Assembly (NCBI RefSeq): GCF_003815775.1
Contig: NZ_CP033926.1
Span: 2,976,001 to 3,040,000, forward strand
Direction of reading: 5' to 3'
Source: Chryseobacterium joostei
GTDB lineage: Bacteria; Bacteroidota; Bacteroidia; Flavobacteriales; Weeksellaceae
DNA length: 64,000 nt
Positions 1-64,000 of the stretch are shown here, piece by piece. Made by a program: the position numbers and the translations under genes. The notes below the pieces were generated by a model. That model saw only the letters and a list, made by a program, of their open reading frames with translations. It was not told the DNA's origin and searched no databases. Positions within the stretch are counted from its first letter, which is position 1, and the number at the start of each line of letters is the position of its first letter.

Positions 1-249
1 TTTGATAAGATGTGTTTCATATTCCATTTTCCATAGATTGGATTTTTCATATAAGACACAAGATATCAGATACAAGCCCTTAAAATGAGACTTGCTATTT
101 ATTTACGTTCTTCCTCAACTAAAACAATAGTTGAGAGGGTTGATAATAATGACAAAAGAGTTTTTTAAACTTAACAAGCCTATCAACTTTTGTCTTTTAT
201 GACACTAAAAAATTTCGGGGAAACGTGAGTTTGAAATATTGCGCAATAA

Positions 250-280
250 AAAACCCGAAATCTCTACGACTTCGGGTTTT
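250..280 (-). terminator. Attenuator-type terminator after a leader peptide
   Basis: A perfect 10-bp inverted repeat (arms 250-259 and 271-280) has a short T tract on its minus-strand 3' side. It begins 22 nt after the stop codon of the small minus-strand peptide gene, the spacing expected of a transcription attenuator. Downstream transcription would leave the window at the left edge. Confidence 0.75.
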
Positions 281-302
281 GATATATCACTATAATGTTA
301 TT

Positions 303-380
303 CTATGAGTGTACCAAACCACGAAGCCCTACCACCATAAGTGGTAATCCAACTGTAGAATTCTGTTTTGTTCTGAACAT
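303..380 (-). CDS. 25-aa putative leader peptide (Leu/Val-rich)
   Basis: A 25-codon ORF starts at ATG 380. Its second half is dominated by Leu and Val (the stretch around VGLPLMVVGLRGLV). It lies about 40 nt downstream of a perfect TTG-N19-TATATTTG promoter and is followed after 22 nt by an intrinsic terminator. Promoter, short peptide rich in one amino acid class and terminator form the classic layout of a translation-coupled attenuator, here suggesting an ilv/leu-type operon beyond the left edge. The regulated gene is not visible, so the amino acid specificity is inference. It could instead be a free-standing small-peptide or sRNA gene. Confidence 0.55.
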   Translation of the reverse strand: MFRTKQNSTVGLPLMVVGLRGLVHS

Positions 381-421
381 TGCTTCGTTGTTTTTAAATG
401 GTTAAACTTGATTTTCAGGTG

Positions 422-451
422 CAAATATAAAATTATTTTTGAAATCTCCAA
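422..451 (-). promoter_or_regulatory. Bacteroidetes promoter for the leader peptide
   Basis: On the minus strand TTG (451-449) is followed by exactly 19 nt and TATATTTG (429-422), matching the Bacteroidetes -33/-7 consensus. It points leftward to the 25-aa peptide and its terminator. Confidence 0.7.
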
Positions 452-486
452 TTATTTTTGAAATCTTATTTTTGTAAAAAAAAATT

Positions 487-1332
487 ATGTCTAGATTTTT
501 TCCAGTCCTGTTTCTTTTGCTTTTTATTAGCTGTAAAAAAGAAACTCCGGTAAAAAAAGATGAAATAAAAACTTCTGATACCCAATGTTTTTCACCTCAT
601 TTTATGAAAAAAATTCTTGAGCTGGATGAAGTGAAAGCTCAAGCCAAATTTCTGGATTCTCTGACTAAAGGCAAAAGCGGTATTGCGTTTCTTATAGACA
701 GTACAAGGGTTAATAATATTTGGAATTATTCTTTTTCTGCGGGCTACAACGGGCCTGAACGTTTTGAAACGTATCATATTTTTTATGCTTCAGGAGACCA
801 ATGTAATTCTCTAAAGATCGCGGATCCGGTTTCAGGGGAAAATATTTCTATTGAGGCATGGAGACAAAAAGAGAATGAGCCTGTTCAGATTGAGTCTGAT
901 TTAAAACAAGGAAAATATAGTTTACCTGTTAAAAGCTTTCCACAAGTAGATGTCAAATTTCTGGAAACTGACTTCTTATTGGAGGGTTCACAAGAGTATA
1001 GCTGTGGAGGTACTAAGTTCAGATATTTTCCATTAACCCGATATAAAAATATTGAGCTAATTCTGGTTCCTATGGATTGTGGTGATTTTGATTATCGGTA
1101 TTATCTTCTTACTGTATCAGAGAATAAGGTTATTGGAGAGCTTTACGTAGAGGGAGAATGGTTTGACCCCGGACAAGAAGACAATAAAAGGGAATTCAGC
1201 AGCTATGAAATCAATAAAAGCGGAAAAATTACCGTAAAAACCGATCATACGCTCAATGGAGAAACACAGAAGATTATGGAGACCTATTACCAGATTATGG
1301 ATGATGGTAACATAGTTCAAACCAAAAGCTAA
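487..1332 (+). CDS. Hypothetical lipoprotein
   Basis: Encodes 281 residues with an N-terminal lipoprotein signal: Lys-free hydrophobic stretch ending in LFISC, the Cys being the lipidation site at about residue 16. The rest is soluble and charged, with no motif I recognise. A TATTTTTG box at 467-474, 12 nt upstream of the ATG, is a plausible -7 element. The gene stands alone, converging on the methylmalonyl-CoA mutase gene across a shared bidirectional hairpin. Function unknown; surface or periplasmic location is inferred from the signal. Confidence 0.8.
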   Translation: MSRFFPVLFLLLFISCKKETPVKKDEIKTSDTQCFSPHFMKKILELDEVKAQAKFLDSLTKGKSGIAFLIDSTRVNNIWNYSFSAGYNGPERFETYHIFYASGDQCNSLKIADPVSGENISIEAWRQKENEPVQIESDLKQGKYSLPVKSFPQVDVKFLETDFLLEGSQEYSCGGTKFRYFPLTRYKNIELILVPMDCGDFDYRYYLLTVSENKVIGELYVEGEWFDPGQEDNKREFSSYEINKSGKITVKTDHTLNGETQKIMETYYQIMDDGNIVQTKS

Positions 1333-1333
1333 A

Positions 1334-1374
1334 AATAAAGGCCGTTTCCCCAATGAGAAACAGCCTTTATTATT
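1334..1374. terminator. Bidirectional terminator
   Basis: An inverted repeat (AATAAAGGC...GTTTC against GAAAC...GCCTTTATT) lies between two convergent genes, with A/T tracts on both sides. It probably ends both transcripts. Confidence 0.75.
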
Positions 1375-1388
1375 GTATAAAAAATAGT

Positions 1389-3521
1389 TTATAGTTCTGA
1401 TGAACCGGCTAATAGCCTTTCTAATATTTCCACAGCACATTTTGGAAGATTGGTTCCGGGGCCAAAAATAAAGTCAGCTCCGTTGGCATAGAGGAATTCA
1501 TAGTCCTGTTGTGGAATGACACCTCCTACAACTATGGTAACATCATCTGCTCCAAGCTTTGAAAGCTCTTCCACTACCTGAGGGACCAGCGTTTTGTGTC
1601 CAGCTGCTAATGAAGATACCCCTAAAATGTGAATATCATTTTCTACGGCTTGTTTTGCTACTTCTTCCGGAGTTTGGAATAATGGGGCTACATCCACATC
1701 AAACCCCATATCTGCAAATGCTGTTGCCACTACTTTTGCTCCTCTGTCGTGCCCATCCTGCCCCATTTTGGCGACCATGATTCTTGGGCGACGTCCTTCT
1801 TCTTCTTCAAATTTCTGAGTAAGATTAAGGGCTTTTTCAAAGTATTCGTTTTTGCCTGCATTCATAGCGTATACTCCAGAGATTGTTTTAATGTTTGCTT
1901 TGTATCTACCGAAAGTTTCTTCCATAGCATCACTCATTTCCCCAAGGGTCACTCTTCTTCTTGCAGCCTCGATGCATAATGCCAACAGGTTTCCTTTTCC
2001 TGTTTTTGCACTTTCACGGATCTCATTTAAGATTTGCTCTACCGCGTCACCGTTTCTTTCGGTCTTTATGTTGTTCAGTCTTTCGATTTGCTTTCTGCGC
2101 ACTTCTGTGTTATCAATATCAAGGATCTCTATTCCATCCTGTTTTAATGATGATTTGAATGAATTAACCCCGATAATAAATTCTTCGCCACTATCAATTT
2201 TAGCCTGCTTTTTAGCGGCAGCTTCTTCAATTCTCATTTTTGGAATCCCCGCTTCAATGGCTTTGGTCATTCCTCCCTCCTGCTCTACCTCATCAATATA
2301 CCTCATTGCCTCTTCAATCATTTGCTGGGTAAGGCTTTCTACAAGGTTACTTCCTCCCATTGGATCTACTACATCACATATTCCGCTTTCTTGCTGAAGA
2401 ATGATCTGTGTATTCCTTGCAATTTTTGCTGAATAATCTGTAGGAAGTGCAATGGCTTCATCCAATGCATTGGTGTGCAGAGACTGTGTTCCGCCTAATG
2501 CTGAAGACAAAGCTTCAATGGCAGTTCTTGTTATATTATTGAAAGGCTCCTGCTCTGTCAATGACCATCCTGAAGTCTGCGAATGGGTTCTTAGCGCAAG
2601 AGATTTTTGATTCTGTGGATTGAATTGCTTTAAAAGGGTTGCCCAGATATATCTTGCAGCACGCATTTTAGCAATTTCCATGAAGTGATTCATTCCGATG
2701 GCCCAGAAAAATGATAATCTTGGGGCGAAGTCATCTACATTCATTCCTGCTTTTATTCCTGTTCTTACATATTCAAGACCGTCTGCCAAGGTATAAGCCA
2801 TTTCCAGTACCGGAGTAGCTCCTGCTTCCTGCATATGGTATCCTGAAATGGAAATAGAGTTAAATTTTGGAATGTTCTGCGAAGTATATTCAAAAATGTC
2901 TGCAATAATCTTCATGGATGGCGCAGGTGGATAGATGTAGGTATTTCTTACCATGAACTCTTTCAGAATATCATTTTGAATGGTTCCTGAAAGCAATTCC
3001 TGCTTCACGCCTTGTTCTTCTGCTGCTACGATATAGAAAGACAAAATAGGAAGTACAGCCCCGTTCATTGTCATTGAAACCGAGATCTGATCTAACGGTA
3101 TTTCGTTGAACAGGATTTTCATGTCTTCTACAGAGTCAATAGCCACTCCTGCCTTTCCTACGTCACCTACTACTCTTGCGTGGTCAGAATCATATCCTCT
3201 ATGGGTAGCAAGGTCAAATGCTACTGAAAGTCCTTTTTGCCCTGCAGCAAGGTTTCTTCTGTAAAATGCGTTGGATTCTTCTGCTGTGGAGAAACCTGCA
3301 TACTGGCGAATCGTCCAAGGCTTTTGAACATACATGGTAGAATACGGTCCTCTCAAGTAGGGTTCAATTCCTGGAGAAGTCTGTGTTAATGATTCATCTT
3401 TTACATCCTCTTTTTCATAAGATGATTTAAGTTCCAACCCGTCTTTTTCGAAATTGTAAATTTCTCTTTCCAGAGGTAATACATTAAAATCAGGCTTTTT
3501 CACAGAAATTGTCTTTCGCAT
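1389..3521 (-). CDS. scpA: Methylmalonyl-CoA mutase, large (catalytic) subunit
   Basis: Adenosylcobalamin enzyme interconverting succinyl-CoA and (R)-methylmalonyl-CoA in propionate metabolism. At 710 residues it has the length of the catalytic subunit: an N-terminal TIM-barrel mutase domain (with the RGPYSTMY and TIRQYAGF segments near residues 57-76), then a C-terminal B12-binding domain with the base-off cobalamin motif DGHDRG near residue 590. The small subunit (mutA) normally precedes it, but the upstream minus-strand gene is a prolyl oligopeptidase 177 bp away, so the partner must lie elsewhere or be absent. No epimerase or MeaB chaperone gene is adjacent. Identity is secure. Confidence 0.97.
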
Positions 3522-3611
3522 TCCAATAATTTTTGTCTCCGTAAAGTTAATTTTTTTGAACGAAACATGAAACTTCTGTTAACATTCAGTTTTTCTGAAT
3601 TTTAGCAAAAG

Positions 3612-3641
3612 AAAAAGACCGGACAAGTATCCGGTCTTTAT
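3612..3641 (-). terminator. Terminator of the prolyl oligopeptidase gene
   Basis: A 10-bp stem (AAAGACCGGA / TCCGGTCTTT) with T-rich flanks lies about 60 nt beyond the stop codon. Confidence 0.7.
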
Positions 3642-3697
3642 TCAATTTATTGGGTCTGCTTATCTTTTGTGACAAGTCTGATTTTCACCTTTTATGA

Positions 3698-5800
3698 TTA
3701 AAGTTTTATCCCCATTTCATACAATGCAAATGACAGAAGATCTGCATTTTCACCGATTACCTGATCTGTTGATCTTCCGGCACCGTGTCCTGCATTCTTT
3801 TCGATTCTTAGTAAGATAGGATTTTTACATGCCTGTTTTTCCTGAAGTTCTGCTCCAAATTTGAATGAGTGAGCCGGAACTACCCTGTCATCATGATCAC
3901 TGGTAATGATCATGGTAGATGGATAACATGTTCCTGCCTTTACATTGTGTACCGGAGAGTATGATTTCAGGTATTCAAACATTTCCTTGCTGTCTTCCGC
4001 TGTTCCGTAGTCATATGCCCAACCTGCTCCTGCAGTGAACTTGTTATATCTTAGCATATCCAATACTCCAACTCCCGGGAAAGCAACTCTTGCCAGATCA
4101 GGACGTAAAGTCATGGTAGCTCCTACCAATAGCCCCCCGTTTGATCTTCCTGAAAGTGCCATATATTCTTTTGAAGTATATCCTTTACTTTGCAGGTATT
4201 CACCAGCTGCGATGAAGTCTTCGAAAACGTTTCTCTTCTGCAGCTTTGTTCCTGCATCATGCCATTTTTTACCATATTCACCACCACCACGGATGTTTGG
4301 AACGGCATAGATCCCACCGTTTTCCATCCAGATCGCATTGACTACTGAGAAAGAAGGCTGAAGGCTAATATTGAATCCTCCGTAAGAGTATAGAATGGTA
4401 GGGTTTTTACCATCAAGTTTAGTTCCTTTTTTGTAATTGATCATCATAGGAACCTTTGTTCCGTCTTTTGAAGTATAGAATACCTGCTCAGAAACATAAT
4501 CATCTGGATTAAACTTCACTTTTGGTTTCTGATATACTTCCGATTTCCCTGAATCTACATTAAATTTATAGGTAGTTCCCGGTGTAATATAGTTGCTGAA
4601 AGAGTAATAAATATCTTTTTCTTTTTCCTTTCCTCCAAATCCTGAAACATTTCCTTTCCCAGGAAGGCTGATTTCTCTGATCAATTTTCCTGTTTTGTCA
4701 AACTGCTTCACCTTGTCTATTGCATCAACCATATACGTTGCGAAGAAGTATCCTCCTCCTGAAGAGATTCCCAATACGTTTTCTGTTTGTGGAATTACAT
4801 CTTTCCAAGTTTTAGGAGCCGGATTACTGATGGTTGTTTTTACAAGACGCATATTTGGAGCATCTTTATCGGTAGAAATGAAAAGCTCATCTCCTTCTGT
4901 ATCTACAATTCCTGCATTGATGTCAAATCCTTTTACAATCTGTACAAAGTCTCCTCCTTTTTTCAAATCTTTGATAAACAGTTCATTTCCATTCGTAGCA
5001 TTGGCTGCTGAAATAATTAAATATCTCTGATCGTCTGAAACGCTAGCTCCAAGATATCTTCTTGGTGTTTTTTCTCCTCCAAAGATCAATTTATCTTCAG
5101 ATTGTTTTGTTCCTAGCTTATGAAAATAAACTTTATGCTTATCTGTCATTCCGGAAAGTACGGTTCCTTCTTTCGGCTTGTCATAGCTTGAGTAGTAGAA
5201 CCCTTCGTCTCCCTGCCAAGAAATTCCGCTGAATTTTACATCCAGTAAAGTTTCATCAATCTGCTTTTTGGTAATGGCATCAATGATGATAATTTTATTC
5301 CAGTCACTTCCGCCTTCAGAGATAGAGTAAGCTGCAAGGTTTCCTTTTTTGTTGAATGAAAGATTAGAAAGCGATGTGGTTCCTTTCTCTGAAAATTTAT
5401 TCGGATCTAAAAACACTTCTGTAGCCTTGGTCTTACTGTTTGTTCTGTACAAAACAGATTGTGCCTGTAAGCCATCATTTTTATAGTAATACGTATAGTC
5501 TCCTTCCTTGAATGGAGCTGATATTTTCTCGTAATTCCAAATATCCTTCAGCTGATTTTTTATTTTATCCCTGAAAGGAATTTTTGAAAGATAATTCTGG
5601 CTATAAGCTACTTCTTCATCTACCCATTTTTTGGTAGCATCAGAGTCATGTTCCAGATCCCTGAACGGGTCGGAAACAGCAGTTCCAAAATAGGTGTCGG
5701 ATTGACTTCCCTTTAATGCTTTTGGATAATTCATTGTTTGAGAATAAAAAGATGCTGAAAACAGTACTCCAGCAGTTAATAACATAGGTTTAAAATTCAT
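3698..5800 (-). CDS. Secreted prolyl oligopeptidase (S9A)
   Basis: Serine peptidase cleaving after proline in oligopeptides, probably periplasmic. The 700-residue product begins with a signal peptide ending near FYSQ, then the N-terminal segment, a seven-bladed propeller region (about 85-430) and an alpha/beta-hydrolase domain. The catalytic Ser lies in GRSNGGLL (about residue 553), the Asp in DHDDR (about 638) and the His in AGHGAG (about 672). I chose ATG 5800 over the upstream in-frame TTG because the TTG is part of a TATTTTTG promoter-like box at 5816-5823. It is the same class as the prolyl endopeptidase known from Elizabethkingia meningoseptica. Confidence 0.95.
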   Translation of the reverse strand: MNFKPMLLTAGVLFSASFYSQTMNYPKALKGSQSDTYFGTAVSDPFRDLEHDSDATKKWVDEEVAYSQNYLSKIPFRDKIKNQLKDIWNYEKISAPFKEGDYTYYYKNDGLQAQSVLYRTNSKTKATEVFLDPNKFSEKGTTSLSNLSFNKKGNLAAYSISEGGSDWNKIIIIDAITKKQIDETLLDVKFSGISWQGDEGFYYSSYDKPKEGTVLSGMTDKHKVYFHKLGTKQSEDKLIFGGEKTPRRYLGASVSDDQRYLIISAANATNGNELFIKDLKKGGDFVQIVKGFDINAGIVDTEGDELFISTDKDAPNMRLVKTTISNPAPKTWKDVIPQTENVLGISSGGGYFFATYMVDAIDKVKQFDKTGKLIREISLPGKGNVSGFGGKEKEKDIYYSFSNYITPGTTYKFNVDSGKSEVYQKPKVKFNPDDYVSEQVFYTSKDGTKVPMMINYKKGTKLDGKNPTILYSYGGFNISLQPSFSVVNAIWMENGGIYAVPNIRGGGEYGKKWHDAGTKLQKRNVFEDFIAAGEYLQSKGYTSKEYMALSGRSNGGLLVGATMTLRPDLARVAFPGVGVLDMLRYNKFTAGAGWAYDYGTAEDSKEMFEYLKSYSPVHNVKAGTCYPSTMIITSDHDDRVVPAHSFKFGAELQEKQACKNPILLRIEKNAGHGAGRSTDQVIGENADLLSFALYEMGIKL

Positions 5801-5841
5801 ACTGAACGGTTTTCTCAAAAATACGTAAAGTAAGTGAAATA

Positions 5842-5872
5842 AAAAAAGCCCTGAAAAATCAGAGCTTTTTTT
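5842..5872 (-). terminator. Terminator downstream of the secreted 221-aa protein gene
   Basis: Hairpin AAAGCCCTGA-loop-TCAGAGCTTTT (one mismatch) with a long T tract, between the 5906-6571 gene and the promoter of the prolyl oligopeptidase gene. Confidence 0.65.
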
Positions 5873-5905
5873 TATTTAATTGTTTATTAATCAACGTTTC
5901 ATTGA

Positions 5906-6571
5906 TTAAAAATTATCGAAATAGAAATCGGTAAGGTTCGTTACAATCTGATCAGGGCTACCATTCCAGTAATATATTTTATCACCCTCTTTCAATTCGT
6001 ATAAACTAAATTCCTGATCCACAGTTACTGTTTTGTCTGCAGTTTTAAAATCCTGAGTCAATTGTAACAGATATTTTTTCAGCTCATCGGCCTTTATTTT
6101 TTTTGGATCTGCTACTGGCTCTGGTGTTATATTCGCGGGTACTTTAAAGCTTACAGAATAGGTTATCTCAGCAATTTTCTGACCTTCAACATATTCATTG
6201 GGAACCACCTTTACCTCTTTAATATTAAGTTTTCCATTTCTGAAATTTGAAAATAAAACGGTAAAATAGTCTTCAGCTTCTTTTTTACATGCATTAGCAG
6301 CCGCTTTGGGAAATGCTGATAAGAAAGCTTCTGCACTGCTTTTTACCACGCTCTCAGAGGTACCTTTAAAATCTACCTCAAAAGCATCTTTACCCTCTAC
6401 TGTTGGTCTTAGGTAATCATTAAGTTTTAGATGAGTGGATTCATCATTATTCAAAAAGGAACCAAAAAACAGTTCAAAAACCTCTTTAGGTTTCTTTACT
6501 TCTGTTTGTGCTGTAAGGTGCTGCCCCATCATGGTAAGGAACAACAGTAAAATAATTTTGTAGTTTTTCAT
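5906..6571 (-). CDS. Secreted hypothetical protein
   Basis: 221 residues with a clear Sec signal peptide (hydrophobic stretch up to HLTAQ, about residue 22). The mature part is hydrophilic, with no catalytic motif or sorting tail I can recognise. Bounded by its own terminator downstream and by the prfA terminator upstream, it looks monocistronic. It is probably a periplasmic protein; the function cannot be assigned from sequence alone. Confidence 0.8.
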   Translation of the reverse strand: MKNYKIILLLFLTMMGQHLTAQTEVKKPKEVFELFFGSFLNNDESTHLKLNDYLRPTVEGKDAFEVDFKGTSESVVKSSAEAFLSAFPKAAANACKKEAEDYFTVLFSNFRNGKLNIKEVKVVPNEYVEGQKIAEITYSVSFKVPANITPEPVADPKKIKADELKKYLLQLTQDFKTADKTVTVDQEFSLYELKEGDKIYYWNGSPDQIVTNLTDFYFDNF

Positions 6572-6603
6572 AGTTTATATTTTGTTAATTATGATATGGC
6601 TTA

Positions 6604-6640
6604 AAAGAAAAGCCCCTGAAAAAATCAGAGGCTTTATTTT
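6604..6640 (-). terminator. prfA terminator
   Basis: Stem AAAAGCCCCTGA / TCAGAGGCTTT (imperfect) followed by a T-rich tract on the minus strand, 16 nt after the prfA stop. Confidence 0.7.
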
Positions 6641-6655
6641 TATTTTTAAAAAACT

Positions 6656-7741
6656 TTAGTAGTTTTCTTCTTCTCCTTTCATTTTTTCTGCATTCTCTGC
6701 CATAATTACGGCGTCAATCATTTCAGAAATATCCCCGTTCATGTAAGCATCCAGATTATACATTGATTTATTGATTCTGTGATCTGTTACTCTTCCCTGT
6801 GGATAATTGTAGGTTTTGATCTTTGCAGAACGGTCTCCTGTAGAAACCATCGATTTACGTTGTGCAGCAATATCTCCCTGTACTTTTTGTAATTCGATAT
6901 CATATAGCTTTGTTCTTAGCATCTCCATTGCCAATTCACGGTTTGCTAACTGAGAACGAGCCTGCTGACAAACTACTACAAGCCCTGAAGGTTTGTGAGT
7001 AAGCTGAACTTTAGTTTCAACCTTGTTTACGTTCTGACCACCGGCTCCTCCTGAACGTGAAGTCTGCATTTCAATATCTGCAGGATTCAATTCGAAGTCT
7101 ACTTCTTCTGCTTCCGGTAAAACCGCAATTGTAATCGCTGAAGTGTGAACTCTTCCCTGAGATTCTGTTTCCGGTACACGTTGTACACGGTGAACTCCTG
7201 ATTCGAACTTCATAACTCCATAAACACCTTCTCCTTCTACCTTCATGATCAATTCCTTGTAGCCCTTTGCTGCTTCATTGGAATCTGTCACTTCATGTCT
7301 CCATCCTTTAGTCTTGAAATACATGGTATACATTCTGTAAACATCTTCCACAAAAATTGCTGCTTCATCACCTCCGGTTCCGGCACGTAGTTCTACGATA
7401 ACGTTTTTGTCATCTGCAGGGTCTTTAGGAATCAAAAGAACTTTAAGCTCTTCCTCCAGTCCTGGAATCTTAGATTGTGCTTCCAGTTTTTCTTCTTTAG
7501 CCAAATCTACCAGGTCTCTGTCTGATCCGTCAGCAATGATTTCATCAGATTCTTCAATGCTGTCTAAAGCACCTTTGTACTGATCGTAAACTCTAACAAT
7601 TTTACCCAAATCACTATATTCTTTGTTCAAAGAAGAATATCTTTTTTGGTCTGAAATAACATCAGGCTGTATAATAAGGTCAGCAACCTCATTATATCTT
7701 TGTTTTATAGCTTCTAATTTTGGAATTAATGATTTAGACAT
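6656..7741 (-). CDS. prfA: Peptide chain release factor 1
   Basis: Terminates translation at UAA/UAG by triggering peptidyl-tRNA hydrolysis in the ribosomal A site. The 361 residues match the family length. The GGQ catalytic loop is at about 234-236, and the stop-codon-reading P-x-T tripeptide appears as PET in RVPETESQG, which marks RF1 rather than RF2. A TATCTTTG -7 box lies at 7761-7768 upstream, so it has its own promoter. Confidence 0.98.
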
Positions 7742-7835
7742 TCTGGAATTTTTGTGGGTGCAAAGATAAGAATTATTAATTCAAAATTAAAGTATAAATT
7801 TTTGAACAATAGGCTAAAAGTATAAAATAGGGAGC

Positions 7836-9164
7836 TTATTTGCTTTTAATGTTGTTAATTTCTTCTTTACCTCCTCTGGAAAGCTTTCTGTCTATTAAAT
7901 GTAAAATAATACCTACAGCTATAATGGCTAATCCTATCAAGCTTTCCTTTGGATTATGGATAAATGTAAAATAGAGAATATATCCACTGAACAATAAAAA
8001 AACGGTTGGGAAAATATAAAAGGCATTGGACCTAAAGATTTTCCGGTCTTTCTTTTTAAGAAAATACACCGTAGAGATTGCCAGACTTGCAAATAGCTGA
8101 AGTATGAAAGCTGTGTAAACAAAAATTTCCTTAAAGCTTCCTGTTAAAATAATAACAGTAGCAATCATAGCATGGGCAAAAATAGCCCTTACCGGAATTC
8201 CTTTTTTGTTTCCTGCCGAAAGAGGCTTCCAAAGGTAGGTATCTTTTGCAAAGGCTTGTGTAAGCCTTGAACCTACCCATAGGTAGCCGCTGATAGTGGC
8301 AATAAGCTGTAATGCTATAAAAATATTGACAATCTTCCCAAAGGAAAGTCCCAGCATATTAACAGCAGCTTCTCCCATTACATCTTCTTTTCCTGCCAAC
8401 TGGCTTATAGGCGCATGTTTCAGCATAATATAATTGACAAGGATATAGCTTACCGTCACAAACACAGTTCCTATAATCAGGGACTTGGGAAGACTTTTTT
8501 GAACATCTTTTATTTCTCCTGCAATGTAAGAAGCAGAGTTCCAGCCGGTATATGAATAGGTAACAAAAACCAGCGAAGTTGCAAAGGCAGGAAGCATAAT
8601 TTCTTTCTGCCAGCTGTCACTAAAATTCAGGCTGTTTCCAATCTGAGGAGATTCTGAAAGCCCTATTCCCAAAATAACCAATATTATAATAAAGGCTATT
8701 TTAATAAAAGTAAAAAAATTATGGAATCGGCTTGAGGTTTTTAAACTGAAGGACAAGCTAATGGCTACCAGAAAAATTGCTACAATGGCAAAACCGTTTC
8801 CAAAGGAAAAATCAAATACGGAAAGGTATTTCGACATTGCCAATGCCGCCAGTGCAACGGGTGAGGAAAACCCAATGATAAGGGAAATCCAGCTTATTAA
8901 ATATCCGAATAAAGGATGATATGTTTCTTTAAGATAGATAAAATCTCCACCGTTTCCTTTGAAGTGAGAACCCAATTCTGCATAACAGAAAGCTCCGAAC
9001 AAAGCAAGAATTCCTCCGATGATCCATAACAGAAAAATACTGTAGGTATTGGTGATATCAGAGAGCTGAAATCCCAAGGTAGTAAAGATTCCCGTTCCTA
9101 TCATATTGGAAACGACGATGGCTGCAGCTGTTTTCCAGCCGATCTGATGTGAAGCAGTGCTCAT
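7836..9164 (-). CDS. APC-family amino acid permease
   Basis: Inner-membrane transporter of 442 residues with about 12 hydrophobic segments. The family's N-terminal substrate-loop motif appears as SNMIGTGIF (about residues 19-27). The gene begins 7 nt after the stop of the TonB-dependent receptor gene, so the two are almost certainly cotranscribed behind the SAM riboswitch. That context points to uptake of methionine or a related sulfur amino acid: receptor at the outer membrane, permease at the inner. The substrate is inferred from regulation, not from the protein sequence. Confidence 0.88.
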   Translation of the reverse strand: MSTASHQIGWKTAAAIVVSNMIGTGIFTTLGFQLSDITNTYSIFLLWIIGGILALFGAFCYAELGSHFKGNGGDFIYLKETYHPLFGYLISWISLIIGFSSPVALAALAMSKYLSVFDFSFGNGFAIVAIFLVAISLSFSLKTSSRFHNFFTFIKIAFIIILVILGIGLSESPQIGNSLNFSDSWQKEIMLPAFATSLVFVTYSYTGWNSASYIAGEIKDVQKSLPKSLIIGTVFVTVSYILVNYIMLKHAPISQLAGKEDVMGEAAVNMLGLSFGKIVNIFIALQLIATISGYLWVGSRLTQAFAKDTYLWKPLSAGNKKGIPVRAIFAHAMIATVIILTGSFKEIFVYTAFILQLFASLAISTVYFLKKKDRKIFRSNAFYIFPTVFLLFSGYILYFTFIHNPKESLIGLAIIAVGIILHLIDRKLSRGGKEEINNIKSK

Positions 9165-9171
9165 TTAATGA

Positions 9172-11616
9172 TTAAAAGTTAAAATTAAGTCTTCCAAAGA
9201 AATAGCTTCCCAACGTTCCCATTTGTACCGGCGCATATTTGAATACTCCATAATATGAATTTTTATAGACCTGAAGATCCGGAAAGACATCCAGTACATT
9301 ATTAGCCCCTATCGTAAAGTTGATGTTTTTTGTGATATCATAACCCACACTAACGTCAGTAACTACCTTTGGCGAAAATTCCTGAACTTCTCCAAAAGGG
9401 AAGCCATCTCTTATTACTTTACCAAAGTAGGTATTTCTCACGAGAAAATTAAATTTTCCTATTCCGTAGTTCAGGCCTAATGATGCTTTGGTCTTTGGGG
9501 AAAGGGTTTCAATAATATTAATCTGATCCGGCCCGAAATATTGATCTCTTGGGGTATTTATATTTTCTGGAAAATGGAAGTCTGTAATCTTTGTTTCTGT
9601 ATAATTTCCGGCAAGGTTTACATTCAAATTTCCTCCACCTAATTTCCAATCATAGGAAACCACAACATCTACCCCTTTGGTTTCCGTGTCTATGGCATTA
9701 GCAAAAAATCGTCCGCTTTCTACCTCATTTCCTTTCCCTACCACATTAGGATCTGATAGTCTTGGATCTGTAATATTTCCGGTAATAACAATTCTGTCTT
9801 TTACTTTAATGATATATCCATCTACTGTAATGAACAATCCTTTTGCCGGTTTTAACGTAAATCCGGCACTTCCGTTAACCGAAGTTTCCTGTTTTAAACG
9901 GTCAAAATTAAGAACCTCAGCCGCCTTACTGTCATTATTAAAAATTCCCTTGGTAACAATCTTCAAACCGGTAGTAGAAATATCTGCATAGGAATTGTTA
10001 AAATACTGCTGTTGAAGTGATGGTGCTCTAAACCCCGTTCCCACAGCAGCTCTTACAGCGTAATTTTTTACAAACTCATACCTTATTGCCAGTTTTCCGT
10101 TCAGGCTATTTCCAAAGTCTGAATAGTTTTCAAATCTTCCAGCAACATCTATATTTAGTTTTTTATCTAAATCATATGAAAAATCAGCATACACCGCCGT
10201 TGAATGCCTGTCCTTTTTCAACACATTACGTGGAGAAAAACCAATAAAGGATTGTGCCCCGCCTACTCCGCTCACTGTAGATCCGTCCACAGCAATGTTT
10301 CCGTTGACATCATATTGGGCATAAGAAGCTTCATCTCCAGCCTTAATCTGGTATTGTTCAAATCTGAATTCTCCACCAAATGCTATATTGAAATTCTTTA
10401 TATTTTTGGAAACATCCAAGTTAACTGTATTTTGCAGGAAACTATGCGCTCCAGCATAAAAACGAGTGGGTGATTTTGCTCCTAAGGAAGCATTATTGGT
10501 ATTACTAATGTTATAGTTGAATGTGTTGCTGCCCAATGTATTACTTAGATCAATCAACCAATTATTCACATTATATTTTGCTCCTACAGCATAGGAAATA
10601 TCATAGATCTGAGAGCCTAAGACAGCCTGAAAACCATTAGGATAGATTGATGAAACTACATTCGAGGTTTCGCTTGGAAGTCTTCTGAAACCATATCCAT
10701 TTCCTTCTTTGATACTAAAACCACCAAATGAATACAGTTTAAATTGTTCATTCAAAGGATATTCTGAATTGAAAAATAACTGTCCTTGCCTGATTTGCGC
10801 ATCCCCAACCTGAAAATTGAAATCATCTCGTGTCAGTCCTCTTTCTTTGATGATATCATCATCATTTTTTCTTGCAATATCCGGATTATCAGCAAATTCA
10901 TAAGCAAAATTATTTCCGAAAATATCAAGGTCATGGTTTTGAGTTCTTGTTGTTTTTCCTCTGTGGCTTAGCTGTAGTGAGAGATTCACAAAACCTTCAT
11001 TTTTTCCAAGAGATGCACCATAGTTGACACCAGCCTGATAGGTATCTCCATCATTTCTTCCACTTAATCCATAGGTTAAGCTTGCTGAAGCTCCGGTATT
11101 TTTTTTAAGGATGATATTGATAACTCCTGCAATGGCATCTGAACCATATTGTGCCGCAGCACCATCCCTCAAAACTTCAATTTTTTCGATGGCAATGATA
11201 GGAATAGTACTTAGGTCCGTTCCCACAGAACCATTCCCAACTGTATTCTGATAGTTCACCAAAGAGGTTGTATGCCTTCTTTTCCCGTTAAGCAATACCA
11301 ATACCTGATCCGGACCCATTCCCCTTAAGGTTACAGGATCAATATGTTCTGTACCATCGGAAGCAGATTGCCTTACAGAATTAAAGGACGGAATAACATA
11401 ATTCAGGAGATCCTGAGCAGTCATTTGCGGTGATGATTTTTGAATTTTATCAATATTAATAACATCTACAGGAACCGGAGTATCCAGTTTTGTCCTTTTA
11501 GCACTTCGGTTTCCTACGATAATAATATCCTCAATTTGTTTTCCTTTTTCTTCCTGCTCCTGGGCTGCAGTTAAAATTGTCCCAAGCAGTAATACAGCTA
11601 TACTTAGTTTTTTCAT
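9172..11616 (-). CDS. TonB-dependent outer membrane receptor (SAM-riboswitch regulated)
   Basis: 814 residues: signal peptide (MKKLSIAVLLLG to about residue 20), a plug domain (about 35-165, with the VEVLRDGAAAQYGSDAIAG segment) and a large C-terminal beta-barrel ending in Phe (FGRLNFNF), as usual for outer membrane barrels. I chose ATG 11616 rather than the in-frame TTG at 11631, since the latter gives a poorer signal peptide. It lacks the N-terminal carboxypeptidase-like domain of SusC proteins and has no SusD partner, so it is a classical TBDT. A SAM-I riboswitch lies upstream and an amino acid permease follows, suggesting import of methionine or a precursor. Confidence 0.92.
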   Translation of the reverse strand: MKKLSIAVLLLGTILTAAQEQEEKGKQIEDIIIVGNRSAKRTKLDTPVPVDVINIDKIQKSSPQMTAQDLLNYVIPSFNSVRQSASDGTEHIDPVTLRGMGPDQVLVLLNGKRRHTTSLVNYQNTVGNGSVGTDLSTIPIIAIEKIEVLRDGAAAQYGSDAIAGVINIILKKNTGASASLTYGLSGRNDGDTYQAGVNYGASLGKNEGFVNLSLQLSHRGKTTRTQNHDLDIFGNNFAYEFADNPDIARKNDDDIIKERGLTRDDFNFQVGDAQIRQGQLFFNSEYPLNEQFKLYSFGGFSIKEGNGYGFRRLPSETSNVVSSIYPNGFQAVLGSQIYDISYAVGAKYNVNNWLIDLSNTLGSNTFNYNISNTNNASLGAKSPTRFYAGAHSFLQNTVNLDVSKNIKNFNIAFGGEFRFEQYQIKAGDEASYAQYDVNGNIAVDGSTVSGVGGAQSFIGFSPRNVLKKDRHSTAVYADFSYDLDKKLNIDVAGRFENYSDFGNSLNGKLAIRYEFVKNYAVRAAVGTGFRAPSLQQQYFNNSYADISTTGLKIVTKGIFNNDSKAAEVLNFDRLKQETSVNGSAGFTLKPAKGLFITVDGYIIKVKDRIVITGNITDPRLSDPNVVGKGNEVESGRFFANAIDTETKGVDVVVSYDWKLGGGNLNVNLAGNYTETKITDFHFPENINTPRDQYFGPDQINIIETLSPKTKASLGLNYGIGKFNFLVRNTYFGKVIRDGFPFGEVQEFSPKVVTDVSVGYDITKNINFTIGANNVLDVFPDLQVYKNSYYGVFKYAPVQMGTLGSYFFGRLNFNF

Positions 11617-11710
11617 CTTTATTCTTGCCAATTAATACTATTTCTCCACAGAACATGCTGCAGATACACAAGACTTCAAGAAATGGAATTCATATAAGAA
11701 TATTGACTTC

Positions 11711-11813
11711 ACTTATCTCCCCCATCGGGTTGGAATTAGCACCTTTACACTTCTGGAATTGTGTCGGTTGCTAAGGTTTCTTTGGGCCAAATCCCTCCAC
11801 CTTTCTTGATAAA
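11711..11813 (-). promoter_or_regulatory. SAM-I (S-box) riboswitch aptamer
   Basis: The minus strand carries the S-box landmarks in order: P1 5' side TTATC with AAGAAAGGTGGAGGGA, then GGCCC, GAAACCTTAGCAACC, the AAGGTGCTAATTCC block, and the closing P1 arm GATAA. About 95 nt separate it from the receptor ATG. I see no T-tract terminator in that interval, so control may be at translation initiation. Binding of SAM should switch off the receptor-permease operon. Confidence 0.93.
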
Positions 11814-11820
11814 TCTACTG

Positions 11821-11850
11821 CAAAGGTAGAGTATTTTTTTAAATATCCAA
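11821..11850 (-). promoter_or_regulatory. Promoter of the riboswitch operon
   Basis: TTG (11850-11848), 19 nt, TACCTTTG (11828-11821) on the minus strand: a perfect Bacteroidetes promoter placed just upstream of the SAM aptamer. Confidence 0.8.
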
Positions 11851-11875
11851 AAAAAGGCACGCCTGCACCAATAAG

Positions 11876-11912
11876 AAAAAAGACCCATGAAAAATTTCAT
11901 GAGCTTTTCAAT
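11876..11912 (-). terminator. Terminator of the FISUMP protein gene
   Basis: Stem CATGAAA / TTTCATG with surrounding A/T runs, about 75 nt after the stop codon of the 11987-13039 gene. Confidence 0.5.
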
Positions 11913-11986
11913 AAAAGTAATTGTAATGAACTATTTTGTATGAACGAAAATTCTAAAGATCTATTGATTGTAATCCTGAGAAATTA

Positions 11987-13039
11987 TTATTTCTTCATGA
12001 TTTTTTTAAAGACAGACTGGCCGTTCTTTAACTTTAGCTCAATCATATATAACCCTTGCGAAAGTCCATTCATATTGATTTGATTATCTGAAAACAAAAC
12101 GGGAACTCTTTGTCCAACAGCATTTACAACCTTTACTCCCTCAATTCCGGAATCCGTCTTTACCATAAGAATTCCATTGGTAGGATTGGGGTAAACATCA
12201 GGGGTTGAACGATTGATATGAGTTTCTGAAGTCCCTAATCCTGCAGTTATTTTAATACATCTTACGGATGCTCCCTGCCATCTTGGTGCGCCTGCCGCTG
12301 CATTGGTAACTGTGGCTCCTATATATAGATATTTTGCACCTGTTCCTGTAGCATTAGAACTCCAGAAATAACCTCTTTGTCCTACAAATGTAAAGCCTCC
12401 CTCAGAACCTCTAAATCCTCCCATCGGCAATTTTAGACTTCCTTCAAAAGCTTTTGTAGGATTCGTAATCCCCTCAATTGGGAGAATATTTGCCCAATCA
12501 GCCTGTGTGGGTAGTCTCCATTCTGGGCCTATTGCCCTGCAAGGATCAATACCAACGGTCTCTGATACATCTGCTAAGTTGGATCCTATCCATTTATCAT
12601 CAGCTGCATTTGTTTCCCACCAAGCAGGACTACCAGTAATATAAGAATTTATACCCTGTACCCCTTTTGGATTATTAACAGCGGGGGATGATGTTGTAGA
12701 TGAATTTCTCAACTGATGCCCGTCATCCCATCTTCCCCATTGAAATAAATCTCCATAGGATTCTGCATCATTGATTGCATTGGCAACCCTTGAGCTTCCA
12801 AGGTTTTGTCGAAGCCAAACTTTTCCATCTCCGCCACGTACCGTAGTATAAGTTACAGGCTGCCCCTGATATGTAAAAGTAACACAACCAATATCTCCTG
12901 TATTATTTCCAGGATCTGTATTATTACAACTCTGAGGAACTCCCGGCCCCTGCTGCGCAAACATTGTACTTCCTGTCATGAGTATCAATATTATCCCTAC
13001 TCCCAGTTTTCTTACTGCAAAATATAAATCTCCAATCAT
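11987..13039 (-). CDS. Secreted FISUMP-domain protein with T9SS sorting tail
   Basis: 350 residues: an N-terminal signal (about 1-28), a Fibrobacter-succinogenes-major-paralogue (FISUMP) type domain in the middle with the IGPEWRLPTQADW segment and a terminal SVRCIK, and a C-terminal type A sorting domain starting VYPNPTNG (about residue 280) and ending KKIMKK. Such tails direct export through the type IX secretion system and anchoring at the cell surface. The gene is divergent from an AraC regulator, a plausible controller. The same FISUMP type recurs twice in the large island protein at 50389. Role unknown, probably surface adhesion. Confidence 0.87.
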   Translation of the reverse strand: MIGDLYFAVRKLGVGIILILMTGSTMFAQQGPGVPQSCNNTDPGNNTGDIGCVTFTYQGQPVTYTTVRGGDGKVWLRQNLGSSRVANAINDAESYGDLFQWGRWDDGHQLRNSSTTSSPAVNNPKGVQGINSYITGSPAWWETNAADDKWIGSNLADVSETVGIDPCRAIGPEWRLPTQADWANILPIEGITNPTKAFEGSLKLPMGGFRGSEGGFTFVGQRGYFWSSNATGTGAKYLYIGATVTNAAAGAPRWQGASVRCIKITAGLGTSETHINRSTPDVYPNPTNGILMVKTDSGIEGVKVVNAVGQRVPVLFSDNQINMNGLSQGLYMIELKLKNGQSVFKKIMKK

Positions 13040-13184
13040 AAATATTATTTTTAATTATTCTAAATTTAATTTAATTTTGCGCAAAAGTACTCCTCGTAAT
13101 TAATTCCGGGTTATCATTTCCCAACTTTTAGTTATCCTATTGAGGATTTGCTTTAAGTTGTACCATAACCGTAAATTTTCTTGT

Positions 13185-14045
13185 ATGAGAAGTGAAAGAG
13201 TGTTTAAATCCGATAACATCGAGATTGTAATACAGGAAGACCCTGATTCTGAAAGGATTTCGAGATCATCTATCCATGAAGGTCAATCAAGCTTTAATCT
13301 TCTTTTTTTATTGAGTCCTAATGTCAATCTGAAAGCTCATGACTGCGGTACACAATTAGTGTTCAAAAAAAATCAATACATTCTTCATTACTCACCCCGG
13401 GAAAGCAATGCTGAACTATGGACTGAGGATCAGGAAAGTTTAAAATATTTGCATATCCAACTCAATTATCGGTATGTTTCAAACCTGATTTACTCTGAAT
13501 CCAATGATGAGGGAGCAGAAATCCTGAAAAGCATGATTCATAATAATTTTGTTTTCCTCCAGAAAGCAACTCCCCCGAATATGACCGTAGAAATGCATAT
13601 GATATTAAAGGAGATTTTAGGTTCTTCTAAAAAGGGAATGATACAGAAATTATTTATTGAAGCCAAGATCATTAAGCTTCTGATCCTTATCTTCGAACAG
13701 TTCAATGAAAAAAATTTGCTGGAATCAACATCCAAGAATCCAGAAATGGTCAAAAAGTTTATTGATGAAAATTACCATCGAAATATTAAGGCAGAGGAAA
13801 TCGGAAAGCTCATGGGGGTTAATCAGAATATGATCAGAAAGGAATTTAAGGCAGAATATCACACCACCATTTCACACTATATTTCGGAACTTAGAATGCT
13901 GAGAGCAAAAAAATTAATCTCCGACAAGGATATTATGATTAAGGAAATCGCCATTGAGTGTGGCTATGAGTACATCCAGAACTTTACCCGTGCCTTTAAG
14001 AAGAAGTTCGGAGTCTCTCCGGAGCACCTGAGGAATAATAAATAG
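13185..14045 (+). CDS. AraC-family transcriptional regulator
   Basis: 286 residues from ATG 13185; the open frame extends upstream only through a TTG. The N-terminal two thirds form an effector-sensing region unlike any I can name. The C-terminal ~95 residues are the AraC double helix-turn-helix (IKAEEIGKLMGVNQNMIRK, then IKEIAIECGYEYIQNFTRAF and the usual FKKKFGVSPEHLR end). It is transcribed divergently from the secreted FISUMP protein gene, with about 145 bp between starts, so it may regulate that gene. Signal unknown. Confidence 0.9.
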   Translation: MRSERVFKSDNIEIVIQEDPDSERISRSSIHEGQSSFNLLFLLSPNVNLKAHDCGTQLVFKKNQYILHYSPRESNAELWTEDQESLKYLHIQLNYRYVSNLIYSESNDEGAEILKSMIHNNFVFLQKATPPNMTVEMHMILKEILGSSKKGMIQKLFIEAKIIKLLILIFEQFNEKNLLESTSKNPEMVKKFIDENYHRNIKAEEIGKLMGVNQNMIRKEFKAEYHTTISHYISELRMLRAKKLISDKDIMIKEIAIECGYEYIQNFTRAFKKKFGVSPEHLRNNK

Positions 14046-14078
14046 AAAAACCGCCTAAAAAAATTAAGCGGTTTATAT
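14046..14078. terminator. Bidirectional terminator
   Basis: Stem AAACCGC / GCGGTTT between the convergent AraC gene and the 94-aa gene, with flanking A and T runs. Confidence 0.65.
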
Positions 14079-14138
14079 ATGTTGTTTTGCTTTGATATTA
14101 CTTTTTCAGAATTAAGGTGAAAAAGCAATGACAATCAA

Positions 14139-14423
14139 TTAATGATGATGTCCGTGATCGTGAATAAAAGGTCCGTTTCCTTTAGGCTGGCTATAGATTA
14201 CCTCTACTCCCTCCTGCTCAGTAATAAGCTTTCTTCTGATATCTTCAGGATCGAAAGGCTTCACTTTTCCGAAGTACTCTTTCAAACCTTCAGTTAGCCA
14301 CATTGGGATTACTAATCCGAAGAACATAAAAATACACCAGAACCCCACTAAGAACATAGTAATGAAGAATACAGTCCATAGGAACTGGTAAAACGGCCAA
14401 AATGCTGATAAAATCGTTATCAT
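14139..14423 (-). CDS. Small membrane protein with His-rich tail
   Basis: 94 residues. The first ~45 residues form one or two strongly hydrophobic segments, followed by a charged cytosolic-looking region (LKEYFGKVKPFDPEDIRRKL) and a C-terminus ending HDHGHHH. The His cluster suggests metal binding but is not proof. The gene precedes (on the other side of 94 bp) the class I fumarase and is read in the same direction, so it could be downstream in that transcript. Function unknown. Confidence 0.75.
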   Translation of the reverse strand: MITILSAFWPFYQFLWTVFFITMFLVGFWCIFMFFGLVIPMWLTEGLKEYFGKVKPFDPEDIRRKLITEQEGVEVIYSQPKGNGPFIHDHGHHH

Positions 14424-14517
14424 ATCTCTTAAAGATTTTAGGCAAAAATAGAACTTTTTTCCTGTTTACACAAAAGATACATGCTCTATTTTCTAATTTA
14501 TTTTAATTTTAAACTAA

Positions 14518-16125
14518 TTAGTGGGCAAGATTTGCAAAGAAATCATTTCCTTTATCATCGGTAATGATGAATGCAGGGAAGTCTTTTACCTCAATTTTTC
14601 TTACGGCTTCCATTCCTAATTCCGGGAAATCTACTACATCTACAGACACAATATTGTCTTTTGCAAGAATAGCAGCCGGTCCACCAATTGATCCAAGGTA
14701 GAAACCTCCGTATTTATTACAAGCATCTGTAACACCCTTACTTCTGTTTCCTTTCGCCAGCATAATCATACTTCCTCCATGGCTCTGGAATTCATCAACG
14801 TAAACGTCCATTCTTCCTGCTGTAGTAGGCCCGAAACTTCCTGAAGCCATTCCCTCTGGTGTTTTTGCAGGTCCCGCATAGTAGATTGGGTGGTTTTTGA
14901 AATATTCAGGCATTGGTTTACCACTATCAATGATTTCCTTGATCTTAGCGTGAGCAATATCTCTTGCTACGATCAATGTTCCATTTAATTTTAATCTTGT
15001 CTTGATTGGATATTTTGAAAGCTCCGCCAAAATTTCAGGCATTGGCTTATTCAGGTTAACCTCAACAGCTTCCTCCAAATGTGGTGGTGTAGCAGGTAAG
15101 AATCTCTTTGGATCTTGTTCCAACTGCTCAAGGAAAATTCCCTCTTTTGTAATTTTTCCTTTGATATTTCTATCTGCAGAACAAGAAACACCCATTCCTA
15201 CCGGACAAGATGCAGCATGTCTCGGAAGTCTGATTACTCTTACGTCGTGAGTAAGGTATTTCCCTCCAAACTGTGCTCCAATAGCACTTTCCTGGCAAAT
15301 TTTCTGAACTTTAGCCTCCCATTCAAGATCTCTGAAAGCCTGACCTGCTTCATTTCCTTCTGTTGGAAGATTATCATAGTATTTTGCTGAAGCTTTCTTC
15401 ACTACTGCAAGGTTCGCTTCTGCTGAAGTTCCTCCAATTACCAAAGCTAAGTGGTATGGTGGGCAAGCCGCTGTTCCTAAATCTGAAATTTTCTCTTTGA
15501 TAAATTCTTCAAGAGATTTTTCGTTCAACAAAGATTTTGTCTTTTGGTATAGGAATGTTTTATTCGCAGAACCTCCTCCTTTTGTAAGGAAAAGGAATTC
15601 ATAATAATCTCCTTTTTTAGCATAAATATCGATCTGTGCCGGAAGGTTTGATCCTGAGTTTTTCTCATCAAACATTGTTAAAGGCACTACCTGAGAATAT
15701 CTTAGATTTCTTTTCTGGTAGGTATTAAAGATTCCACGGCTTAAGAATTCACCATCATCTACTCCAGTGTATACGTTTTCACCTTTCTTACCCATTACAA
15801 TAGCTGTTCCTGTATCCTGACAAGAAGGAAGAGCACCTTCTGCGGCTACGGCAGCATTCTGTAGTAAGTTGTAGGCAACAAATCTGTCATTATCTGTAGC
15901 TTCAGGATCATCAATGATTCTTTTAAGGCTTTCCAAGTGTGAAGAACGTAACATAAAGGAAACGTCTGCCATAGCTTCTTCAGCCAATAATTCCAATCCT
16001 TTTGGGTCAACTGTCAAAATTTCTCTGTCACCCAGTTTTTCAACCTTTACATAATCTGATGTAAGTTTTTTATACACCGTATCATCCTTCTGAATCGGAT
16101 ACGGATCCTGATATCTAAAGTCCAT
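14518..16125 (-). CDS. fumA: Class I (iron-sulfur) fumarate hydratase
   Basis: Interconverts fumarate and malate in the TCA cycle using an oxygen-labile 4Fe-4S cluster. The 535 residues give the full fused form (alpha plus beta regions). Cluster-ligand candidates are the Cys in [18 protein letters not shown] and [10 protein letters not shown], in family order. A TATTTTTG box at 16143-16150 sits 17 nt before the ATG. It is transcribed divergently from a class II fumarase gene, so the cell encodes both Fe-S and Fe-independent enzymes from one intergenic region. Confidence 0.97.
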
Positions 16126-16262
16126 TCAATTTTTTGTTTGTACAAAAATACGGCTCCTCATAAAAAATATGAGCAAAATCAGTCATTTAGATTGATATTT
16201 ATAATGATTATAAATTGCGAATTTCTGCGGTTATCAGTAACTTTATAAAAATTTCAATCACA

Positions 16263-17657
16263 ATGAATTACAGAATAGAAAAAGACACCATGGGAGATGT
16301 GCAGGTACCTGCAGACAAACTTTGGGGAGCACAAACAGAACGTTCAAGAAACAATTTTAAAATTGGCCCTGAGGGATCAATGCCCCATGAAATCATTGAA
16401 GCTTTTGCCTATCTAAAAAAAGCAGCAGCTTATACCAATGCTGATTTAGGGGTACTTTCTCCTGAAAAAAGAGATATGATTGCCAAGGTTTGTGATGAAA
16501 TCCTTGAGGGAAAGCTTAACGATCAGTTTCCTTTGGTGATCTGGCAGACGGGTTCGGGAACACAATCGAATATGAATGTTAATGAAGTTGTTTCCAACAG
16601 AGCACATGTTAATAATGGAGGAACGTTAGGTGACAAGTCTGAAATTCATCCCAACGATGATGTTAACAAATCTCAGTCATCCAATGACACTTATCCTACT
16701 GCCATGCATATTGCAGCTTATAAAAAAGTAGTAGAGACAACCATTCCTGCCGTTGAAAAGTTAAAAAATACTCTTTCTGAAAAATCCAAAGCGTTCAAGG
16801 ATGTGGTAAAAATCGGAAGAACCCACCTGATGGATGCGACTCCGCTTACATTGGGACAGGAGTTTTCGGGCTACGTGGCTCAATTGGAATTTGGCTTAAG
16901 AGCCTTAAAAAATACCTTGCCACACCTTGCTGAACTTGCTCTTGGAGGTACGGCTGTAGGGACAGGATTGAATACACCAAACGGTTATGATGTAAAGGTT
17001 GCTGAATATATTGCCCAATTTACCAGTCACCCGTTTATCACAGCAGAGAATAAATTTGAGGCATTGGCAGCTCATGATGCTATTGTGGAAAGTCATGGAG
17101 CATTAAAGCAGCTTGCTGTTTCGTTATTTAAAATTGCTCAGGATATTAGATTGCTGGCATCAGGGCCACGTTCCGGAATCGGGGAAATTCATATTCCTGA
17201 AAACGAGCCGGGATCATCCATTATGCCTGGTAAAGTAAATCCTACTCAAAATGAAGCCTTAACAATGGTTTGTGCTCAGGTTCTGGGAAATGACACTACC
17301 ATTTCATTTGCCGGCACTCAAGGAAATTACGAACTGAATGTCTTCAAACCGGTAATGGCTTATAACTTCCTACAATCTGCGCAATTAATTGCTGATGCAT
17401 GTATTTCATTTAATGATCATTGTGCAGTGGGTATTGAGCCAAACCATGAGAGAATTAAAGAACTCGTTGACAAATCATTAATGCTTGTAACGGCTTTAAA
17501 TCCTCACATTGGATATGAAAATGCTGCAAAAATTGCAAAAACTGCCCATAAAAATGGCACAACATTAAAAGAAGAAGCCATCAATCTAGGCCTTTTAACA
17601 GCTGAACAATTCGATGAATGGGTAAAACCGGAAGATATGGTTGGTAGTTTAAAATAA
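16263..17657 (+). CDS. fumC: Class II fumarate hydratase
   Basis: Iron-independent fumarase of the aspartase/fumarase superfamily, 464 residues from ATG 16263 (upstream codons in this frame begin only with TTG). Signatures include [13 protein letters not shown] (about 100-112) and the superfamily loop [13 protein letters not shown] (about 318-330). It duplicates the reaction of the divergent class I enzyme; in other bacteria FumC is the oxidant- and iron-starvation-tolerant form. A bidirectional terminator follows. Confidence 0.97.
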
Positions 17658-17682
17658 TTTTAGAATATAGATTAAATAGTAA

Positions 17683-17711
17683 AAAGCCTCGAAAATTTCG
17701 GGGCTTTTTAT
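17683..17711. terminator. Bidirectional terminator
   Basis: Stem AAAAGCC / GGCTTTT around an A/T-rich loop, between the convergent fumC and DyP peroxidase genes. Confidence 0.7.
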
Positions 17712-17777
17712 ATTAGTCAGAGATTCTATTCAATCGTGATAGGATGATTGGTAGAATATTAGCTTAATCGTTTATAT

Positions 17778-18716
17778 TTATCCTGAAAAGTCATCCAGCA
17801 TATTTCTGGTAGGAACAAAGAAAAGCGTTCCCGTAACGGCTGTACTAAAATCCAATATTCTGTCATAGTTTCCCGGAGGGTTTCCAATAAACATATTGGT
17901 CAGCATTTTATTTGTGGTGGTAAATGTACTTGCATAGGAAATAAAATAAGTTCCAAACTCATTGGTGGACGGATTTCCAAAAGGCATATTATCTCTTACA
18001 ATCTTTAATTCTTCGCCATTTTCACCTTCAATATTGGCCAAGGCAATGTGAGAATTGGATGGCTTCACATCATCAGACATTTCAATATCATTTTCCTTGG
18101 ATCTTCCGATTACTTTTTCCTGATCTTCTTTGGTAAGGCTTTTCCAAGCGTCCATATTATGAAGATACTTCTGAACGAACAGATAACTTCCGCCTTTATA
18201 CTGAAGATCTTCGTCTCCGATCTTTGCAAAATAGTCACGATCATCTCCGTGTGGATTCTCTGTACCATCCACAAAACCAAGGATAGATCTTGCATCCCAA
18301 TATTTAAATCCGTGAATTTCCAAGATACTTTCCGCAACAGGTTTCAATAGCTTTGATATTTCAATGGCCATATCAAAGATCAGGCTTTTGTTATCTGCCC
18401 TTAAATGAAAATGAAGATCTCCCGGTGTAGAAACGGCAGTATGCTTTTCTCCTTTTATTTCTTTAAAATTTGCTAGTTCTTTGGGTGCAGGTGTTGGAAG
18501 TTCCAGTTTTTTCCAGGCTTCGGCACCTATTCCCATCACACAACTTACCCTACTGTCCGGAAATCTGTTGAAACCCGAATTATTAAGGTTTAGCACCAAG
18601 GCACATAGATTCTGAAAAGCATCTTTTAGCTGGGGACTATCATGAAGTTTCCAGACCATAAAGATGGTATTACTGTTAGGATAATCAGTTACATTTTGTG
18701 ATTCTATCGTACTCAT
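17778..18716 (-). CDS. DyP-type heme peroxidase
   Basis: 312 residues of the dye-decolourising peroxidase family. The family GxxDG motif is present as GFVDGTENP at 147-155, and a conserved His candidate for heme ligation lies in SNSHIAL near residue 223. There is no Tat signal, so it is probably cytosolic, and no encapsulin gene or encapsulin-targeting partner is adjacent. It lies beside two fumarases of differing oxidant sensitivity, but shared regulation cannot be shown. Confidence 0.93.
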   Translation of the reverse strand: MSTIESQNVTDYPNSNTIFMVWKLHDSPQLKDAFQNLCALVLNLNNSGFNRFPDSRVSCVMGIGAEAWKKLELPTPAPKELANFKEIKGEKHTAVSTPGDLHFHLRADNKSLIFDMAIEISKLLKPVAESILEIHGFKYWDARSILGFVDGTENPHGDDRDYFAKIGDEDLQYKGGSYLFVQKYLHNMDAWKSLTKEDQEKVIGRSKENDIEMSDDVKPSNSHIALANIEGENGEELKIVRDNMPFGNPSTNEFGTYFISYASTFTTTNKMLTNMFIGNPPGNYDRILDFSTAVTGTLFFVPTRNMLDDFSG

Positions 18717-18919
18717 CTATCTTTTTGTAGTAAAGTTATTTAAACTTATCAGAGAATTCAACGGTGTACGATAAAAAATCTTTAATTTTTAATGCTTAAA
18801 AATAGGGGATGCTTTCAAAACACAAATCTTCTTCAGGAGTAAAGAATATAGCTTTCTCCACAGATTTTTAAATCTTGAAACTACTCTCAGAATAATTTGG
18901 GGTAGAGAATATTACGGTA

Positions 18920-20569
18920 TTAGCCAATCAACTCTTTTGCCTGTGCAAGAGCTGCTTCTGTAATCTTGCTTCCGGAAAGCAATTGAGCTATTTCGTTCAG
19001 TTTATCTTCATCACTCAAAGGAATAATAGTAGACTGGGTTTTTCCGGCAATATCCTGCTTTACAACCTTATAGTTATCATTTCCTTTAGCGGCAACCTGT
19101 GCAAGGTGGGAGATAACAATCAACTGCATATCTTCAGACATTTCACGCATAAGATTCCCAATTTCCTCTGCTACTTTTCCTGAAACTCCGGTATCAATTT
19201 CATCTAAAATTAAAGTCGGTAGCTCGTCACTTTCTGCAATAATTTTCTTTACAGCAAGCATTACCCTTGATCTTTCACCTCCGGAAATTGCTGTTTGGAT
19301 CGGCTTTAGTGGGAAGCCTGAATTTGCCTGAAATAAAAGCTGGATATTTTCTTTTCCAAATGGGGTAAATTCAGCAGCATCCTGCAATTCTATATCTACC
19401 TTTGCTTTTTCAAGACCCAATTTTTTAAGAAGACTTTCTGCTTTTTTAATAAAAACAGAAACGTTCTTTTTTCTATTTTTAGAAAGCTTTTCAGCAAGAG
19501 TCTGAAGTGCTTTTTCTTTTTTAGAAATATTTTCTTCAGTTTCAGCAATCTGTGATTCCAGCTCTGAAGCTCCTTTCTGATCTCCCGCTAATTCGTTCCT
19601 TATTTCTATCAGTTCATGAAGATCTGACACATTATGCTTAAGGAATAATGCATTGATTTTATTGTTCAGTTCTGTAAGGGATACAAGGTTTTCAGGATTG
19701 ATTTCTACTTTCTCTGCCTCATCTTCAAGTTCGGAAATAATATCTTTCAGCTCTACAAAAGAAATCTCAAGCCTTTGATCAAGCTCTGCAAAGCTGGTAG
19801 AAACTTCAGAGATTCTGGAAAGCTTAGCTTTTGCTTCATTAAAGAAAGACAGAATCCCGATTTCCTCCTGGTGAAATCTTGATAAAATCTGTCCTACATT
19901 TTCAGAAATCATTCCGGCATTTTCCTGAATAGACAACTGGTTCTGAACATCTTCAAAATCTACGTCATCCAATTTTAATTCTTCCAGTTCGTTAAGTAAA
20001 AATTCTTTATAATCGCTTTCTTTGGTAGATTCTGAAAGTTGTGTTTTTAATTTTTTAAGCAGCATCTTAAGATTCTGAAAATCTAAAAACTCCTGCTGAT
20101 ATTCTTCTATAATCTTCTTATTTTCAGAAAGTCCATCAATAATTTTAAATTGATATTCTGAAGTAAAAAGATTTGATGTTTCAAACTGAGAGTGAATGTC
20201 AATTAATTGGGAAGAAAGTTCCTTAAGAACATCCAGTGTCACAGGAACGTCATTGATAAATGCACGGGATTTTCCTGATGGAAGAATTTCTCTTCTGATA
20301 ATGGTCTGATGTTCATAATCCAGATCATTTTCAATGAAAAACTTTTTAAACTGGTTATTAAGATCAAACTCTGTTTCTACAATACTTTTCTCCTCTGTTT
20401 TGGCGATGGATTTTACATCTGCTCTTTCTCCTAAAATAAGACGCAGTGCACCCAGAATAATGGATTTCCCAGCACCTGTTTCACCAGTTATTACCTGTAA
20501 ACCATTTTTCAATGATACTTCTAAGGTATCAATTAAGGCAAAGTTTTTAATGTAAATTCTCGAAAGCAT
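18920..20569 (-). CDS. recN: DNA repair protein RecN
   Basis: SMC-like ATPase for double-strand break repair, 549 residues from ATG 20569 (MLSRIYIKNF). I rejected the longer open frame because RecN starts at this sequence. Walker A is GETGAGKS (29-36); a long coiled-coil centre follows; the ABC signature SGGERSR and Walker B LILDEIDTG lie in the C-terminal third. Last gene of the bamD-rpoZ-coaBC-porD-recN block, 200 bp after porD. Confidence 0.97.
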   Translation of the reverse strand: MLSRIYIKNFALIDTLEVSLKNGLQVITGETGAGKSIILGALRLILGERADVKSIAKTEEKSIVETEFDLNNQFKKFFIENDLDYEHQTIIRREILPSGKSRAFINDVPVTLDVLKELSSQLIDIHSQFETSNLFTSEYQFKIIDGLSENKKIIEEYQQEFLDFQNLKMLLKKLKTQLSESTKESDYKEFLLNELEELKLDDVDFEDVQNQLSIQENAGMISENVGQILSRFHQEEIGILSFFNEAKAKLSRISEVSTSFAELDQRLEISFVELKDIISELEDEAEKVEINPENLVSLTELNNKINALFLKHNVSDLHELIEIRNELAGDQKGASELESQIAETEENISKKEKALQTLAEKLSKNRKKNVSVFIKKAESLLKKLGLEKAKVDIELQDAAEFTPFGKENIQLLFQANSGFPLKPIQTAISGGERSRVMLAVKKIIAESDELPTLILDEIDTGVSGKVAEEIGNLMREMSEDMQLIVISHLAQVAAKGNDNYKVVKQDIAGKTQSTIIPLSDEDKLNEIAQLLSGSKITEAALAQAKELIG

Positions 20570-20769
20570 TGATAATCTGGTTATAATCCAATTGGAGTTT
20601 GAATGGTAAAAATAAGTTTTTTTAATGAAAACAGAAATGGCAAATATCAATTACTATGCAAACCTATTTTTGGGGAATTTCAGTAAGCAAATCATAAAAG
20701 TTTTTATATTGATACTCAAAAAATTAAGCATCAGATCAATAATTCCTTCAATCTTTCCCCGATTGTTCA

Positions 20770-21672
20770 TTATTTCCATTTATTCCACTTATTATCAGCG
20801 TTTTTCGGTGAAAGAATGATCATGTTTTGTTTTAAATCATTAAGAATAAGCCCGCCATTATTTCCGGAATTGAAAATATTGAAGATCTCATCACTTTTAG
20901 TATCCATAAAAAGATTGAAGAAAAATCCCTGCTGGAATGAGTTTTCATATCTTTTAAGCTGCATCAGAGCATCGAAGATCACTTTTTTACCCGCAGTCTG
21001 ATCCTGATTGAAAAGGTTATCCATCCCTGATCTGTGATAGGTGTATATGGTAGAGCGCAACTGGCTCCAGTTAGGATTGATAATTTCATTAATTAGTATT
21101 GAACGGCTTCTTGGCTCATTAATGGTATTCCATCCATCATAGTTTCTGTTCTGAGCGTTTTGAGCAATCTGTTGAGCTTTTGCAAACCATGGGCTTCCTC
21201 CCATTGACTGAAAACTGTCTGCATCATATCCCAAAATAAGATAAATATAGAAACTGATAACATCAGTAAGGTTTTTGCCGGAAAACTGTCTTTCGTTAAA
21301 AATAAGGTTTTCGTTCTCAATATATTCAAAACTGAATCTTTGATCCTGAAGATTCAGTAAAGGGGATTCGTAGGTTGTGTTATAAACGGGACGCACTGCC
21401 TGCACAACAATTGTTCCCGTGAATTTGTTTACATTTCTTTCTGAAATAACAATGGCAAAGCCACATTTAATCTTTTCAAAATTCTGCAACTTCTTTCCTG
21501 TCCAGCTGGTATTATTGATAAAGTCTCTAAGACTTTTTTCCAATGACTTAAATGCCTGCTGATTACTTCCTCCTATCTGTTGGGAATTTACCTGAACCGT
21601 AGCCAGTAATTCCTGAGAAAAACCAAGGTTGCATATAAAAAACAGAAAAAATAAACTTATAATTTTTTTCAT
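20770..21672 (-). CDS. porD: Type IX secretion system protein PorD (DUF4835)
   Basis: 300 residues with a Sec signal peptide (MKKIISLFFLFF to about residue 19) and the mature start QELLATVQVNSQQIGG typical of the DUF4835/PorD family, a periplasmic protein needed for type IX secretion and gliding in Bacteroidetes. The position between coaBC and recN is the standard flavobacterial arrangement and supports the call. It fits the presence of two proteins with type IX sorting tails elsewhere in the window. Confidence 0.93.
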   Translation of the reverse strand: MKKIISLFFLFFICNLGFSQELLATVQVNSQQIGGSNQQAFKSLEKSLRDFINNTSWTGKKLQNFEKIKCGFAIVISERNVNKFTGTIVVQAVRPVYNTTYESPLLNLQDQRFSFEYIENENLIFNERQFSGKNLTDVISFYIYLILGYDADSFQSMGGSPWFAKAQQIAQNAQNRNYDGWNTINEPRSRSILINEIINPNWSQLRSTIYTYHRSGMDNLFNQDQTAGKKVIFDALMQLKRYENSFQQGFFFNLFMDTKSDEIFNIFNSGNNGGLILNDLKQNMIILSPKNADNKWNKWK

Positions 21673-21708
21673 TGTCTATTAAAAATTGAGAACGGAAATT
21701 TATTAAAA

Positions 21709-22917
21709 TTATTTTAAAAGCTGAGATTCAACAAAATTGAGAATATCCTTTGCAACTTCTCCTTTCGATTTCAGGTCAAATTCTTTTTTCTCTGTTTTGG
21801 TAAATATCTTGATTTTATTGGTGTCATTTTTAAATCCGGCCCCTTCATCACGAAGAGAGTTAAGAACAATCATATCAAGGTTTTTCTTTTCCAACTTTCC
21901 TTTTGCATTTTCTTCTTCATTTTGAGTCTCTAAAGCAAATCCTACCAAAAACTGATGGGTTTTCTTTTCTCCCATTGTTTTAAGAATATCAGGATTCTTA
22001 ATCAGCTCAATGGTGAGATTTTCATCATTTTTCTTGATTTTTTCTTTGGCAATCTCTTTTGGAGCATAATCCGCAACCGCAGCACTTGCAATCCCAATAT
22101 CTATTTTATCATAAAATTCAAATACTTTTGCCAACATTTCCTTTGCTGAAGTTACTTTATAAAGTTCTACTTTTTTATCATTAAGGATTTGTGAGCTTGG
22201 TCCTGAAATTAGGATTACCCTTGCCCCCCTTCTTGAAGCTTCCTCAGCCAGAGAAAACCCCATTTTCCCTGAGGAATGATTTCCTATAAACCTTACCGGA
22301 TCAAGGGCTTCATAAGTAGGTCCGGCAGTAATCAGGACTGTTTTTCCCTGAAGACTGTTTATTGTTGACATACTATTTGTAAAATAGTCTTCGATAACAT
22401 TAAAAATAGTTCCAGGTTCTGCCATTCTTCCCTGTCCGATCAATCCGCTTGCCAGCTCACCGTTTTCTGCAGGAATGATGGTATGACCAAAGCCTTCAGC
22501 TAGTTCCAGATTTTTCTTTGTGGATGGGTGTATATACATATCCAAATCCATTGCAGGGGCAATGAACACAGGGCATTTTGCTGACATGTAGGTTGCAATA
22601 ACGAGATTATCACACATCCCGTGAGTCATTTTAGCTAAGGTATTTGCTGTACAGGGTGTCACAACCATGGCATCTGCCCATAAGGCTAATTCCACATGGC
22701 TGTTCCAGCTTCCATTATCTCCATAAAAATCAGAATAAACAGGTTTCTTGGACAATGTAGACAGGCTTAATTTGGTAACGAAATGCTCTGCATCGGGAGT
22801 CATTATTACCTGCACTTCAGCTCCTTTTTTCACAAAATCCCTTATCAGAAAATGAACTTTATAAGCCGCAATTCCTCCTGAAACGGCGATAAGTATCTTT
22901 TTACCGGAAACACTCAT
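21709..22917 (-). CDS. coaBC: Bifunctional CoaBC (phosphopantothenoylcysteine synthetase/decarboxylase)
   Basis: Two consecutive steps of coenzyme A synthesis. The N-terminal flavoprotein decarboxylase domain (about 1-185) carries SHVELALWAD with the catalytic His. The C-terminal CTP-dependent ligase domain begins near residue 190 and has ITAGPTYEALDPVRFI and NHSSGKMG. 402 residues is a normal length. It is in the bamD-recN block; a long perfect hairpin separates it from rpoZ upstream. Confidence 0.97.
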   Translation of the reverse strand: MSVSGKKILIAVSGGIAAYKVHFLIRDFVKKGAEVQVIMTPDAEHFVTKLSLSTLSKKPVYSDFYGDNGSWNSHVELALWADAMVVTPCTANTLAKMTHGMCDNLVIATYMSAKCPVFIAPAMDLDMYIHPSTKKNLELAEGFGHTIIPAENGELASGLIGQGRMAEPGTIFNVIEDYFTNSMSTINSLQGKTVLITAGPTYEALDPVRFIGNHSSGKMGFSLAEEASRRGARVILISGPSSQILNDKKVELYKVTSAKEMLAKVFEFYDKIDIGIASAAVADYAPKEIAKEKIKKNDENLTIELIKNPDILKTMGEKKTHQFLVGFALETQNEEENAKGKLEKKNLDMIVLNSLRDEGAGFKNDTNKIKIFTKTEKKEFDLKSKGEVAKDILNFVESQLLK

Positions 22918-22997
22918 TTAGCTTTAATTTTTTTGAAACACTAAAATACTTATTTTTTCCCACAATAAGGGTTTAAAAATAAGGGTTTAAAACAATA

Positions 22998-23032
22998 AAG
23001 GTCATAAAAGAATTCTTTTCTTTTATGACCTT
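22998..23032. terminator. Perfect 13-bp hairpin between rpoZ and coaBC
   Basis: Arms 22998-23010 and 23020-23032 are perfectly complementary (AAGGTCATAAAAG / CTTTTATGACCTT) around a 9-nt loop. On the minus strand it is followed by a weak T-rich run, so it may be a partial terminator or RNA-processing/stability hairpin inside the operon. Confidence 0.6.
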
Positions 23033-23054
23033 CATTTATAAAAAACACAGATGA

Positions 23055-23378
23055 TTATTTTCTCTCTTCTGTTTTTCTGAAATACACATCTCCGTTTAAC
23101 CATTCTTCAATAGCGATTGAAGTTGGCTTTGGAAGTTTTTCGTAATGCTTAGAGATCTCAATTTGTTCTCTGTTTTCGAAAACTTCTTCTAATGTAGAAT
23201 TGTGAACAGCAAATTCATCTAATTTATTGTGAAGTTCCGTACGGATCTCCGCATTGATTTGCTCTGCTCTCTTTCCCATGATAACAATAGCTTCATAGAT
23301 TGAACCTACTTTATCTTCAATCTTATCCTTATCGTAAGTGATAGTATTTACTTCTGCTTTTGTATCTTTTACACTCAT
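23055..23378 (-). CDS. rpoZ: RNA polymerase omega subunit (Bacteroidetes type)
   Basis: 107 residues. The segment KVGSIYEAIVIMGKRAEQIN matches the conserved omega core that holds the beta' subunit, and its place between bamD and coaBC is the normal flavobacterial one. Longer and more diverged than the proteobacterial protein, as is usual in this phylum. Confidence 0.9.
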   Translation of the reverse strand: MSVKDTKAEVNTITYDKDKIEDKVGSIYEAIVIMGKRAEQINAEIRTELHNKLDEFAVHNSTLEEVFENREQIEISKHYEKLPKPTSIAIEEWLNGDVYFRKTEERK

Positions 23379-23420
23379 TTTGAGAAAATTATTTTATTTA
23401 TAAGATGGCAAATTTACGAA

Positions 23421-24416
23421 TTATCTTTGAATTTTGAAAGTCGCTGCAGGCGGAGGTGTCTGAAGGGCTGCACTGTCCCTCTGCATCTGCTTTGCTTGCT
23501 TTTCATTGCTAATCTGATCTTTAATCTGCTGGTCTGCTTTATTTTGATTAGCCAGCTTATCAGCTTCTTTTTTCTGTCTTGCTGTTAAAACTGCAATTCT
23601 TTCTTCAGTTTGCTTTTTAACAACAACAAAGTTTTGTTTTTCTTTCTCCAGCTTTACTCTAAGATCAGCTGCAGTTTTGGAATATTCTGTATTAGGAAGT
23701 TCCTTCTCTACCATTTTTGCATAGGTCAAAGCACTTTCAATACGCTCATCCTTAAGATCATAAATTGATTTTGTAGCCAATTCATAACGTGACTTCATGA
23801 TGTAGTCATAAATTTTTGAACGAAGCTTTGTACTTGGGAAATCCTCCAATACATTTTCCAATGCTACATTGGCAGCTTTATACTGTCCCATTTTAAAATA
23901 CTGTCTTCCGTTTTCATAGGCTTTGAATTCCAATTTATAAGACAGCTCATCAATAAGTTGAGAAATATTTTTTGATCTTTCGGAATTTGGATAATTGTTC
24001 AGGAAATCCTGAAGTTCATTGATAGCCAATTCTGTACTCGATTGATCCAGGTTGTAATCCATAGATCCCTCATAGTAACATAATGCAGACATATAAGCTG
24101 CTTCTTCTGCTCTTGGATCCTTTGGAAAGTTAACTGCAAAATTTTTAAACTGATGACCCGCCAACTTATAGTTCTTGTCATAGTAGTTTGCATACGCTGT
24201 ATTGAAACCTACGTTAGGAAAGTCATCTGTTCCTGCCACAAGATTGGCAAGTCTGTCGTAAAGAGCCAATGCATTTTTCCACTTCTTCTTCGCGAAGTTT
24301 TCATTAGCTGCTTTTAAGATAAACTCTTTATCAGCGCTCTTCATTGCTCTTTCCTGCTGGCTTACACATGAGGCAATTACTGCTACAGCAAAAAGACCTA
24401 AAATATATTTTTTCAT
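23421..24416 (-). CDS. bamD: Outer membrane assembly lipoprotein BamD
   Basis: 331 residues with a lipoprotein signal ending VIASC (Cys about residue 17). The next ~230 residues are helical TPR-like repeats (e.g. NAALALYDRL-type and DFLNNYPNSERSK segments), as in BamD, which docks with BamA to insert outer membrane proteins. The C-terminus is a Lys/Gln-rich coiled-coil-like tail (KKQTEERIAVLTARQKKEAD). A TATTTTTG box at 24465-24472 is the likely promoter element for the bamD-recN block. Confidence 0.93.
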   Translation of the reverse strand: MKKYILGLFAVAVIASCVSQQERAMKSADKEFILKAANENFAKKKWKNALALYDRLANLVAGTDDFPNVGFNTAYANYYDKNYKLAGHQFKNFAVNFPKDPRAEEAAYMSALCYYEGSMDYNLDQSSTELAINELQDFLNNYPNSERSKNISQLIDELSYKLEFKAYENGRQYFKMGQYKAANVALENVLEDFPSTKLRSKIYDYIMKSRYELATKSIYDLKDERIESALTYAKMVEKELPNTEYSKTAADLRVKLEKEKQNFVVVKKQTEERIAVLTARQKKEADKLANQNKADQQIKDQISNEKQAKQMQRDSAALQTPPPAATFKIQR

Positions 24417-24519
24417 ATAAAAAATTCAACAGTTTTCGGATTACACAGCCGATTTACTAATTTGCAAAAATATAACTTTTTTGTCAATAGATTTTTTTTT
24501 ATGAATATTTAACGTAAAT

Positions 24520-25149
24520 TTAGTCTGCAGCGTATCCCAAAATAGCAAAAACGCTCAATAAAAGATTCATTCTCACTTTTTTCTCAGCCTCTTTTGAGTA
24601 GGCTTCTTCATTTTTACTTGGTACGTAAAGTTCATAAAAGTTTTTGTTTCGGATTACAAACAATGTGGAACCAATAATCATGGTAAGAATATCCTCTGGT
24701 TTTGGAGTAAAGGTAAAGACTCCGGAAGCAACCCCTTTTTTTATCACTTCATCCAGTTTCTTTACAAACAGCTGATAGAAGTCCAGCAATTCATCCTTTA
24801 GGTTCTCTGTATGACGAAGCTCCTGAGTAACAAACCCATGAAAATAATTGTATTTGAATAGTTGGGAAACGATATATTTGATCATTTCACGCATCTGCAT
24901 TTCAGGTTTTCCTTCCTTGATGGTGTCTGCAAATTCTGAGAAATTCTCCCTGGTCTTCAATACTCTGTACTGATAGAGATAAGACATCATTTTCTCCTTG
25001 GAACCGAAGTAATAAGAGATCATAGCGACATTTATATTTGCCTTAGAACAGATATCTCTTACAGAAGTTCCCTCGTATCCTTTTTTTGCAATCAGCTCTT
25101 CTGCAATATCCAGTATGTGAATCTGTTTTTCTGTAAATTTTTTTTTCAT
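24520..25149 (-). CDS. TetR/AcrR-family transcriptional regulator
   Basis: 209 residues. The N-terminal helix-turn-helix (VRDICSKANINVAMISYYFG, about 28-47) is typical TetR; the C-terminal ~150 residues form the ligand-binding/dimer domain. Its promoter region contains the palindrome TAAACGATTGTTTAAT (25193-25208), just upstream of a TAACTTTA -7-like box at 25165-25172, fitting autorepression. The identical 16-mer occurs upstream of the persulfide-detoxification operon at 42995-43010, a candidate target. Ligand unknown. Confidence 0.92.
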   Translation of the reverse strand: MKKKFTEKQIHILDIAEELIAKKGYEGTSVRDICSKANINVAMISYYFGSKEKMMSYLYQYRVLKTRENFSEFADTIKEGKPEMQMREMIKYIVSQLFKYNYFHGFVTQELRHTENLKDELLDFYQLFVKKLDEVIKKGVASGVFTFTPKPEDILTMIIGSTLFVIRNKNFYELYVPSKNEEAYSKEAEKKVRMNLLLSVFAILGYAAD

Positions 25150-25192
25150 GAAGTGTACTTTGAGTAAAGTTAAGAAATTTTTAACACATTTA

Positions 25193-25208
25193 TAAACGAT
25201 TGTTTAAT
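25193..25208. promoter_or_regulatory. Candidate TetR operator (tetR/tatD-like intergenic region)
   Basis: The 16-mer TAAACGATTGTTTAAT has inverted half sites TAAAC/GTTTA around a 4-bp centre. It lies between the divergent tetR and TatD-like genes, overlapping the expected -33 position of the tetR promoter. An exact copy on the opposite strand lies at 42995-43010. Confidence 0.55.
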
Positions 25209-25245
25209 AATTTTTAATTAATTCTGAATTATAGTATTTTTGAAA

Positions 25246-25872
25246 ATGGAATTTTTTGATTTTCACCATCATAAAAAAAATATCAGAGACGGAATTTACA
25301 ATTTGGACATTGAGGGGATTCCGCCAGATTTTCCTTATTCAATAGGCATTCATCCCAATGATATTGATGTTATTAATATCAGCCTGCAGCTTAGCTGGAT
25401 GAAAAGTATGATGTTCCAAAATTGCTTTGCTGTTGGTGAATGCGGCCTGGATTCTATGGTTCCAATTGATCAAAAAATTCAGGAGGAAGTCTTTTTAAGG
25501 CAGATTGAAATAGCCAATGAGGTAAAAAAACCGATTATTATTCACTGCGTGAGAAAATTCTATGAGGTGATCTCATTTAGGAAAAAGTCCAGTCAGGCTA
25601 TGATCATTCATGGTTTTAATAAGAAACAGCAAATTGCGACGGATCTTCTTACCAATAATTTTTACCTGAGTTTTGGAAAAGCTGTTTTGTATAATTTATC
25701 TTTGCAGGATATTTTAAAAAACACTCCACTAGATAGACTCTTTTTAGAAACTGACAATGAAGATTTTAAGATCGAAGAATTGTACCTAAAAGTTTCGGAG
25801 ATAAAAGAGATTTCTATGGAACAACTCAACGAACAAATTTTAGAAAATTTACACACGATAAGAAATGGATAA
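25246..25872 (+). CDS. TatD-family metal-dependent hydrolase
   Basis: 208 residues from ATG 25246, shorter than typical TatD (about 260). Family features are an N-terminal metal site (DFHHH), the SIGIHP strand, the acid in VGECGLDS, the HCVR strand and a late LETDNED. Members are putative DNases or phosphoesterases. A TATTTTTG box ends only 3 nt before the ATG, so the mRNA should be leaderless or nearly so. The stop overlaps the start of tcdA by 8 nt, indicating translational coupling. Confidence 0.87.
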   Translation: MEFFDFHHHKKNIRDGIYNLDIEGIPPDFPYSIGIHPNDIDVINISLQLSWMKSMMFQNCFAVGECGLDSMVPIDQKIQEEVFLRQIEIANEVKKPIIIHCVRKFYEVISFRKKSSQAMIIHGFNKKQQIATDLLTNNFYLSFGKAVLYNLSLQDILKNTPLDRLFLETDNEDFKIEELYLKVSEIKEISMEQLNEQILENLHTIRNG

Positions 25873-26590
25873 ATACTGGTTGGAAAGAACAGAACTTCTG
25901 GTAAAAGAAGAAGGTTTGGAAAAATTGAATAAAGCCACTGTTCTGGTTGTGGGTTTAGGCGGAGTAGGTTCTTTTGCTGCTGAATTTCTGGCAAGAGCCG
26001 GAGTAGGAAACATGACAATCGTGGATGGTGATACAGTGGATATTACGAATATCAACAGACAGTTACCCGCTTTACGTTCTACCGTTGGAAAGCATAAGGT
26101 AGAGGTTGTTGCAGAAAGACTTTTAGATATTAATCCTGATCTTAACTTAACCAAAATCAATGAGTTTCTAAATCCTGAAAGAATGGATGAAGTTTTGGAT
26201 TCTGCAAAATTTGACTATGTTTTGGACTGTATTGACAGCGTTACTCCAAAACTTTGTTTGATTATTGCTGCCAAAAGAAGAAGGATAAAAATTGTAAGTT
26301 CAATGGGAGCCGGTGGAAAAACCGATCCAAGCAAAGTATTGGTAAGAGATATTAGCAAAACCGAACACTGCCACCTCGCAAGACAAGTGAGAAAAAGACT
26401 GAAAAAGGTAAAAATTGACAAGGGAGTTCGTTGTGTTTTTGCCAATGATATTCAGGATGAAGAAAGTTTAAAAATGACTGACGGAACCAACTATAAAAGA
26501 TCTTTTTACGGAACAATAAGCTATATGCCTGCAATTTTCGGTTTGTATACTGCTGCTGAAGTCATTAACTATCTAGTGCAACAAGATTAA
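25865..26590 (+). CDS. tcdA: tRNA threonylcarbamoyladenosine dehydratase TcdA (ThiF/MoeB family)
   Basis: E1-like ATP-using enzyme converting t6A37 to cyclic ct6A in tRNAs. 241 residues with the nucleotide-binding loop VVGLGGVGSFAAE (about 28-40), the DGDTVDITNINRQ segment, and SMGAGGKTDP, characteristic of the TcdA/CsdL group. It overlaps the TatD-like gene by 8 nt and abuts rnpA through a TAATG stop/start, giving a tightly packed RNA-related operon. Confidence 0.93.
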   Translation: MDKYWLERTELLVKEEGLEKLNKATVLVVGLGGVGSFAAEFLARAGVGNMTIVDGDTVDITNINRQLPALRSTVGKHKVEVVAERLLDINPDLNLTKINEFLNPERMDEVLDSAKFDYVLDCIDSVTPKLCLIIAAKRRRIKIVSSMGAGGKTDPSKVLVRDISKTEHCHLARQVRKRLKKVKIDKGVRCVFANDIQDEESLKMTDGTNYKRSFYGTISYMPAIFGLYTAAEVINYLVQQD

Positions 26591-26961
26591 TGCAGAACAC
26601 CAAATATCCCAGAGCGGAAAAGCTTAAAATGAATACAGAGATCGGTTTACTTTTTGAAAAAGGTAAATGGAGGACTTCTGGAAATCTAAGAATTATCATT
26701 TTGAAAGACAAGCCTACTCTTCCGGTACAAAGCGGTAGGTTTGGCGTATCTGTTTCAAAGAGATATTTCAAAAAAGCGGTTCATAGAAACCGTGTAAAAA
26801 GACTTCTTCGGGAATGTTACCGATTGAATAAGGATTTATTTAAGAATGCTTTTGGGGAAAAGACTATTGCTATGTTATTTTGGGTTTCTCCTGAAATGCC
26901 ACAAAAGTTTCAGGACGTTGAAGCACAGTTTATAAAATTGTGTGAGGCACAGAAGAAGTAA
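26590..26961 (+). CDS. rnpA: Ribonuclease P protein component
   Basis: 123-residue basic protein that assists the RNase P RNA in tRNA 5' maturation. The family signature is present as KKAVHRNRVKRLLRE (about 59-73), and the preceding GVSVSKRYFKKA matches the usual strand. The start codon overlaps the tcdA stop (TAATG). It is not next to rpmH here; the operon instead joins tRNA modification with tRNA processing. Confidence 0.95.
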   Translation: MQNTKYPRAEKLKMNTEIGLLFEKGKWRTSGNLRIIILKDKPTLPVQSGRFGVSVSKRYFKKAVHRNRVKRLLRECYRLNKDLFKNAFGEKTIAMLFWVSPEMPQKFQDVEAQFIKLCEAQKK

Positions 26962-27160
26962 TACTCTTTAATACAACAATATGAAGCTATCACAGCTTCT
27001 CAATGCTCAATTCAGTATGGAGATTTATGAAGATCTACAATTTTTTGCTTGCTGATTTTATGGATTTTTATTTTTTCCTGTATTAACCAAGATTTCACAA
27101 CATATCAAATCTCAGATAGTTTTTGTAATTTTATAGAAAACATTAAATCTGAAAACGAAT

Positions 27161-27760
27161 ATGTTAGATAACATTCCCTACCTTTCCTATGTAATCAGTG
27201 CCTTTATAGGCATTGGACTGGCTGCCGCTACGGGCTTCAGGGTATTTTTACCCATGTTTATTGTAAGTCTGGCTTCTTACTTCCATTGGATCCCGATGAA
27301 TGAGCAATTTGAGTGGCTTGCGGGCTTGCCAACGCTTATTACAACAGGAATAGCCACGGTTGCTGAGATTCTGGCCTATTACATCCCTTTTGTTGATCAT
27401 TTATTGGATACTGTCACCATTCCCATGGCTACAGTTGCCGGTTCTATTTTATTTGCCAGTCAGTTTGCTGAGCTGGGAACATTTCCACAATGGGCATTGG
27501 CATTAATTGCCGGTGGAGGAACAGCTGCTACTATTAGCTCAGGATTTGCAGGAATACGGGCCGCTTCTACTGCCACTACAGGAGGACTGGGAAATTCTGT
27601 TGTAGGAACCACAGAAACGGCTGGTGCAGGCATCATGTCTGTTCTTGCTATGGCAGCACCTATTATTGCCGCTATTTTAGCTATTGTCTTATTGGTTGTT
27701 GTGGTTATCTTTGGACGGAAAGCCTGGAAGAAATTACGGGGCAGTAAAAGTGCTCCCTAA
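27161..27760 (+). CDS. DUF4126 membrane protein
   Basis: 199 residues with about five hydrophobic segments and many small residues (Gly/Ala/Thr), including IGIGLAAATGFRVFLP near the N-terminus and GFAGIRAASTATTGG in the middle, typical of the DUF4126 family. It ends with a basic tail. The family has no established function. It stands alone between rnpA and a convergent gene, with a shared terminator. Confidence 0.85.
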   Translation: MLDNIPYLSYVISAFIGIGLAAATGFRVFLPMFIVSLASYFHWIPMNEQFEWLAGLPTLITTGIATVAEILAYYIPFVDHLLDTVTIPMATVAGSILFASQFAELGTFPQWALALIAGGGTAATISSGFAGIRAASTATTGGLGNSVVGTTETAGAGIMSVLAMAAPIIAAILAIVLLVVVVIFGRKAWKKLRGSKSAP

Positions 27761-27775
27761 GGTTTAAATATAAAA

Positions 27776-27806
27776 AAAGTACAGTTATTTCAACTGTACT
27801 TTTTTA
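27776..27806. terminator. Bidirectional terminator
   Basis: Stem AGTACAGTT / AACTGTACT (9 bp) with A and T runs on the two sides, between the DUF4126 gene and the convergent Glu-rich gene. Confidence 0.85.
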
Positions 27807-27807
27807 T

Positions 27808-29826
27808 TTAGTTTTTACTTCTAAAATCTTTTATATCCTTGATTTTGGTTTGAAAATATTCTTTTTTATCAGGATTTTTCTTGATTAATATTTCAAATGC
27901 CTTTATCGCCTTGGTGTATAGCTTTTGTTCAAAATAAAGGTTAGCTAACGTTTCTGTCATCAAATGTGAGATATCATCATTCTTTTCTTTTACAACGTAG
28001 GAGCTTTCCTCTCTTAGCTGACTGATTCTAGGATTGTTTTCAATAAAAGCTTCAATTGCTTTCTCTTTGATCTCCACCTTTTCCTTTTCTACCTCTTCTG
28101 GTCTATCTATTTTCAGCCAACTTTGCCAAGTATTGATAAACCCTGGTACGTTACTATTGATAGAGGATTGAGGGATATTATCTACCACAGCCTTCTGCAT
28201 TGTTTCTTCGTCTACTGATCCTTCTTTATTTTCTTTCCTTGCCTCTTCAACCCTTAGGCTTGAAATATCTGAACCAAAGAATGAAACATTCATTACAGGT
28301 GCTTCTTCTTTGGGAGTGGCTGCACCTATATTTTCCGTTGAAACTTCTTTATTTTCAGGCTGATCTTCTGCCGGCTCAGAAATTTCTTCTATTATCGGTA
28401 AAACACTGTCATCTGATTCTTTCAGCTCAGCTTCAGGTTCATTAATAACCTCTACGTTTTCAGTCTTTTCAACCTGTGTAGCAGGAAGCTGTGTATTTAT
28501 AGGGATAACAACTTCTGCTGACTTCTTGATCAAAGAATCAGGTGTATTAGATTCAAGGCTCATTGGTCTCCAGGTAGTTTGAATTTCAGGAGCTGCTTCT
28601 TCTTTTTCTTCTACAACCTCCTCCTTCGTAATGCTTTCTACTGGTACTTCTATATGTTCAACAGGTTTTTCCTGCTGTATAGGCTCTGTTTTTATTTCTT
28701 CGGATCCCGGACTGTCCTGATTTGTAGACCAAAAATGGAAATTCTGAGTTTCTGCAAAACTGATCTCATGATCTTTGGAAGCTTCCGGCTCTTCTTTCTC
28801 AGGTTGTGGAGCAGACTTTGTTTCCTTCATTTTTTTCTCTACTTCCTCAATCAGACGTCTCATTTCCTCCTCATGCTTATTTACAGGCTGGGAAACATCA
28901 GCAACTTCTTTCACTTCTTCATTATTTACCTGTATTTTGACATCAGGCAGAAATGCTTCAGTTCCGTGGAAGCTTAATTCAGCATCGGATTGTTTTGTCT
29001 CATCTTCGAATGTAGGAGCTGAAATATTTTCGTTTTCAATGATTGCTTCAGATTCTACTGATTCTTCAGCTTTATTTTCTTCGATATTTTCTACCGGCAA
29101 TAAGGCCTCCGTTTCTTCAAAGCTTAGGTTCTCCTCTTCTTCTACTTTTTCTTCTTCAGTTTCTGAAATAATTGCGTCTTCATCAACAATTGTTGTTGGA
29201 GTAAAGCTTTCACCTGTATTTTCTTCAGTTTCGGTCTGTTTTTCCTCTTCTTTATTGTGAGCAGGTTCTTCTGATATGGATGCCAGCTTCTGGGTAACCA
29301 GTGTTCCGGATTCTAATGTAGATTCAAGATCAATGGTTTCAGTATTTTCCTCATCAAGGAAGTTTTCTTCGCCCTCAAATAAGATTCTGTTTCTTTCTCC
29401 ATTAACAAAGACATGATTCACCTCTTGCTGGGGAGCCTGCAATATGCATGACTCTTTTCCCTCCTCTTCATTTTTTTCAGGAACAGCTTCTTCCCGTTTT
29501 ATTGGAAAAGCTTTTTCTTTATAGGCATATCGAGGTTTTTCAACAATCTTGGAGGATTGTTTTTCTTCTACAGCTTCGGGTTTACGTTTCTGCTGAATCT
29601 TCCCGTTAATCAGTTGATAAAGAATTTTTTTATCAGTAGTATAAGCTGCTGTAATGGAAAGCTCTTTCTGATAATTTTCTTTTTCATACAGGTGTACTCC
29701 ATATAAATGAAGTGCCCTTATATTTTGAATATAGGGAAAAGAGTGAATCTCTTCTTTCAAAAGACCAAGGTCTTCTGATTGAATATTTTTCGGATTTTTT
29801 ATTAATTCTAAAACTCTGGGATTCAT
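27808..29826 (-). CDS. Glu-rich protein with C-terminal TPR-like repeats
   Basis: 672 residues in three parts: an N-terminal folded segment (about 1-90), a very long Glu/Lys-rich low-complexity middle (about 90-560) with repeated phrases such as ELSFHGTEAFLP and ISFAETQNFHFW, and a C-terminal TPR-like unit (LANLYFEQKLYTKAIKAFEI). No signal peptide or membrane segment. It lies upstream-to-downstream in a run with lptE, 1 nt from its stop, suggesting one operon. The function is unknown; a cytoplasmic scaffold is a guess. Confidence 0.82.
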   Translation of the reverse strand: MNPRVLELIKNPKNIQSEDLGLLKEEIHSFPYIQNIRALHLYGVHLYEKENYQKELSITAAYTTDKKILYQLINGKIQQKRKPEAVEEKQSSKIVEKPRYAYKEKAFPIKREEAVPEKNEEEGKESCILQAPQQEVNHVFVNGERNRILFEGEENFLDEENTETIDLESTLESGTLVTQKLASISEEPAHNKEEEKQTETEENTGESFTPTTIVDEDAIISETEEEKVEEEENLSFEETEALLPVENIEENKAEESVESEAIIENENISAPTFEDETKQSDAELSFHGTEAFLPDVKIQVNNEEVKEVADVSQPVNKHEEEMRRLIEEVEKKMKETKSAPQPEKEEPEASKDHEISFAETQNFHFWSTNQDSPGSEEIKTEPIQQEKPVEHIEVPVESITKEEVVEEKEEAAPEIQTTWRPMSLESNTPDSLIKKSAEVVIPINTQLPATQVEKTENVEVINEPEAELKESDDSVLPIIEEISEPAEDQPENKEVSTENIGAATPKEEAPVMNVSFFGSDISSLRVEEARKENKEGSVDEETMQKAVVDNIPQSSINSNVPGFINTWQSWLKIDRPEEVEKEKVEIKEKAIEAFIENNPRISQLREESSYVVKEKNDDISHLMTETLANLYFEQKLYTKAIKAFEILIKKNPDKKEYFQTKIKDIKDFRSKN

Positions 29827-29827
29827 C

Positions 29828-30379
29828 TTACCAATTCGCTACAATGTCGTTAAAAATCTTGTTAATAATTCTCTCTGTTACAATTTTCACCTGTGAAGCT
29901 TCGATATCAGATTGTGACAAGTTGCTGTTAAAGGCAGCTTCATCAGTATAGGTTCTATCAAAACTAGAATCAGGATGTATTTTATTTTCATAATGCACCT
30001 TTACAGTAATTGTAAGCTTATTCTGTGCCTGCTGTATCACTCCGCCCGCTGGAGTTTGCGATGTGTTAGAGCTGATCGTAGTTGGCGTAATGGTATAGTC
30101 TGTAATTTCTCCTTCAATCAATAGATCAGGATTCTCTTTAGTCCCTTTCAATGTAGTTCTCTGTAGAAATCTATTCTGAATATCTGTTGAAAACTGCTGT
30201 GATAATGCAGGGTTTACAAGGGTTGCATTATTGGGAAATTCATTGATCTGAACGGTCTTTTCATCTGTAAGGGATGATCCTGTAAAGCTGTAGCAAGAGT
30301 TTAGCACTCCCAGTAAAGCAAAAAGAACTCCAACCAGTATTGGCTGTTTCAGACTAATATTTTTATTTTTAAAATTCAT
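29828..30379 (-). CDS. lptE: LPS assembly lipoprotein LptE
   Basis: 183 residues from ATG 30379, which overlaps the preceding gene by 11 nt. The longer frame has an implausible N-terminus. A lipoprotein signal runs to VLNSC (about residue 28). The mature region with SFTGSSL, then NPALSQQFSTDIQNRFL and ITDYTITP matches the Bacteroidetes LptE family, the partner of LptD in delivering LPS to the outer surface. Adjacent to the membrane protein and sigma-54 activator genes in the same direction. Confidence 0.88.
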   Translation of the reverse strand: MNFKNKNISLKQPILVGVLFALLGVLNSCYSFTGSSLTDEKTVQINEFPNNATLVNPALSQQFSTDIQNRFLQRTTLKGTKENPDLLIEGEITDYTITPTTISSNTSQTPAGGVIQQAQNKLTITVKVHYENKIHPDSSFDRTYTDEAAFNSNLSQSDIEASQVKIVTERIINKIFNDIVANW

Positions 30380-31070
30380 TTTTAGATCCAATTTCAGTAA
30401 TTTCATCATGTTCAATTTGTTGAATAGCATCTTCATAGGCAAAATAATTTGCAGTATATAAAAATGGTATCGTAAGAAAAATCCCTATTCCGCAAGCAAT
30501 AACACCAATCTGAGCTAGAATACCCACTACTATTGAGAAAAGCAAAATTGATATTAAATTTCCTTTACTCATTACTTTTGAAATATTCCAAGCCTCTTTT
30601 ATATCCTTAATTCCTTTAAGACTAATTAATGGGGTAATATAGAAGCCTCTCAATACGAAGTAATAGATAGCTGCTATTATTAAAAATATATAAGGAATCA
30701 TAAAAATTATGGCAACCGGGTTTTCATTATTTTCTGACATTCCGCCGGTTACAGCCATCACAATAATCAAAGGAATGTAAAGTACTAAAACACCTCCAAA
30801 AACAATTAACTGTAAGATAAAATAAGGCATAAAGTCTTTAAAGTCAAAAATATCTCCGGGGCTTGCTGCCTGATTTCTATTAAGTTTTTGAAGATATTTA
30901 TATAAATTTCCCATTGCCAGTAAGCTGCAAAAAGGAATAATTGACATAAGACAGCATACTAAAAACGCCACAAAAATATTACCGAAGTCTTTCTTTAAAA
31001 ACTCAAAACCTTTATTAATATATTCTCCGAGTTTAAAATTGATAGGTTTAGGTGTTAAAATTACTTTCAT
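30369..31070 (-). CDS. Multi-span membrane protein of unknown function
   Basis: 233 residues with about five or six hydrophobic segments (around 35-55, 80-130 and 140-215). The N-terminus (LGEYINKGFEFLKKDFGNIF) is amphipathic. I do not recognise a specific family; it resembles the generic integral membrane proteins with GFxFxKK starts in flavobacteria. It overlaps lptE and follows the sigma-54 activator gene by 14 nt, so it sits in a probable operon concerned with the envelope. Confidence 0.78.
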   Translation of the reverse strand: MKVILTPKPINFKLGEYINKGFEFLKKDFGNIFVAFLVCCLMSIIPFCSLLAMGNLYKYLQKLNRNQAASPGDIFDFKDFMPYFILQLIVFGGVLVLYIPLIIVMAVTGGMSENNENPVAIIFMIPYIFLIIAAIYYFVLRGFYITPLISLKGIKDIKEAWNISKVMSKGNLISILLFSIVVGILAQIGVIACGIGIFLTIPFLYTANYFAYEDAIQQIEHDEITEIGSKNEF

Positions 31071-31084
31071 TATTTATATTGTGT

Positions 31085-32374
31085 TTAATCTTCCAGATTA
31101 TATTGTTTTATTTTCCTATATAAGGTTCTCTGTGAGATTCCCAATTCGTCTGCAGCCCTATTTCTTCGTCCTTTATGCTTCTCCAACGCCTTGATAATCA
31201 AATCTTTTTCATTATTCTGAAGAGAAAGTGATTCTGGCCTGTTCTCCTCTACTTCAATGTCTTCAAAGTCTTCATAGCTATCTTCCGGACTTGAAATAAT
31301 AGTTGGCGTCTGAACAGTTGGTGCATCGTTATTATTTTCAAAATATAATAAGGATCCTGAGTTGATCTGTGGCTGACTTTCCGGAGTGTAAATTCTGTTG
31401 ATCAGATTTTTCTCATGATTGCTTAAGTCTCCCGTTCCTCTGTTCTTTATCAATTCCGAAGTTAAGGATTTTAAATCATTAATATCATTCCTCATATCAA
31501 AGAGAATTTTATACATAATTTCTCTTTCGCTTCCGAAGTCATTCTGCTTTGGTGTACTTTGATTATTAACTACCATTGGAAGATGGGTCTCCATTGGAAT
31601 GTATTCTGCAAGCTTTTCTGCCGTGATATTTCTGTTTCTTTCCACAACGGTCATCTGTTCTACAAGATTTCTTAGCTGACGGATATTTCCCGGAAAAGAA
31701 TAATTGTCTATATAATGAACTGCATTAGGTTCCAACTCCAGTTCAGGCATTCTGTATTTTTCCGCAAAATCTATAGCAAACTTCCTGAATAGCAAATGAA
31801 TATCACCTTTTCTCTCTCTTAAAGGCGGCATATCGATCTGAACGGTATTCAAACGGTAAAATAAATCCTCACGGAATCTCCCGTCATGAATAGCCTTCAT
31901 CATGTTGACGTTAGTAGCAGCTACAATCCTCACATTGGTTTTTTGAACCTGTGAAGAACCTACCTTCATAAATTCACCACTTTCCAGTACTCTTAAAAGA
32001 CGAACCTGCGTCTGTAGGGGAAGCTCTCCCACCTCATCCAAAAAGATCGTTCCGCCATCAGCCACCTCAAAGTATCCTTTTCTGGTTGCTGTAGCTCCTG
32101 TAAAAGCACCTTTTTCGTGTCCGAACAATTCGGAATCTATGGTTCCCTCAGGAATTGCCCCACAGTTTACTACGATATAAGGCTGATGTTTTCTTTTGGA
32201 TTCTGAATGGATAATCTTTGGAATGAATTCTTTCCCTACTCCACTTTCTCCAATAACAAGAACGGAGATGTCTGTAGGGGCAACCTGGATAGATTTTTCC
32301 AAGGCCCTATTAAGTGCCGGAAAATTCCCGATAATTCCAAAGCGGTTTTTTATGTTTTGTAACTCGTTGCTCAT
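31085..32374 (-). CDS. Sigma-54-dependent Fis-family activator without receiver domain
   Basis: 429 residues. The AAA+ domain begins almost at once (Walker A GESGVGKE near residue 43; GAFTGA loop for sigma-54 contact near 90; Walker B IFLDEVGELP). A variable acidic linker (about 290-385) follows, then a Fis-type HTH (GRRNRAADELGISQRTLYRK). There is no N-terminal receiver, PAS or GAF domain, so activity must be set by expression, another protein, or the linker. Probable targets include neighbouring envelope genes, but no -24/-12 site was identified. Confidence 0.92.
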   Translation of the reverse strand: MSNELQNIKNRFGIIGNFPALNRALEKSIQVAPTDISVLVIGESGVGKEFIPKIIHSESKRKHQPYIVVNCGAIPEGTIDSELFGHEKGAFTGATATRKGYFEVADGGTIFLDEVGELPLQTQVRLLRVLESGEFMKVGSSQVQKTNVRIVAATNVNMMKAIHDGRFREDLFYRLNTVQIDMPPLRERKGDIHLLFRKFAIDFAEKYRMPELELEPNAVHYIDNYSFPGNIRQLRNLVEQMTVVERNRNITAEKLAEYIPMETHLPMVVNNQSTPKQNDFGSEREIMYKILFDMRNDINDLKSLTSELIKNRGTGDLSNHEKNLINRIYTPESQPQINSGSLLYFENNNDAPTVQTPTIISSPEDSYEDFEDIEVEENRPESLSLQNNEKDLIIKALEKHKGRRNRAADELGISQRTLYRKIKQYNLED

Positions 32375-32410
32375 AAGTAAATATTTGATTATTGATTCAA
32401 TGTTAATGTT

Positions 32411-33208
32411 CTACAGTTCTTCTATCTGTGTTCTGTAGATTTTGTTGAAATGATGAGTGTAGACGTCTTTCATTGTCTTTCCGTCATCATACGTTTTTAA
32501 TGCTAACATTTTCAAATCCAAATAATCCTTGTTTCTAATCTTAGAAACTTTACTTTTAAAGTATATATTCTCAGCAAAGTCGTTTTCCTTGCTTTGTTTT
32601 TCAAAATTTTCCAGGGCTTTATCATATCTGCCCAGCTCGAAATAGGTTACCCCCAGCTGGTAATGATCGAACATTCCCTTGACATACCCTCTGGTAACCA
32701 GAAGTCTTTCTATAATACCTGCTGCCTTTTCTTTTTGCCCTAAAGCACTGTAAGACATAGCTTTCACTACGTCCAGATTATAATCTCCATTTAAGGATCT
32801 TCCTAAATCTTCCGGATAGTATTTTTTTAATTCCTCCAGATCCCGGATAGCGCCTTTATAGTCTCTCAAAAACTGGAATTTGCACCAGCCTCTGTATCCA
32901 AGATGCATTTTAGGGTCTAAAGCAACGGCCTTATCAATTAATATTTTCCAGGTTGCAAAGTCACCATTCTTAAGATAAGGAACCGCTTTCTCCATATAGC
33001 TATTGGAGAAACTCGGACAAAGTTCAATAGCTTTATCAAACCCTTCCTGAGATTCCCAGGAACCTTGTAAATCTGAAGCCCAGTTGTATAACTCGCACGC
33101 TTTTTTGCAGTCCTCACCCTCTACTGCATTACAGTTGACCTGTGCAATAGTATTGGTGTACACTATAAGTAACAAAAAGCTAAGGTAATACCTCTGAAAC
33201 TTGTCCAT
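32411..33208 (-). CDS. Secreted TPR-repeat protein
   Basis: 265 residues from ATG 33208; the frame opens two codons earlier with TTG. A signal peptide runs to about residue 22 (TNTIAQ). Several TPR-like units follow, the clearest around GRYDKALENFEKQSK. Four Cys in the N-terminal part (VNCNAVEGEDCKKACELY, and LCPSF) may form disulfides. It overlaps the upstream lipoprotein gene by about 29 nt, so the pair is cotranscribed. Role unknown. Confidence 0.82.
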   Translation of the reverse strand: MDKFQRYYLSFLLLIVYTNTIAQVNCNAVEGEDCKKACELYNWASDLQGSWESQEGFDKAIELCPSFSNSYMEKAVPYLKNGDFATWKILIDKAVALDPKMHLGYRGWCKFQFLRDYKGAIRDLEELKKYYPEDLGRSLNGDYNLDVVKAMSYSALGQKEKAAGIIERLLVTRGYVKGMFDHYQLGVTYFELGRYDKALENFEKQSKENDFAENIYFKSKVSKIRNKDYLDLKMLALKTYDDGKTMKDVYTHHFNKIYRTQIEEL

Positions 33209-33698
33209 TTTCAATTTTATAGGTTAAATACTGATAATAGTCTATTTTTAAACCCTTTACCTCTTTTGGCATCCAGCCATTGAGTGATTTTGTGAATTTT
33301 AAAAGTTTATTTTCTAATTCTTCATCCAGGATAGTATCTTTCAATTCTGAATCCATATGTTTCAGCCTGAACCATCCTGTCTTTCCCTCACAATTTACTA
33401 AAAATCTAACGGTAACATAACCATTAATCTCCTTTTCAGTGTATATATTTTCTTTTTTTAGTTTTTCAACAATAGCGATTTTCTCTCCTTTATAATCAAC
33501 CGGCTGTTGTCCGTGATAATACTGAAAACTGAAAGGTCTATTTTTACCTGCTCCGCATTTTTTAAAACCAGCATCATCCAGTTTTTCATTAAATATAGCA
33601 TCACCTACAGTATCTGGATATCTCCCTGTATTTTTCTCTGTCTGACACGAGATCAGAACAAAGGAAAATAGTGTAAAAAGGTAAACCGCTTTTATCAA
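33180..33698 (-). CDS. Lipoprotein with TonB-C-like domain
   Basis: 172 residues with a lipoprotein signal ending VLISC (about residue 18). The C-terminal half (INGYVTVRFLVNCEGKTGWF, then LNGWMPKEVKG) resembles the TonB C-terminal fold used by many small secreted Bacteroidetes proteins. No transmembrane anchor or Pro-rich spacer, so it is not an energy transducer itself. Its stop lies inside the TPR gene, and it starts 9 nt after miaB's stop. Confidence 0.78.
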   Translation of the reverse strand: MIKAVYLFTLFSFVLISCQTEKNTGRYPDTVGDAIFNEKLDDAGFKKCGAGKNRPFSFQYYHGQQPVDYKGEKIAIVEKLKKENIYTEKEINGYVTVRFLVNCEGKTGWFRLKHMDSELKDTILDEELENKLLKFTKSLNGWMPKEVKGLKIDYYQYLTYKIENGQVSEVLP

Positions 33699-33707
33699 AA
33701 CCTCAAT

Positions 33708-35144
33708 TTATTCCGTGATTCTTCCTAAAAGCGTGCCTTGGGTGTTATCATACACAAAAACGTCCACAATGTCACCTATTTTCTGTCCTTCCAGTTTATC
33801 AAAGACACAGACTGCATTCTGGGAATTTCTTCCTTTCCATTGGTTTTTATTCTTCTTGGAAATTCCTTCGATTAGAATTTGGTGCACTCTTCCAACATAA
33901 GATACCATTCTTTTTCTGGAAAGCTCTCCTTGCAGGGCAATAACCTCAGCAAGACGTCTCTGCTTCACATCAGCCGGAATATTATCTTCCATTTTCTTGT
34001 GCGCAGGTGTTCCCGGCCTTTCTGAATAGGCGAACATATAACCGTAGTCATATTCCACTTCTTTCATCAGACTTAATGTATCCTGATGATCTTCCTCTGT
34101 TTCGTTACAGAATCCTACAATCATATCCTGAGAAAAAGCTACTTCAGGAACAATTTCCTTTGCTTTTCTAATGAGCTCAAGATATTCTTCGCGCGTATGC
34201 TGTCTGTTCATGGCTTCAAGCATATTATTGCTTCCACTTTGTACAGGAAGGTGTACATATTTACAGATATTATCGTGCTTGGCCATCATTCTGAACACAT
34301 CCAGACTCATATCCTGAGGATTAGATGTGGAGAATCTGATTCTCATTTCAGGAATAGCCTTGGCTACTAAATCAAGCAATTGAGCAAAGTTAACTGCTGT
34401 AGCTTTCTGCATTTCAGATGCCTTGGCAAAGTCTTTTTTAGGACCTCCCCCATACCATAGGTAAGAGTCTACGTTTTGACCTAAAAGGGTAATTTCTTTA
34501 TATCCGCTATTGGCCAGATCTTTACACTCATCTATGATGGAGTGTGGATCACGGCTTCTTTCTCTTCCCCTGGTAAAGGGAACCACACAGAATGTACACA
34601 TATTATCACACCCTCTGGTGATGGTAACAAAAGCTGTAACTCCATTTCCTCCTAAACGTACCGGATTAATATCTGCATAAGTTTCTTCTTTTGATAGAAT
34701 TACATTGATAGCGTCTCTTCCATCATCTGTTTCTTTCAAAAGATTAGGCAAGTCTCTATAAGCATCCGGGCCTACAACAAGATCTACCAATTGTTCTTCT
34801 TCTAAGAATTTGGTTTTTAATCTTTCCGCCATACACCCCAGAACTCCAACCGTCATGTTAGGTTTTTCTTTCTTAAGGTTTTTGAACTGGGAAAGACGCA
34901 TTCTTACTGTTTGCTCTGCCTTTTCACGAATGGAGCATGTATTCAACAGGATCAAATCTGCTTCTTCAACTTTCATCGTAGTATTATATCCCTGTTCATT
35001 AAGAATGGATGCAACAATTTCAGAGTCAGAGAAATTCATCTGACAACCATAGCTTTCTAAAAACAGTTTTTTAGAATTCTCAGGTCTTTCAGCAATAGCA
35101 AAAGCTTCACCCTGTTTTGTCTCGTCTATATATTTTTCCTGCAC
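33708..35144 (-). CDS. miaB: tRNA-2-methylthio-N6-dimethylallyladenosine synthase
   Basis: Radical-SAM methylthiotransferase that adds the ms2 group to i6A37 in tRNAs reading UNN codons. About 478 residues: an N-terminal MTTase domain ([15 protein letters not shown], with Cys ligands), the radical-SAM CxxxCxxC as [13 protein letters not shown], and a C-terminal TRAM domain. The start is uncertain: GTG 35144 is my choice, with TTG 35153 in frame just upstream. miaE, whose enzyme hydroxylates the same nucleotide, begins at 63663. Confidence 0.96.
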
Positions 35145-35382
35145 GATAATCAATTTAAGGTTCGGTATTTAAAATTCAGGCGAATTATTCCGGGAATTTT
35201 AATCTACGAACAGATAAGTTTGCAAAGATACAAAATATTGTGACAGAATGTCAGGGCTATCTTACAGTAAAATTTATTGAAAAATATAACAACAATGCAA
35301 TCCTTTATTTATTGGGATATTTTATATACCTCGAGGGATTCTAAGGCCTTTTGTATGGTTTGTTTTACAATTAAAAAGACTG

Positions 35383-35808
35383 TTAATCTCCATGATCAAA
35401 ATGATCTGATGTAAAATCAATTTTAATGATTTTCTTGGAAACCGCAGGCCTCCCGTCTTTCATTGCTGGCGTCCATTTCTTTTTTACCTTCTTAATAGCA
35501 AAACGCATATCATCAATAAACATTTCGCTGTTCTTTACTTTTGGTAAAACATCAAGATTTTCAACCCTGCCGGCTGTATTTACATCAAATACAAAAACAA
35601 ATTTTCCGTTGACTGCATATTTCTTAAGATCAATATAAGAGTATATCATTTGTAAAAACTCTTTGGTGAAAGCTTCATCACCACCAGGAAATTCTGCATT
35701 TTGATAAGTTTCTGCATGATCATTCTTAGTCTTGAATTCTTGTGAGTATCCCATAAAACTAAAAAATAAGAACAGGAATAAAAAATATTTTTTCATCATA
35801 ATGTGCAT
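35383..35808 (-). CDS. Secreted TonB-C-like protein
   Basis: 141 residues with a signal peptide to about residue 22 (FMGYSQ) and a TonB C-terminal-like domain (FPGGDEAF, NGKFVFVFDVNTAGRV, KKKWTPAMKDGRP). Its ATG overlaps the previous gene's stop as TAATG, which fixes the start and implies coupled translation. A paralogue of the gene just upstream; both lack a membrane anchor. Function unknown. Confidence 0.82.
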   Translation of the reverse strand: MHIMMKKYFLFLFLFFSFMGYSQEFKTKNDHAETYQNAEFPGGDEAFTKEFLQMIYSYIDLKKYAVNGKFVFVFDVNTAGRVENLDVLPKVKNSEMFIDDMRFAIKKVKKKWTPAMKDGRPAVSKKIIKIDFTSDHFDHGD

Positions 35809-36287
35809 TACATATCTACAGATAAGGAAGAGAAGTTCATTCTTACTCTCATTTCAGATTTTACAGGTTGTCCATTACAGGTTGCAGGGTTCCAGGGTTT
35901 CTTAATTCTTCTTACTACATACTGCATATCATCAAAGAAAGCCTCACTGTGAAGAACTTTTGGAGAGCCAACCGCATCAATAACTTTTCCTTTATCATCT
36001 ATAATTAGTGAAAATGTAAAATCACCACTCAACGTATAAAAGTCTGCATTCAGATAAGTATACATATATTTACTCAATATGCTCTTATACACTGAAGCTC
36101 CTCCCTCGAAAGAAGCCGGCTTAAAATCATTACATTTAGCAGCAACCTGTAAGAATGGTTCTTTAATATCTATTTTAAAAAGATTTTTATTATTTTCTAC
36201 AATAAAGGAATCATCTCTATCTTCAAGCTCCTGGGCAAATGCAAAGTTTGCCACACAAAGAGCAAAAAATACAAGTATCGTTCTCAT
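35808..36287 (-). CDS. Secreted TonB-C-like protein, paralogue
   Basis: 159 residues from ATG 36287, with a signal peptide to about residue 19 (NFAFAQ). The body has the same fold signature as the downstream paralogue (FEGGASVYKS, SGDFTFSLIIDDKGKVID, RIKKPWNPATCNGQP). Shared layout and adjacency indicate a tandem duplication. A TACCTTTG -7 box at 36315-36322 on the minus strand should drive the pair. Confidence 0.82.
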   Translation of the reverse strand: MRTILVFFALCVANFAFAQELEDRDDSFIVENNKNLFKIDIKEPFLQVAAKCNDFKPASFEGGASVYKSILSKYMYTYLNADFYTLSGDFTFSLIIDDKGKVIDAVGSPKVLHSEAFFDDMQYVVRRIKKPWNPATCNGQPVKSEMRVRMNFSSLSVDM

Positions 36288-36348
36288 ATCGAATTTTATT
36301 CTTAATTTATTGAACAAAGGTAAATATTTAGAGGTCTTATAAAAAAGA

Positions 36349-36375
36349 AAAACTTCATACGAATATGAAGTTTTA
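36349..36375 (-). terminator. poxB terminator
   Basis: Perfect stem AAAACTTCATA / TATGAAGTTTT with a 4-nt loop, 36 nt after the poxB stop. It could also act on the plus strand, but no plus gene is upstream. Confidence 0.75.
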
Positions 36376-36410
36376 AGAGTATTTACGCCTAAAAGGCTAT
36401 CATGAGCATG

Positions 36411-38144
36411 TTATAACATCCCCTTGATATGTTTGTAATTTGATTTCACGGTTTCAAGAACCTCATCCATTTTTCCGCCGAGCATTAGCTGCGCCATAGA
36501 TTTGGTCATTCCCAGCACCTGATTAAATTCAATTTTTGGAGGAAGCGCCAGCGCATTAGGATTGGTGAAGATATTCAGCAGGTAAGGACCATTATGATCT
36601 AAGCATTCCTTAATAGCAGTTTCTACATCTTCTGGCTTGTGTACATTTTTCCCTGGATATCCCATCGCTTGGGCCACCAATGCAAAATCCGGATTAATCA
36701 TATCTGTTTCATTGTCTGGCATCCCTCCTACTTCCATTTCCAATTTTACCATTCCGAGGGTTCTGTTATTAAAGACAATTAATTTTATGGGTAATTTGTA
36801 TTGAAAAATTGTAGCCATATCACCTAATAACATAGACAGTCCGCCATCTCCACACATGGCAATAATCTGTTTATCAGGATGCGCCAAAGAAGCCCCTATT
36901 GCCATTGGCATTGCATTAGCCATAGACCCATGATTAAAGGAACCTAGCATCTTTCTTTCTCCGGTTCCAGTAATAAATCTGGCTCCCCAAACACAACACA
37001 TCCCTGTATCTACGGTAAAAATAGCGTCTTTTTTGGCCAGTCGATCCAAAGTGTGTGCTACATATTCCGGCTGAATGGCATCTTCTTTCCCAAAATCCTT
37101 GACATATTCGAGTTGATTTTCCTTGACCTTTTCATAAAACGCCAGCTGCTCGTTCAGGAAGTCAAGGTCAGTTTTTTCTTTTAGCAAGGGAAGCAAAGCC
37201 ATGATTGTTTGCTTAATATCACCTGCAAGTCCCATTTCAAGCTTAGCCCTTCTCCCTAATCTTTCAGGACTTTCATCTATCTGAACAATTTTATTTTTTA
37301 CAGGCATGAATTTTTGATATGGAAAATCGGTTCCAAGAAGAACAACTACGTCAGCCTCGTGCATGGCGTGATAGGCAGAAGGGAAACCCAACAATCCTGT
37401 AAGTCCAATTTCATTCGCATTGTTAGGCTGAATGGCCATTTTTCCACGAAATGAATATCCAACGGGAGCTTTTAATAGCTTAGATAATTCTATAACCTCT
37501 GCACTGGCCTCAGATGCACCTATCCCGCAATAAAGGGTTACTTTCTTATTTTCATTGATAAGCGCTGCCAAGCTATTCAACTCATCGTCTGATGGCCTGA
37601 TAACCGGATTGGTCTTAAATATTTGAGCGGAAGTGGACGCCTCTTCTGCATCAAGCTCGGAAACATCACCAGGAAGGCCTATCACAGCAACTCCCTTTTT
37701 TGAAATGGCATGCTGAATGGCTGTCTGAATTGTTCTTTGTACTTGTTCAGGACGTGTAATCATCTGATTATAATAGCTGCAGTCATCAAAAAGCTTTATG
37801 GTATTCGTTTCCTGAAAATAATCCATTCCCATTTCATCACTAGGAATTGTAGAGGCAATAACCAACATCGGAATATGTGATCTGTGGGCTTCATATACTC
37901 CATTGATAAGATGAACATGCCCGGGGCCACAACTTCCGGCACATACCGCAAAGCCGTCAAGTTCAGCTTCTGCCGCTGCTGCATAGGCCCCCACTTCTTC
38001 GTGTCGTACATGAATCCATTGGATACTGCTTTTCTTGACCGCAATATTAAGATGATTGAGACTGTCTCCTGTTACTGCATAAATTCTTTTCACACCCGCA
38101 TTTTCGAGCATTTCAACAATTTGCTCTGCTATATTTTTAGCCAT
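36411..38144 (-). CDS. poxB: Thiamine-diphosphate pyruvate dehydrogenase/oxidase (PoxB type)
   Basis: 577 residues of the acetolactate synthase/pyruvate oxidase fold. Catalytic Glu of the thiamine site lies in VRHEEVGAYAAAAEAEL (about 48-52), and the TPP/Mg motif is MCGDGGLSMLLGDMATIFQ (about 433-451). PoxB-like features are the GGMPDNETDMINPDFA segment and length. Pyruvate is decarboxylated to acetate and CO2 with electrons to quinone (PoxB) or O2; which one applies here cannot be decided by eye. It has its own terminator. Confidence 0.88.
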   Translation of the reverse strand: MAKNIAEQIVEMLENAGVKRIYAVTGDSLNHLNIAVKKSSIQWIHVRHEEVGAYAAAAEAELDGFAVCAGSCGPGHVHLINGVYEAHRSHIPMLVIASTIPSDEMGMDYFQETNTIKLFDDCSYYNQMITRPEQVQRTIQTAIQHAISKKGVAVIGLPGDVSELDAEEASTSAQIFKTNPVIRPSDDELNSLAALINENKKVTLYCGIGASEASAEVIELSKLLKAPVGYSFRGKMAIQPNNANEIGLTGLLGFPSAYHAMHEADVVVLLGTDFPYQKFMPVKNKIVQIDESPERLGRRAKLEMGLAGDIKQTIMALLPLLKEKTDLDFLNEQLAFYEKVKENQLEYVKDFGKEDAIQPEYVAHTLDRLAKKDAIFTVDTGMCCVWGARFITGTGERKMLGSFNHGSMANAMPMAIGASLAHPDKQIIAMCGDGGLSMLLGDMATIFQYKLPIKLIVFNNRTLGMVKLEMEVGGMPDNETDMINPDFALVAQAMGYPGKNVHKPEDVETAIKECLDHNGPYLLNIFTNPNALALPPKIEFNQVLGMTKSMAQLMLGGKMDEVLETVKSNYKHIKGML

Positions 38145-38340
38145 AATTAATAGATTTGGTGATTATTTTCTCTTTATAAAGAATGATAATAAGAGGATGT
38201 AAATCCCTCTAATCCTATCAAATTTAGCTAATTAATTGGAACTTCCAGACAGTTTTAGTATTAAAACTTTGTTATTTTTTATTGAAATCCGGATCATGTT
38301 AAAAGTTTACAACAGTCTATTGTATTCTATTTAAAAACAA

Positions 38341-38366
38341 ATCGGCCGCCCATAAGGGCGGCCGAT
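38341..38366 (-). terminator. lysA terminator
   Basis: Perfect 11-bp GC-rich stem (ATCGGCCGCCC, 4-nt loop, complement), 24 nt beyond lysA, followed by TTGTTTTT on the minus strand. Confidence 0.85.
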
Positions 38367-38389
38367 TCAATATTATTATTTGAAATAGC

Positions 38390-39592
38390 TTAAACAACCA
38401 CTTCAATCTGGTTTCTCAATAGGTCTTCAAACTCGTCTCTTTTACGAATCAGGAGAGCTTTTCCATCAAGGAATAAAACTTCTGCAGGCTTTAATCTTGA
38501 ATTGAAGTTTGAACTCATTTCAAAACCGTAAGCTCCGGCATTATGGAATGCTAGAATATCTCCTTCTCTTACTTCATTTAATTTTCTGTCCCATGCAAAC
38601 GTATCTGTTTCGCAGATATTTCCCACTACGGTATAAATTCTTTCAGCTCCTTTTGGATTAGATAAATTCTCAATCATATGGTAAGAATCATAAAACATAG
38701 GACGAATCAAGTGATTAAATCCGGAATTCACTCCCACGAAAACAGTGGCTGTAGTTTGCTTGATTACATTAGCTTTCACTAATAAATATCCGCTTTTTCC
38801 AACCAGGAATTTCCCCGGCTCGAACCATAGTTCGAATTTCTTCCCTGTAGTTTTTGAAAACTCAGAAATTACTTTTTCTACTTTTTTGCCTAATGTTCTA
38901 ACATCAGTTTCTTCTTCACTATCCTGATAAGGAATTTTGAAGCCGCTTCCCATATCCAGATACTTCAGGTTAGGGAAATGCTCAGAAAGCTCCAGCATAA
39001 TCTCCAAAGCCTGTAGAAATACATCCGGATCCTTGATTTCACTTCCCGTATGCATGTGAAGTCCTTCAACATTCAGGTTTGTACTTTTCATCACTCTTTC
39101 AATGTGACGAACCTGGTGAATAGAAATCCCGAACTTACTGTCGATATGCCCCGTTGAAATTTTATAGTTACCTCCGGCAAAAATATGCGGGTTGATTCTT
39201 ACTAAGATTGGATAAGTGTTTCCGTATTTATTCCCAAATTGCTCAAGAATAGAAATGTTATCAATGTTTATATGAACTCCGAAAGTCATTGCTTCCTCTA
39301 TTTCAGCTAAGTCAACACAATTTGGAGTAAATAATATTTTTTCTTTCGAAAATCCCGCCTTTAATCCAAGCTTAACTTCGTTAATAGATACACAATCCAA
39401 AGAAGCACCCAGGTTCTTGACATACTTAAGGATATTGATGTTTGTCAAAGCCTTCGCTGCATAGAAGAACTTAGTATGTTTTAAAAAAGAAGATGTGAGT
39501 TTTTCGTATTGAACTTTGATGGACTCAGCATCATAAACATACACTGGTGTGCCAAACTCATTGGCAATCTTTAATAATTCTTTTGAATTCAT
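38390..39592 (-). CDS. lysA: Diaminopimelate decarboxylase
   Basis: Last step of lysine synthesis: meso-diaminopimelate to L-lysine and CO2, PLP dependent. 400 residues. The PLP-binding Lys is in FFYAAKALTN (about 46), followed by the HMHTGSEI and EPGKFLVG segments and the C-terminal NICETDTFAW motif with the Cys of the dimer active site. It is preceded by a 23-aa peptide ORF with six Lys codons and an intrinsic terminator ending about 15 nt before its ATG, indicating attenuation by lysyl-tRNA supply. Confidence 0.96.
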   Translation of the reverse strand: MNSKELLKIANEFGTPVYVYDAESIKVQYEKLTSSFLKHTKFFYAAKALTNINILKYVKNLGASLDCVSINEVKLGLKAGFSKEKILFTPNCVDLAEIEEAMTFGVHINIDNISILEQFGNKYGNTYPILVRINPHIFAGGNYKISTGHIDSKFGISIHQVRHIERVMKSTNLNVEGLHMHTGSEIKDPDVFLQALEIMLELSEHFPNLKYLDMGSGFKIPYQDSEEETDVRTLGKKVEKVISEFSKTTGKKFELWFEPGKFLVGKSGYLLVKANVIKQTTATVFVGVNSGFNHLIRPMFYDSYHMIENLSNPKGAERIYTVVGNICETDTFAWDRKLNEVREGDILAFHNAGAYGFEMSSNFNSRLKPAEVLFLDGKALLIRKRDEFEDLLRNQIEVVV

Positions 39593-39607
39593 AATTTCAT
39601 TTTAACA

Positions 39608-39643
39608 TAAAAAAAGGCAGATCTTTCGAAAAAAGAGCCTGCC
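39608..39643 (-). terminator. Attenuator terminator upstream of lysA
   Basis: Two stacked stems, GGCAG/CTGCC (39616-39620 with 39639-39643) and TCTTT/AAAGA (39622-39626 with 39632-39636), are followed by seven T on the minus strand. It lies between the Lys-rich leader peptide and the lysA start, where a terminator makes sense only as a regulatory switch. Confidence 0.75.
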
Positions 39644-39675
39644 ACATTGATTATTTTTTATGCAAGACAAGTCTT

Positions 39676-39747
39676 TTAAATATTCCAAACCTTAGAGAAC
39701 TTTACAGTTCCCTTTTTTCCAGTTTTATTTTGTTTAAAATTTTGCAT
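39676..39747 (-). CDS. Lys-rich leader peptide of lysA
   Basis: A 23-codon ORF beginning MQNFKQNKTGKKG and ending KVWNI, with six Lys codons (3 AAA, 3 AAG). Its ATG is 19 nt after a TATTTTTG -7 box. A small hairpin (AAGAC-TTGT-GTCTT, imperfect) follows the stop and an intrinsic terminator follows 32 nt later, just before lysA. Ribosome stalling at Lys codons when lysyl-tRNA is scarce would be expected to prevent the terminator from forming. This is a classical attenuation layout read directly from sequence; the mechanism is inferred. No lysine riboswitch motif was seen. Confidence 0.72.
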   Translation of the reverse strand: MQNFKQNKTGKKGTVKFSKVWNI

Positions 39748-39766
39748 TGCTTCTATTTAATTTTTG

Positions 39767-39774
39767 CAAAAATA
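39767..39774 (-). promoter_or_regulatory. -7 element of the lysA leader promoter
   Basis: TATTTTTG on the minus strand, with a TTG 17 nt upstream (39794-39792). It positions the transcript start shortly before the leader peptide ATG. Confidence 0.55.
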
Positions 39775-39852
39775 CCATTTATTTTTTATTTCAAGAAAAA
39801 TGATTTGAAAACCACCTTCTTAATAAAAGTTTGTAACGTTTAAATTTCTCTA

Positions 39853-41076
39853 TTATTTTGGCAACGGTAAGGTCTCAAAATCTCCACGAAGAAGTGCTAA
39901 TTGCAGTTCATTGTTCAAATCAACGGAAGATAAAGGGAGGTCAATTTTCAGTTTAGCCAGCTTACTTAACGTCTGAATCTGCGTAAATAAATCATAAAAA
40001 CCAAAGGACATAACCTTTCCGTTTTCAATAATTAAAAATAATTTTTCACCTAATTTTCTTCCTGTACCCAACCAGAGTTCATTTCTTTTTCTAAACTCTA
40101 TTTTTTGCTTTAATACAGCTACATCATTATATTCTTCTATAGCACCGATAAACTGAACCGCTTTTGTTCCCTGAGTAAATGATCTGAATTTGAGAATAGG
40201 CTTTTCCGTTTTATTAAGTATATTTTTTTCAACAACATATTTATTGTTTCTGAAATACAGCCCAAAAGGTAAAACTTCTTTTTTCTTAATGTTCTTGGAG
40301 TTAAGAATCAGTTTTGCAATAATATCTGTTCCGGTAAGCTCAAAATTAATCTGTTCTACACTTTTCTGGATCTGTTCCCATTTTTTTGATTTGGAATTAA
40401 AAACCTTTTTTGAAAACTTATTGATATCCTGCGCATAATCAGAAAAGATAATTCTTCCTGACTCGTCCTGAAAATAGACAAAACCTTTATCATTAGGAAG
40501 ATCCTGTGTAAGTTCCTTAATCTTATTGATATAGGTCTTGGCATTGGTTTCATCATGTTGCTTCTGAATAATTTCGTTTTCAGTATCCTTTGATATCAAA
40601 AGCTTGAACAGCTCCAAGGTTGCCCTGGCATCCCCATCAGCTCGGTGATGGTTAGTCAATGGAATTCCTAGTGACTTCACAAGTTTACCCAATGAGTAGC
40701 TTACTTCATCCGGTATCAATTTTTTCGCCAATGGAATTGTATCTAAAGTATTGATTTTAAAATCATAACCTAGCCGATTGAACGACTGACGAAGCATCCT
40801 GTAATCAAAATCAATATTATGTCCTACAAGTGTTGTATTTTCTGTGATTTCGATTACTCTTTTTGCTATTTCGTGAAACTTTGGAGCCGTTTTTACCATT
40901 TTAGGGGTAATGTTGGTTAGTTTCTGTACAAAGGGAGTAATATCGCCCTCAGGATTGACAAGGGATATAAACTGGTCAGTAATTTTCTGACCATCGTATC
41001 TGTAGATGGCAATATCTATAATGCATTCATGTCTATAACCTGCACCATTACTTTCTATATCTATAATCGAATACAT
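39853..41076 (-). CDS. DnaQ-like exonuclease fused to a degenerate GIY-YIG region
   Basis: 407 residues. The N-terminal ~170 are a DEDDh 3'-5' exonuclease: DIES (Asp7/Glu9), HNIDFD and HHRADGDA hold the expected acidic and His residues. The second part (from about 195, LPNDKGFVYFQDESGRIIFS) lines up with the UvrC/Cho GIY-YIG nuclease core LPxxPGVYxFxDxxGxxIYVGKA, but the second motif reads FSDYA where active enzymes have YVGKA, so that site looks inactive. Exonuclease-Cho fusions are known; a dead nuclease half suggests a binding role. Confidence 0.85.
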   Translation of the reverse strand: MYSIIDIESNGAGYRHECIIDIAIYRYDGQKITDQFISLVNPEGDITPFVQKLTNITPKMVKTAPKFHEIAKRVIEITENTTLVGHNIDFDYRMLRQSFNRLGYDFKINTLDTIPLAKKLIPDEVSYSLGKLVKSLGIPLTNHHRADGDARATLELFKLLISKDTENEIIQKQHDETNAKTYINKIKELTQDLPNDKGFVYFQDESGRIIFSDYAQDINKFSKKVFNSKSKKWEQIQKSVEQINFELTGTDIIAKLILNSKNIKKKEVLPFGLYFRNNKYVVEKNILNKTEKPILKFRSFTQGTKAVQFIGAIEEYNDVAVLKQKIEFRKRNELWLGTGRKLGEKLFLIIENGKVMSFGFYDLFTQIQTLSKLAKLKIDLPLSSVDLNNELQLALLRGDFETLPLPK

Positions 41077-41221
41077 TGTTTTCCCTTTAACTGCTATTTC
41101 AAATTTATTAAAATCCTAATTTCTTTACCGTGAGAAACTTTCCTCATGGGTGAAGATAACCTGCTAAAATAACAAAAAATATATCAAATCATAGCAGGTC
41201 ATCATAGATTATACATCAGAA

Positions 41222-42748
41222 CTATCTTCTTCTACCTCCCAAGCCAAACATTCCAAGAATTGCTTTTGCTCCTTCACGCATTAGCGTATTTGTAAAAGTT
41301 CTTCCTGCCGAACTCTGTAGCACCTGTTCAAACATTCCCGGCTCTTCTTTTACGGGTCTTGTCCTTTGAGTAGATGTAGGGTTTTGGGCAGCCTGTTCCA
41401 TTCTGTTGGTTAATATTTCATAGGCAGATTCCCTGTCTATTGGCTCTTCGTACTTTGCTACCAAAGCCGATTGTGCAGTCAGTTCTGAAATCTCAGCCTC
41501 ACTAAGAACATCCATTCTGGATTCTGGTGAGATAAGATAAGTATGAACCAATGGTGTTGGGATTCCCTTTTCATCCAAGGCCGTTACAAAAGCTTCTCCA
41601 ATTCCCAGATTCTGAATAAGACTGGAAGCATTGTAGTACTCCGTAATAGGATAGTTCTCTACTGCCTTGGAAATTTCTTTTTTATCTTTTGCGGTAAACC
41701 CTCTAAGGGCGTGCTGAATCTTCAACCCTAATTGTGACAGCACATTTTCTGGGACATCACCCGGAATTTGTGTAATAAAATAGATCCCCACTCCTTTGGA
41801 ACGAATCAGCTTTACCATGGTTTCAATCTGCGAAAGAAGAGCCTTTGATGCTTCATCAAAAAGTAAGTGAGCCTCATCTATAAATAACACTAATTTTGGC
41901 TTTCCGCTATCTCCTTCTTCAGGGAATGTCATATAAATTTCCGCAAAAAGTGAAAGCATAAATGTAGAAAACAACTGCGGTTTGTTCTGAATGTCTGCCA
42001 CCCTTAAGATATTCACGACTCCTTTTCCGTCTCTTGTTTCCAGCAGGTCCTGAACATCAAAGCTTAATTCTCCAAAGAAATCCGCAGCTCCTTGCTGTTC
42101 CAAAGCAACAATAGACCTTAGAATTGCGCCTAAGGAAGCCGGTGCTATTGAGCCGTAGTTGGCTGCAAGCTCAGCTTTTCCCTGAGCATTATCTGTTACA
42201 TATTGCAATACTTTCTTCAGATCATTCAGATCAATCAATGGAAGCCCTTTATCGTCACAATACTTGAAGACAATAGACATGATACTTTGCTGCGTATCGT
42301 TAAGTTCAAGGATCTTACTTAATAAAACAGGACCGAACTCTGTTACCGTAGCTCTCAGCTTCACTCCCTTTCCTCCTGAAATGCTCATCAACTCTACAGG
42401 AAATCCCTGTGGAGTATAAGGAAGCTGGGTTTTCGCATATCGTTCCTCAATAATGGAGTTCATCTGGCCTGCTTCAGCAATTCCGGAGAAATCTCCCTTG
42501 ATATCCAATACCAGAGATGGGATTCCCGCATGAGAAAGCTGTTCTGCAAATACCTGTAATGTTTTGGTCTTACCGGTTCCGGTAGCTCCGGCAATAAGAC
42601 CGTGGCGGTTGATTGTTTTCAAAGGAATGGTTACATTCACTTCAGAAACAACTTCGCCGTCCAGCATTCCTTTTCCTAATATAATGTGCTCTCCCTTGGG
42701 TGTGTATTTAGTATTTAATTCTTCAATAAATTGTGCTTTGTCTGCCAT
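41222..42748 (-). CDS. HerA-like ATPase (DUF853)
   Basis: 508 residues. Walker A is GATGTGKTKTLQ (about 54-65) and Walker B LVLFIDEAHLL (near 287); the final ~70 residues are a low-complexity tail ending GLGGRRR. The family is a FtsK/HerA-type ATPase of unresolved function in many Gram-negatives. No NurA nuclease or defence partner gene is adjacent, so there is no support for a defence role here. Confidence 0.9.
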   Translation of the reverse strand: MADKAQFIEELNTKYTPKGEHIILGKGMLDGEVVSEVNVTIPLKTINRHGLIAGATGTGKTKTLQVFAEQLSHAGIPSLVLDIKGDFSGIAEAGQMNSIIEERYAKTQLPYTPQGFPVELMSISGGKGVKLRATVTEFGPVLLSKILELNDTQQSIMSIVFKYCDDKGLPLIDLNDLKKVLQYVTDNAQGKAELAANYGSIAPASLGAILRSIVALEQQGAADFFGELSFDVQDLLETRDGKGVVNILRVADIQNKPQLFSTFMLSLFAEIYMTFPEEGDSGKPKLVLFIDEAHLLFDEASKALLSQIETMVKLIRSKGVGIYFITQIPGDVPENVLSQLGLKIQHALRGFTAKDKKEISKAVENYPITEYYNASSLIQNLGIGEAFVTALDEKGIPTPLVHTYLISPESRMDVLSEAEISELTAQSALVAKYEEPIDRESAYEILTNRMEQAAQNPTSTQRTRPVKEEPGMFEQVLQSSAGRTFTNTLMREGAKAILGMFGLGGRRR

Positions 42749-43102
42749 TTGATCAATTTTTTAAACTTATAAATATAAAAGTTTTTATAAAACATTTAAT
42801 GATATTTCCCATCGAACTTCCATTAATAGCTTGGGGAAAGAGTTTTGCCACAGTTTAAGCAAATTTCAAACCATGACTAAAAAAACCAAAAATCATCTCA
42901 TATCAGAATATTTTCCATAAATCAAACATGATAAAAAACAGCATTTATACATTAGCATTATGTAAGGCATTCTTTTTGCTGAAAAACAGGGAACATTAAA
43001 CAATCGTTTAACACGGTATTGAAAGAAACTATCAATGGGATTTAACATTTCATTTAGAATTTATCTAATACTTTGTATCTTTAACTATTAAAAAAATATC
43101 CA
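42749..43102. other. 354-bp intergenic regulatory region
   Basis: Holds no credible ORF. It contains the palindrome TTAAACAATCGTTTAA at 42996-43011, and a TATCTTTA -7-like box at 43076-43083 followed by the CstB-like gene's ATG. The first ~240 bp are AT-rich with no repeat or hairpin I could identify. Confidence 0.6.
42995..43010. promoter_or_regulatory. Candidate TetR operator upstream of the persulfide operon
   Basis: Exact reverse complement of the 16-mer at 25193-25208; the extended form TTAAAC-AATC-GTTTAA has perfect 6-bp arms. Centre lies about 100 bp upstream of the CstB-like ATG and about 70 bp upstream of the likely -7 box, so either activation or repression of another start is possible. 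Confidence 0.5.
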
Positions 43103-44512
43103 ATGAAAATTGAACAAATATATACGGGCTGTCTGGCTCAGGGTGCCTATTATATTGTATCAGAAAATGAAGCTGTCATCATTGATCCGCTAAGAGAGGT
43201 AAAACCTTACCTGGATCGTCTGGAAAAGGACAATGTCACTTTAAAATATATTTTTGAAACCCATTTCCATGCAGATTTTGTTTCCGGACATTTGGATCTG
43301 AGTAAGAAAACAGGAGCTCCTATTGTGTATGGCCCCACTGCAGCACCTGAATTTGAAGCTATTATCGCAGAAGACAATCAGGTTTTTGAGATTGGAAAAG
43401 TAAAAATCAAAGTATTGCACACTCCTGGTCACACCATGGAAAGCAGCACCTACCTATTAATTGACGAAAACGGTATAGAAACTGCTATTTTCACAGGAGA
43501 CACCTTATTTTTAGGAGATGTGGGAAGACCGGATCTTGCCCAAAAGGCTACAAACCTTACCCAGGAAGACCTTGCAGGAATTCTTTATGACAGTCTTCAG
43601 AACAAAATTATGCCATTGGATGACAGCATTACTGTTTATCCTGCCCATGGCGCAGGTTCTGCATGTGGAAAAAATATGCAAAAAGAAACGGTAGACATTT
43701 TAGGAAATCAAAAAAGAACAAATTACGCACTTAACCAGCCAGACAAAACATCTTTCATTAAGGAAGTACTTGACGGGTTAACTGCTCCCCCTAAATACTT
43801 CGGAATGAATGTGGCCATGAACAAAAATGGTTATGAAAGTCTGGATGTAGTTATGAACAAAGGATTACACCCTATTTCTCCTGAAGATTTTGAAGCATTG
43901 GCAGAAGAATCTGGCGCTTTAATCCTGGATACAAGAGGTGCTGCAGAATTCCATAAAGGTTTTGTTCCCAATGCCATCAATATTGGATTAAAGGGTGATT
44001 TCGCTCCTTGGGTAGGAACTCTTATTGTAGATGTAAAGCATCCTTTATTACTGATAACAGATGAAGGCACTGAAGAAGAGGTGATTATCAGATTAAGCAG
44101 AGTAGGCTTTGACAATGTAGTTGGATATCTGGAAGGAGGCTTTGAAGCATGGAAAAATGCCGGTAAGGAGATAGATGAAGTAAAAAGAATCTCTCCAGCT
44201 GAATTTGCAGAGCAGTTTACAGCAGATTCAACAGTAATTGATGTAAGAAAGCTAACAGAGTATTCTGCAGAACATATCGATAATGCCTACAACAGACCTT
44301 TGGACTCGATAAGCGATTGGGCTCGTAATCTTGACAGCTCCGAACATTTCTTTCTTCACTGTGCGGGAGGATATAGAAGCATGATTGCAGCAAGCATCCT
44401 TAATTCACACGGAATCAGAAACTTTACTGAAATCGAAGGTGGCTTTAATGGGATCAAAAAAACAGAAAAACTTCCCACTACGGATTTTGTATGTCAATCC
44501 AAAACGTCTTAG
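43103..44512 (+). CDS. CstB-like persulfide dioxygenase/pseudo-rhodanese/rhodanese
   Basis: 469 residues in three parts. The N-terminal metallo-beta-lactamase fold (about 1-240) has HFHADF at 54-59, THTMES-like HTPGHTMES, FTGDTLFLGDVGRPDL and PAHGAGSACG, as in persulfide dioxygenases. The middle rhodanese domain (about 260-350) has LLITDEGTEEE where the catalytic Cys loop should be, so it is a pseudo-rhodanese. The last (about 365-460) has an intact active-site loop HCAGGYRS. This is the order found in staphylococcal CstB, which oxidises persulfides to thiosulfate. It heads an operon with a lipoprotein rhodanese and a thioredoxin. Confidence 0.9.
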   Translation: MKIEQIYTGCLAQGAYYIVSENEAVIIDPLREVKPYLDRLEKDNVTLKYIFETHFHADFVSGHLDLSKKTGAPIVYGPTAAPEFEAIIAEDNQVFEIGKVKIKVLHTPGHTMESSTYLLIDENGIETAIFTGDTLFLGDVGRPDLAQKATNLTQEDLAGILYDSLQNKIMPLDDSITVYPAHGAGSACGKNMQKETVDILGNQKRTNYALNQPDKTSFIKEVLDGLTAPPKYFGMNVAMNKNGYESLDVVMNKGLHPISPEDFEALAEESGALILDTRGAAEFHKGFVPNAINIGLKGDFAPWVGTLIVDVKHPLLLITDEGTEEEVIIRLSRVGFDNVVGYLEGGFEAWKNAGKEIDEVKRISPAEFAEQFTADSTVIDVRKLTEYSAEHIDNAYNRPLDSISDWARNLDSSEHFFLHCAGGYRSMIAASILNSHGIRNFTEIEGGFNGIKKTEKLPTTDFVCQSKTS

Positions 44513-44516
44513 GCTT

Positions 44517-44888
44517 ATGAAAATTAAATTTTTCGGATTTGCCCTAGCATCTATTTTTATGCTAAGTGCCTGTAAAACAAATCACAAAGCAGAAGTTCCT
44601 AAAGCCAGCATCAAGGAAGTGGTAACCAGTTCAGATGTAACATTGGTAGATGTGAGGATTCCAGAACAATACGCTGCGGGAACTGCGAAGAATGCCATTA
44701 ATATTCCTTTGGCTGAAATTCAGAACAACATTGAAACTCTTAAAGGTAAAAAAGTTGTTGTTTTCTGTAATAAGGGAGTACAGGCAGATCAAGCGATGGA
44801 AATTTTAAAGAAAAACGGTGTGGAGGCCTATGATGGAACGAGTTGGAAGAATGTAAAGGGCATCCAGGACCAAGCTGATAAAAAGTAA
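44517..44888 (+). CDS. Lipoprotein rhodanese
   Basis: 123 residues from ATG 44517, only 4 nt after the CstB-like stop; the longer open frame overlaps that gene and gives no signal. A lipoprotein signal ends FMLSAC (about residue 17). The rhodanese domain follows, with VDVRIPEQYAAGT and the active Cys in VVFCNKGVQA. It should act as a sulfurtransferase in the periplasm or at the membrane, complementing the cytosolic CstB-like enzyme. Confidence 0.9.
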   Translation: MKIKFFGFALASIFMLSACKTNHKAEVPKASIKEVVTSSDVTLVDVRIPEQYAAGTAKNAINIPLAEIQNNIETLKGKKVVVFCNKGVQADQAMEILKKNGVEAYDGTSWKNVKGIQDQADKK

Positions 44889-44905
44889 ATTAATAACCCA
44901 AGATT

Positions 44906-45205
44906 ATGTCACAAAAATTTCAGGAAATCATCAATTCCGATAGACCTGTACTTATTGATTTTTTTGCTACATGGTGCCAACCTTGTAAGGTTCAGTCATC
45001 AGTTTTAAATACGGTAAAGGAAAATATTGGCGAAGGAGCCAGAATTATAAAGGTAGATGTAGATCAATACCCTGCTCTGGCAGCACAATATGGCGTTCGA
45101 GGGGTTCCTACTTTGGCGATCTTTAAAGAGGGAGAACTTCTTTGGAAAGAAAGCGGAGTACATGATGTCAATACATTGACTCAGCTTCTACAGCAATATA
45201 CTTAA
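44906..45205 (+). CDS. Thioredoxin
   Basis: 99 residues with the redox motif in FFATWCQPCK (WCQPC instead of the usual WCGPC) and the cis-Pro in RGVPTLAIF. No signal peptide, so cytosolic. It lies 17 nt after the rhodanese gene in the same operon and could reduce protein persulfides or disulfides made by the upstream enzymes. A bidirectional terminator follows. Confidence 0.93.
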   Translation: MSQKFQEIINSDRPVLIDFFATWCQPCKVQSSVLNTVKENIGEGARIIKVDVDQYPALAAQYGVRGVPTLAIFKEGELLWKESGVHDVNTLTQLLQQYT

Positions 45206-45209
45206 AGTT

Positions 45210-45250
45210 AAAAATAAGGCTGGGTTTTGGTAAAACTCAGCCTTATTTTT
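45210..45250. terminator. Bidirectional terminator
   Basis: Stem AAATAAGGCTG / CAGCCTTATTT between the convergent thioredoxin and omega-amidase genes, with A and T runs on both sides. Confidence 0.8.
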
Positions 45251-45259
45251 TGTTTATTT

Positions 45260-46012
45260 TCATGAATGGATTGAAAAACTATCGCGATCATTTAAAAACT
45301 GGAAGTGTTTTCTAAAATCTTTCAGTTCATTCATATCCAGTTCTGCTGACACAATATTTCCGTTTTTATGTGAGATTTCTCTTCCATCCGCAAAAAAGCA
45401 ATGAGAACTTTCCTGATACAACAAGTTATTTCCATCCGTTCCTATTCTATTTAACCCAAAAGTAAAAGACAGATTTTCAATAGCCCTTGCTTTTAAAAGG
45501 TGCTCCCATGCCCCTACTCTTTTCTCAGGCCAGTTTGCAACATATAGAATGGTATCATAGTCATCATTATTCCTTGCAAACACGGGAAAACGAAGATCAT
45601 AACAGACCTGAAGCAAGAACCTTACTCCATTATATTCAACAATTACTCTCTTTTTACCAGGAGTATATACTTTGTCTTCACCAGAAAAAGAAAACAAATG
45701 TCTTTTATCGTAAAAGGACACTTCACCATCTGGTTTTATAAAGTACATTCTATTATAGAAATTGCCATTTTCCTCTACCGGAGCACTTCCACAGAAAGCC
45801 GCATTTTTCTCTTTTGAGATTTTTTTTAAAAACTCAAGGGATTCCTCATTTCTATCAGAGACTTCTGCCGCATCCATACAGAACCCTGTTGAGAACATTT
45901 CAGGAAGAAGAAACAGATCGGCTTCAAGGTTTTGAAGTTCTTTCTCTATTATTTTAAAATTTTCAGCTTTATTTTTCCAGACAATATCCAAATTGAGTCC
46001 TACAATCTTCAT
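45260..46012 (-). CDS. Nitrilase-family omega-amidase
   Basis: 250 residues with the Glu-Lys-Cys catalytic triad of nitrilases: Glu in LFLLPEMFSTGF (about 39), Lys in FYDKRHLFSF (about 107) and Cys in LQVCYDLRFPVF (about 138). The YDKRHLF and CYDLRFP phrases are characteristic of the omega-amidase (YafV/Nit2) branch, which removes keto analogues of glutamine and asparagine (2-oxoglutaramate and 2-oxosuccinamate). The assignment to that branch is from these motifs. No signal peptide. Confidence 0.9.
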   Translation of the reverse strand: MKIVGLNLDIVWKNKAENFKIIEKELQNLEADLFLLPEMFSTGFCMDAAEVSDRNEESLEFLKKISKEKNAAFCGSAPVEENGNFYNRMYFIKPDGEVSFYDKRHLFSFSGEDKVYTPGKKRVIVEYNGVRFLLQVCYDLRFPVFARNNDDYDTILYVANWPEKRVGAWEHLLKARAIENLSFTFGLNRIGTDGNNLLYQESSHCFFADGREISHKNGNIVSAELDMNELKDFRKHFQFLNDRDSFSIHS

Positions 46013-46198
46013 TTTTTTATTTTTAAATTATTTCAATATCTGCTTTATAAAAATACGCCTTTTATATTTATCCGGGAAAGAGGAATCGTATTTCTTAATA
46101 TTTATTAAAGTCTGCTATTTTTTTAAGTATTCAATATCTTTCGGTTTCATTTTTGATGCAGCTAATTTTTATTAATATCATTAAACATTAAAAAATTT

Positions 46199-46639
46199 AT
46201 GAAGAAATTGGTTTTTATGATGATGATATTCTTTTTCGGGGCCACAGCTAATGCTCAGGCTTGGACAGGAAAAGGAGATCAAAAGGTTCAGCTGGGTTTA
46301 AGTGCTTGGGGATACGGAACTGGTATAACAGGAACCTACGACTACGGCCTTAATAAGCTTATATCAGTAGGAGCTGGTCTTAACGGTTATTTTAGCAACT
46401 ACAAAAATAATGATAAAGACAATCGTGTGTTTGTTTTTGGGAGGCTAAATTTTCACCTGCAAGAAGCCCTGAATTTACCTGCCAAATGGGATGTTTACCC
46501 CGGTGTTGATGTAGGAGTAGTAGGAAAAGACTTTGGAATAGGTGCCCATATTGGTGCACGCTACTTCTTTACTGAAAGAATTGGTGTATTTGCAGAGGTG
46601 GGTAACAACGGAAGCCTAGGTGTTTCATTCAATTTATAA
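46199..46639 (+). CDS. Small outer membrane beta-barrel-like protein
   Basis: 146 residues. Signal peptide to ANAQ (about residue 20), then alternating hydrophobic/polar strands with many Gly and aromatic residues, ending in GVSFNL, a terminal pattern typical of barrel strands. Probably an outer membrane 8-stranded barrel of the flavobacterial DUF6646-like kind, though I cannot confirm the family. A terminator at 46658-46690 follows. Confidence 0.78.
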   Translation: MKKLVFMMMIFFFGATANAQAWTGKGDQKVQLGLSAWGYGTGITGTYDYGLNKLISVGAGLNGYFSNYKNNDKDNRVFVFGRLNFHLQEALNLPAKWDVYPGVDVGVVGKDFGIGAHIGARYFFTERIGVFAEVGNNGSLGVSFNL

Positions 46640-46657
46640 TCAAATAGTCCTTAAATA

Positions 46658-46690
46658 TGACAAAGCTTCTCGTTTCGGGAAGCTTTTTTG
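46658..46690 (+). terminator. Terminator
   Basis: Stem AAGCTTC / GAAGCTT with an 8-nt loop and T7, about 20 nt after the barrel-protein gene. Confidence 0.8.
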
Positions 46691-46691
46691 T

Positions 46692-46721
46692 TTGGCATAG
46701 TTTTGATAATTGTTACCTTTG
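46692..46721 (+). promoter_or_regulatory. rseP promoter
   Basis: TTG (46692-46694), 19 nt, TACCTTTG (46714-46721): a perfect Bacteroidetes promoter 24 nt before the rseP ATG. Confidence 0.85.
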
Positions 46722-46745
46722 CAAATTAAAATCTAAAATCTATTA

Positions 46746-48227
46746 ATGGAAATAGCAATCAAACTCTTTCAGTTCATTCTGAGTATCTCTATACTGGTAG
46801 TTCTTCATGAGCTTGGGCACTTCTTACCGGCCATATGGTTTAAAACAAGAGCCGAAAAATTCTTCCTTTTCTTTGATCCTTATTTTTCAATTTTCTCAAT
46901 GAAGAAAATCAACGGAAAATGGAAGTATAAATTCTTCTCTCAGAACCTCCCGGATACTGAAGTAAAAGAGGTAAACGGAAAGAAGGAAGAAGTTCCTATC
47001 GATATATCTAAACTTCCAGATACTGACTGGAGAAAGTATCCTGAACAAACTAAATACGGAATTGGATGGCTTCCTTTCGGAGGTTATGTAAAAATTGCCG
47101 GAATGGTGGATGAAAGTATGGATATTGCTCAAATGAAAAAACCGGCTGAATCATGGGAATTCAGATCCAAACCGGCTTGGCAAAGACTTATCATCATGTT
47201 AGGTGGTGTTACGGTAAACTTTTTCCTTGCGTGGTTAATCTTCTCTGCATTAGTTGGAAAGAATGGAGAAACCATCTTTGAAGCAGATAAAATTACAACT
47301 CCTCTTCATTATACAGAAGCTGCCAAGAAAATGGGCTTCCAGGATGGAGACAAAATATTAAAAGTTGACGGAAAAGTTCAAAAGGACTTCAAGAAACTGG
47401 CATTAGACGTTTTATTAAGTGATGAAATCACGGTTTCAAGAAATGGGAAAGAAGTTACTTTCCCTACCAATGATGATGGAAAGGTATTGGCTTTTCATGA
47501 TTCAGAACCAAGATCATTCTTAACACCGAGAATGACTCCAATTGTTGATACTATTGTCACAAAGTCAACAATTGATGCAGGGTTAAAGGTTGGTGATAAA
47601 ATACTTGCCATCAACGGAACTCCTATTAGTTATTATGATGAACTTAAGCCTTTAGTAATTCCAAATGCTGGAAAAGTAGTTGATTTTAAGGTATCAAGAA
47701 ACAACCAGATTGAAGATCTAAAGATTCCTGTTTCCAAAGAGGGAACCATCGGAATTCTTTCTTTTAAGGAAATTCAAAAATATATGGTTCATAGCGACTA
47801 TGGTTTCTTTAGTTCCATTAAAAGAGGATTTACCCTTACTATTGAAAGTTTAACCTATCAGATTAAGCAGTTTAAATTAATTTTCAACAAGAAAGTTCAG
47901 GGATACAAAAAAGTAGGTGGGCCTATTGCCATCGTAAAGAATATGCCTGTAAATAAAGATGCATCAGGTCATGTTTCAATTGACTGGACGGCATTCTGGG
48001 GCTTTACGGCAATGTTCTCTGTATGGTTGGCATTCCTAAACCTTATTCCTATTCCGGGACTTGATGGTGGGCATGTTATATTTACGCTGTATGAGATGAT
48101 TGTAGGAAAGCCTGTACCTCAAAAAGTATTGGAAAATGCTCAAATGGTTGGTGTGATTTTCTTACTAGGTTTAATGTTACTGATCTTCGGAAGCGATATA
48201 TTTAAGTGGCTTTCAGGAACTTTATAA
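46746..48227 (+). CDS. rseP: Site-2 protease RseP
   Basis: Intramembrane zinc metalloprotease for regulated proteolysis, 493 residues. The HExxH motif HELGH is at 21-25 in the first membrane segment; the second zinc site is in NLIPIPGLDGGHV (LDG motif) near residue 438. Two PDZ-like regions lie between (about 195-240 and 275-325, with KVGDKILAINGTPI in the second). An insert with charged residues (about 50-110) follows the first segment, as in other Bacteroidetes. It stands alone with a perfect promoter and the tRNA-Asn gene downstream. Confidence 0.95.
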   Translation: MEIAIKLFQFILSISILVVLHELGHFLPAIWFKTRAEKFFLFFDPYFSIFSMKKINGKWKYKFFSQNLPDTEVKEVNGKKEEVPIDISKLPDTDWRKYPEQTKYGIGWLPFGGYVKIAGMVDESMDIAQMKKPAESWEFRSKPAWQRLIIMLGGVTVNFFLAWLIFSALVGKNGETIFEADKITTPLHYTEAAKKMGFQDGDKILKVDGKVQKDFKKLALDVLLSDEITVSRNGKEVTFPTNDDGKVLAFHDSEPRSFLTPRMTPIVDTIVTKSTIDAGLKVGDKILAINGTPISYYDELKPLVIPNAGKVVDFKVSRNNQIEDLKIPVSKEGTIGILSFKEIQKYMVHSDYGFFSSIKRGFTLTIESLTYQIKQFKLIFNKKVQGYKKVGGPIAIVKNMPVNKDASGHVSIDWTAFWGFTAMFSVWLAFLNLIPIPGLDGGHVIFTLYEMIVGKPVPQKVLENAQMVGVIFLLGLMLLIFGSDIFKWLSGTL

Positions 48228-48278
48228 TTTTTTGAAAAATATTTCTTAAAAATATTTGTAGGGTATAAATATTCGTCC

Positions 48279-48386
48279 TATATTTGCACCACTTAAAACA
48301 AAGGACATTCCTCCTTAGCTCAGTTGGTTAGAGCATCTGACTGTTAATCAGAGGGTCGCTGGTTCGAGCCCAGCAGGAGGAGCAAA
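48279..48386 (+). repeat. 108-bp direct repeat, left copy (tRNA-Asn plus promoter core)
   Basis: Identical over 108 bp to 56729-56836; it spans the TATATTTG -7 box, the short leader, the whole tRNA and 4 nt beyond. Similarity stops abruptly on both sides. The two copies are 8450 bp apart and bound the accessory island. Confidence 0.95.
48309..48382 (+). tRNA. tRNA-Asn (GTT), left copy
   Basis: 74-nt cloverleaf: acceptor TCCTCCT/AGGAGGA, anticodon stem TCTGA/TCAGA around loop CTGTTAA (anticodon GTT), T arm GCTGG-TTCGAGC-CCAGC, discriminator G. The 3' CCA is not encoded. It is preceded by TTG-N20-TATATTTG and followed by a hairpin terminator at 48387. Confidence 0.97.
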
Positions 48387-48414
48387 CCATCACATTTATG
48401 TGATGGTTTTTTCG
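48387..48414 (+). terminator. tRNA-Asn (left) terminator
   Basis: Stem CCATCACAT / GTGATGG with T6 immediately after the tRNA. Confidence 0.8.
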
Positions 48415-48459
48415 TTTATAACCATTTGATAAACAAAACTACCACCATATAAAAACGGG

Positions 48460-48684
48460 TTCGAGAAAGACTTCCGCGCAACATTTGGTTTACAAAGCGT
48501 AAGTAAGTGGTCCGGAAAAAGTGAAACAACTTATTTTGCAGGTAAAAGAATTAGATCCTGACAGGCACGTGTATATAATTATCTTGGAGATATAGAGAAG
48601 TATCCAATGGGAATAAACGGAAGGAAGTTTAAATTTTATATCATCAAAATTATTTTTCCACCTACTTCGAATTTTCAAATCTAA
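48460..48684 (+). pseudogene. Decayed reading frame in the island
   Basis: A 74-codon plus-strand frame with one internal TGA (48559-48561) and no start codon reads as protein-like (around KWSGKSETTYFAGKR before the stop and QARVYNYLGDIEKYPMGING after it). I do not recognise the family. It looks like the remnant of an older gene next to the left tRNA. Confidence is low because the stretch is short. Confidence 0.3.
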
Positions 48685-48889
48685 ATATCCTTCAATTCAA
48701 ATGTTTCGAGCCTTGCAAGGGGCTACAAATCAACCTACCCCACTAATTACCATTACATATTGATTCGAATCGGGTTATTAGGATGTAGAAGAGTTATCTG
48801 ATGTAGTAATTCCTGTTTGTGTCATTCTGTTTTTTAATAGTTAATAAGTTCTAATAATTTTTCGCAGTTCCGGAAGAATAAATTGATTC

Positions 48890-49159
48890 TTATTGAAAAT
48901 CAAATCCACTTATTGATAATTTTTCTGCCGTACTTGCACTATCGGCATATTTAAGTTTTTTATTTGGTGAGGATCTTATGGCATCCTTATAAGTTTGGTA
49001 ATTTTTTTCTTTTTTGACCGTAGATATTACCAGATTAATGAAAATAAATGCCCTAGAGTCATTTTCATTATATTTCTAATATTTATTCCGTAATTCCGAA
49101 TAGAAATCCTGTACTTGCAAAAATGAAGTTAGGAAAAATGCTTTTATTTTTCTGATCAT
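48890..49159 (-). pseudogene. Small minus-strand gene with an in-frame stop
   Basis: An 89-codon frame starts at ATG 49159 (MIRKIKAFFLTSFLQ), has a TAG at codon 28 (49076-49078), and continues in the same frame to a TAA with a protein-like sequence (NENDSRAFIFINLV, NYQTYKDAIRSSPNKK). A single nonsense change would explain it. Family not recognised; the N-terminus resembles a weak export signal. Confidence 0.4.
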
Positions 49160-49520
49160 TTGTGTGTTTATAAAAGTAATTAAGAAAAAATGATAATTAA
49201 ATTAAATACAGTGAAATTAATTGTCTTGCTTTTCAAAAACACTAACAATTTATTAATTAATAGGTTAATAAATATAGATGTAAAAATTTATAAATTTTCA
49301 CATCCATATTTATAAATCCGCCTACAACTTTTTGTATTTATCGCTCGGTCGTTTTACATTAGCAATACAAATAATCGAAAATTTGCAGGCATGAAGTTTT
49401 GTAAAAAATCACACATCAATGAAATAGTTAAATAATAGTTTAAAAAAGATCCAAACCCAACTAAGGCTACTTAAACTATGTTAAACTTATCAATGGCTTA
49501 AAAGAATTAACAACACAATT

Positions 49521-49830
49521 ATGGAAAAAGACCCTTACTGTCAATTTTGACTGCAATATGTGCTATTGTAATAATTTACACCTCATTGGAAGGAACTACA
49601 AACCGGTAATTTGGGGACAGTTTCCTTTCATTCCTATACCACTTACAGTTATGATCTAGATTCACTCATTGTGATTTCACAAAACATGAATGAAAAAGCA
49701 TTGGTTATTATGAGTCGACTATTTAATAAACCTTTTACAAACAGGAACATCTTACTTTCTATCAAGTATTAGAATACTCAAGGCGAATGGATTACAGGAT
49801 GATGCAAAACTTTACACCCTACAACCAGTA
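49521..49830 (+). pseudogene. Decayed paralogue of the N-terminus of the large FISUMP protein
   Basis: After a short signal-like ORF (MEKRPLLSILTAICAIV if one A is restored), frames broken by stops and indels encode YDLDSLIVISQNMNEKALVIM, then NKP-T, SIKY, GEW and CKT. These match in order the intact protein's YDLDSNIEITQTVNEKGAVV, KP-T, IIKY, GNW and CKT (its residues about 48-105). The remnant lies about 0.9 kb upstream of the intact gene, on the same strand. Confidence 0.7.
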
Positions 49831-49899
49831 TCATTAAACCCACGAATAGTAAATGTAAATTTTTCAAAAAAAAACATTTTTGAACTGCTATAAAAGCAA

Positions 49900-50367
49900 G
49901 CTTGGAAAATTGAACCATTAAACAAAACAAAATTTTCAGAAAATGAAAAAGTAATAATCTTTGGTGTATTGGGAATTCAACCTGTTATTTTCGGTACATT
50001 TTATTGTTTTTTTCAAAAAATTAACCAAACTGATGAAAGCAACGAATTGAGCAAGCAAATACTTAAATTAATTAAAAATTTATTTTATAGAGAGTCAACT
50101 GAAAGTTATCCTTACTAATCGCAGGAAACAAATGGGGGCAAAAAATATTTTTTGCTTGATGAAGACGCTCCAATCACATACAACAACGCCAAAAGAAATG
50201 AAGAACTGGGAACAAATACCGATTTCCAAAATGAAGAAATCAATGGTTTAGTAATGGTTCGAACTGGTTCAAAGTCTTATCGACTAAATTCACAAATTCG
50301 TACTGAAACCTCATTTTTTAGCATAGAAAATTATCAAAAAGGCGGAATCCGAAAAGCCAAAGAGTAG
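49900..50367 (+). pseudogene. Unidentified decayed frames upstream of the large gene
   Basis: Protein-like stretches in shifting frames, e.g. SENEKVIIFGVLGIQPVIF and, from 50152, an open run of 71 codons containing NEELGTNTDFQNEEINGLVM. The last run ends 21 nt before the large gene's ATG. It has no recognisable homology; it may be the continuation of the decayed paralogue or another broken gene. Confidence 0.35.
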
Positions 50368-50388
50368 GAAAAAATAAAAAACAGTAGA

Positions 50389-53300
50389 ATGACAAAGAAA
50401 AATTTTATTCTTAAGACCATTACTGCAATTTCCTGTATTGCATTTGGTCAGGTTTTTTCCCGAACAGTCACAGAAATCGATTTTGGAGAAAAAGCAGTCG
50501 CTTCGAGCTTTTATAAACTTGTAATCCCACCAGTTTATGATTTAGACTCAAACATTGAAATCACTCAAACGGTAAACGAGAAGGGAGCTGTTGTGATTAA
50601 AGGAAACTTTATAAAACCAATCACTACGGATGATGTGAAGATTATCATTAAATACAAAGATAACTTAGGCAACTGGGTTAGTGTTTGGTGCAAAACATTT
50701 ACTGCAGGAACCGAATATAATCAATACCTTGACGCAAAATTTGAATTGCCAGCATCAACGGTAAGTTTACGAAATTTGAAGATTGAATTAAATTCCAACG
50801 GCAATCTCACGAATTGGCAATCTATTTCTTGGAACAAATCGGTAAGCCATTATAAGCAATCCGATTATACCACCAATAATTGTGCGTTGGATGAAAATGA
50901 GTATACAATATTATTTACCCCTAAAAAAAGTGAAACAGTATCATTAAACCCTAACGGAACCGTTTCTAGCATAAAAGATAGGGTAACATCTCAGCATTTG
51001 GCCAAGAAATTAGATAACATTGCATTGTCTATTCTTGGTAATGGTACAATTGACAATACAAATGTTAATGGACCAGCTGTCAAAATTGAAAACCCAAACA
51101 ATCTTACTACGATTGCAAGCTCTCAAAAGTATATCTATCAGGGTAGTGACACAAGTCCATGGGAATATTCTTATCACGACCCCGTTTATATGTTTGCTGG
51201 CAAATTTTCAAATGCTGGTTTTTTCATTAATTTCAGTAATTGGTTTATGACCGAAGAATGGGGTGGAGAACAAGCAGGAAGAGGATATTTAGATTTTAAC
51301 AATCCAAATGCCTTAGTTAATCGATATTTTAATCTTTACAATTATATTACCGAAAAACTAACCGATGTTATTGCAGATCAAGAACCTGTAGTGATTGTTA
51401 TAAGTGAAGTAACAGGCTTAAGAGTGTATAAAGAAAATGGACAATATATTTCCCTTAATGCAATAAGTAATTATAATACTACTAATGATTATGGATATCC
51501 ACCACTTTATGAAAAAGACAGAGGTCCTGGCTCTGAAAATTTTTCATTGAGTAACACTTCAAAAGCTACATTATACGGAATTGGAGCCATTAGAAATAAA
51601 AAAGTAACTGCTAGTTGGAATGGAACCTCTAGGCCTTTATCAGAAATAGAAGCAGAGATCAAAAAATTTATAAAATATGTAGGGGTTTTTGGAAGCTCTA
51701 CAGCTTATGATTATACCGATTGCTCTAGCAATTGTCTTATGATTAATACAGGAGCACAGCCTGATAATGCTATCCAAGACTGGACAAAAGCACCCAATAC
51801 TTATATTTTTGACATAGAAAAAGATAAAAGTAAGAAAGGATTGCTAATACCAGTAAAAAAAGCATATGCAATGTGGAAAGATAATTCTAATGCTGATTTT
51901 TCTTTTAATAATCCTATAAACAGTACTGATGTTAAAGCTTACTTGTATTGGGAAGATAAAGCAGGTTTAGTAATGTCTGGAACTGGTTATGAATTAGCAA
52001 TTAGAGGTACAGGAGAAAATGCGGAAATAGAAGTTCCTATTGATATTACTAAAGGAAAAGGTAATGCAGTGGTTTCTTTAAATGCATTTAATCCTACAGC
52101 CAATGATTATGAAGTGAAGTGGAGTTGGCATATTTGGGTTACAGATGACCCTACTGCTAATGGCTCTACTTTCAGACAAGGTTTTGAAACAAGAGTAGAT
52201 AATACTCCAATCCCAAATGAAGAGTGGCAATGGATGAACAGAAATTTAGGAGCTACAAATACTGAGTTCTTAGGAAACGATTCTAATAAATCAGTAGGAC
52301 TTATGTACCAATGGGGAAGAAAAGATCCTATTCCGCCATTAGCTCACAAAGACGGCTCTACTTATTTTATTAATGGAAAAGCAGGCAAGTATAATGCGGC
52401 TGATTTTGGAGAACTCTCATATCAAGCTACCCCAAAAACAGGTTGGATTTTAAGGAATAATATAATTGGACACGAGAATATAGTGAACAACCTAAAATAT
52501 TCTGTAAATAATCCGTTGAAAATAATTACTTATGCCGGATGGAATGGTTATGATAATACCGATTATGGAACTTGGTTTTCGGATGTACAATATAAGTTTT
52601 TAGGAACTAGTGAACATAATAGAGTTTCTTGGGATCTTTGGTCAGACAACAGAAAAGGATTATATTCTAATGGGCGAAAAGCTTCTGATCGTGGCGCAAG
52701 TGCAACTCAAGAAGATCGTTTAATAGAAGCAGACAGCAAATCATATGAGCTGAAATCACCCTATGATCCTTGCCCTAATGGCTGGAGAATCCCATCTCAT
52801 TATGCAGGCAGTTTAGGAAGCAATTTTGGAAATAACATGAGCCCTTGGGGAAGATTAAATAGCGGTGCAGATGATGATTTAAGTGATAATTCTAAATTCA
52901 AATACACTACAGTTAATCCTGTTTTAAGTAATGTAAAAGTATATCCTCAAATTGGGTTTGATTTTACGAATCAAAAAAATCAATCTGATCCAAACTATAA
53001 TAGAAATATTGGATATTTCCCAATTACAGGAGCGTACGTGTTTTTAGGACCTAATGAAAAAGTAGATTATGTATCTAGTTTTAACAGAATGGGTTATATT
53101 AACTGGAGATCAACAGGAAACTTACCAACAGCAACCTATTCTCCCTGGAATGGAATAAGAGGAGTAGGAATTGTAAGTGACTTTTTAAATGATTACACTG
53201 GCAAGATGTTATTTGCAGTTAACCAAACTTCAATGACTAAAGGAGCTAGTACATGTAGATGTATAGCAGATCCTAATAAACAAATTATTGATGCTAATCA

Positions 53301-55440
53301 AGGGTTTGCCACTCGTTATCTTGAGGGGAATAATGTAGTAGCAGATGCCACAACATTGAAAGAATGGGCAAAAGAACCTCACAGTTTTATAGCCTATACC
53401 AATACAACTAATCCTGATGACAGAATTGTAAAAATAAAGCTAAAAAAAGCAATTGCAATGGATATACTCTACCTTAATGGAGGGAGCAATAGAACTTTCA
53501 GAGAAGGAACTAAAAATACGCCAAGTATTGTATGGACAACAGATAGAAATTTAATCAGTAAAATGGAAATATATCCTAATCCTAATAATATTGACGAAAA
53601 TAGCGAACTTTGGATTACTTTAAAACCAAATGCAATGGGTAACGCAGTGGTTGCTTTTCATAGGGGAAATTCCGGACAATGGCTTAACTCTAAGATGCAG
53701 GATCCTGTGGTTTGGAGCTGGCATATCTGGGCCCCTAGATCTACTGTTAATGACTTACCAAAATATGTGACGGAAGAAAATTCAAATGTGGCGGCGGATA
53801 ACGGAATGATAATACCAAATACAAGCGGACACATTGTAAATCCTACAAAAAGCGGAGTTGCACCTATGGAAACTATTTTTATGGATAGAGATTTAGGAGC
53901 TTTAGAAAATCTTCCAGTAGATATTAATACACCTGATAGAACAGAATCTAATATCAAAACTCACTTTGCAAGTGGATTGCATTACCAGTGGGGTAGAAAA
54001 GATCCTTTGCCAACTTTCTATTTTAACGGTGGTACACTCTACAGATGTTCTACCTGTACCGCTGCTCCAAACGTTATTTACAACGACCCATCTTATCAAG
54101 TGTTTAGACAGATAGCAGCCACGAATATTGATGGTACTATAAATTTAACAAGTTATTCAGCAGGAATCTCAGATGCTAACTTTAGAGATAAAACAGCAAG
54201 TGGTTATTCCAGAGAGTATAACACCTATAAGCAGGAAGCTGGGGTTTCCCCAACTGATACTCCAAGTGAGAAAACAAGAAAGATTCTAAAGTATTCTATA
54301 GAAAATCCTTTTTACTTTCTATTTCATAATACATCTTTAGATAATAATCCTTCACTTACAACACCTACCGAGGTTGGTTTTGAAGAAATTGTATATAATT
54401 CTGCAGATGCTAGATTTGCAAAACAGAATAGAAATGTGGCTAATGCCCAAGTAAAAGATTGGATTTCTGATGAAAAAGAAATGATGCCAGAAAGATGGGG
54501 ACATAATACAGAAAAATCACCATTTGACCCTTGTCCTAATGGCTATAGAATCCCTGATACTACTATGGCTGGTTTATTTGGATTCAACCAAGGCTCATCA
54601 CCCTGGTTTTATAATAAAGGACTTGCTAATGTTAATGGGCCTAATAATACTCCTCCAAACCTAACAACATACGGAATTGGACAAGGTGTTATAGCACAAT
54701 TAAAAGGAGCTAGTAATAACTCAGTTGGTGAGATTAAATATCCTGGCTATATGCTTGCTAACTCCGCCAGTGTTGCCTATTATGGTTACGATCCATCTGT
54801 GACATACTCAAGGTTTAATAGTTATTGGGGATGGGTATTTAACTTCAATGGGTCTAAGTATAACATTGGAAATATTCCTACAAGTGGAATTAGAGGACTT
54901 TTTGGCGGAAGTGGATGGATACCAAAATCAATTGGGACATCTACAAATACAACGCCAACATTTGCTACTTCTACTGGGCTATGGACAGCATCATTAGGAG
55001 ACCTAAATTCAGGTTGGGCCATTGCACTTAGAATTCAATCACCATCTGCTGGTTATATAGGAAGTGTAGCTTCTGGCACCGGAGTTTATCCTCAAGCTGC
55101 TATGTCTTGTCGTTGTGCAAAAGATGGGCCTAGATATCTGGGTGTCCCCGTAACAAACAATACAGGAAAACAGGCGGCTAATGCTTTTGCTAAAAAAGAA
55201 GTTGAGCAAAAAGTACAATCTGATAAACTTGTAGTGTATCCAAATCCTGTAAGCACGATATTATATATTGATGCAAAAGATACTAAAGACTATTATTATC
55301 AAATTTATAATATGTCCGGACAGCTAGTAAAAACCGGAAAATTTGAAAATAAGCAGACTGATGTTTCTTCTTTACTTTCAGGAGCATATTTAATAAGAAT
55401 TAATGATTCTGATTCTGTTGTTAAAATAATCAAAAAATAA
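50389..55440 (+). CDS. Giant secreted protein with two FISUMP repeats and T9SS sorting tail
   Basis: 1683 residues. A signal peptide runs to about residue 24. The N-terminal region (to about 570) has no family I know. Then come two copies of a FISUMP-type module, each opened by SWHIW (579 and 1110), with QWGRKDP, DPCPNG-RIP (about 792 and 1380) and a terminal CRC (TCRCIADP, SCRCAKDG). The end is a type A sorting domain (VYPNPVS from about 1616, ending VVKIIKK), so export by type IX secretion and surface anchoring are expected. Only intact gene of the tRNA-bounded island; a broken copy of its N-terminus lies upstream. Probably an adhesin; substrate unknown. Confidence 0.88.
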   Translation: MTKKNFILKTITAISCIAFGQVFSRTVTEIDFGEKAVASSFYKLVIPPVYDLDSNIEITQTVNEKGAVVIKGNFIKPITTDDVKIIIKYKDNLGNWVSVWCKTFTAGTEYNQYLDAKFELPASTVSLRNLKIELNSNGNLTNWQSISWNKSVSHYKQSDYTTNNCALDENEYTILFTPKKSETVSLNPNGTVSSIKDRVTSQHLAKKLDNIALSILGNGTIDNTNVNGPAVKIENPNNLTTIASSQKYIYQGSDTSPWEYSYHDPVYMFAGKFSNAGFFINFSNWFMTEEWGGEQAGRGYLDFNNPNALVNRYFNLYNYITEKLTDVIADQEPVVIVISEVTGLRVYKENGQYISLNAISNYNTTNDYGYPPLYEKDRGPGSENFSLSNTSKATLYGIGAIRNKKVTASWNGTSRPLSEIEAEIKKFIKYVGVFGSSTAYDYTDCSSNCLMINTGAQPDNAIQDWTKAPNTYIFDIEKDKSKKGLLIPVKKAYAMWKDNSNADFSFNNPINSTDVKAYLYWEDKAGLVMSGTGYELAIRGTGENAEIEVPIDITKGKGNAVVSLNAFNPTANDYEVKWSWHIWVTDDPTANGSTFRQGFETRVDNTPIPNEEWQWMNRNLGATNTEFLGNDSNKSVGLMYQWGRKDPIPPLAHKDGSTYFINGKAGKYNAADFGELSYQATPKTGWILRNNIIGHENIVNNLKYSVNNPLKIITYAGWNGYDNTDYGTWFSDVQYKFLGTSEHNRVSWDLWSDNRKGLYSNGRKASDRGASATQEDRLIEADSKSYELKSPYDPCPNGWRIPSHYAGSLGSNFGNNMSPWGRLNSGADDDLSDNSKFKYTTVNPVLSNVKVYPQIGFDFTNQKNQSDPNYNRNIGYFPITGAYVFLGPNEKVDYVSSFNRMGYINWRSTGNLPTATYSPWNGIRGVGIVSDFLNDYTGKMLFAVNQTSMTKGASTCRCIADPNKQIIDANQGFATRYLEGNNVVADATTLKEWAKEPHSFIAYTNTTNPDDRIVKIKLKKAIAMDILYLNGGSNRTFREGTKNTPSIVWTTDRNLISKMEIYPNPNNIDENSELWITLKPNAMGNAVVAFHRGNSGQWLNSKMQDPVVWSWHIWAPRSTVNDLPKYVTEENSNVAADNGMIIPNTSGHIVNPTKSGVAPMETIFMDRDLGALENLPVDINTPDRTESNIKTHFASGLHYQWGRKDPLPTFYFNGGTLYRCSTCTAAPNVIYNDPSYQVFRQIAATNIDGTINLTSYSAGISDANFRDKTASGYSREYNTYKQEAGVSPTDTPSEKTRKILKYSIENPFYFLFHNTSLDNNPSLTTPTEVGFEEIVYNSADARFAKQNRNVANAQVKDWISDEKEMMPERWGHNTEKSPFDPCPNGYRIPDTTMAGLFGFNQGSSPWFYNKGLANVNGPNNTPPNLTTYGIGQGVIAQLKGASNNSVGEIKYPGYMLANSASVAYYGYDPSVTYSRFNSYWGWVFNFNGSKYNIGNIPTSGIRGLFGGSGWIPKSIGTSTNTTPTFATSTGLWTASLGDLNSGWAIALRIQSPSAGYIGSVASGTGVYPQAAMSCRCAKDGPRYLGVPVTNNTGKQAANAFAKKEVEQKVQSDKLVVYPNPVSTILYIDAKDTKDYYYQIYNMSGQLVKTGKFENKQTDVSSLLSGAYLIRINDSDSVVKIIKK

Positions 55441-55510
55441 AATGACGATATATTTGAACAACTAGTTTTTCTCATACTTTTATCCAAGATTTGGATGAAG
55501 TTTGAAATTT

Positions 55511-55537
55511 TAACCACGCTCTTGGGCGTGGTTTTTT
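55511..55537 (+). terminator. Terminator of the giant protein gene
   Basis: Stem AACCACGC / GCGTGGTT followed by T7, about 75 nt after the stop. Confidence 0.85.
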
Positions 55538-56728
55538 TATGGCTCCCTCTATTAATCATTCAAAAAGACTGAGTTTCGAGACACGGTTAAGTTTCATTAG
55601 GATGGAAGCTTTCTTTCTTGGGTTCTTCATAGGTTTTCTCACTTAGGAATATCCATGTTTCCATCATGTTTGTACCAGATAGGTTGACATCGTCACCACT
55701 CGTTAGGTTTACGCCATAGAAACTACTCCATAACGAATTGCCTTTCCCAAGATGGAACGGATGTACCACGTTTTGTGCTTACTCTCATATTCATGTATTT
55801 TGAGGATAGAAATTTCTCTATTAGAAATTTGTTTGGGTCTTCGTTTGAAGCATGGTCCGACTAAAGATTTGCTAAAGACTAACTTCCGGTCGCTTCTTAG
55901 TCAAAATAAATATTGTCTCTTTGAAATCATCAAAAAAAGCTTTTTTTAGCAATGGAAAAATCATCAGAAAAATTTTTAATCTGATTAACAAAAACATTTA
56001 GGTTGGCTTTAATGATCTTTCGGGAAGAGTTTCATTTTAGATTCCTAAAGCATAGCAGGATTTGATATTCATGTGATACTTTTTGTATCTGTGTTTTTAG
56101 CAAAATATTATAATCTTAAAAATCATTATTTCGAATATTTAAATTCAAAACCAATGCGTTTCGAGCTTTGTAAGCGGTCGAAAATCAAATTAATTCACCG
56201 AATATTATCACTAATTGGTTCGAGGTGGCTTTAATAGAAAGAGCAAAAAAAAGAATTACAGAAATGTAGATCTTTTTTTATGTATATACCTTACAGCCTC
56301 TCTTTTTACATTAAATGATAAACAAGATTACTTATTTGTTCTTGCCCTAAGCAACCATCCCTATTATGGCAACAATAGTATTAGATAATAGGACACAAAA
56401 GTTAAGCCCATACAAAATAGGAATTCGAAATTTTAAATCAAGATTGACAAGCTCAATGAAGTAATGTTATTTCGTTTGATAGCACGAACAGTATTGTCTC
56501 AAATTTTTTAGACAATTCAAACTACTCTATTTTGTTTAAATAGAAAGCCTTTATTTTGAGGGGGACAAACCGTAAAAAAACTTCTCAAAGGATAAAAAGG
56601 TAATTTTTAAAGCCTATCATTTAACCATTGTGAAATTTTATGTAATTTTAATTTATTGAAAAATAAATCGATAGCAATTTTCATTAAATATTAAGAGATA
56701 AAAACTTGCTTGGTACGGATATTCATAT
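55538..56728. other. 1.2-kb gene-poor right half of the island
   Basis: No convincing gene. A 60-codon minus-strand frame (55587-55769, with GKGNSLWSSFYGVNLTSG) is protein-like but surrounded by stops and lacks a recognisable family; it is probably another remnant. A degraded copy of the tRNA-Asn 3' end and terminator lies near 56212-56281. The rest is very AT-rich. Confidence 0.5.
56212..56281 (+). other. Probable relic of the tRNA-Asn 3' end and terminator
   Basis: GGTTCGAG, then GAGCAAAAA, then TTACAGAAATGTAG and a T-run occur in the same order as in the right tRNA-Asn 3' end and its downstream hairpin (56811-56865). The segment between them is diverged. It looks like an older, decayed attachment copy 600 bp inside the island. 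Confidence 0.5.
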
Positions 56729-56836
56729 TATATTTGCACCACTTAAAACAAAGGACATTCCTCCTTAGCTCAGTTGGTTAGAGCATCTGACTGTTAATCA
56801 GAGGGTCGCTGGTTCGAGCCCAGCAGGAGGAGCAAA
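56729..56836 (+). repeat. 108-bp direct repeat, right copy
   Basis: Identical to 48279-48386, including the -7 box and the full tRNA. Upstream sequence is unrelated, yet a TTG lies 20 nt before the -7 box here too (56706-56708), so this copy probably has a complete promoter. Confidence 0.95.
56759..56832 (+). tRNA. tRNA-Asn (GTT), right copy
   Basis: Same 74-nt sequence as the left copy, with anticodon GTT and no encoded CCA. It is followed by the hairpin AAGACTTACA / TGTAGGTCTT with a T run (56838-56862). Both copies appear functional. Confidence 0.97.
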
Positions 56837-56837
56837 A

Positions 56838-56865
56838 AGACTTACAGAAATGTAGGTCTTTTTCA
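56838..56865 (+). terminator. tRNA-Asn (right) terminator
   Basis: Near-perfect 10-bp stem (one G-T pair) around GAAA, followed by T5. A decayed version of it lies inside the island at about 56252-56278. Confidence 0.75.
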
Positions 56866-57243
56866 TTTTAAGGCCCTTGGCAAACCCACGACTTCTGATA
56901 AAAACATTACCCCCACAAAAACAATTGTCCTTATATAAATTCCACACATTTGAAATAATACATTTTTGCTAAATATCCTCTCAAATTTCCTATTTCATTT
57001 TGCCATAAAAAGGTCATTACCTGGTGAAATATACCCTAAATATATAGACTTTTCACGTCTTCATTAAACACCTGATTCTTTATATTTTAAACCTAAAAAT
57101 TTACTGTCGATTTTTTATCATTTTGTAGTACTATTTTCGTTAAATTTGCCGTTTTACATAGAAGAGTAAAAATATTTTACTTTTTTATATATTTTTTAAA
57201 AAACTGCATACTTTTTGTTTGTGCTAATTGCCTGAAGAAACGA
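56866..57243. other. 378-bp intergenic region before the DUF5686 gene
   Basis: No ORF or repeat seen. The only promoter-like element is TAAATTTG at 57141-57148, about 95 nt before the ATG. Confidence 0.5.
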
Positions 57244-59775
57244 ATGATGTTAAACAATAACTCCAAAAAACACTACTTTTTATTTTTTTTCTTGACTATT
57301 ACTAGTTTAGTATGTGCCCAAAACAGAGCCAGCGGTAAGATTGTTGACGAAAAAAGTAATAAAGAACTCAGCAAAGTTGATATCTTCATCAACGATAACA
57401 AAACACCTACCCTTACAACAACCTCTGGAAGCTTTACCGTTCAGTCTGACAGTCTTATTCATAAACTAAAGTTTTCCAGAAAAAATTACACTCCGGAAAC
57501 ACTGGAAATTACACCTGAAAATGCAGAAAATATTTTCGTTCAGCTTTCTCAGGCCAAAGTAAGCAGTATTCAGGAGGTGGTTATTCAGGCGGGGAAAACC
57601 AAATACAAAAACAAAAAGGAAAATCCCGCATATGCCATCATGCAAAAAGTATGGGCACAAAAAAGAAATAACGGGTTAGAAAAATTTGATACTTATTCTT
57701 ACAAGGAATACGAGAAGATTGAATATGACCTCAACAACATAGACAGTGCGTTTATGAAGAAAAAGATCTTTAATAAGCTCGACTTCATATTCACCTATGC
57801 AGATTCTACAGCAAGTGGCAGACTTGGACTTCCGATATTCCTAAATGAGGCGGTCTATGAAAACTATGGTAAAAACAAGCCCAGTATAGACAGCAAAAGA
57901 ACTTTGGTTGCCCAAAAAACTTCTGGTTTTCAAGATAACCAGGTGATTACCGTTTCAGCAAAGAACCTATATCGGGATATCAATATTTACGACAATACCT
58001 TAAATTACTTCGATATAGGATTTCAAAGTCCTGCCGGAACAGATGGATTCGGAACTTACGATTATAGTTTAGTTGACACCATTTCTATTCGAGGAGAAAA
58101 AGCCTTTCAAATAAGGTATCAACCTAAAAGAAAAGATGTACTGGCATTCCAGGGAAACCTTTATATAGATACGGACACCTATGCTGTAATAGGAGCTACT
58201 TTAAAGTCAACACAAAAAATCAATGTTAACTTTATTAATAGCGTTTATACTCAATTGGAATATGACAATCCCGATGAGACCACATTCCTGCCTAAAAAGC
58301 TTGTTACTGAGTTTGAAATGAGTCCTTTTTCGAAAAAGAAAGGATCTAAAAGTATTATTGCTAAGAGATCTGTTGATTATTCTAATTATGAATTCAATAA
58401 GCCTCTGGATCCAACTGTATTTAAACGAAAAGAGGAAGAATACGAGGATAAGTTTACCAATAAAGATGATGCTTATTGGACCAAGGCAAGACCTGATACC
58501 TTATCAAAATCTGAACAAGGAGTTTATCAAATGTTGGACCAGCTACAACAGACCCCGAAATTCAACAGAATGGTAAAACTGTTTGAAACCCTTGGTTCTC
58601 GTTACTACAATGCCTTTAAAGGGATTGATATTGGCCCTATTTTCTCAATATACGGAAGAAACGATGTAGAAGGAGACAGAATAAGATTAGGGGCAAGGAC
58701 GTATTTTGGTTTGAATGACCCTTGGAGGGTTCAGTTTTATACCGCCTATGGATTTAAGGATCACCAGGTAAAATATGGGGTTGAAGCAAGATACATGTTC
58801 AATAGGCTCAACAGATTTATGATTGGTGCCGGAACAAGTAGAGATATTGTTCAGCTTGGAGGGCAACTGACCTCAGGTGATGGTGTTGCATCCCGTTCTC
58901 TATCTTCAAGTACTTTTTTTGCAAGAGGAGAAAACATTTCTTTAAGTTCTGTAAATCAAACCAGTGTTTTTGCTGCTATTGAACCTTGGAAGAATATCCA
59001 AATAAGGGTAGATGGAGTAATGCAGAGCATTAAATCTGCCATTCCTGAGAAATTCAACCTTATGTATTATCAGGATGGTCAATTGAGAAAAACTGTGAAT
59101 GATTCCCATGTCACCATAAGCATAATCGCTAAACCAGGGGCAAAATTCTCTCAAACCGGTATAGACAGATACCAAGCTCGAAATTTGGCACCTACGATTG
59201 TTTTAAGATATACAAGAGGTATTGAAGGGCTTTTCAATGCAGACTTTAACTATAACAAGCTTCAGTTTATGTTTTCTAAGCCTTTCTTAATTGGAACCAT
59301 TGGAAAAACGGTGGTAAACTTTGAAGCCGGAAAGAACTTTAATACAGTTCCTTTGGCATTGCAGAATATCATTCCTGCAAACCTTTCATATGGCTTAGTT
59401 CCAAATTCATTCTCTCAGCTTAACTATTATGAGTTTGTGACGGATGCCTATACTACACTTCATTTAGAGCACCATTTTAATGGTAAGATACTTTCTTATA
59501 TCCCGTTGATAAAAAAACTGAAGTTTAGAGAAGTAGCCTTTATCAGAGCAGCGTATGGAACTTTAAGCGATGCCTCTAAGGCCATTAATGTCGAGGGATT
59601 TAAATATTCTGCTCCTAATGAGCACATCTACTACGAATATGGATTCGGAATCGAAAACATCGGTATTGGTAACCTTAGATTATTTAGAGTAGATTTCAAC
59701 TGGAGAGGCAATTACCTTGACAGACCTAACGTTTCAAAATTTGGTGTTAAAGCCGGAATCCAGGTAGGATTCTAA
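57244..59775 (+). CDS. DUF5686/carboxypeptidase-regulatory-like outer membrane protein
   Basis: 843 residues. A signal peptide runs to about residue 26 (SLVCAQ). It is followed by a carboxypeptidase regulatory-like (CarbopepD_reg_2) domain (about 28-105, ASGKIVDEKSNKELSKVDIF), then the DUF5686 region (NPAYAIMQKVWAQKRNNG) and a C-terminal beta-barrel ending VGF. The first domain is the one seen at the N-terminus of SusC receptors, but no TonB box or plug domain follows. Function unestablished; outer membrane location inferred. Confidence 0.88.
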   Translation: MMLNNNSKKHYFLFFFLTITSLVCAQNRASGKIVDEKSNKELSKVDIFINDNKTPTLTTTSGSFTVQSDSLIHKLKFSRKNYTPETLEITPENAENIFVQLSQAKVSSIQEVVIQAGKTKYKNKKENPAYAIMQKVWAQKRNNGLEKFDTYSYKEYEKIEYDLNNIDSAFMKKKIFNKLDFIFTYADSTASGRLGLPIFLNEAVYENYGKNKPSIDSKRTLVAQKTSGFQDNQVITVSAKNLYRDINIYDNTLNYFDIGFQSPAGTDGFGTYDYSLVDTISIRGEKAFQIRYQPKRKDVLAFQGNLYIDTDTYAVIGATLKSTQKINVNFINSVYTQLEYDNPDETTFLPKKLVTEFEMSPFSKKKGSKSIIAKRSVDYSNYEFNKPLDPTVFKRKEEEYEDKFTNKDDAYWTKARPDTLSKSEQGVYQMLDQLQQTPKFNRMVKLFETLGSRYYNAFKGIDIGPIFSIYGRNDVEGDRIRLGARTYFGLNDPWRVQFYTAYGFKDHQVKYGVEARYMFNRLNRFMIGAGTSRDIVQLGGQLTSGDGVASRSLSSSTFFARGENISLSSVNQTSVFAAIEPWKNIQIRVDGVMQSIKSAIPEKFNLMYYQDGQLRKTVNDSHVTISIIAKPGAKFSQTGIDRYQARNLAPTIVLRYTRGIEGLFNADFNYNKLQFMFSKPFLIGTIGKTVVNFEAGKNFNTVPLALQNIIPANLSYGLVPNSFSQLNYYEFVTDAYTTLHLEHHFNGKILSYIPLIKKLKFREVAFIRAAYGTLSDASKAINVEGFKYSAPNEHIYYEYGFGIENIGIGNLRLFRVDFNWRGNYLDRPNVSKFGVKAGIQVGF

Positions 59776-59793
59776 ATAAATATAAATATGATG

Positions 59794-59820
59794 ATGGGCG
59801 GCTTCTTCGAAGCCGCCCAT
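59794..59820 (+). terminator. Terminator of the DUF5686 gene
   Basis: Perfect 11-bp stem ATGGGCGGCTT / AAGCCGCCCAT with a 5-nt loop, 18 nt beyond the stop; the T-rich tail is weak. Confidence 0.75.
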
Positions 59821-59904
59821 TCTATTTTCAAATCTCATCCAACATATATCTTAATAATAGAACTTTCGAATATTATATTAATAGCTTGGAGAACATTATA
59901 AATT

Positions 59905-60077
59905 TTAGCAGTTACAAGGCATAGGATCAATAACAGCATTTAAGCAGTGTTGTTGCTGCCACGCGGTCAATCCACACCACTCTACACACGTCGTTGCCAG
60001 AAAATCAGGACAACTATAATCATTTCCTGCTTTGAGTGATTTCAACTATTTTTTGGTTATTTTTTTAAGATTTTCAT
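59905..60077 (-). pseudogene. Broken bacteriocin-like Cys-rich peptide gene
   Basis: The minus strand encodes a leader of the MKNLKKLTKK type and a Cys-rich core, but one base is missing early in the leader (AAAATCTT where the intact neighbour has AAAAATCTA) and a TAG interrupts at the leader's tenth codon. Restoring both gives KSLKAGNDYSCP followed by a core with the same Cys order as the intact gene (CPDFLATTC, VEWC, QQQHC, MPCNC). The total length of 173 nt is not divisible by three. A recently decayed paralogue of the 60104-60271 gene. Confidence 0.75.
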
Positions 60078-60103
60078 ATGAATAGATGTTAGGTGATGAG
60101 TCA

Positions 60104-60271
60104 TTAAATACACTCACAAGGCTCTTCAAAAACATTTGAGGGACAATGCATTTTTTGCCAAGTAGTCCATCTGCACCAAGACATACAAGAATTAGCTGGT
60201 AGCGGACATGTTCCCGCTCCTCCATTAATTGCTTTTAAATTTTTCTTTGTTAGTTTTTTTAGATTTTTCAT
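60104..60271 (-). CDS. Double-glycine-leader, Cys-rich 'bacteriocin-like' peptide
   Basis: 55 residues from ATG 60271. The leader MKNLKKLTKKNLKAINGG ends in a GG (then AG) that fits leader removal by a C39-type peptidase/ABC exporter. The core has six Cys (residues 22, 29, 33, 43, 52, 54) and three Trp. Small genes with this leader are common in Chryseobacterium and are annotated 'bacteriocin-like'. No exporter, immunity or modification gene is near. Too small for ordinary gene callers, but supported by the broken paralogue with the same Cys spacing. Product and target unknown. Confidence 0.85.
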   Translation of the reverse strand: MKNLKKLTKKNLKAINGGAGTCPLPANSCMSWCRWTTWQKMHCPSNVFEEPCECI

Positions 60272-60415
60272 AGATATTTTGTTTTAATTTGTTGCCTACT
60301 CTATATGCTTTTCGGCTTACGCAAGTAATTTGTTATTTGATAGTTAACAAATATATACATTTTTCACCGATGAATGAAAATTATAAAAAAAATCCTATAT
60401 ATCTATTGAAAACAA

Positions 60416-60443
60416 AAAAGCCTCGGTAAATACCGAGGCTTTA
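60416..60443 (-). terminator. rplU-rpmA terminator
   Basis: Perfect stem AAAGCCTCGGTA / TACCGAGGCTTT around a 2-3 nt loop, 22 nt after the rpmA stop. Confidence 0.85.
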
Positions 60444-60464
60444 ATCTTTATAAAACGCTTAAAA

Positions 60465-60722
60465 TTATGCGTTTGGTTCTACAGATACGAAAGATCTGTT
60501 GTTTGCTTTCTTTCTGAAAACTACTTTACCATCTACTAATGCAAACAAAGTGTGGTCTTTACCGATACCAACGTTATCACCTGGGTGGTGTTGAGTACCT
60601 CTTTGTCTAACAATAATATTTCCGGCAATAGCTGCTTGTCCTCCGAAAATCTTCACACCTAATCTTTTAGAGTGAGACTCTCTACCGTTCTTGGAACTAC
60701 CGACTCCTTTCTTGTGTGCCAT
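60465..60722 (-). CDS. rpmA: 50S ribosomal protein L27
   Basis: 85 residues. The N-terminus [16 protein letters not shown] and the motif [15 protein letters not shown] are those of bL27, near the peptidyl transferase centre. It follows rplU by 12 nt in the normal L21-L27 operon and has its own downstream terminator. Confidence 0.98.
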
Positions 60723-60734
60723 TTTATTACTGGA

Positions 60735-61310
60735 TTATTTATTAAGTGCTTTAAATTGATCGATATTCTTAATGATAGCAGCATCTACTTCTTCATGAGT
60801 AAGAATATTCTTTTCTAATTCAACTTTAACTGCTTTACCTAAAGTAATCAAAGTTTCTCTGTTCTCTTTAGACTGAGACAAGTTGTTTTTCTTTAAGTGG
60901 TAGTTCAGCTCGTGATCTTCACCAAAGTTAACAGTTGCGTGGTCAGAAAGAACCTCTGCTTTCACAGTTTCTTTTTTAGCAGCTTTCTTAGCTCCACCTT
61001 CAAAACCTGTAATACCAGTGATTACGATTTGAGTTAAAGATTGTCTGTGACCGTTTTTCACTTTGTAACCTTTTCTTCTTTTCTTTTTGAAAACGATTAC
61101 TTTATCAGCTTTTACGTGGTCTAGGATCTCTGCTTCCACAGTGATACCGCTTACAGCTGGGGCGCCTACAGTGATTGCTCCGTTTACAGTAAGAAGAACT
61201 TTATCGAAAGAAACTTTTCCTCCTTTATCTCCTTTTAAACGGTTTACAAACAACTTCTGGTCTTGCTCAACTTTGTATTGAAGCCCTGCTATTTCTACAA
61301 TTGCAAACAT
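60735..61310 (-). CDS. rplU: 50S ribosomal protein L21 with C-terminal extension
   Basis: 191 residues against about 103 in most bacteria. Residues 1-105 are a normal bL21 (VEIAGLQYKVEQDQKLFVNR, KRRKGYKVKNGHRQ). The remaining ~85 (starting near GGAKKAAKKETVKA and including ENRETLITLGKAVKVELEKN) form an extra, partly helical region. Such extended L21 proteins occur in Bacteroidetes; the tail's role is unknown. A TATATTTG box at 61342-61349 precedes the gene. Confidence 0.96.
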   Translation of the reverse strand: MFAIVEIAGLQYKVEQDQKLFVNRLKGDKGGKVSFDKVLLTVNGAITVGAPAVSGITVEAEILDHVKADKVIVFKKKRRKGYKVKNGHRQSLTQIVITGITGFEGGAKKAAKKETVKAEVLSDHATVNFGEDHELNYHLKKNNLSQSKENRETLITLGKAVKVELEKNILTHEEVDAAIIKNIDQFKALNK

Positions 61311-61493
61311 TGTTTATAAAATTTTTAGTTATTTCGAGGTGCAAATATACAATTAAATTTCTAAATAGCTTACAATCAAAGCAATGTTTTTTTAATAAAA
61401 AACAAATTCACTATGTTTTGAATAATTTTTCATAATAATGTGCTCATATATAAGAGATAATTTTATAACTTCGTTTCACCAACTAATTATTAT

Positions 61494-62381
61494 ATGAAAA
61501 GAAACTTTAATCTCTGCTTACTAGCAGGCGCCATTGCTGGATCATTTCTGACAGCATGTAGTGATGACAAAATGGAAGACACCGCTCTACCACAACAAGA
61601 AACACTTAGTGCAAAGGTTGAACAACCTAGTGAACTTGAAAAAGTATGTTACTACGTAGACAACAATTGGAGTAACAATTCAGTATTAGTGACAGGGCTT
61701 CAAAACTCAACAGACACTAATTTTATGAATTCTCAAATGACTAAAATTGCAAGCTTATGGGGAAGAAGCAATCCTACGCTGAGATTTGTGAATGACCCAT
61801 CCAATTTCAATTCAACGTATAATGCGATTTCCTATTCTACAGGAAAGATCTACTATGGCTATGCGATCTATTATGATGCAAAGGCTAAAGGCGGAGATAT
61901 CGTAAACGCAATGATCCTAGCCCATGAATATGGCCACCAACTACAATACATCTTCGGGCTTCCGTCTATAACAGAAAATACAGCAAGACCTAATGAATTG
62001 GAAGCAGATGGATTTGCAGGATACTATCTTAGAAGACCAAATGGCTACAACAAAACCAATTTCTCTGAGATTGCAGCAGCCTATGAATTCGCACAAAGCA
62101 TTGGAGATTATCAAACATCAAGCCCTGGACATCACGGAACCCCTGCACAAAGAAGATCTGCGGTTCGTTTAGGTTTCCTTTTGGGACAATATGATCTAAA
62201 TGCTTCAAATTTTGACTATAACTTTTTCTACTACTATCAAGGAGTTCTAAATGGAACTTATAAAGTAGCGAAAAACACTGTTAACCCTGAAATTGATGCT
62301 TACATGAGCCAGTATATAGATGAATTAAGAAAAATTCAGTCTGGTGAAATTTCTGCGGAAGAATTTAAGCATCTTCAATAA
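61494..62381 (+). CDS. Putative zinc metallopeptidase lipoprotein
   Basis: 295 residues. A lipoprotein signal ends FLTAC (about residue 22). Zinc-site residues appear in AHEYGHQLQY (HExxH-like, near residue 145) and ELEADGFAGYYL (Glu/Asp third-ligand region, near 170), the arrangement of the neutral zinc metallopeptidase (YpfJ-like) group. The product would be anchored in the envelope and act outside the cytoplasm. No neighbour suggests a substrate. Confidence 0.85.
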   Translation: MKRNFNLCLLAGAIAGSFLTACSDDKMEDTALPQQETLSAKVEQPSELEKVCYYVDNNWSNNSVLVTGLQNSTDTNFMNSQMTKIASLWGRSNPTLRFVNDPSNFNSTYNAISYSTGKIYYGYAIYYDAKAKGGDIVNAMILAHEYGHQLQYIFGLPSITENTARPNELEADGFAGYYLRRPNGYNKTNFSEIAAAYEFAQSIGDYQTSSPGHHGTPAQRRSAVRLGFLLGQYDLNASNFDYNFFYYYQGVLNGTYKVAKNTVNPEIDAYMSQYIDELRKIQSGEISAEEFKHLQ

Positions 62382-62498
62382 TCGAAACATTCATTTTAGC
62401 ATATTTAAGAAAGGAGGTAGACGAGCATGTTCTGCCTCTTTTTATTTGATTTGAAAAATAACAGAAGTTTATTTACTTTTGAGCCATATCCCATAATA

Positions 62499-63587
62499 AT
62501 GAACAGAGACCTCTATATTGACTTCGCAAAAGGATTGGCTACGCTTTCCATCATCTTTATCCATACAGCTTTTTGGTCGGGCCAGTTTTATATCCCTGCG
62601 GAAGTAAGGGTATTTTCCCTTGTTTTTGATGTAGCTCTCTTCTATGCATTAAGCGGAATCACATCAGGTGCAAATATTGAGAAAACCTTTTACAGACTAT
62701 TGAAACTACAGATCACGTATATGATCTTTGTAACATTTCTTTTCTTTTTAGATTACTTCTTTAAGGTTTTTGGTCTGACTTTCTTTTCCTTGGAATGGCT
62801 ACAGAATTTTTACTCAACCTTTGGATCAAAATACTCTGCCACTGAAATATCAACAATGCCTCAATGGCAAAATCTTGGCAATTGGTATCTCCACCAATAT
62901 ACCAACGCAGATACATTTCCGGTGGTCATGGGAAGCTTTTGGTACCTGAAAGTTTATTTTATTCTAACCGTTTTTGGTGTATTAATCCTAAGATTTTTCC
63001 CAAGGCATATTAACTGGTTCATTGGCCTTTGCATTGGTCTTACGCTATTATTTAATATATTCCCTGAATACTATCCGGCCGGACAGGTAGGCTATGTAGC
63101 ATTTTATCTTGCTGTATTTCTAATTGGAAACAAAATGCGTGGAAAAAAAATTCCCACTAAAGCAATTCCTGTTTTATATGCTCTTGTTGCCATTGCATTA
63201 ACATGGATGTTTTGGTACTACGGAAATGAAATTTTCTACAAGATCAATAAGAATAAATTCCCACCTAAAATCCCTTATATCATATGGGCACAATTCTCAT
63301 TGGTTACCTTATTTGTTCTATACAACAGATTAAAGATCACTAAGGAAAACTTCATCACCTACATTGGTAAAAATGCTATTTTCTTTTATTTTGCTCAAGG
63401 AATAAGCTCTTCATTGGTTTATTTTCTCGTAGTTCCATTAAAGGAAAATATGCCTTGGTGGCTTTTGATGGTACTAATTTATATCATTAATATCACTCTG
63501 GCATTCATCATTTCTACAGGGTTAAAAAAAGTAGACACCCTGGGTTGGAATATTTTGGAATTCCTAAGAAGAAAGACAGCTTCTTAA
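62499..63587 (+). CDS. Acyltransferase-3-family membrane protein
   Basis: 362 residues from ATG 62499 (the longer open frame adds an unlikely N-terminus). About ten hydrophobic segments. The opening DLYIDFAKGLATLSIIFIHT carries the family's conserved Asp and His in the first helix (D-x-x-K-G and IHT). Such proteins O-acylate sugars or lipids of the envelope. No polysaccharide gene cluster surrounds it, so the substrate cannot be predicted. Confidence 0.86.
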   Translation: MNRDLYIDFAKGLATLSIIFIHTAFWSGQFYIPAEVRVFSLVFDVALFYALSGITSGANIEKTFYRLLKLQITYMIFVTFLFFLDYFFKVFGLTFFSLEWLQNFYSTFGSKYSATEISTMPQWQNLGNWYLHQYTNADTFPVVMGSFWYLKVYFILTVFGVLILRFFPRHINWFIGLCIGLTLLFNIFPEYYPAGQVGYVAFYLAVFLIGNKMRGKKIPTKAIPVLYALVAIALTWMFWYYGNEIFYKINKNKFPPKIPYIIWAQFSLVTLFVLYNRLKITKENFITYIGKNAIFFYFAQGISSSLVYFLVVPLKENMPWWLLMVLIYIINITLAFIISTGLKKVDTLGWNILEFLRRKTAS

Positions 63588-63662
63588 CATTTTACCTATC
63601 AAATTGAAATAAAGTCCTACTTTTTAATTCAATTTGTTTTAAATTTACAAAAATTTTACAAC

Positions 63663-64000
63663 ATGTTTAAGTTGAAACTTCCTACCGATCCAAGGTGGGC
63701 AAACATTGCAGAAGGAAACATAGAAGAAATTTTAACGGATCATGCTTGGTGCGAGCAAAAGGCAGCTACCAATGCGATTGGTCTCATCACAATGCTTCCA
63801 GAATACCCGGAGATCGTTACAGAGCTACTTGCCATTGCACAGGAAGAGCTGGATCACTTCAATCAGGTTCATGAGATTATTAAGAAAAGAGGCTATACTT
63901 TCGGAAGAGCTAGAAAGGATGACTATGTAAATGAATTGGCAAGATTTATCATTCAGGGAAGCAGAGAGGATTTAATTGTAGACAAAATGTTATTTGCTGC
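63663..64000 (+). CDS. miaE: tRNA-(ms2io6A)-hydroxylase (partial)
   Basis: The first ~112 residues are visible; the gene runs off the right edge. Diiron-binding segments of the family appear: EILTDHAWCEQKAAT (with Glu) and AQEELDHFNQVHE (ExxH), the ferritin-like ligand pattern. MiaE hydroxylates the ms2i6A37 made in part by MiaB, whose gene is at 33708-35144, so this strain is predicted to make ms2io6A. Confidence 0.93.
   Translation, partial: MFKLKLPTDPRWANIAEGNIEEILTDHAWCEQKAATNAIGLITMLPEYPEIVTELLAIAQEELDHFNQVHEIIKKRGYTFGRARKDDYVNELARFIIQGSREDLIVDKMLFA

What the first reader, a model, noticed from the sequence alone, without database searches (positions are those of the whole stretch)
39608..39774. 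Lysine-rich leader peptide with terminator before lysA: an attenuator
Promoter, 23-aa peptide with six Lys codons, small hairpin, intrinsic terminator and lysA follow each other within about 180 bp. The amino acid enriched in the peptide is the product of the controlled enzyme. Lysine control of lysA by ribosome-mediated attenuation, rather than by an L-box riboswitch, is to my knowledge not a standard description for this group; I cannot check the literature here.
Basis: partly seen in the sequence, partly recalled or inferred. Interest (0 to 1): 0.8.

Follow-up and report, generated by a model that had tools for sequence, protein, structure and literature searches.

The report
Lysine-codon attenuator in front of lysA
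In Chryseobacterium and related bacteria a short lysine-rich peptide gene and a set of competing RNA hairpins sit in front of the last gene for making lysine, and most likely let that gene be read mainly when lysine runs short.

Summary
A 23-codon ORF (39747-39676, minus strand; 6 Lys codons), an internal hairpin and an intrinsic terminator lie between a TAnnTTTG element and lysA. The Lys count alone is not beyond chance in such A-rich DNA (P 0.12); the case rests on comparison. The ORF stands before lysA in 67 of 81 loci compared and, diverged, in seven more genera of the family. In 18 leaders chosen to span these genera, two Lys codons flanking the hairpin are invariant and 5-9 Lys are kept. 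New here is a 1-2-3-4 switch: RNA from the stop codon on (segment 2) can pair with the terminator's 5' arm (antiterminator) or with the ORF's start; both pairings recur in relatives with other bases. In a fold model a ribosome on the stop codon abolishes the antiterminator in 12 of 12 leaders; ribosomes on Lys codons leave it free in the window's leader, less evenly elsewhere. No L-box or T-box matched. The same genome has His and Thr leader peptides. Best reading: ribosome-mediated, lysine-codon transcription attenuation of lysA. My literature searches showed no such lysine case. No expression data were available.

The parts
39767..39774 (-). promoter element TATTTTTG (TAnnTTTG, Bacteroidota -7 type; consensus recalled)
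   Evidence: TAnnTTTG ends 16-20 nt before the leader ATG in 66 of 67 leader loci; no conserved -33 TTG found
39736..39750 (-). segment 1, GCAAUGCAAAAUUUU, over the leader start codon; pairs with segment 2
   Evidence: MFE and RNAalifold; duplex against shuffles p 0.0045 in the window, p 0.001 in L236 (g125) with other bases, but not significant in g4, L147 and some other leaders
39676..39747 (-). leader ORF, 23 aa, MQNFKQNKTGKKGTVKFSKVWNI, 6 Lys
39695..39712 (-). hairpin P1 inside the ORF, GGGAACU/AGUUCUC, flanked by the Lys12 and Lys19 codons (pause hairpin by analogy only)
   Evidence: other genera
39666..39677 (-). segment 2, AAAAGACUUGUC, begins in the stop codon; antiterminator 5' arm
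39631..39643 (-). segment 3, GGCAGGCUCUUUU, 5' arm of terminator and 3' arm of antiterminator
39609..39643 (-). intrinsic terminator, stem 39643-39616 then 7 T (39615-39609)
   Evidence: -11.7 kcal/mol
38390..39592 (-). lysA, diaminopimelate decarboxylase
39853..41076 (-). upstream gene, DnaQ/DEDD-type exonuclease domain protein (neighbour, not part of the switch)

Best explanation
Ribosome-mediated transcription attenuator for lysA that reads lysine supply through Lys codons. RNA polymerase starts a few bases after the TATTTTTG element (inferred) and makes the leader. With enough Lys-tRNA the ribosome runs to the stop codon and covers segment 2, so segment 3 pairs with segment 4, the terminator forms and lysA is off. 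When Lys-tRNA is short the ribosome stalls on a Lys codon; segment 2 is left free, pairs with segment 3 as the RNA emerges, the terminator is pre-empted and lysA is read. Segment 1 can also pair with segment 2 when no ribosome is in the way; in the model this holds strongly in some relatives but only weakly in the window. Anatomy and alternative pairings are shown by sequence comparison; stalling, pausing and the lysine response are inferred.
For: Leader ORF with intact frame and stop in 67 of 81 loci. Diverged Lys-rich leaders before lysA, 8 genera in all. Two Lys codons invariant in the 18 aligned leaders. Segment 2:3: 94.8% of cells paired against 48-66% when slid, 31 sequences; over 67 leaders C at column 81 is always with G at 116 (21 of 21), G81 with A in 32 and G in 14, and C117T occurs only with C81 (4 of 21 against 0 of 46), with at least 10 changes of column 81 on the lysA tree. 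Duplexes against shuffles, one leader per genus or type: Fisher 2e-7 (2:3) and 5e-9 (1:2) for 8 chosen leaders; with the least favourable tested leader of each, 5e-5 and 2e-6. Fold model of the window leader: nascent antiterminator 0.86-0.87 with the ribosome on any of the six Lys codons, 0.06 on the stop. Same genome has His- and Thr-rich leader peptides before hisG and a thrA-type gene. No L-box or T-box.
Against: No transcript or expression data. Lys codons are scattered, not in a run, and K8 and K16 can be lost. V20-W21-N22 are invariant in the 67 loci beyond what Lys reading needs. In the window model a ribosome-free nascent RNA also forms the antiterminator (0.86), so a default-off state without a ribosome is not supported there; full-length RNA favours the terminator in most states, so antitermination must be kinetic. 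In several relatives only some Lys codons free the antiterminator (L191, L216, L236, L147; L192 only K7), and in L230 none does (at most 0.09). Column shuffles give no covariation signal for the simple 2:3 pairing (control a). Single 2:3 duplex tests are not significant in L144, L192, L230, L243, L250 (0.0505) and L235; L219 fails the standard test (p 0.98). 14 of 80 named loci and 16 genera of the set read show no leader.
Confidence: 0.78

Rival explanations
1. Nascent-chain arrest: the leader peptide itself (core KG...FSK, end FSKVWN) stalls the ribosome in response to lysine or another signal, rather than by empty Lys codons.
For: Peptide nearly invariant in the 67 loci while third codon positions vary most (heterozygosity 0.057/0.059/0.133 for positions 1/2/3); several replacements conservative (K/R, V/I).
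Against: In the 18 leaders across genera only K-G and a second K are fixed (F and S 16 of 18 each); G13 and F17-S18 codons lie in the arms of hairpin P1, so RNA pairing can explain them; VWN was seen only in the g1/g3/G513 type.
Confidence: 0.1
2. The ORF senses general translation (as some antibiotic-responsive leaders do), not lysine in particular.
For: A ribosome halted well before the stop would free segment 2 whatever the codon.
Against: Lys-rich leaders stand before lysA in 8 genera, and the His- and Thr-rich leaders in the same genome match their genes.
Confidence: 0.06
3. A plain terminator of the upstream exonuclease gene plus a chance or free-standing small ORF; lysA has its own promoter.
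For: An exonuclease gene lies upstream on the same strand; six Lys is not significant alone.
Against: 16 nt separate the T run and the lysA ATG, with no TAnnTTTG there; ORF, stop and alternative pairings conserved. The leaderless loci carry TAnnTTTG 34-44 nt before lysA in 14 of 14.
Confidence: 0.03
4. A metabolite-binding riboswitch or protein-bound leader works the switch; the ORF is secondary.
For: Structured leader (z -3.0).
Against: No Rfam family at gathering score on the leader and only hits far below gathering scores at E up to 10; reading frame conserved through indels.
Confidence: 0.03

Closest known systems
Ribosome-mediated leader-peptide attenuators (his, thr, trp, phe type; general anatomy recalled)
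   Same: Short ORF rich in codons for the product, alternative 1:2, 2:3 and 3:4 pairings, terminator just before the biosynthetic gene
   Different: Lysine codons, scattered around a hairpin rather than in a run; lysA; a Chryseobacterium-type flavobacterium
L-box lysine riboswitch (RF00168, accession recalled)
   Same: Lysine control of lysine genes at the leader RNA
   Different: No match here; PMC1262725 (passages read) names L-box as the RNA control for lysine
Leader-peptide candidates in Flavobacterium psychrophilum (PMC9723704, section 19 read)
   Same: Leader-peptide attenuation proposed before amino-acid operons in a flavobacterium
   Different: lysA and lysine do not occur in its main text; supplements not seen
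T-box leaders
   Same: Sense amino-acid supply, terminator/antiterminator (recalled)
   Different: No Rfam match; a reading frame is conserved here

Membership tests
Ribosome-mediated transcription attenuator | Short translated leader ORF | tested here: met
   Frame and stop kept 67 of 67, variation highest at third positions; comparative only, no ribosome data
Ribosome-mediated transcription attenuator | Control codons for the end product of the gene | tested here: met
   4 of 6 Lys codons 67 of 67; two Lys invariant in 18 chosen leaders, 5-9 Lys each. K8 and K16 not fully conserved; Lys count alone not significant in the window
Ribosome-mediated transcription attenuator | Intrinsic terminator between leader ORF and gene | tested here: met
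   found by script in 17 of 18 leaders (missed in L064, where the alignment shows the stem)
Ribosome-mediated transcription attenuator | Antiterminator exclusive with terminator | tested here: met
   weak on their own in g4, g117 and some g2 and g3 leaders
Ribosome-mediated transcription attenuator | Ribosome position decides the fold | tested here: inconclusive
   Stop-codon ribosome abolishes the nascent antiterminator in 12 of 12 leaders; Lys-codon ribosomes free it at every Lys codon in only some; ribosome-free window RNA also forms it; kinetics not modelled
Ribosome-mediated transcription attenuator | Expression responds to the amino acid | not testable with these tools
   No expression data
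L-box riboswitch | Match to the Rfam covariance model | tested here: not met
T-box | Match to the Rfam covariance model | tested here: not met

The most novel reading that the evidence does not exclude
The first lysine-specific leader-peptide attenuator, in which the peptide end FSKVWN also acts as a nascent-chain arrest sequence, so that the switch reads both Lys codons and the peptide.
Probability: 0.1. Interest if true: 0.75.

Novelty: new member of a known kind. Interest (0 to 1): 0.5.

Why it matters
RNA control of lysine genes is usually told as riboswitch territory (L-box). A lysine-codon attenuator would add an amino acid to the list served by leader peptides and give a well-bounded case in flavobacteria, where leader-peptide attenuation is suspected but, as far as I saw, little tested. 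Eight genera with diverged leaders, and relatives without any, are natural variants for testing how control codons, hairpin and pairing evolve.

Tried and rejected
L-box, T-box or other Rfam family: none at gathering score over the leader; at E up to 10 only hits far below gathering, the lowest E being L20_leader, 19.7 bits against 58.7. Significance of the Lys count in the window alone: rejected as evidence. Peptide-level selection as proof of an arrest peptide: not upheld once diverged genera were seen. Covariation by column shuffling for the simple 2:3 pairing: no signal (control a); the change at column 81 pairs with a neighbouring base instead. Leaders before two dapA-type genes, a 412-aa aspartokinase-type gene and a pheA-type (PF00800) gene of the same genome: none seen by eye among ATG ORFs of 8-45 aa in 260 nt upstream. 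Leaders before lysA outside the family: none seen by eye in 18 fetched loci L149-L166, out of 59 such genomes with lysA.

Rows left out of the Fisher figures: 10 of the 18 leaders, namely L064 (script found no terminator), L219, and eight from already represented genera or types. The representatives were picked after the single p values were known, so repeats the test with the least favourable tested leader of each genus or type (5e-5 for 2:3, 2e-6 for 1:2; six types only: 2e-4 and 7e-5; with L219 added: 2e-4 and 1e-6). L219 has its segment 2 inside the ORF and failed the standard test (p 0.98); a hand-chosen segment gave p 0.002, not in any Fisher figure.

Full report
What is there. On the minus strand, between an exonuclease-like gene (41076-39853) and lysA (39592-38390; NCBIfam lysA equivalog), lies a leader of about 155 nt. 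It holds a TATTTTTG element (39774-39767), a 23-codon ORF (39747-39676, MQNFKQNKTGKKGTVKFSKVWNI), a hairpin inside the ORF, and a terminator with seven T ending at 39609. One of 200 shuffles folds at least as well. The Lys count alone is weak: random ORFs of that composition reach six Lys with P 0.12.

Who carries it. The window is inferred to be Chryseobacterium from named lysA loci at 99% identity. That call kept the best 80 of 584 loci (78 titled Chryseobacterium, 2 Weeksellaceae MAGs). Of the 80, 66 carry the 23-codon leader (67 of 81 with the window), starting 151-156 nt before lysA; 14 do not, and in 14 of 14 a TAnnTTTG element stands 34-44 nt before lysA instead. In leader loci TAnnTTTG ends 16-20 nt before the leader ATG in 66 of 67. 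A covariance model of 31 leaders hits 34 of 395 genomes of the order (2 of 108 genera) and 148 of 296 of the family (4 of 33 genera), one hit in each. Reading lysA upstream regions directly finds versions that the model misses: of 43 regions read, 11 have a Lys-rich leader, from genera g2 (5 of 8 loci), g4, g9 (1 of 2), g112, g117 and g125; with g1 and g3 that makes 8 genera. Sixteen other genera in that set show none. My ORF filter there (ATG, 12-45 aa, at least 4 Lys) was supplemented by eye for GTG and TTG starts (L235, L236), so counts may be low.

What is conserved. In the 67 loci K5, K11, K12, K19 are 67 of 67; K8 is 59; K16 is 55 with Arg in 12. In 18 leaders that I chose to span 8 genera the shared core is K-G-x-x-x-F-S-K: the first K, the G and the last K are 18 of 18, F and S 16 of 18 each. 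The G and FS codons form the arms of hairpin P1, so RNA pairing can account for them; the two Lys codons flank the hairpin. Leaders hold 5-9 Lys. One g3 leader outside the 18 has T for S (L145). The pattern fits Lys-codon reading better than a fixed peptide, though VWN in the main type stays unexplained.

The switch. Segment 2 (39677-39666) begins in the stop codon. It can pair with the 5' arm of the terminator (39643-39631) or with segment 1 over the leader start (39750-39736). In 31 leaders the 2:3 pairing forms in 94.8% of cells against 48-66% when slid, but with no both-sided changes and no gain over column shuffles. The informative change is re-registered: over 67 leaders C at column 81 is always with G at 116 (21 of 21), G81 with A (32) or G (14), and C117T occurs only with C81 (4 of 21 against 0 of 46); column 81 changed at least 10 times on the lysA tree. 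Across genera, duplex energies against shuffles give for 8 representatives Fisher 2e-7 (2:3) and 5e-9 (1:2), for six types 1e-5 and 7e-7. Because the representatives were picked after seeing single p values, I repeated this with the least favourable leader of each: 5e-5 and 2e-6. Single leaders differ: 2:3 is not significant in L144, L192, L230, L243, L250 and L235, and 1:2 is not in L147, L230, L243, L250, L235 and L219. In L236 (g125) the 1:2 pairing is made of other bases (-15.8 kcal/mol, p 0.001). For eight g2-like leaders the terminator and P1 together show 92.2% of cells paired and two pairs, both in the terminator, with changes on both sides; 23 of 500 shuffles reach the covariation score and 144 of 500 the count of such pairs.

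Model of the ribosome. I masked a footprint (my assumption: 18 nt before to 13 nt after the first base of the A-site codon) in 12 leaders. With the ribosome on the stop codon the nascent antiterminator is at most 0.06 in 12 of 12. In the window it is 0.86-0.87 for each of six Lys codons, and also 0.86 with no ribosome, where 1:2 pairing is weak. L050, L146, L148 and L233 behave like the window at their Lys codons (0.62 or more). L219 is at 0.49 before K28 and L147 high before K20, both 0 at the last. L191, L216 and L236 free it at some Lys codons only, L192 at K7 only, and L230 at none. In complete RNA the terminator wins in most states, so the decision must be made during transcription.

Setting. 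The same genome has MKPIFLALHHYYHHLC before hisG, followed by a terminator (stem and T run, by eye), and before a 783-aa aspartokinase ORF of thrA type (type inferred from length) a leader with six Thr in a row, followed by an inverted repeat without a clear T run after it. I saw no leader at two dapA-type genes, a 412-aa aspartokinase-type gene and a pheA-type gene.

Literature. PMC9723704 (section 19 read) reports strong clues for leader-peptide attenuation before amino-acid operons in F. psychrophilum; lysA and lysine do not occur in its main text. PMC7366714 (passages) mentions leader-peptide-like sORFs in Bacteroides thetaiotaomicron. PMC1262725 (passages) lists lysine under L-box and histidine, threonine and phenylalanine under attenuators. 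[quoted passage not shown] PMC10117765 (passages) proposes a leader with Thr and Lys codons before an aspartate dehydrogenase gene in Sinorhizobium. PMC1273637 (passages) was not relevant. Searches showed no lysine leader-peptide attenuator at lysA among the titles and abstracts listed; two listings were capped (20 of 87, 15 of 124), and the library is open-access only.

Verdict. It is a new member of a known kind with, as far as I could search, a new amino-acid specificity.

Noticed in passing
window 11710-11815 (-): SAM-I riboswitch (78.9 bits) upstream of a TonB-receptor-like ORF at 9172-11631 (-) (named by eye).
   Followed up: partly
window 50339-50370 (+) and 60293-60325 (-): Two DUF805b RNA motifs.
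   Followed up: no
L251 and L255 (same genome, outside the window): His leader MKPIFLALHHYYHHLC with terminator before hisG, and a Thr-run leader with an inverted repeat before a thrA-type gene.
   Followed up: partly
L191 and L216 (genus g112): Two species of one genus carry different leader types before lysA, which hints at replacement or transfer of the lysA region.
   Followed up: no
L104: Chryseobacterium soli keeps the exonuclease gene next to lysA but lacks the leader.
   Followed up: no
L241 (genus g122): Terminator-like repeat before lysA with no recognisable leader ORF (by eye).
   Followed up: no
L219: Leader ORF runs through segment 2 (the stop codon lies further on), yet a hand-chosen segment pairs well with the terminator arm.
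   Followed up: partly
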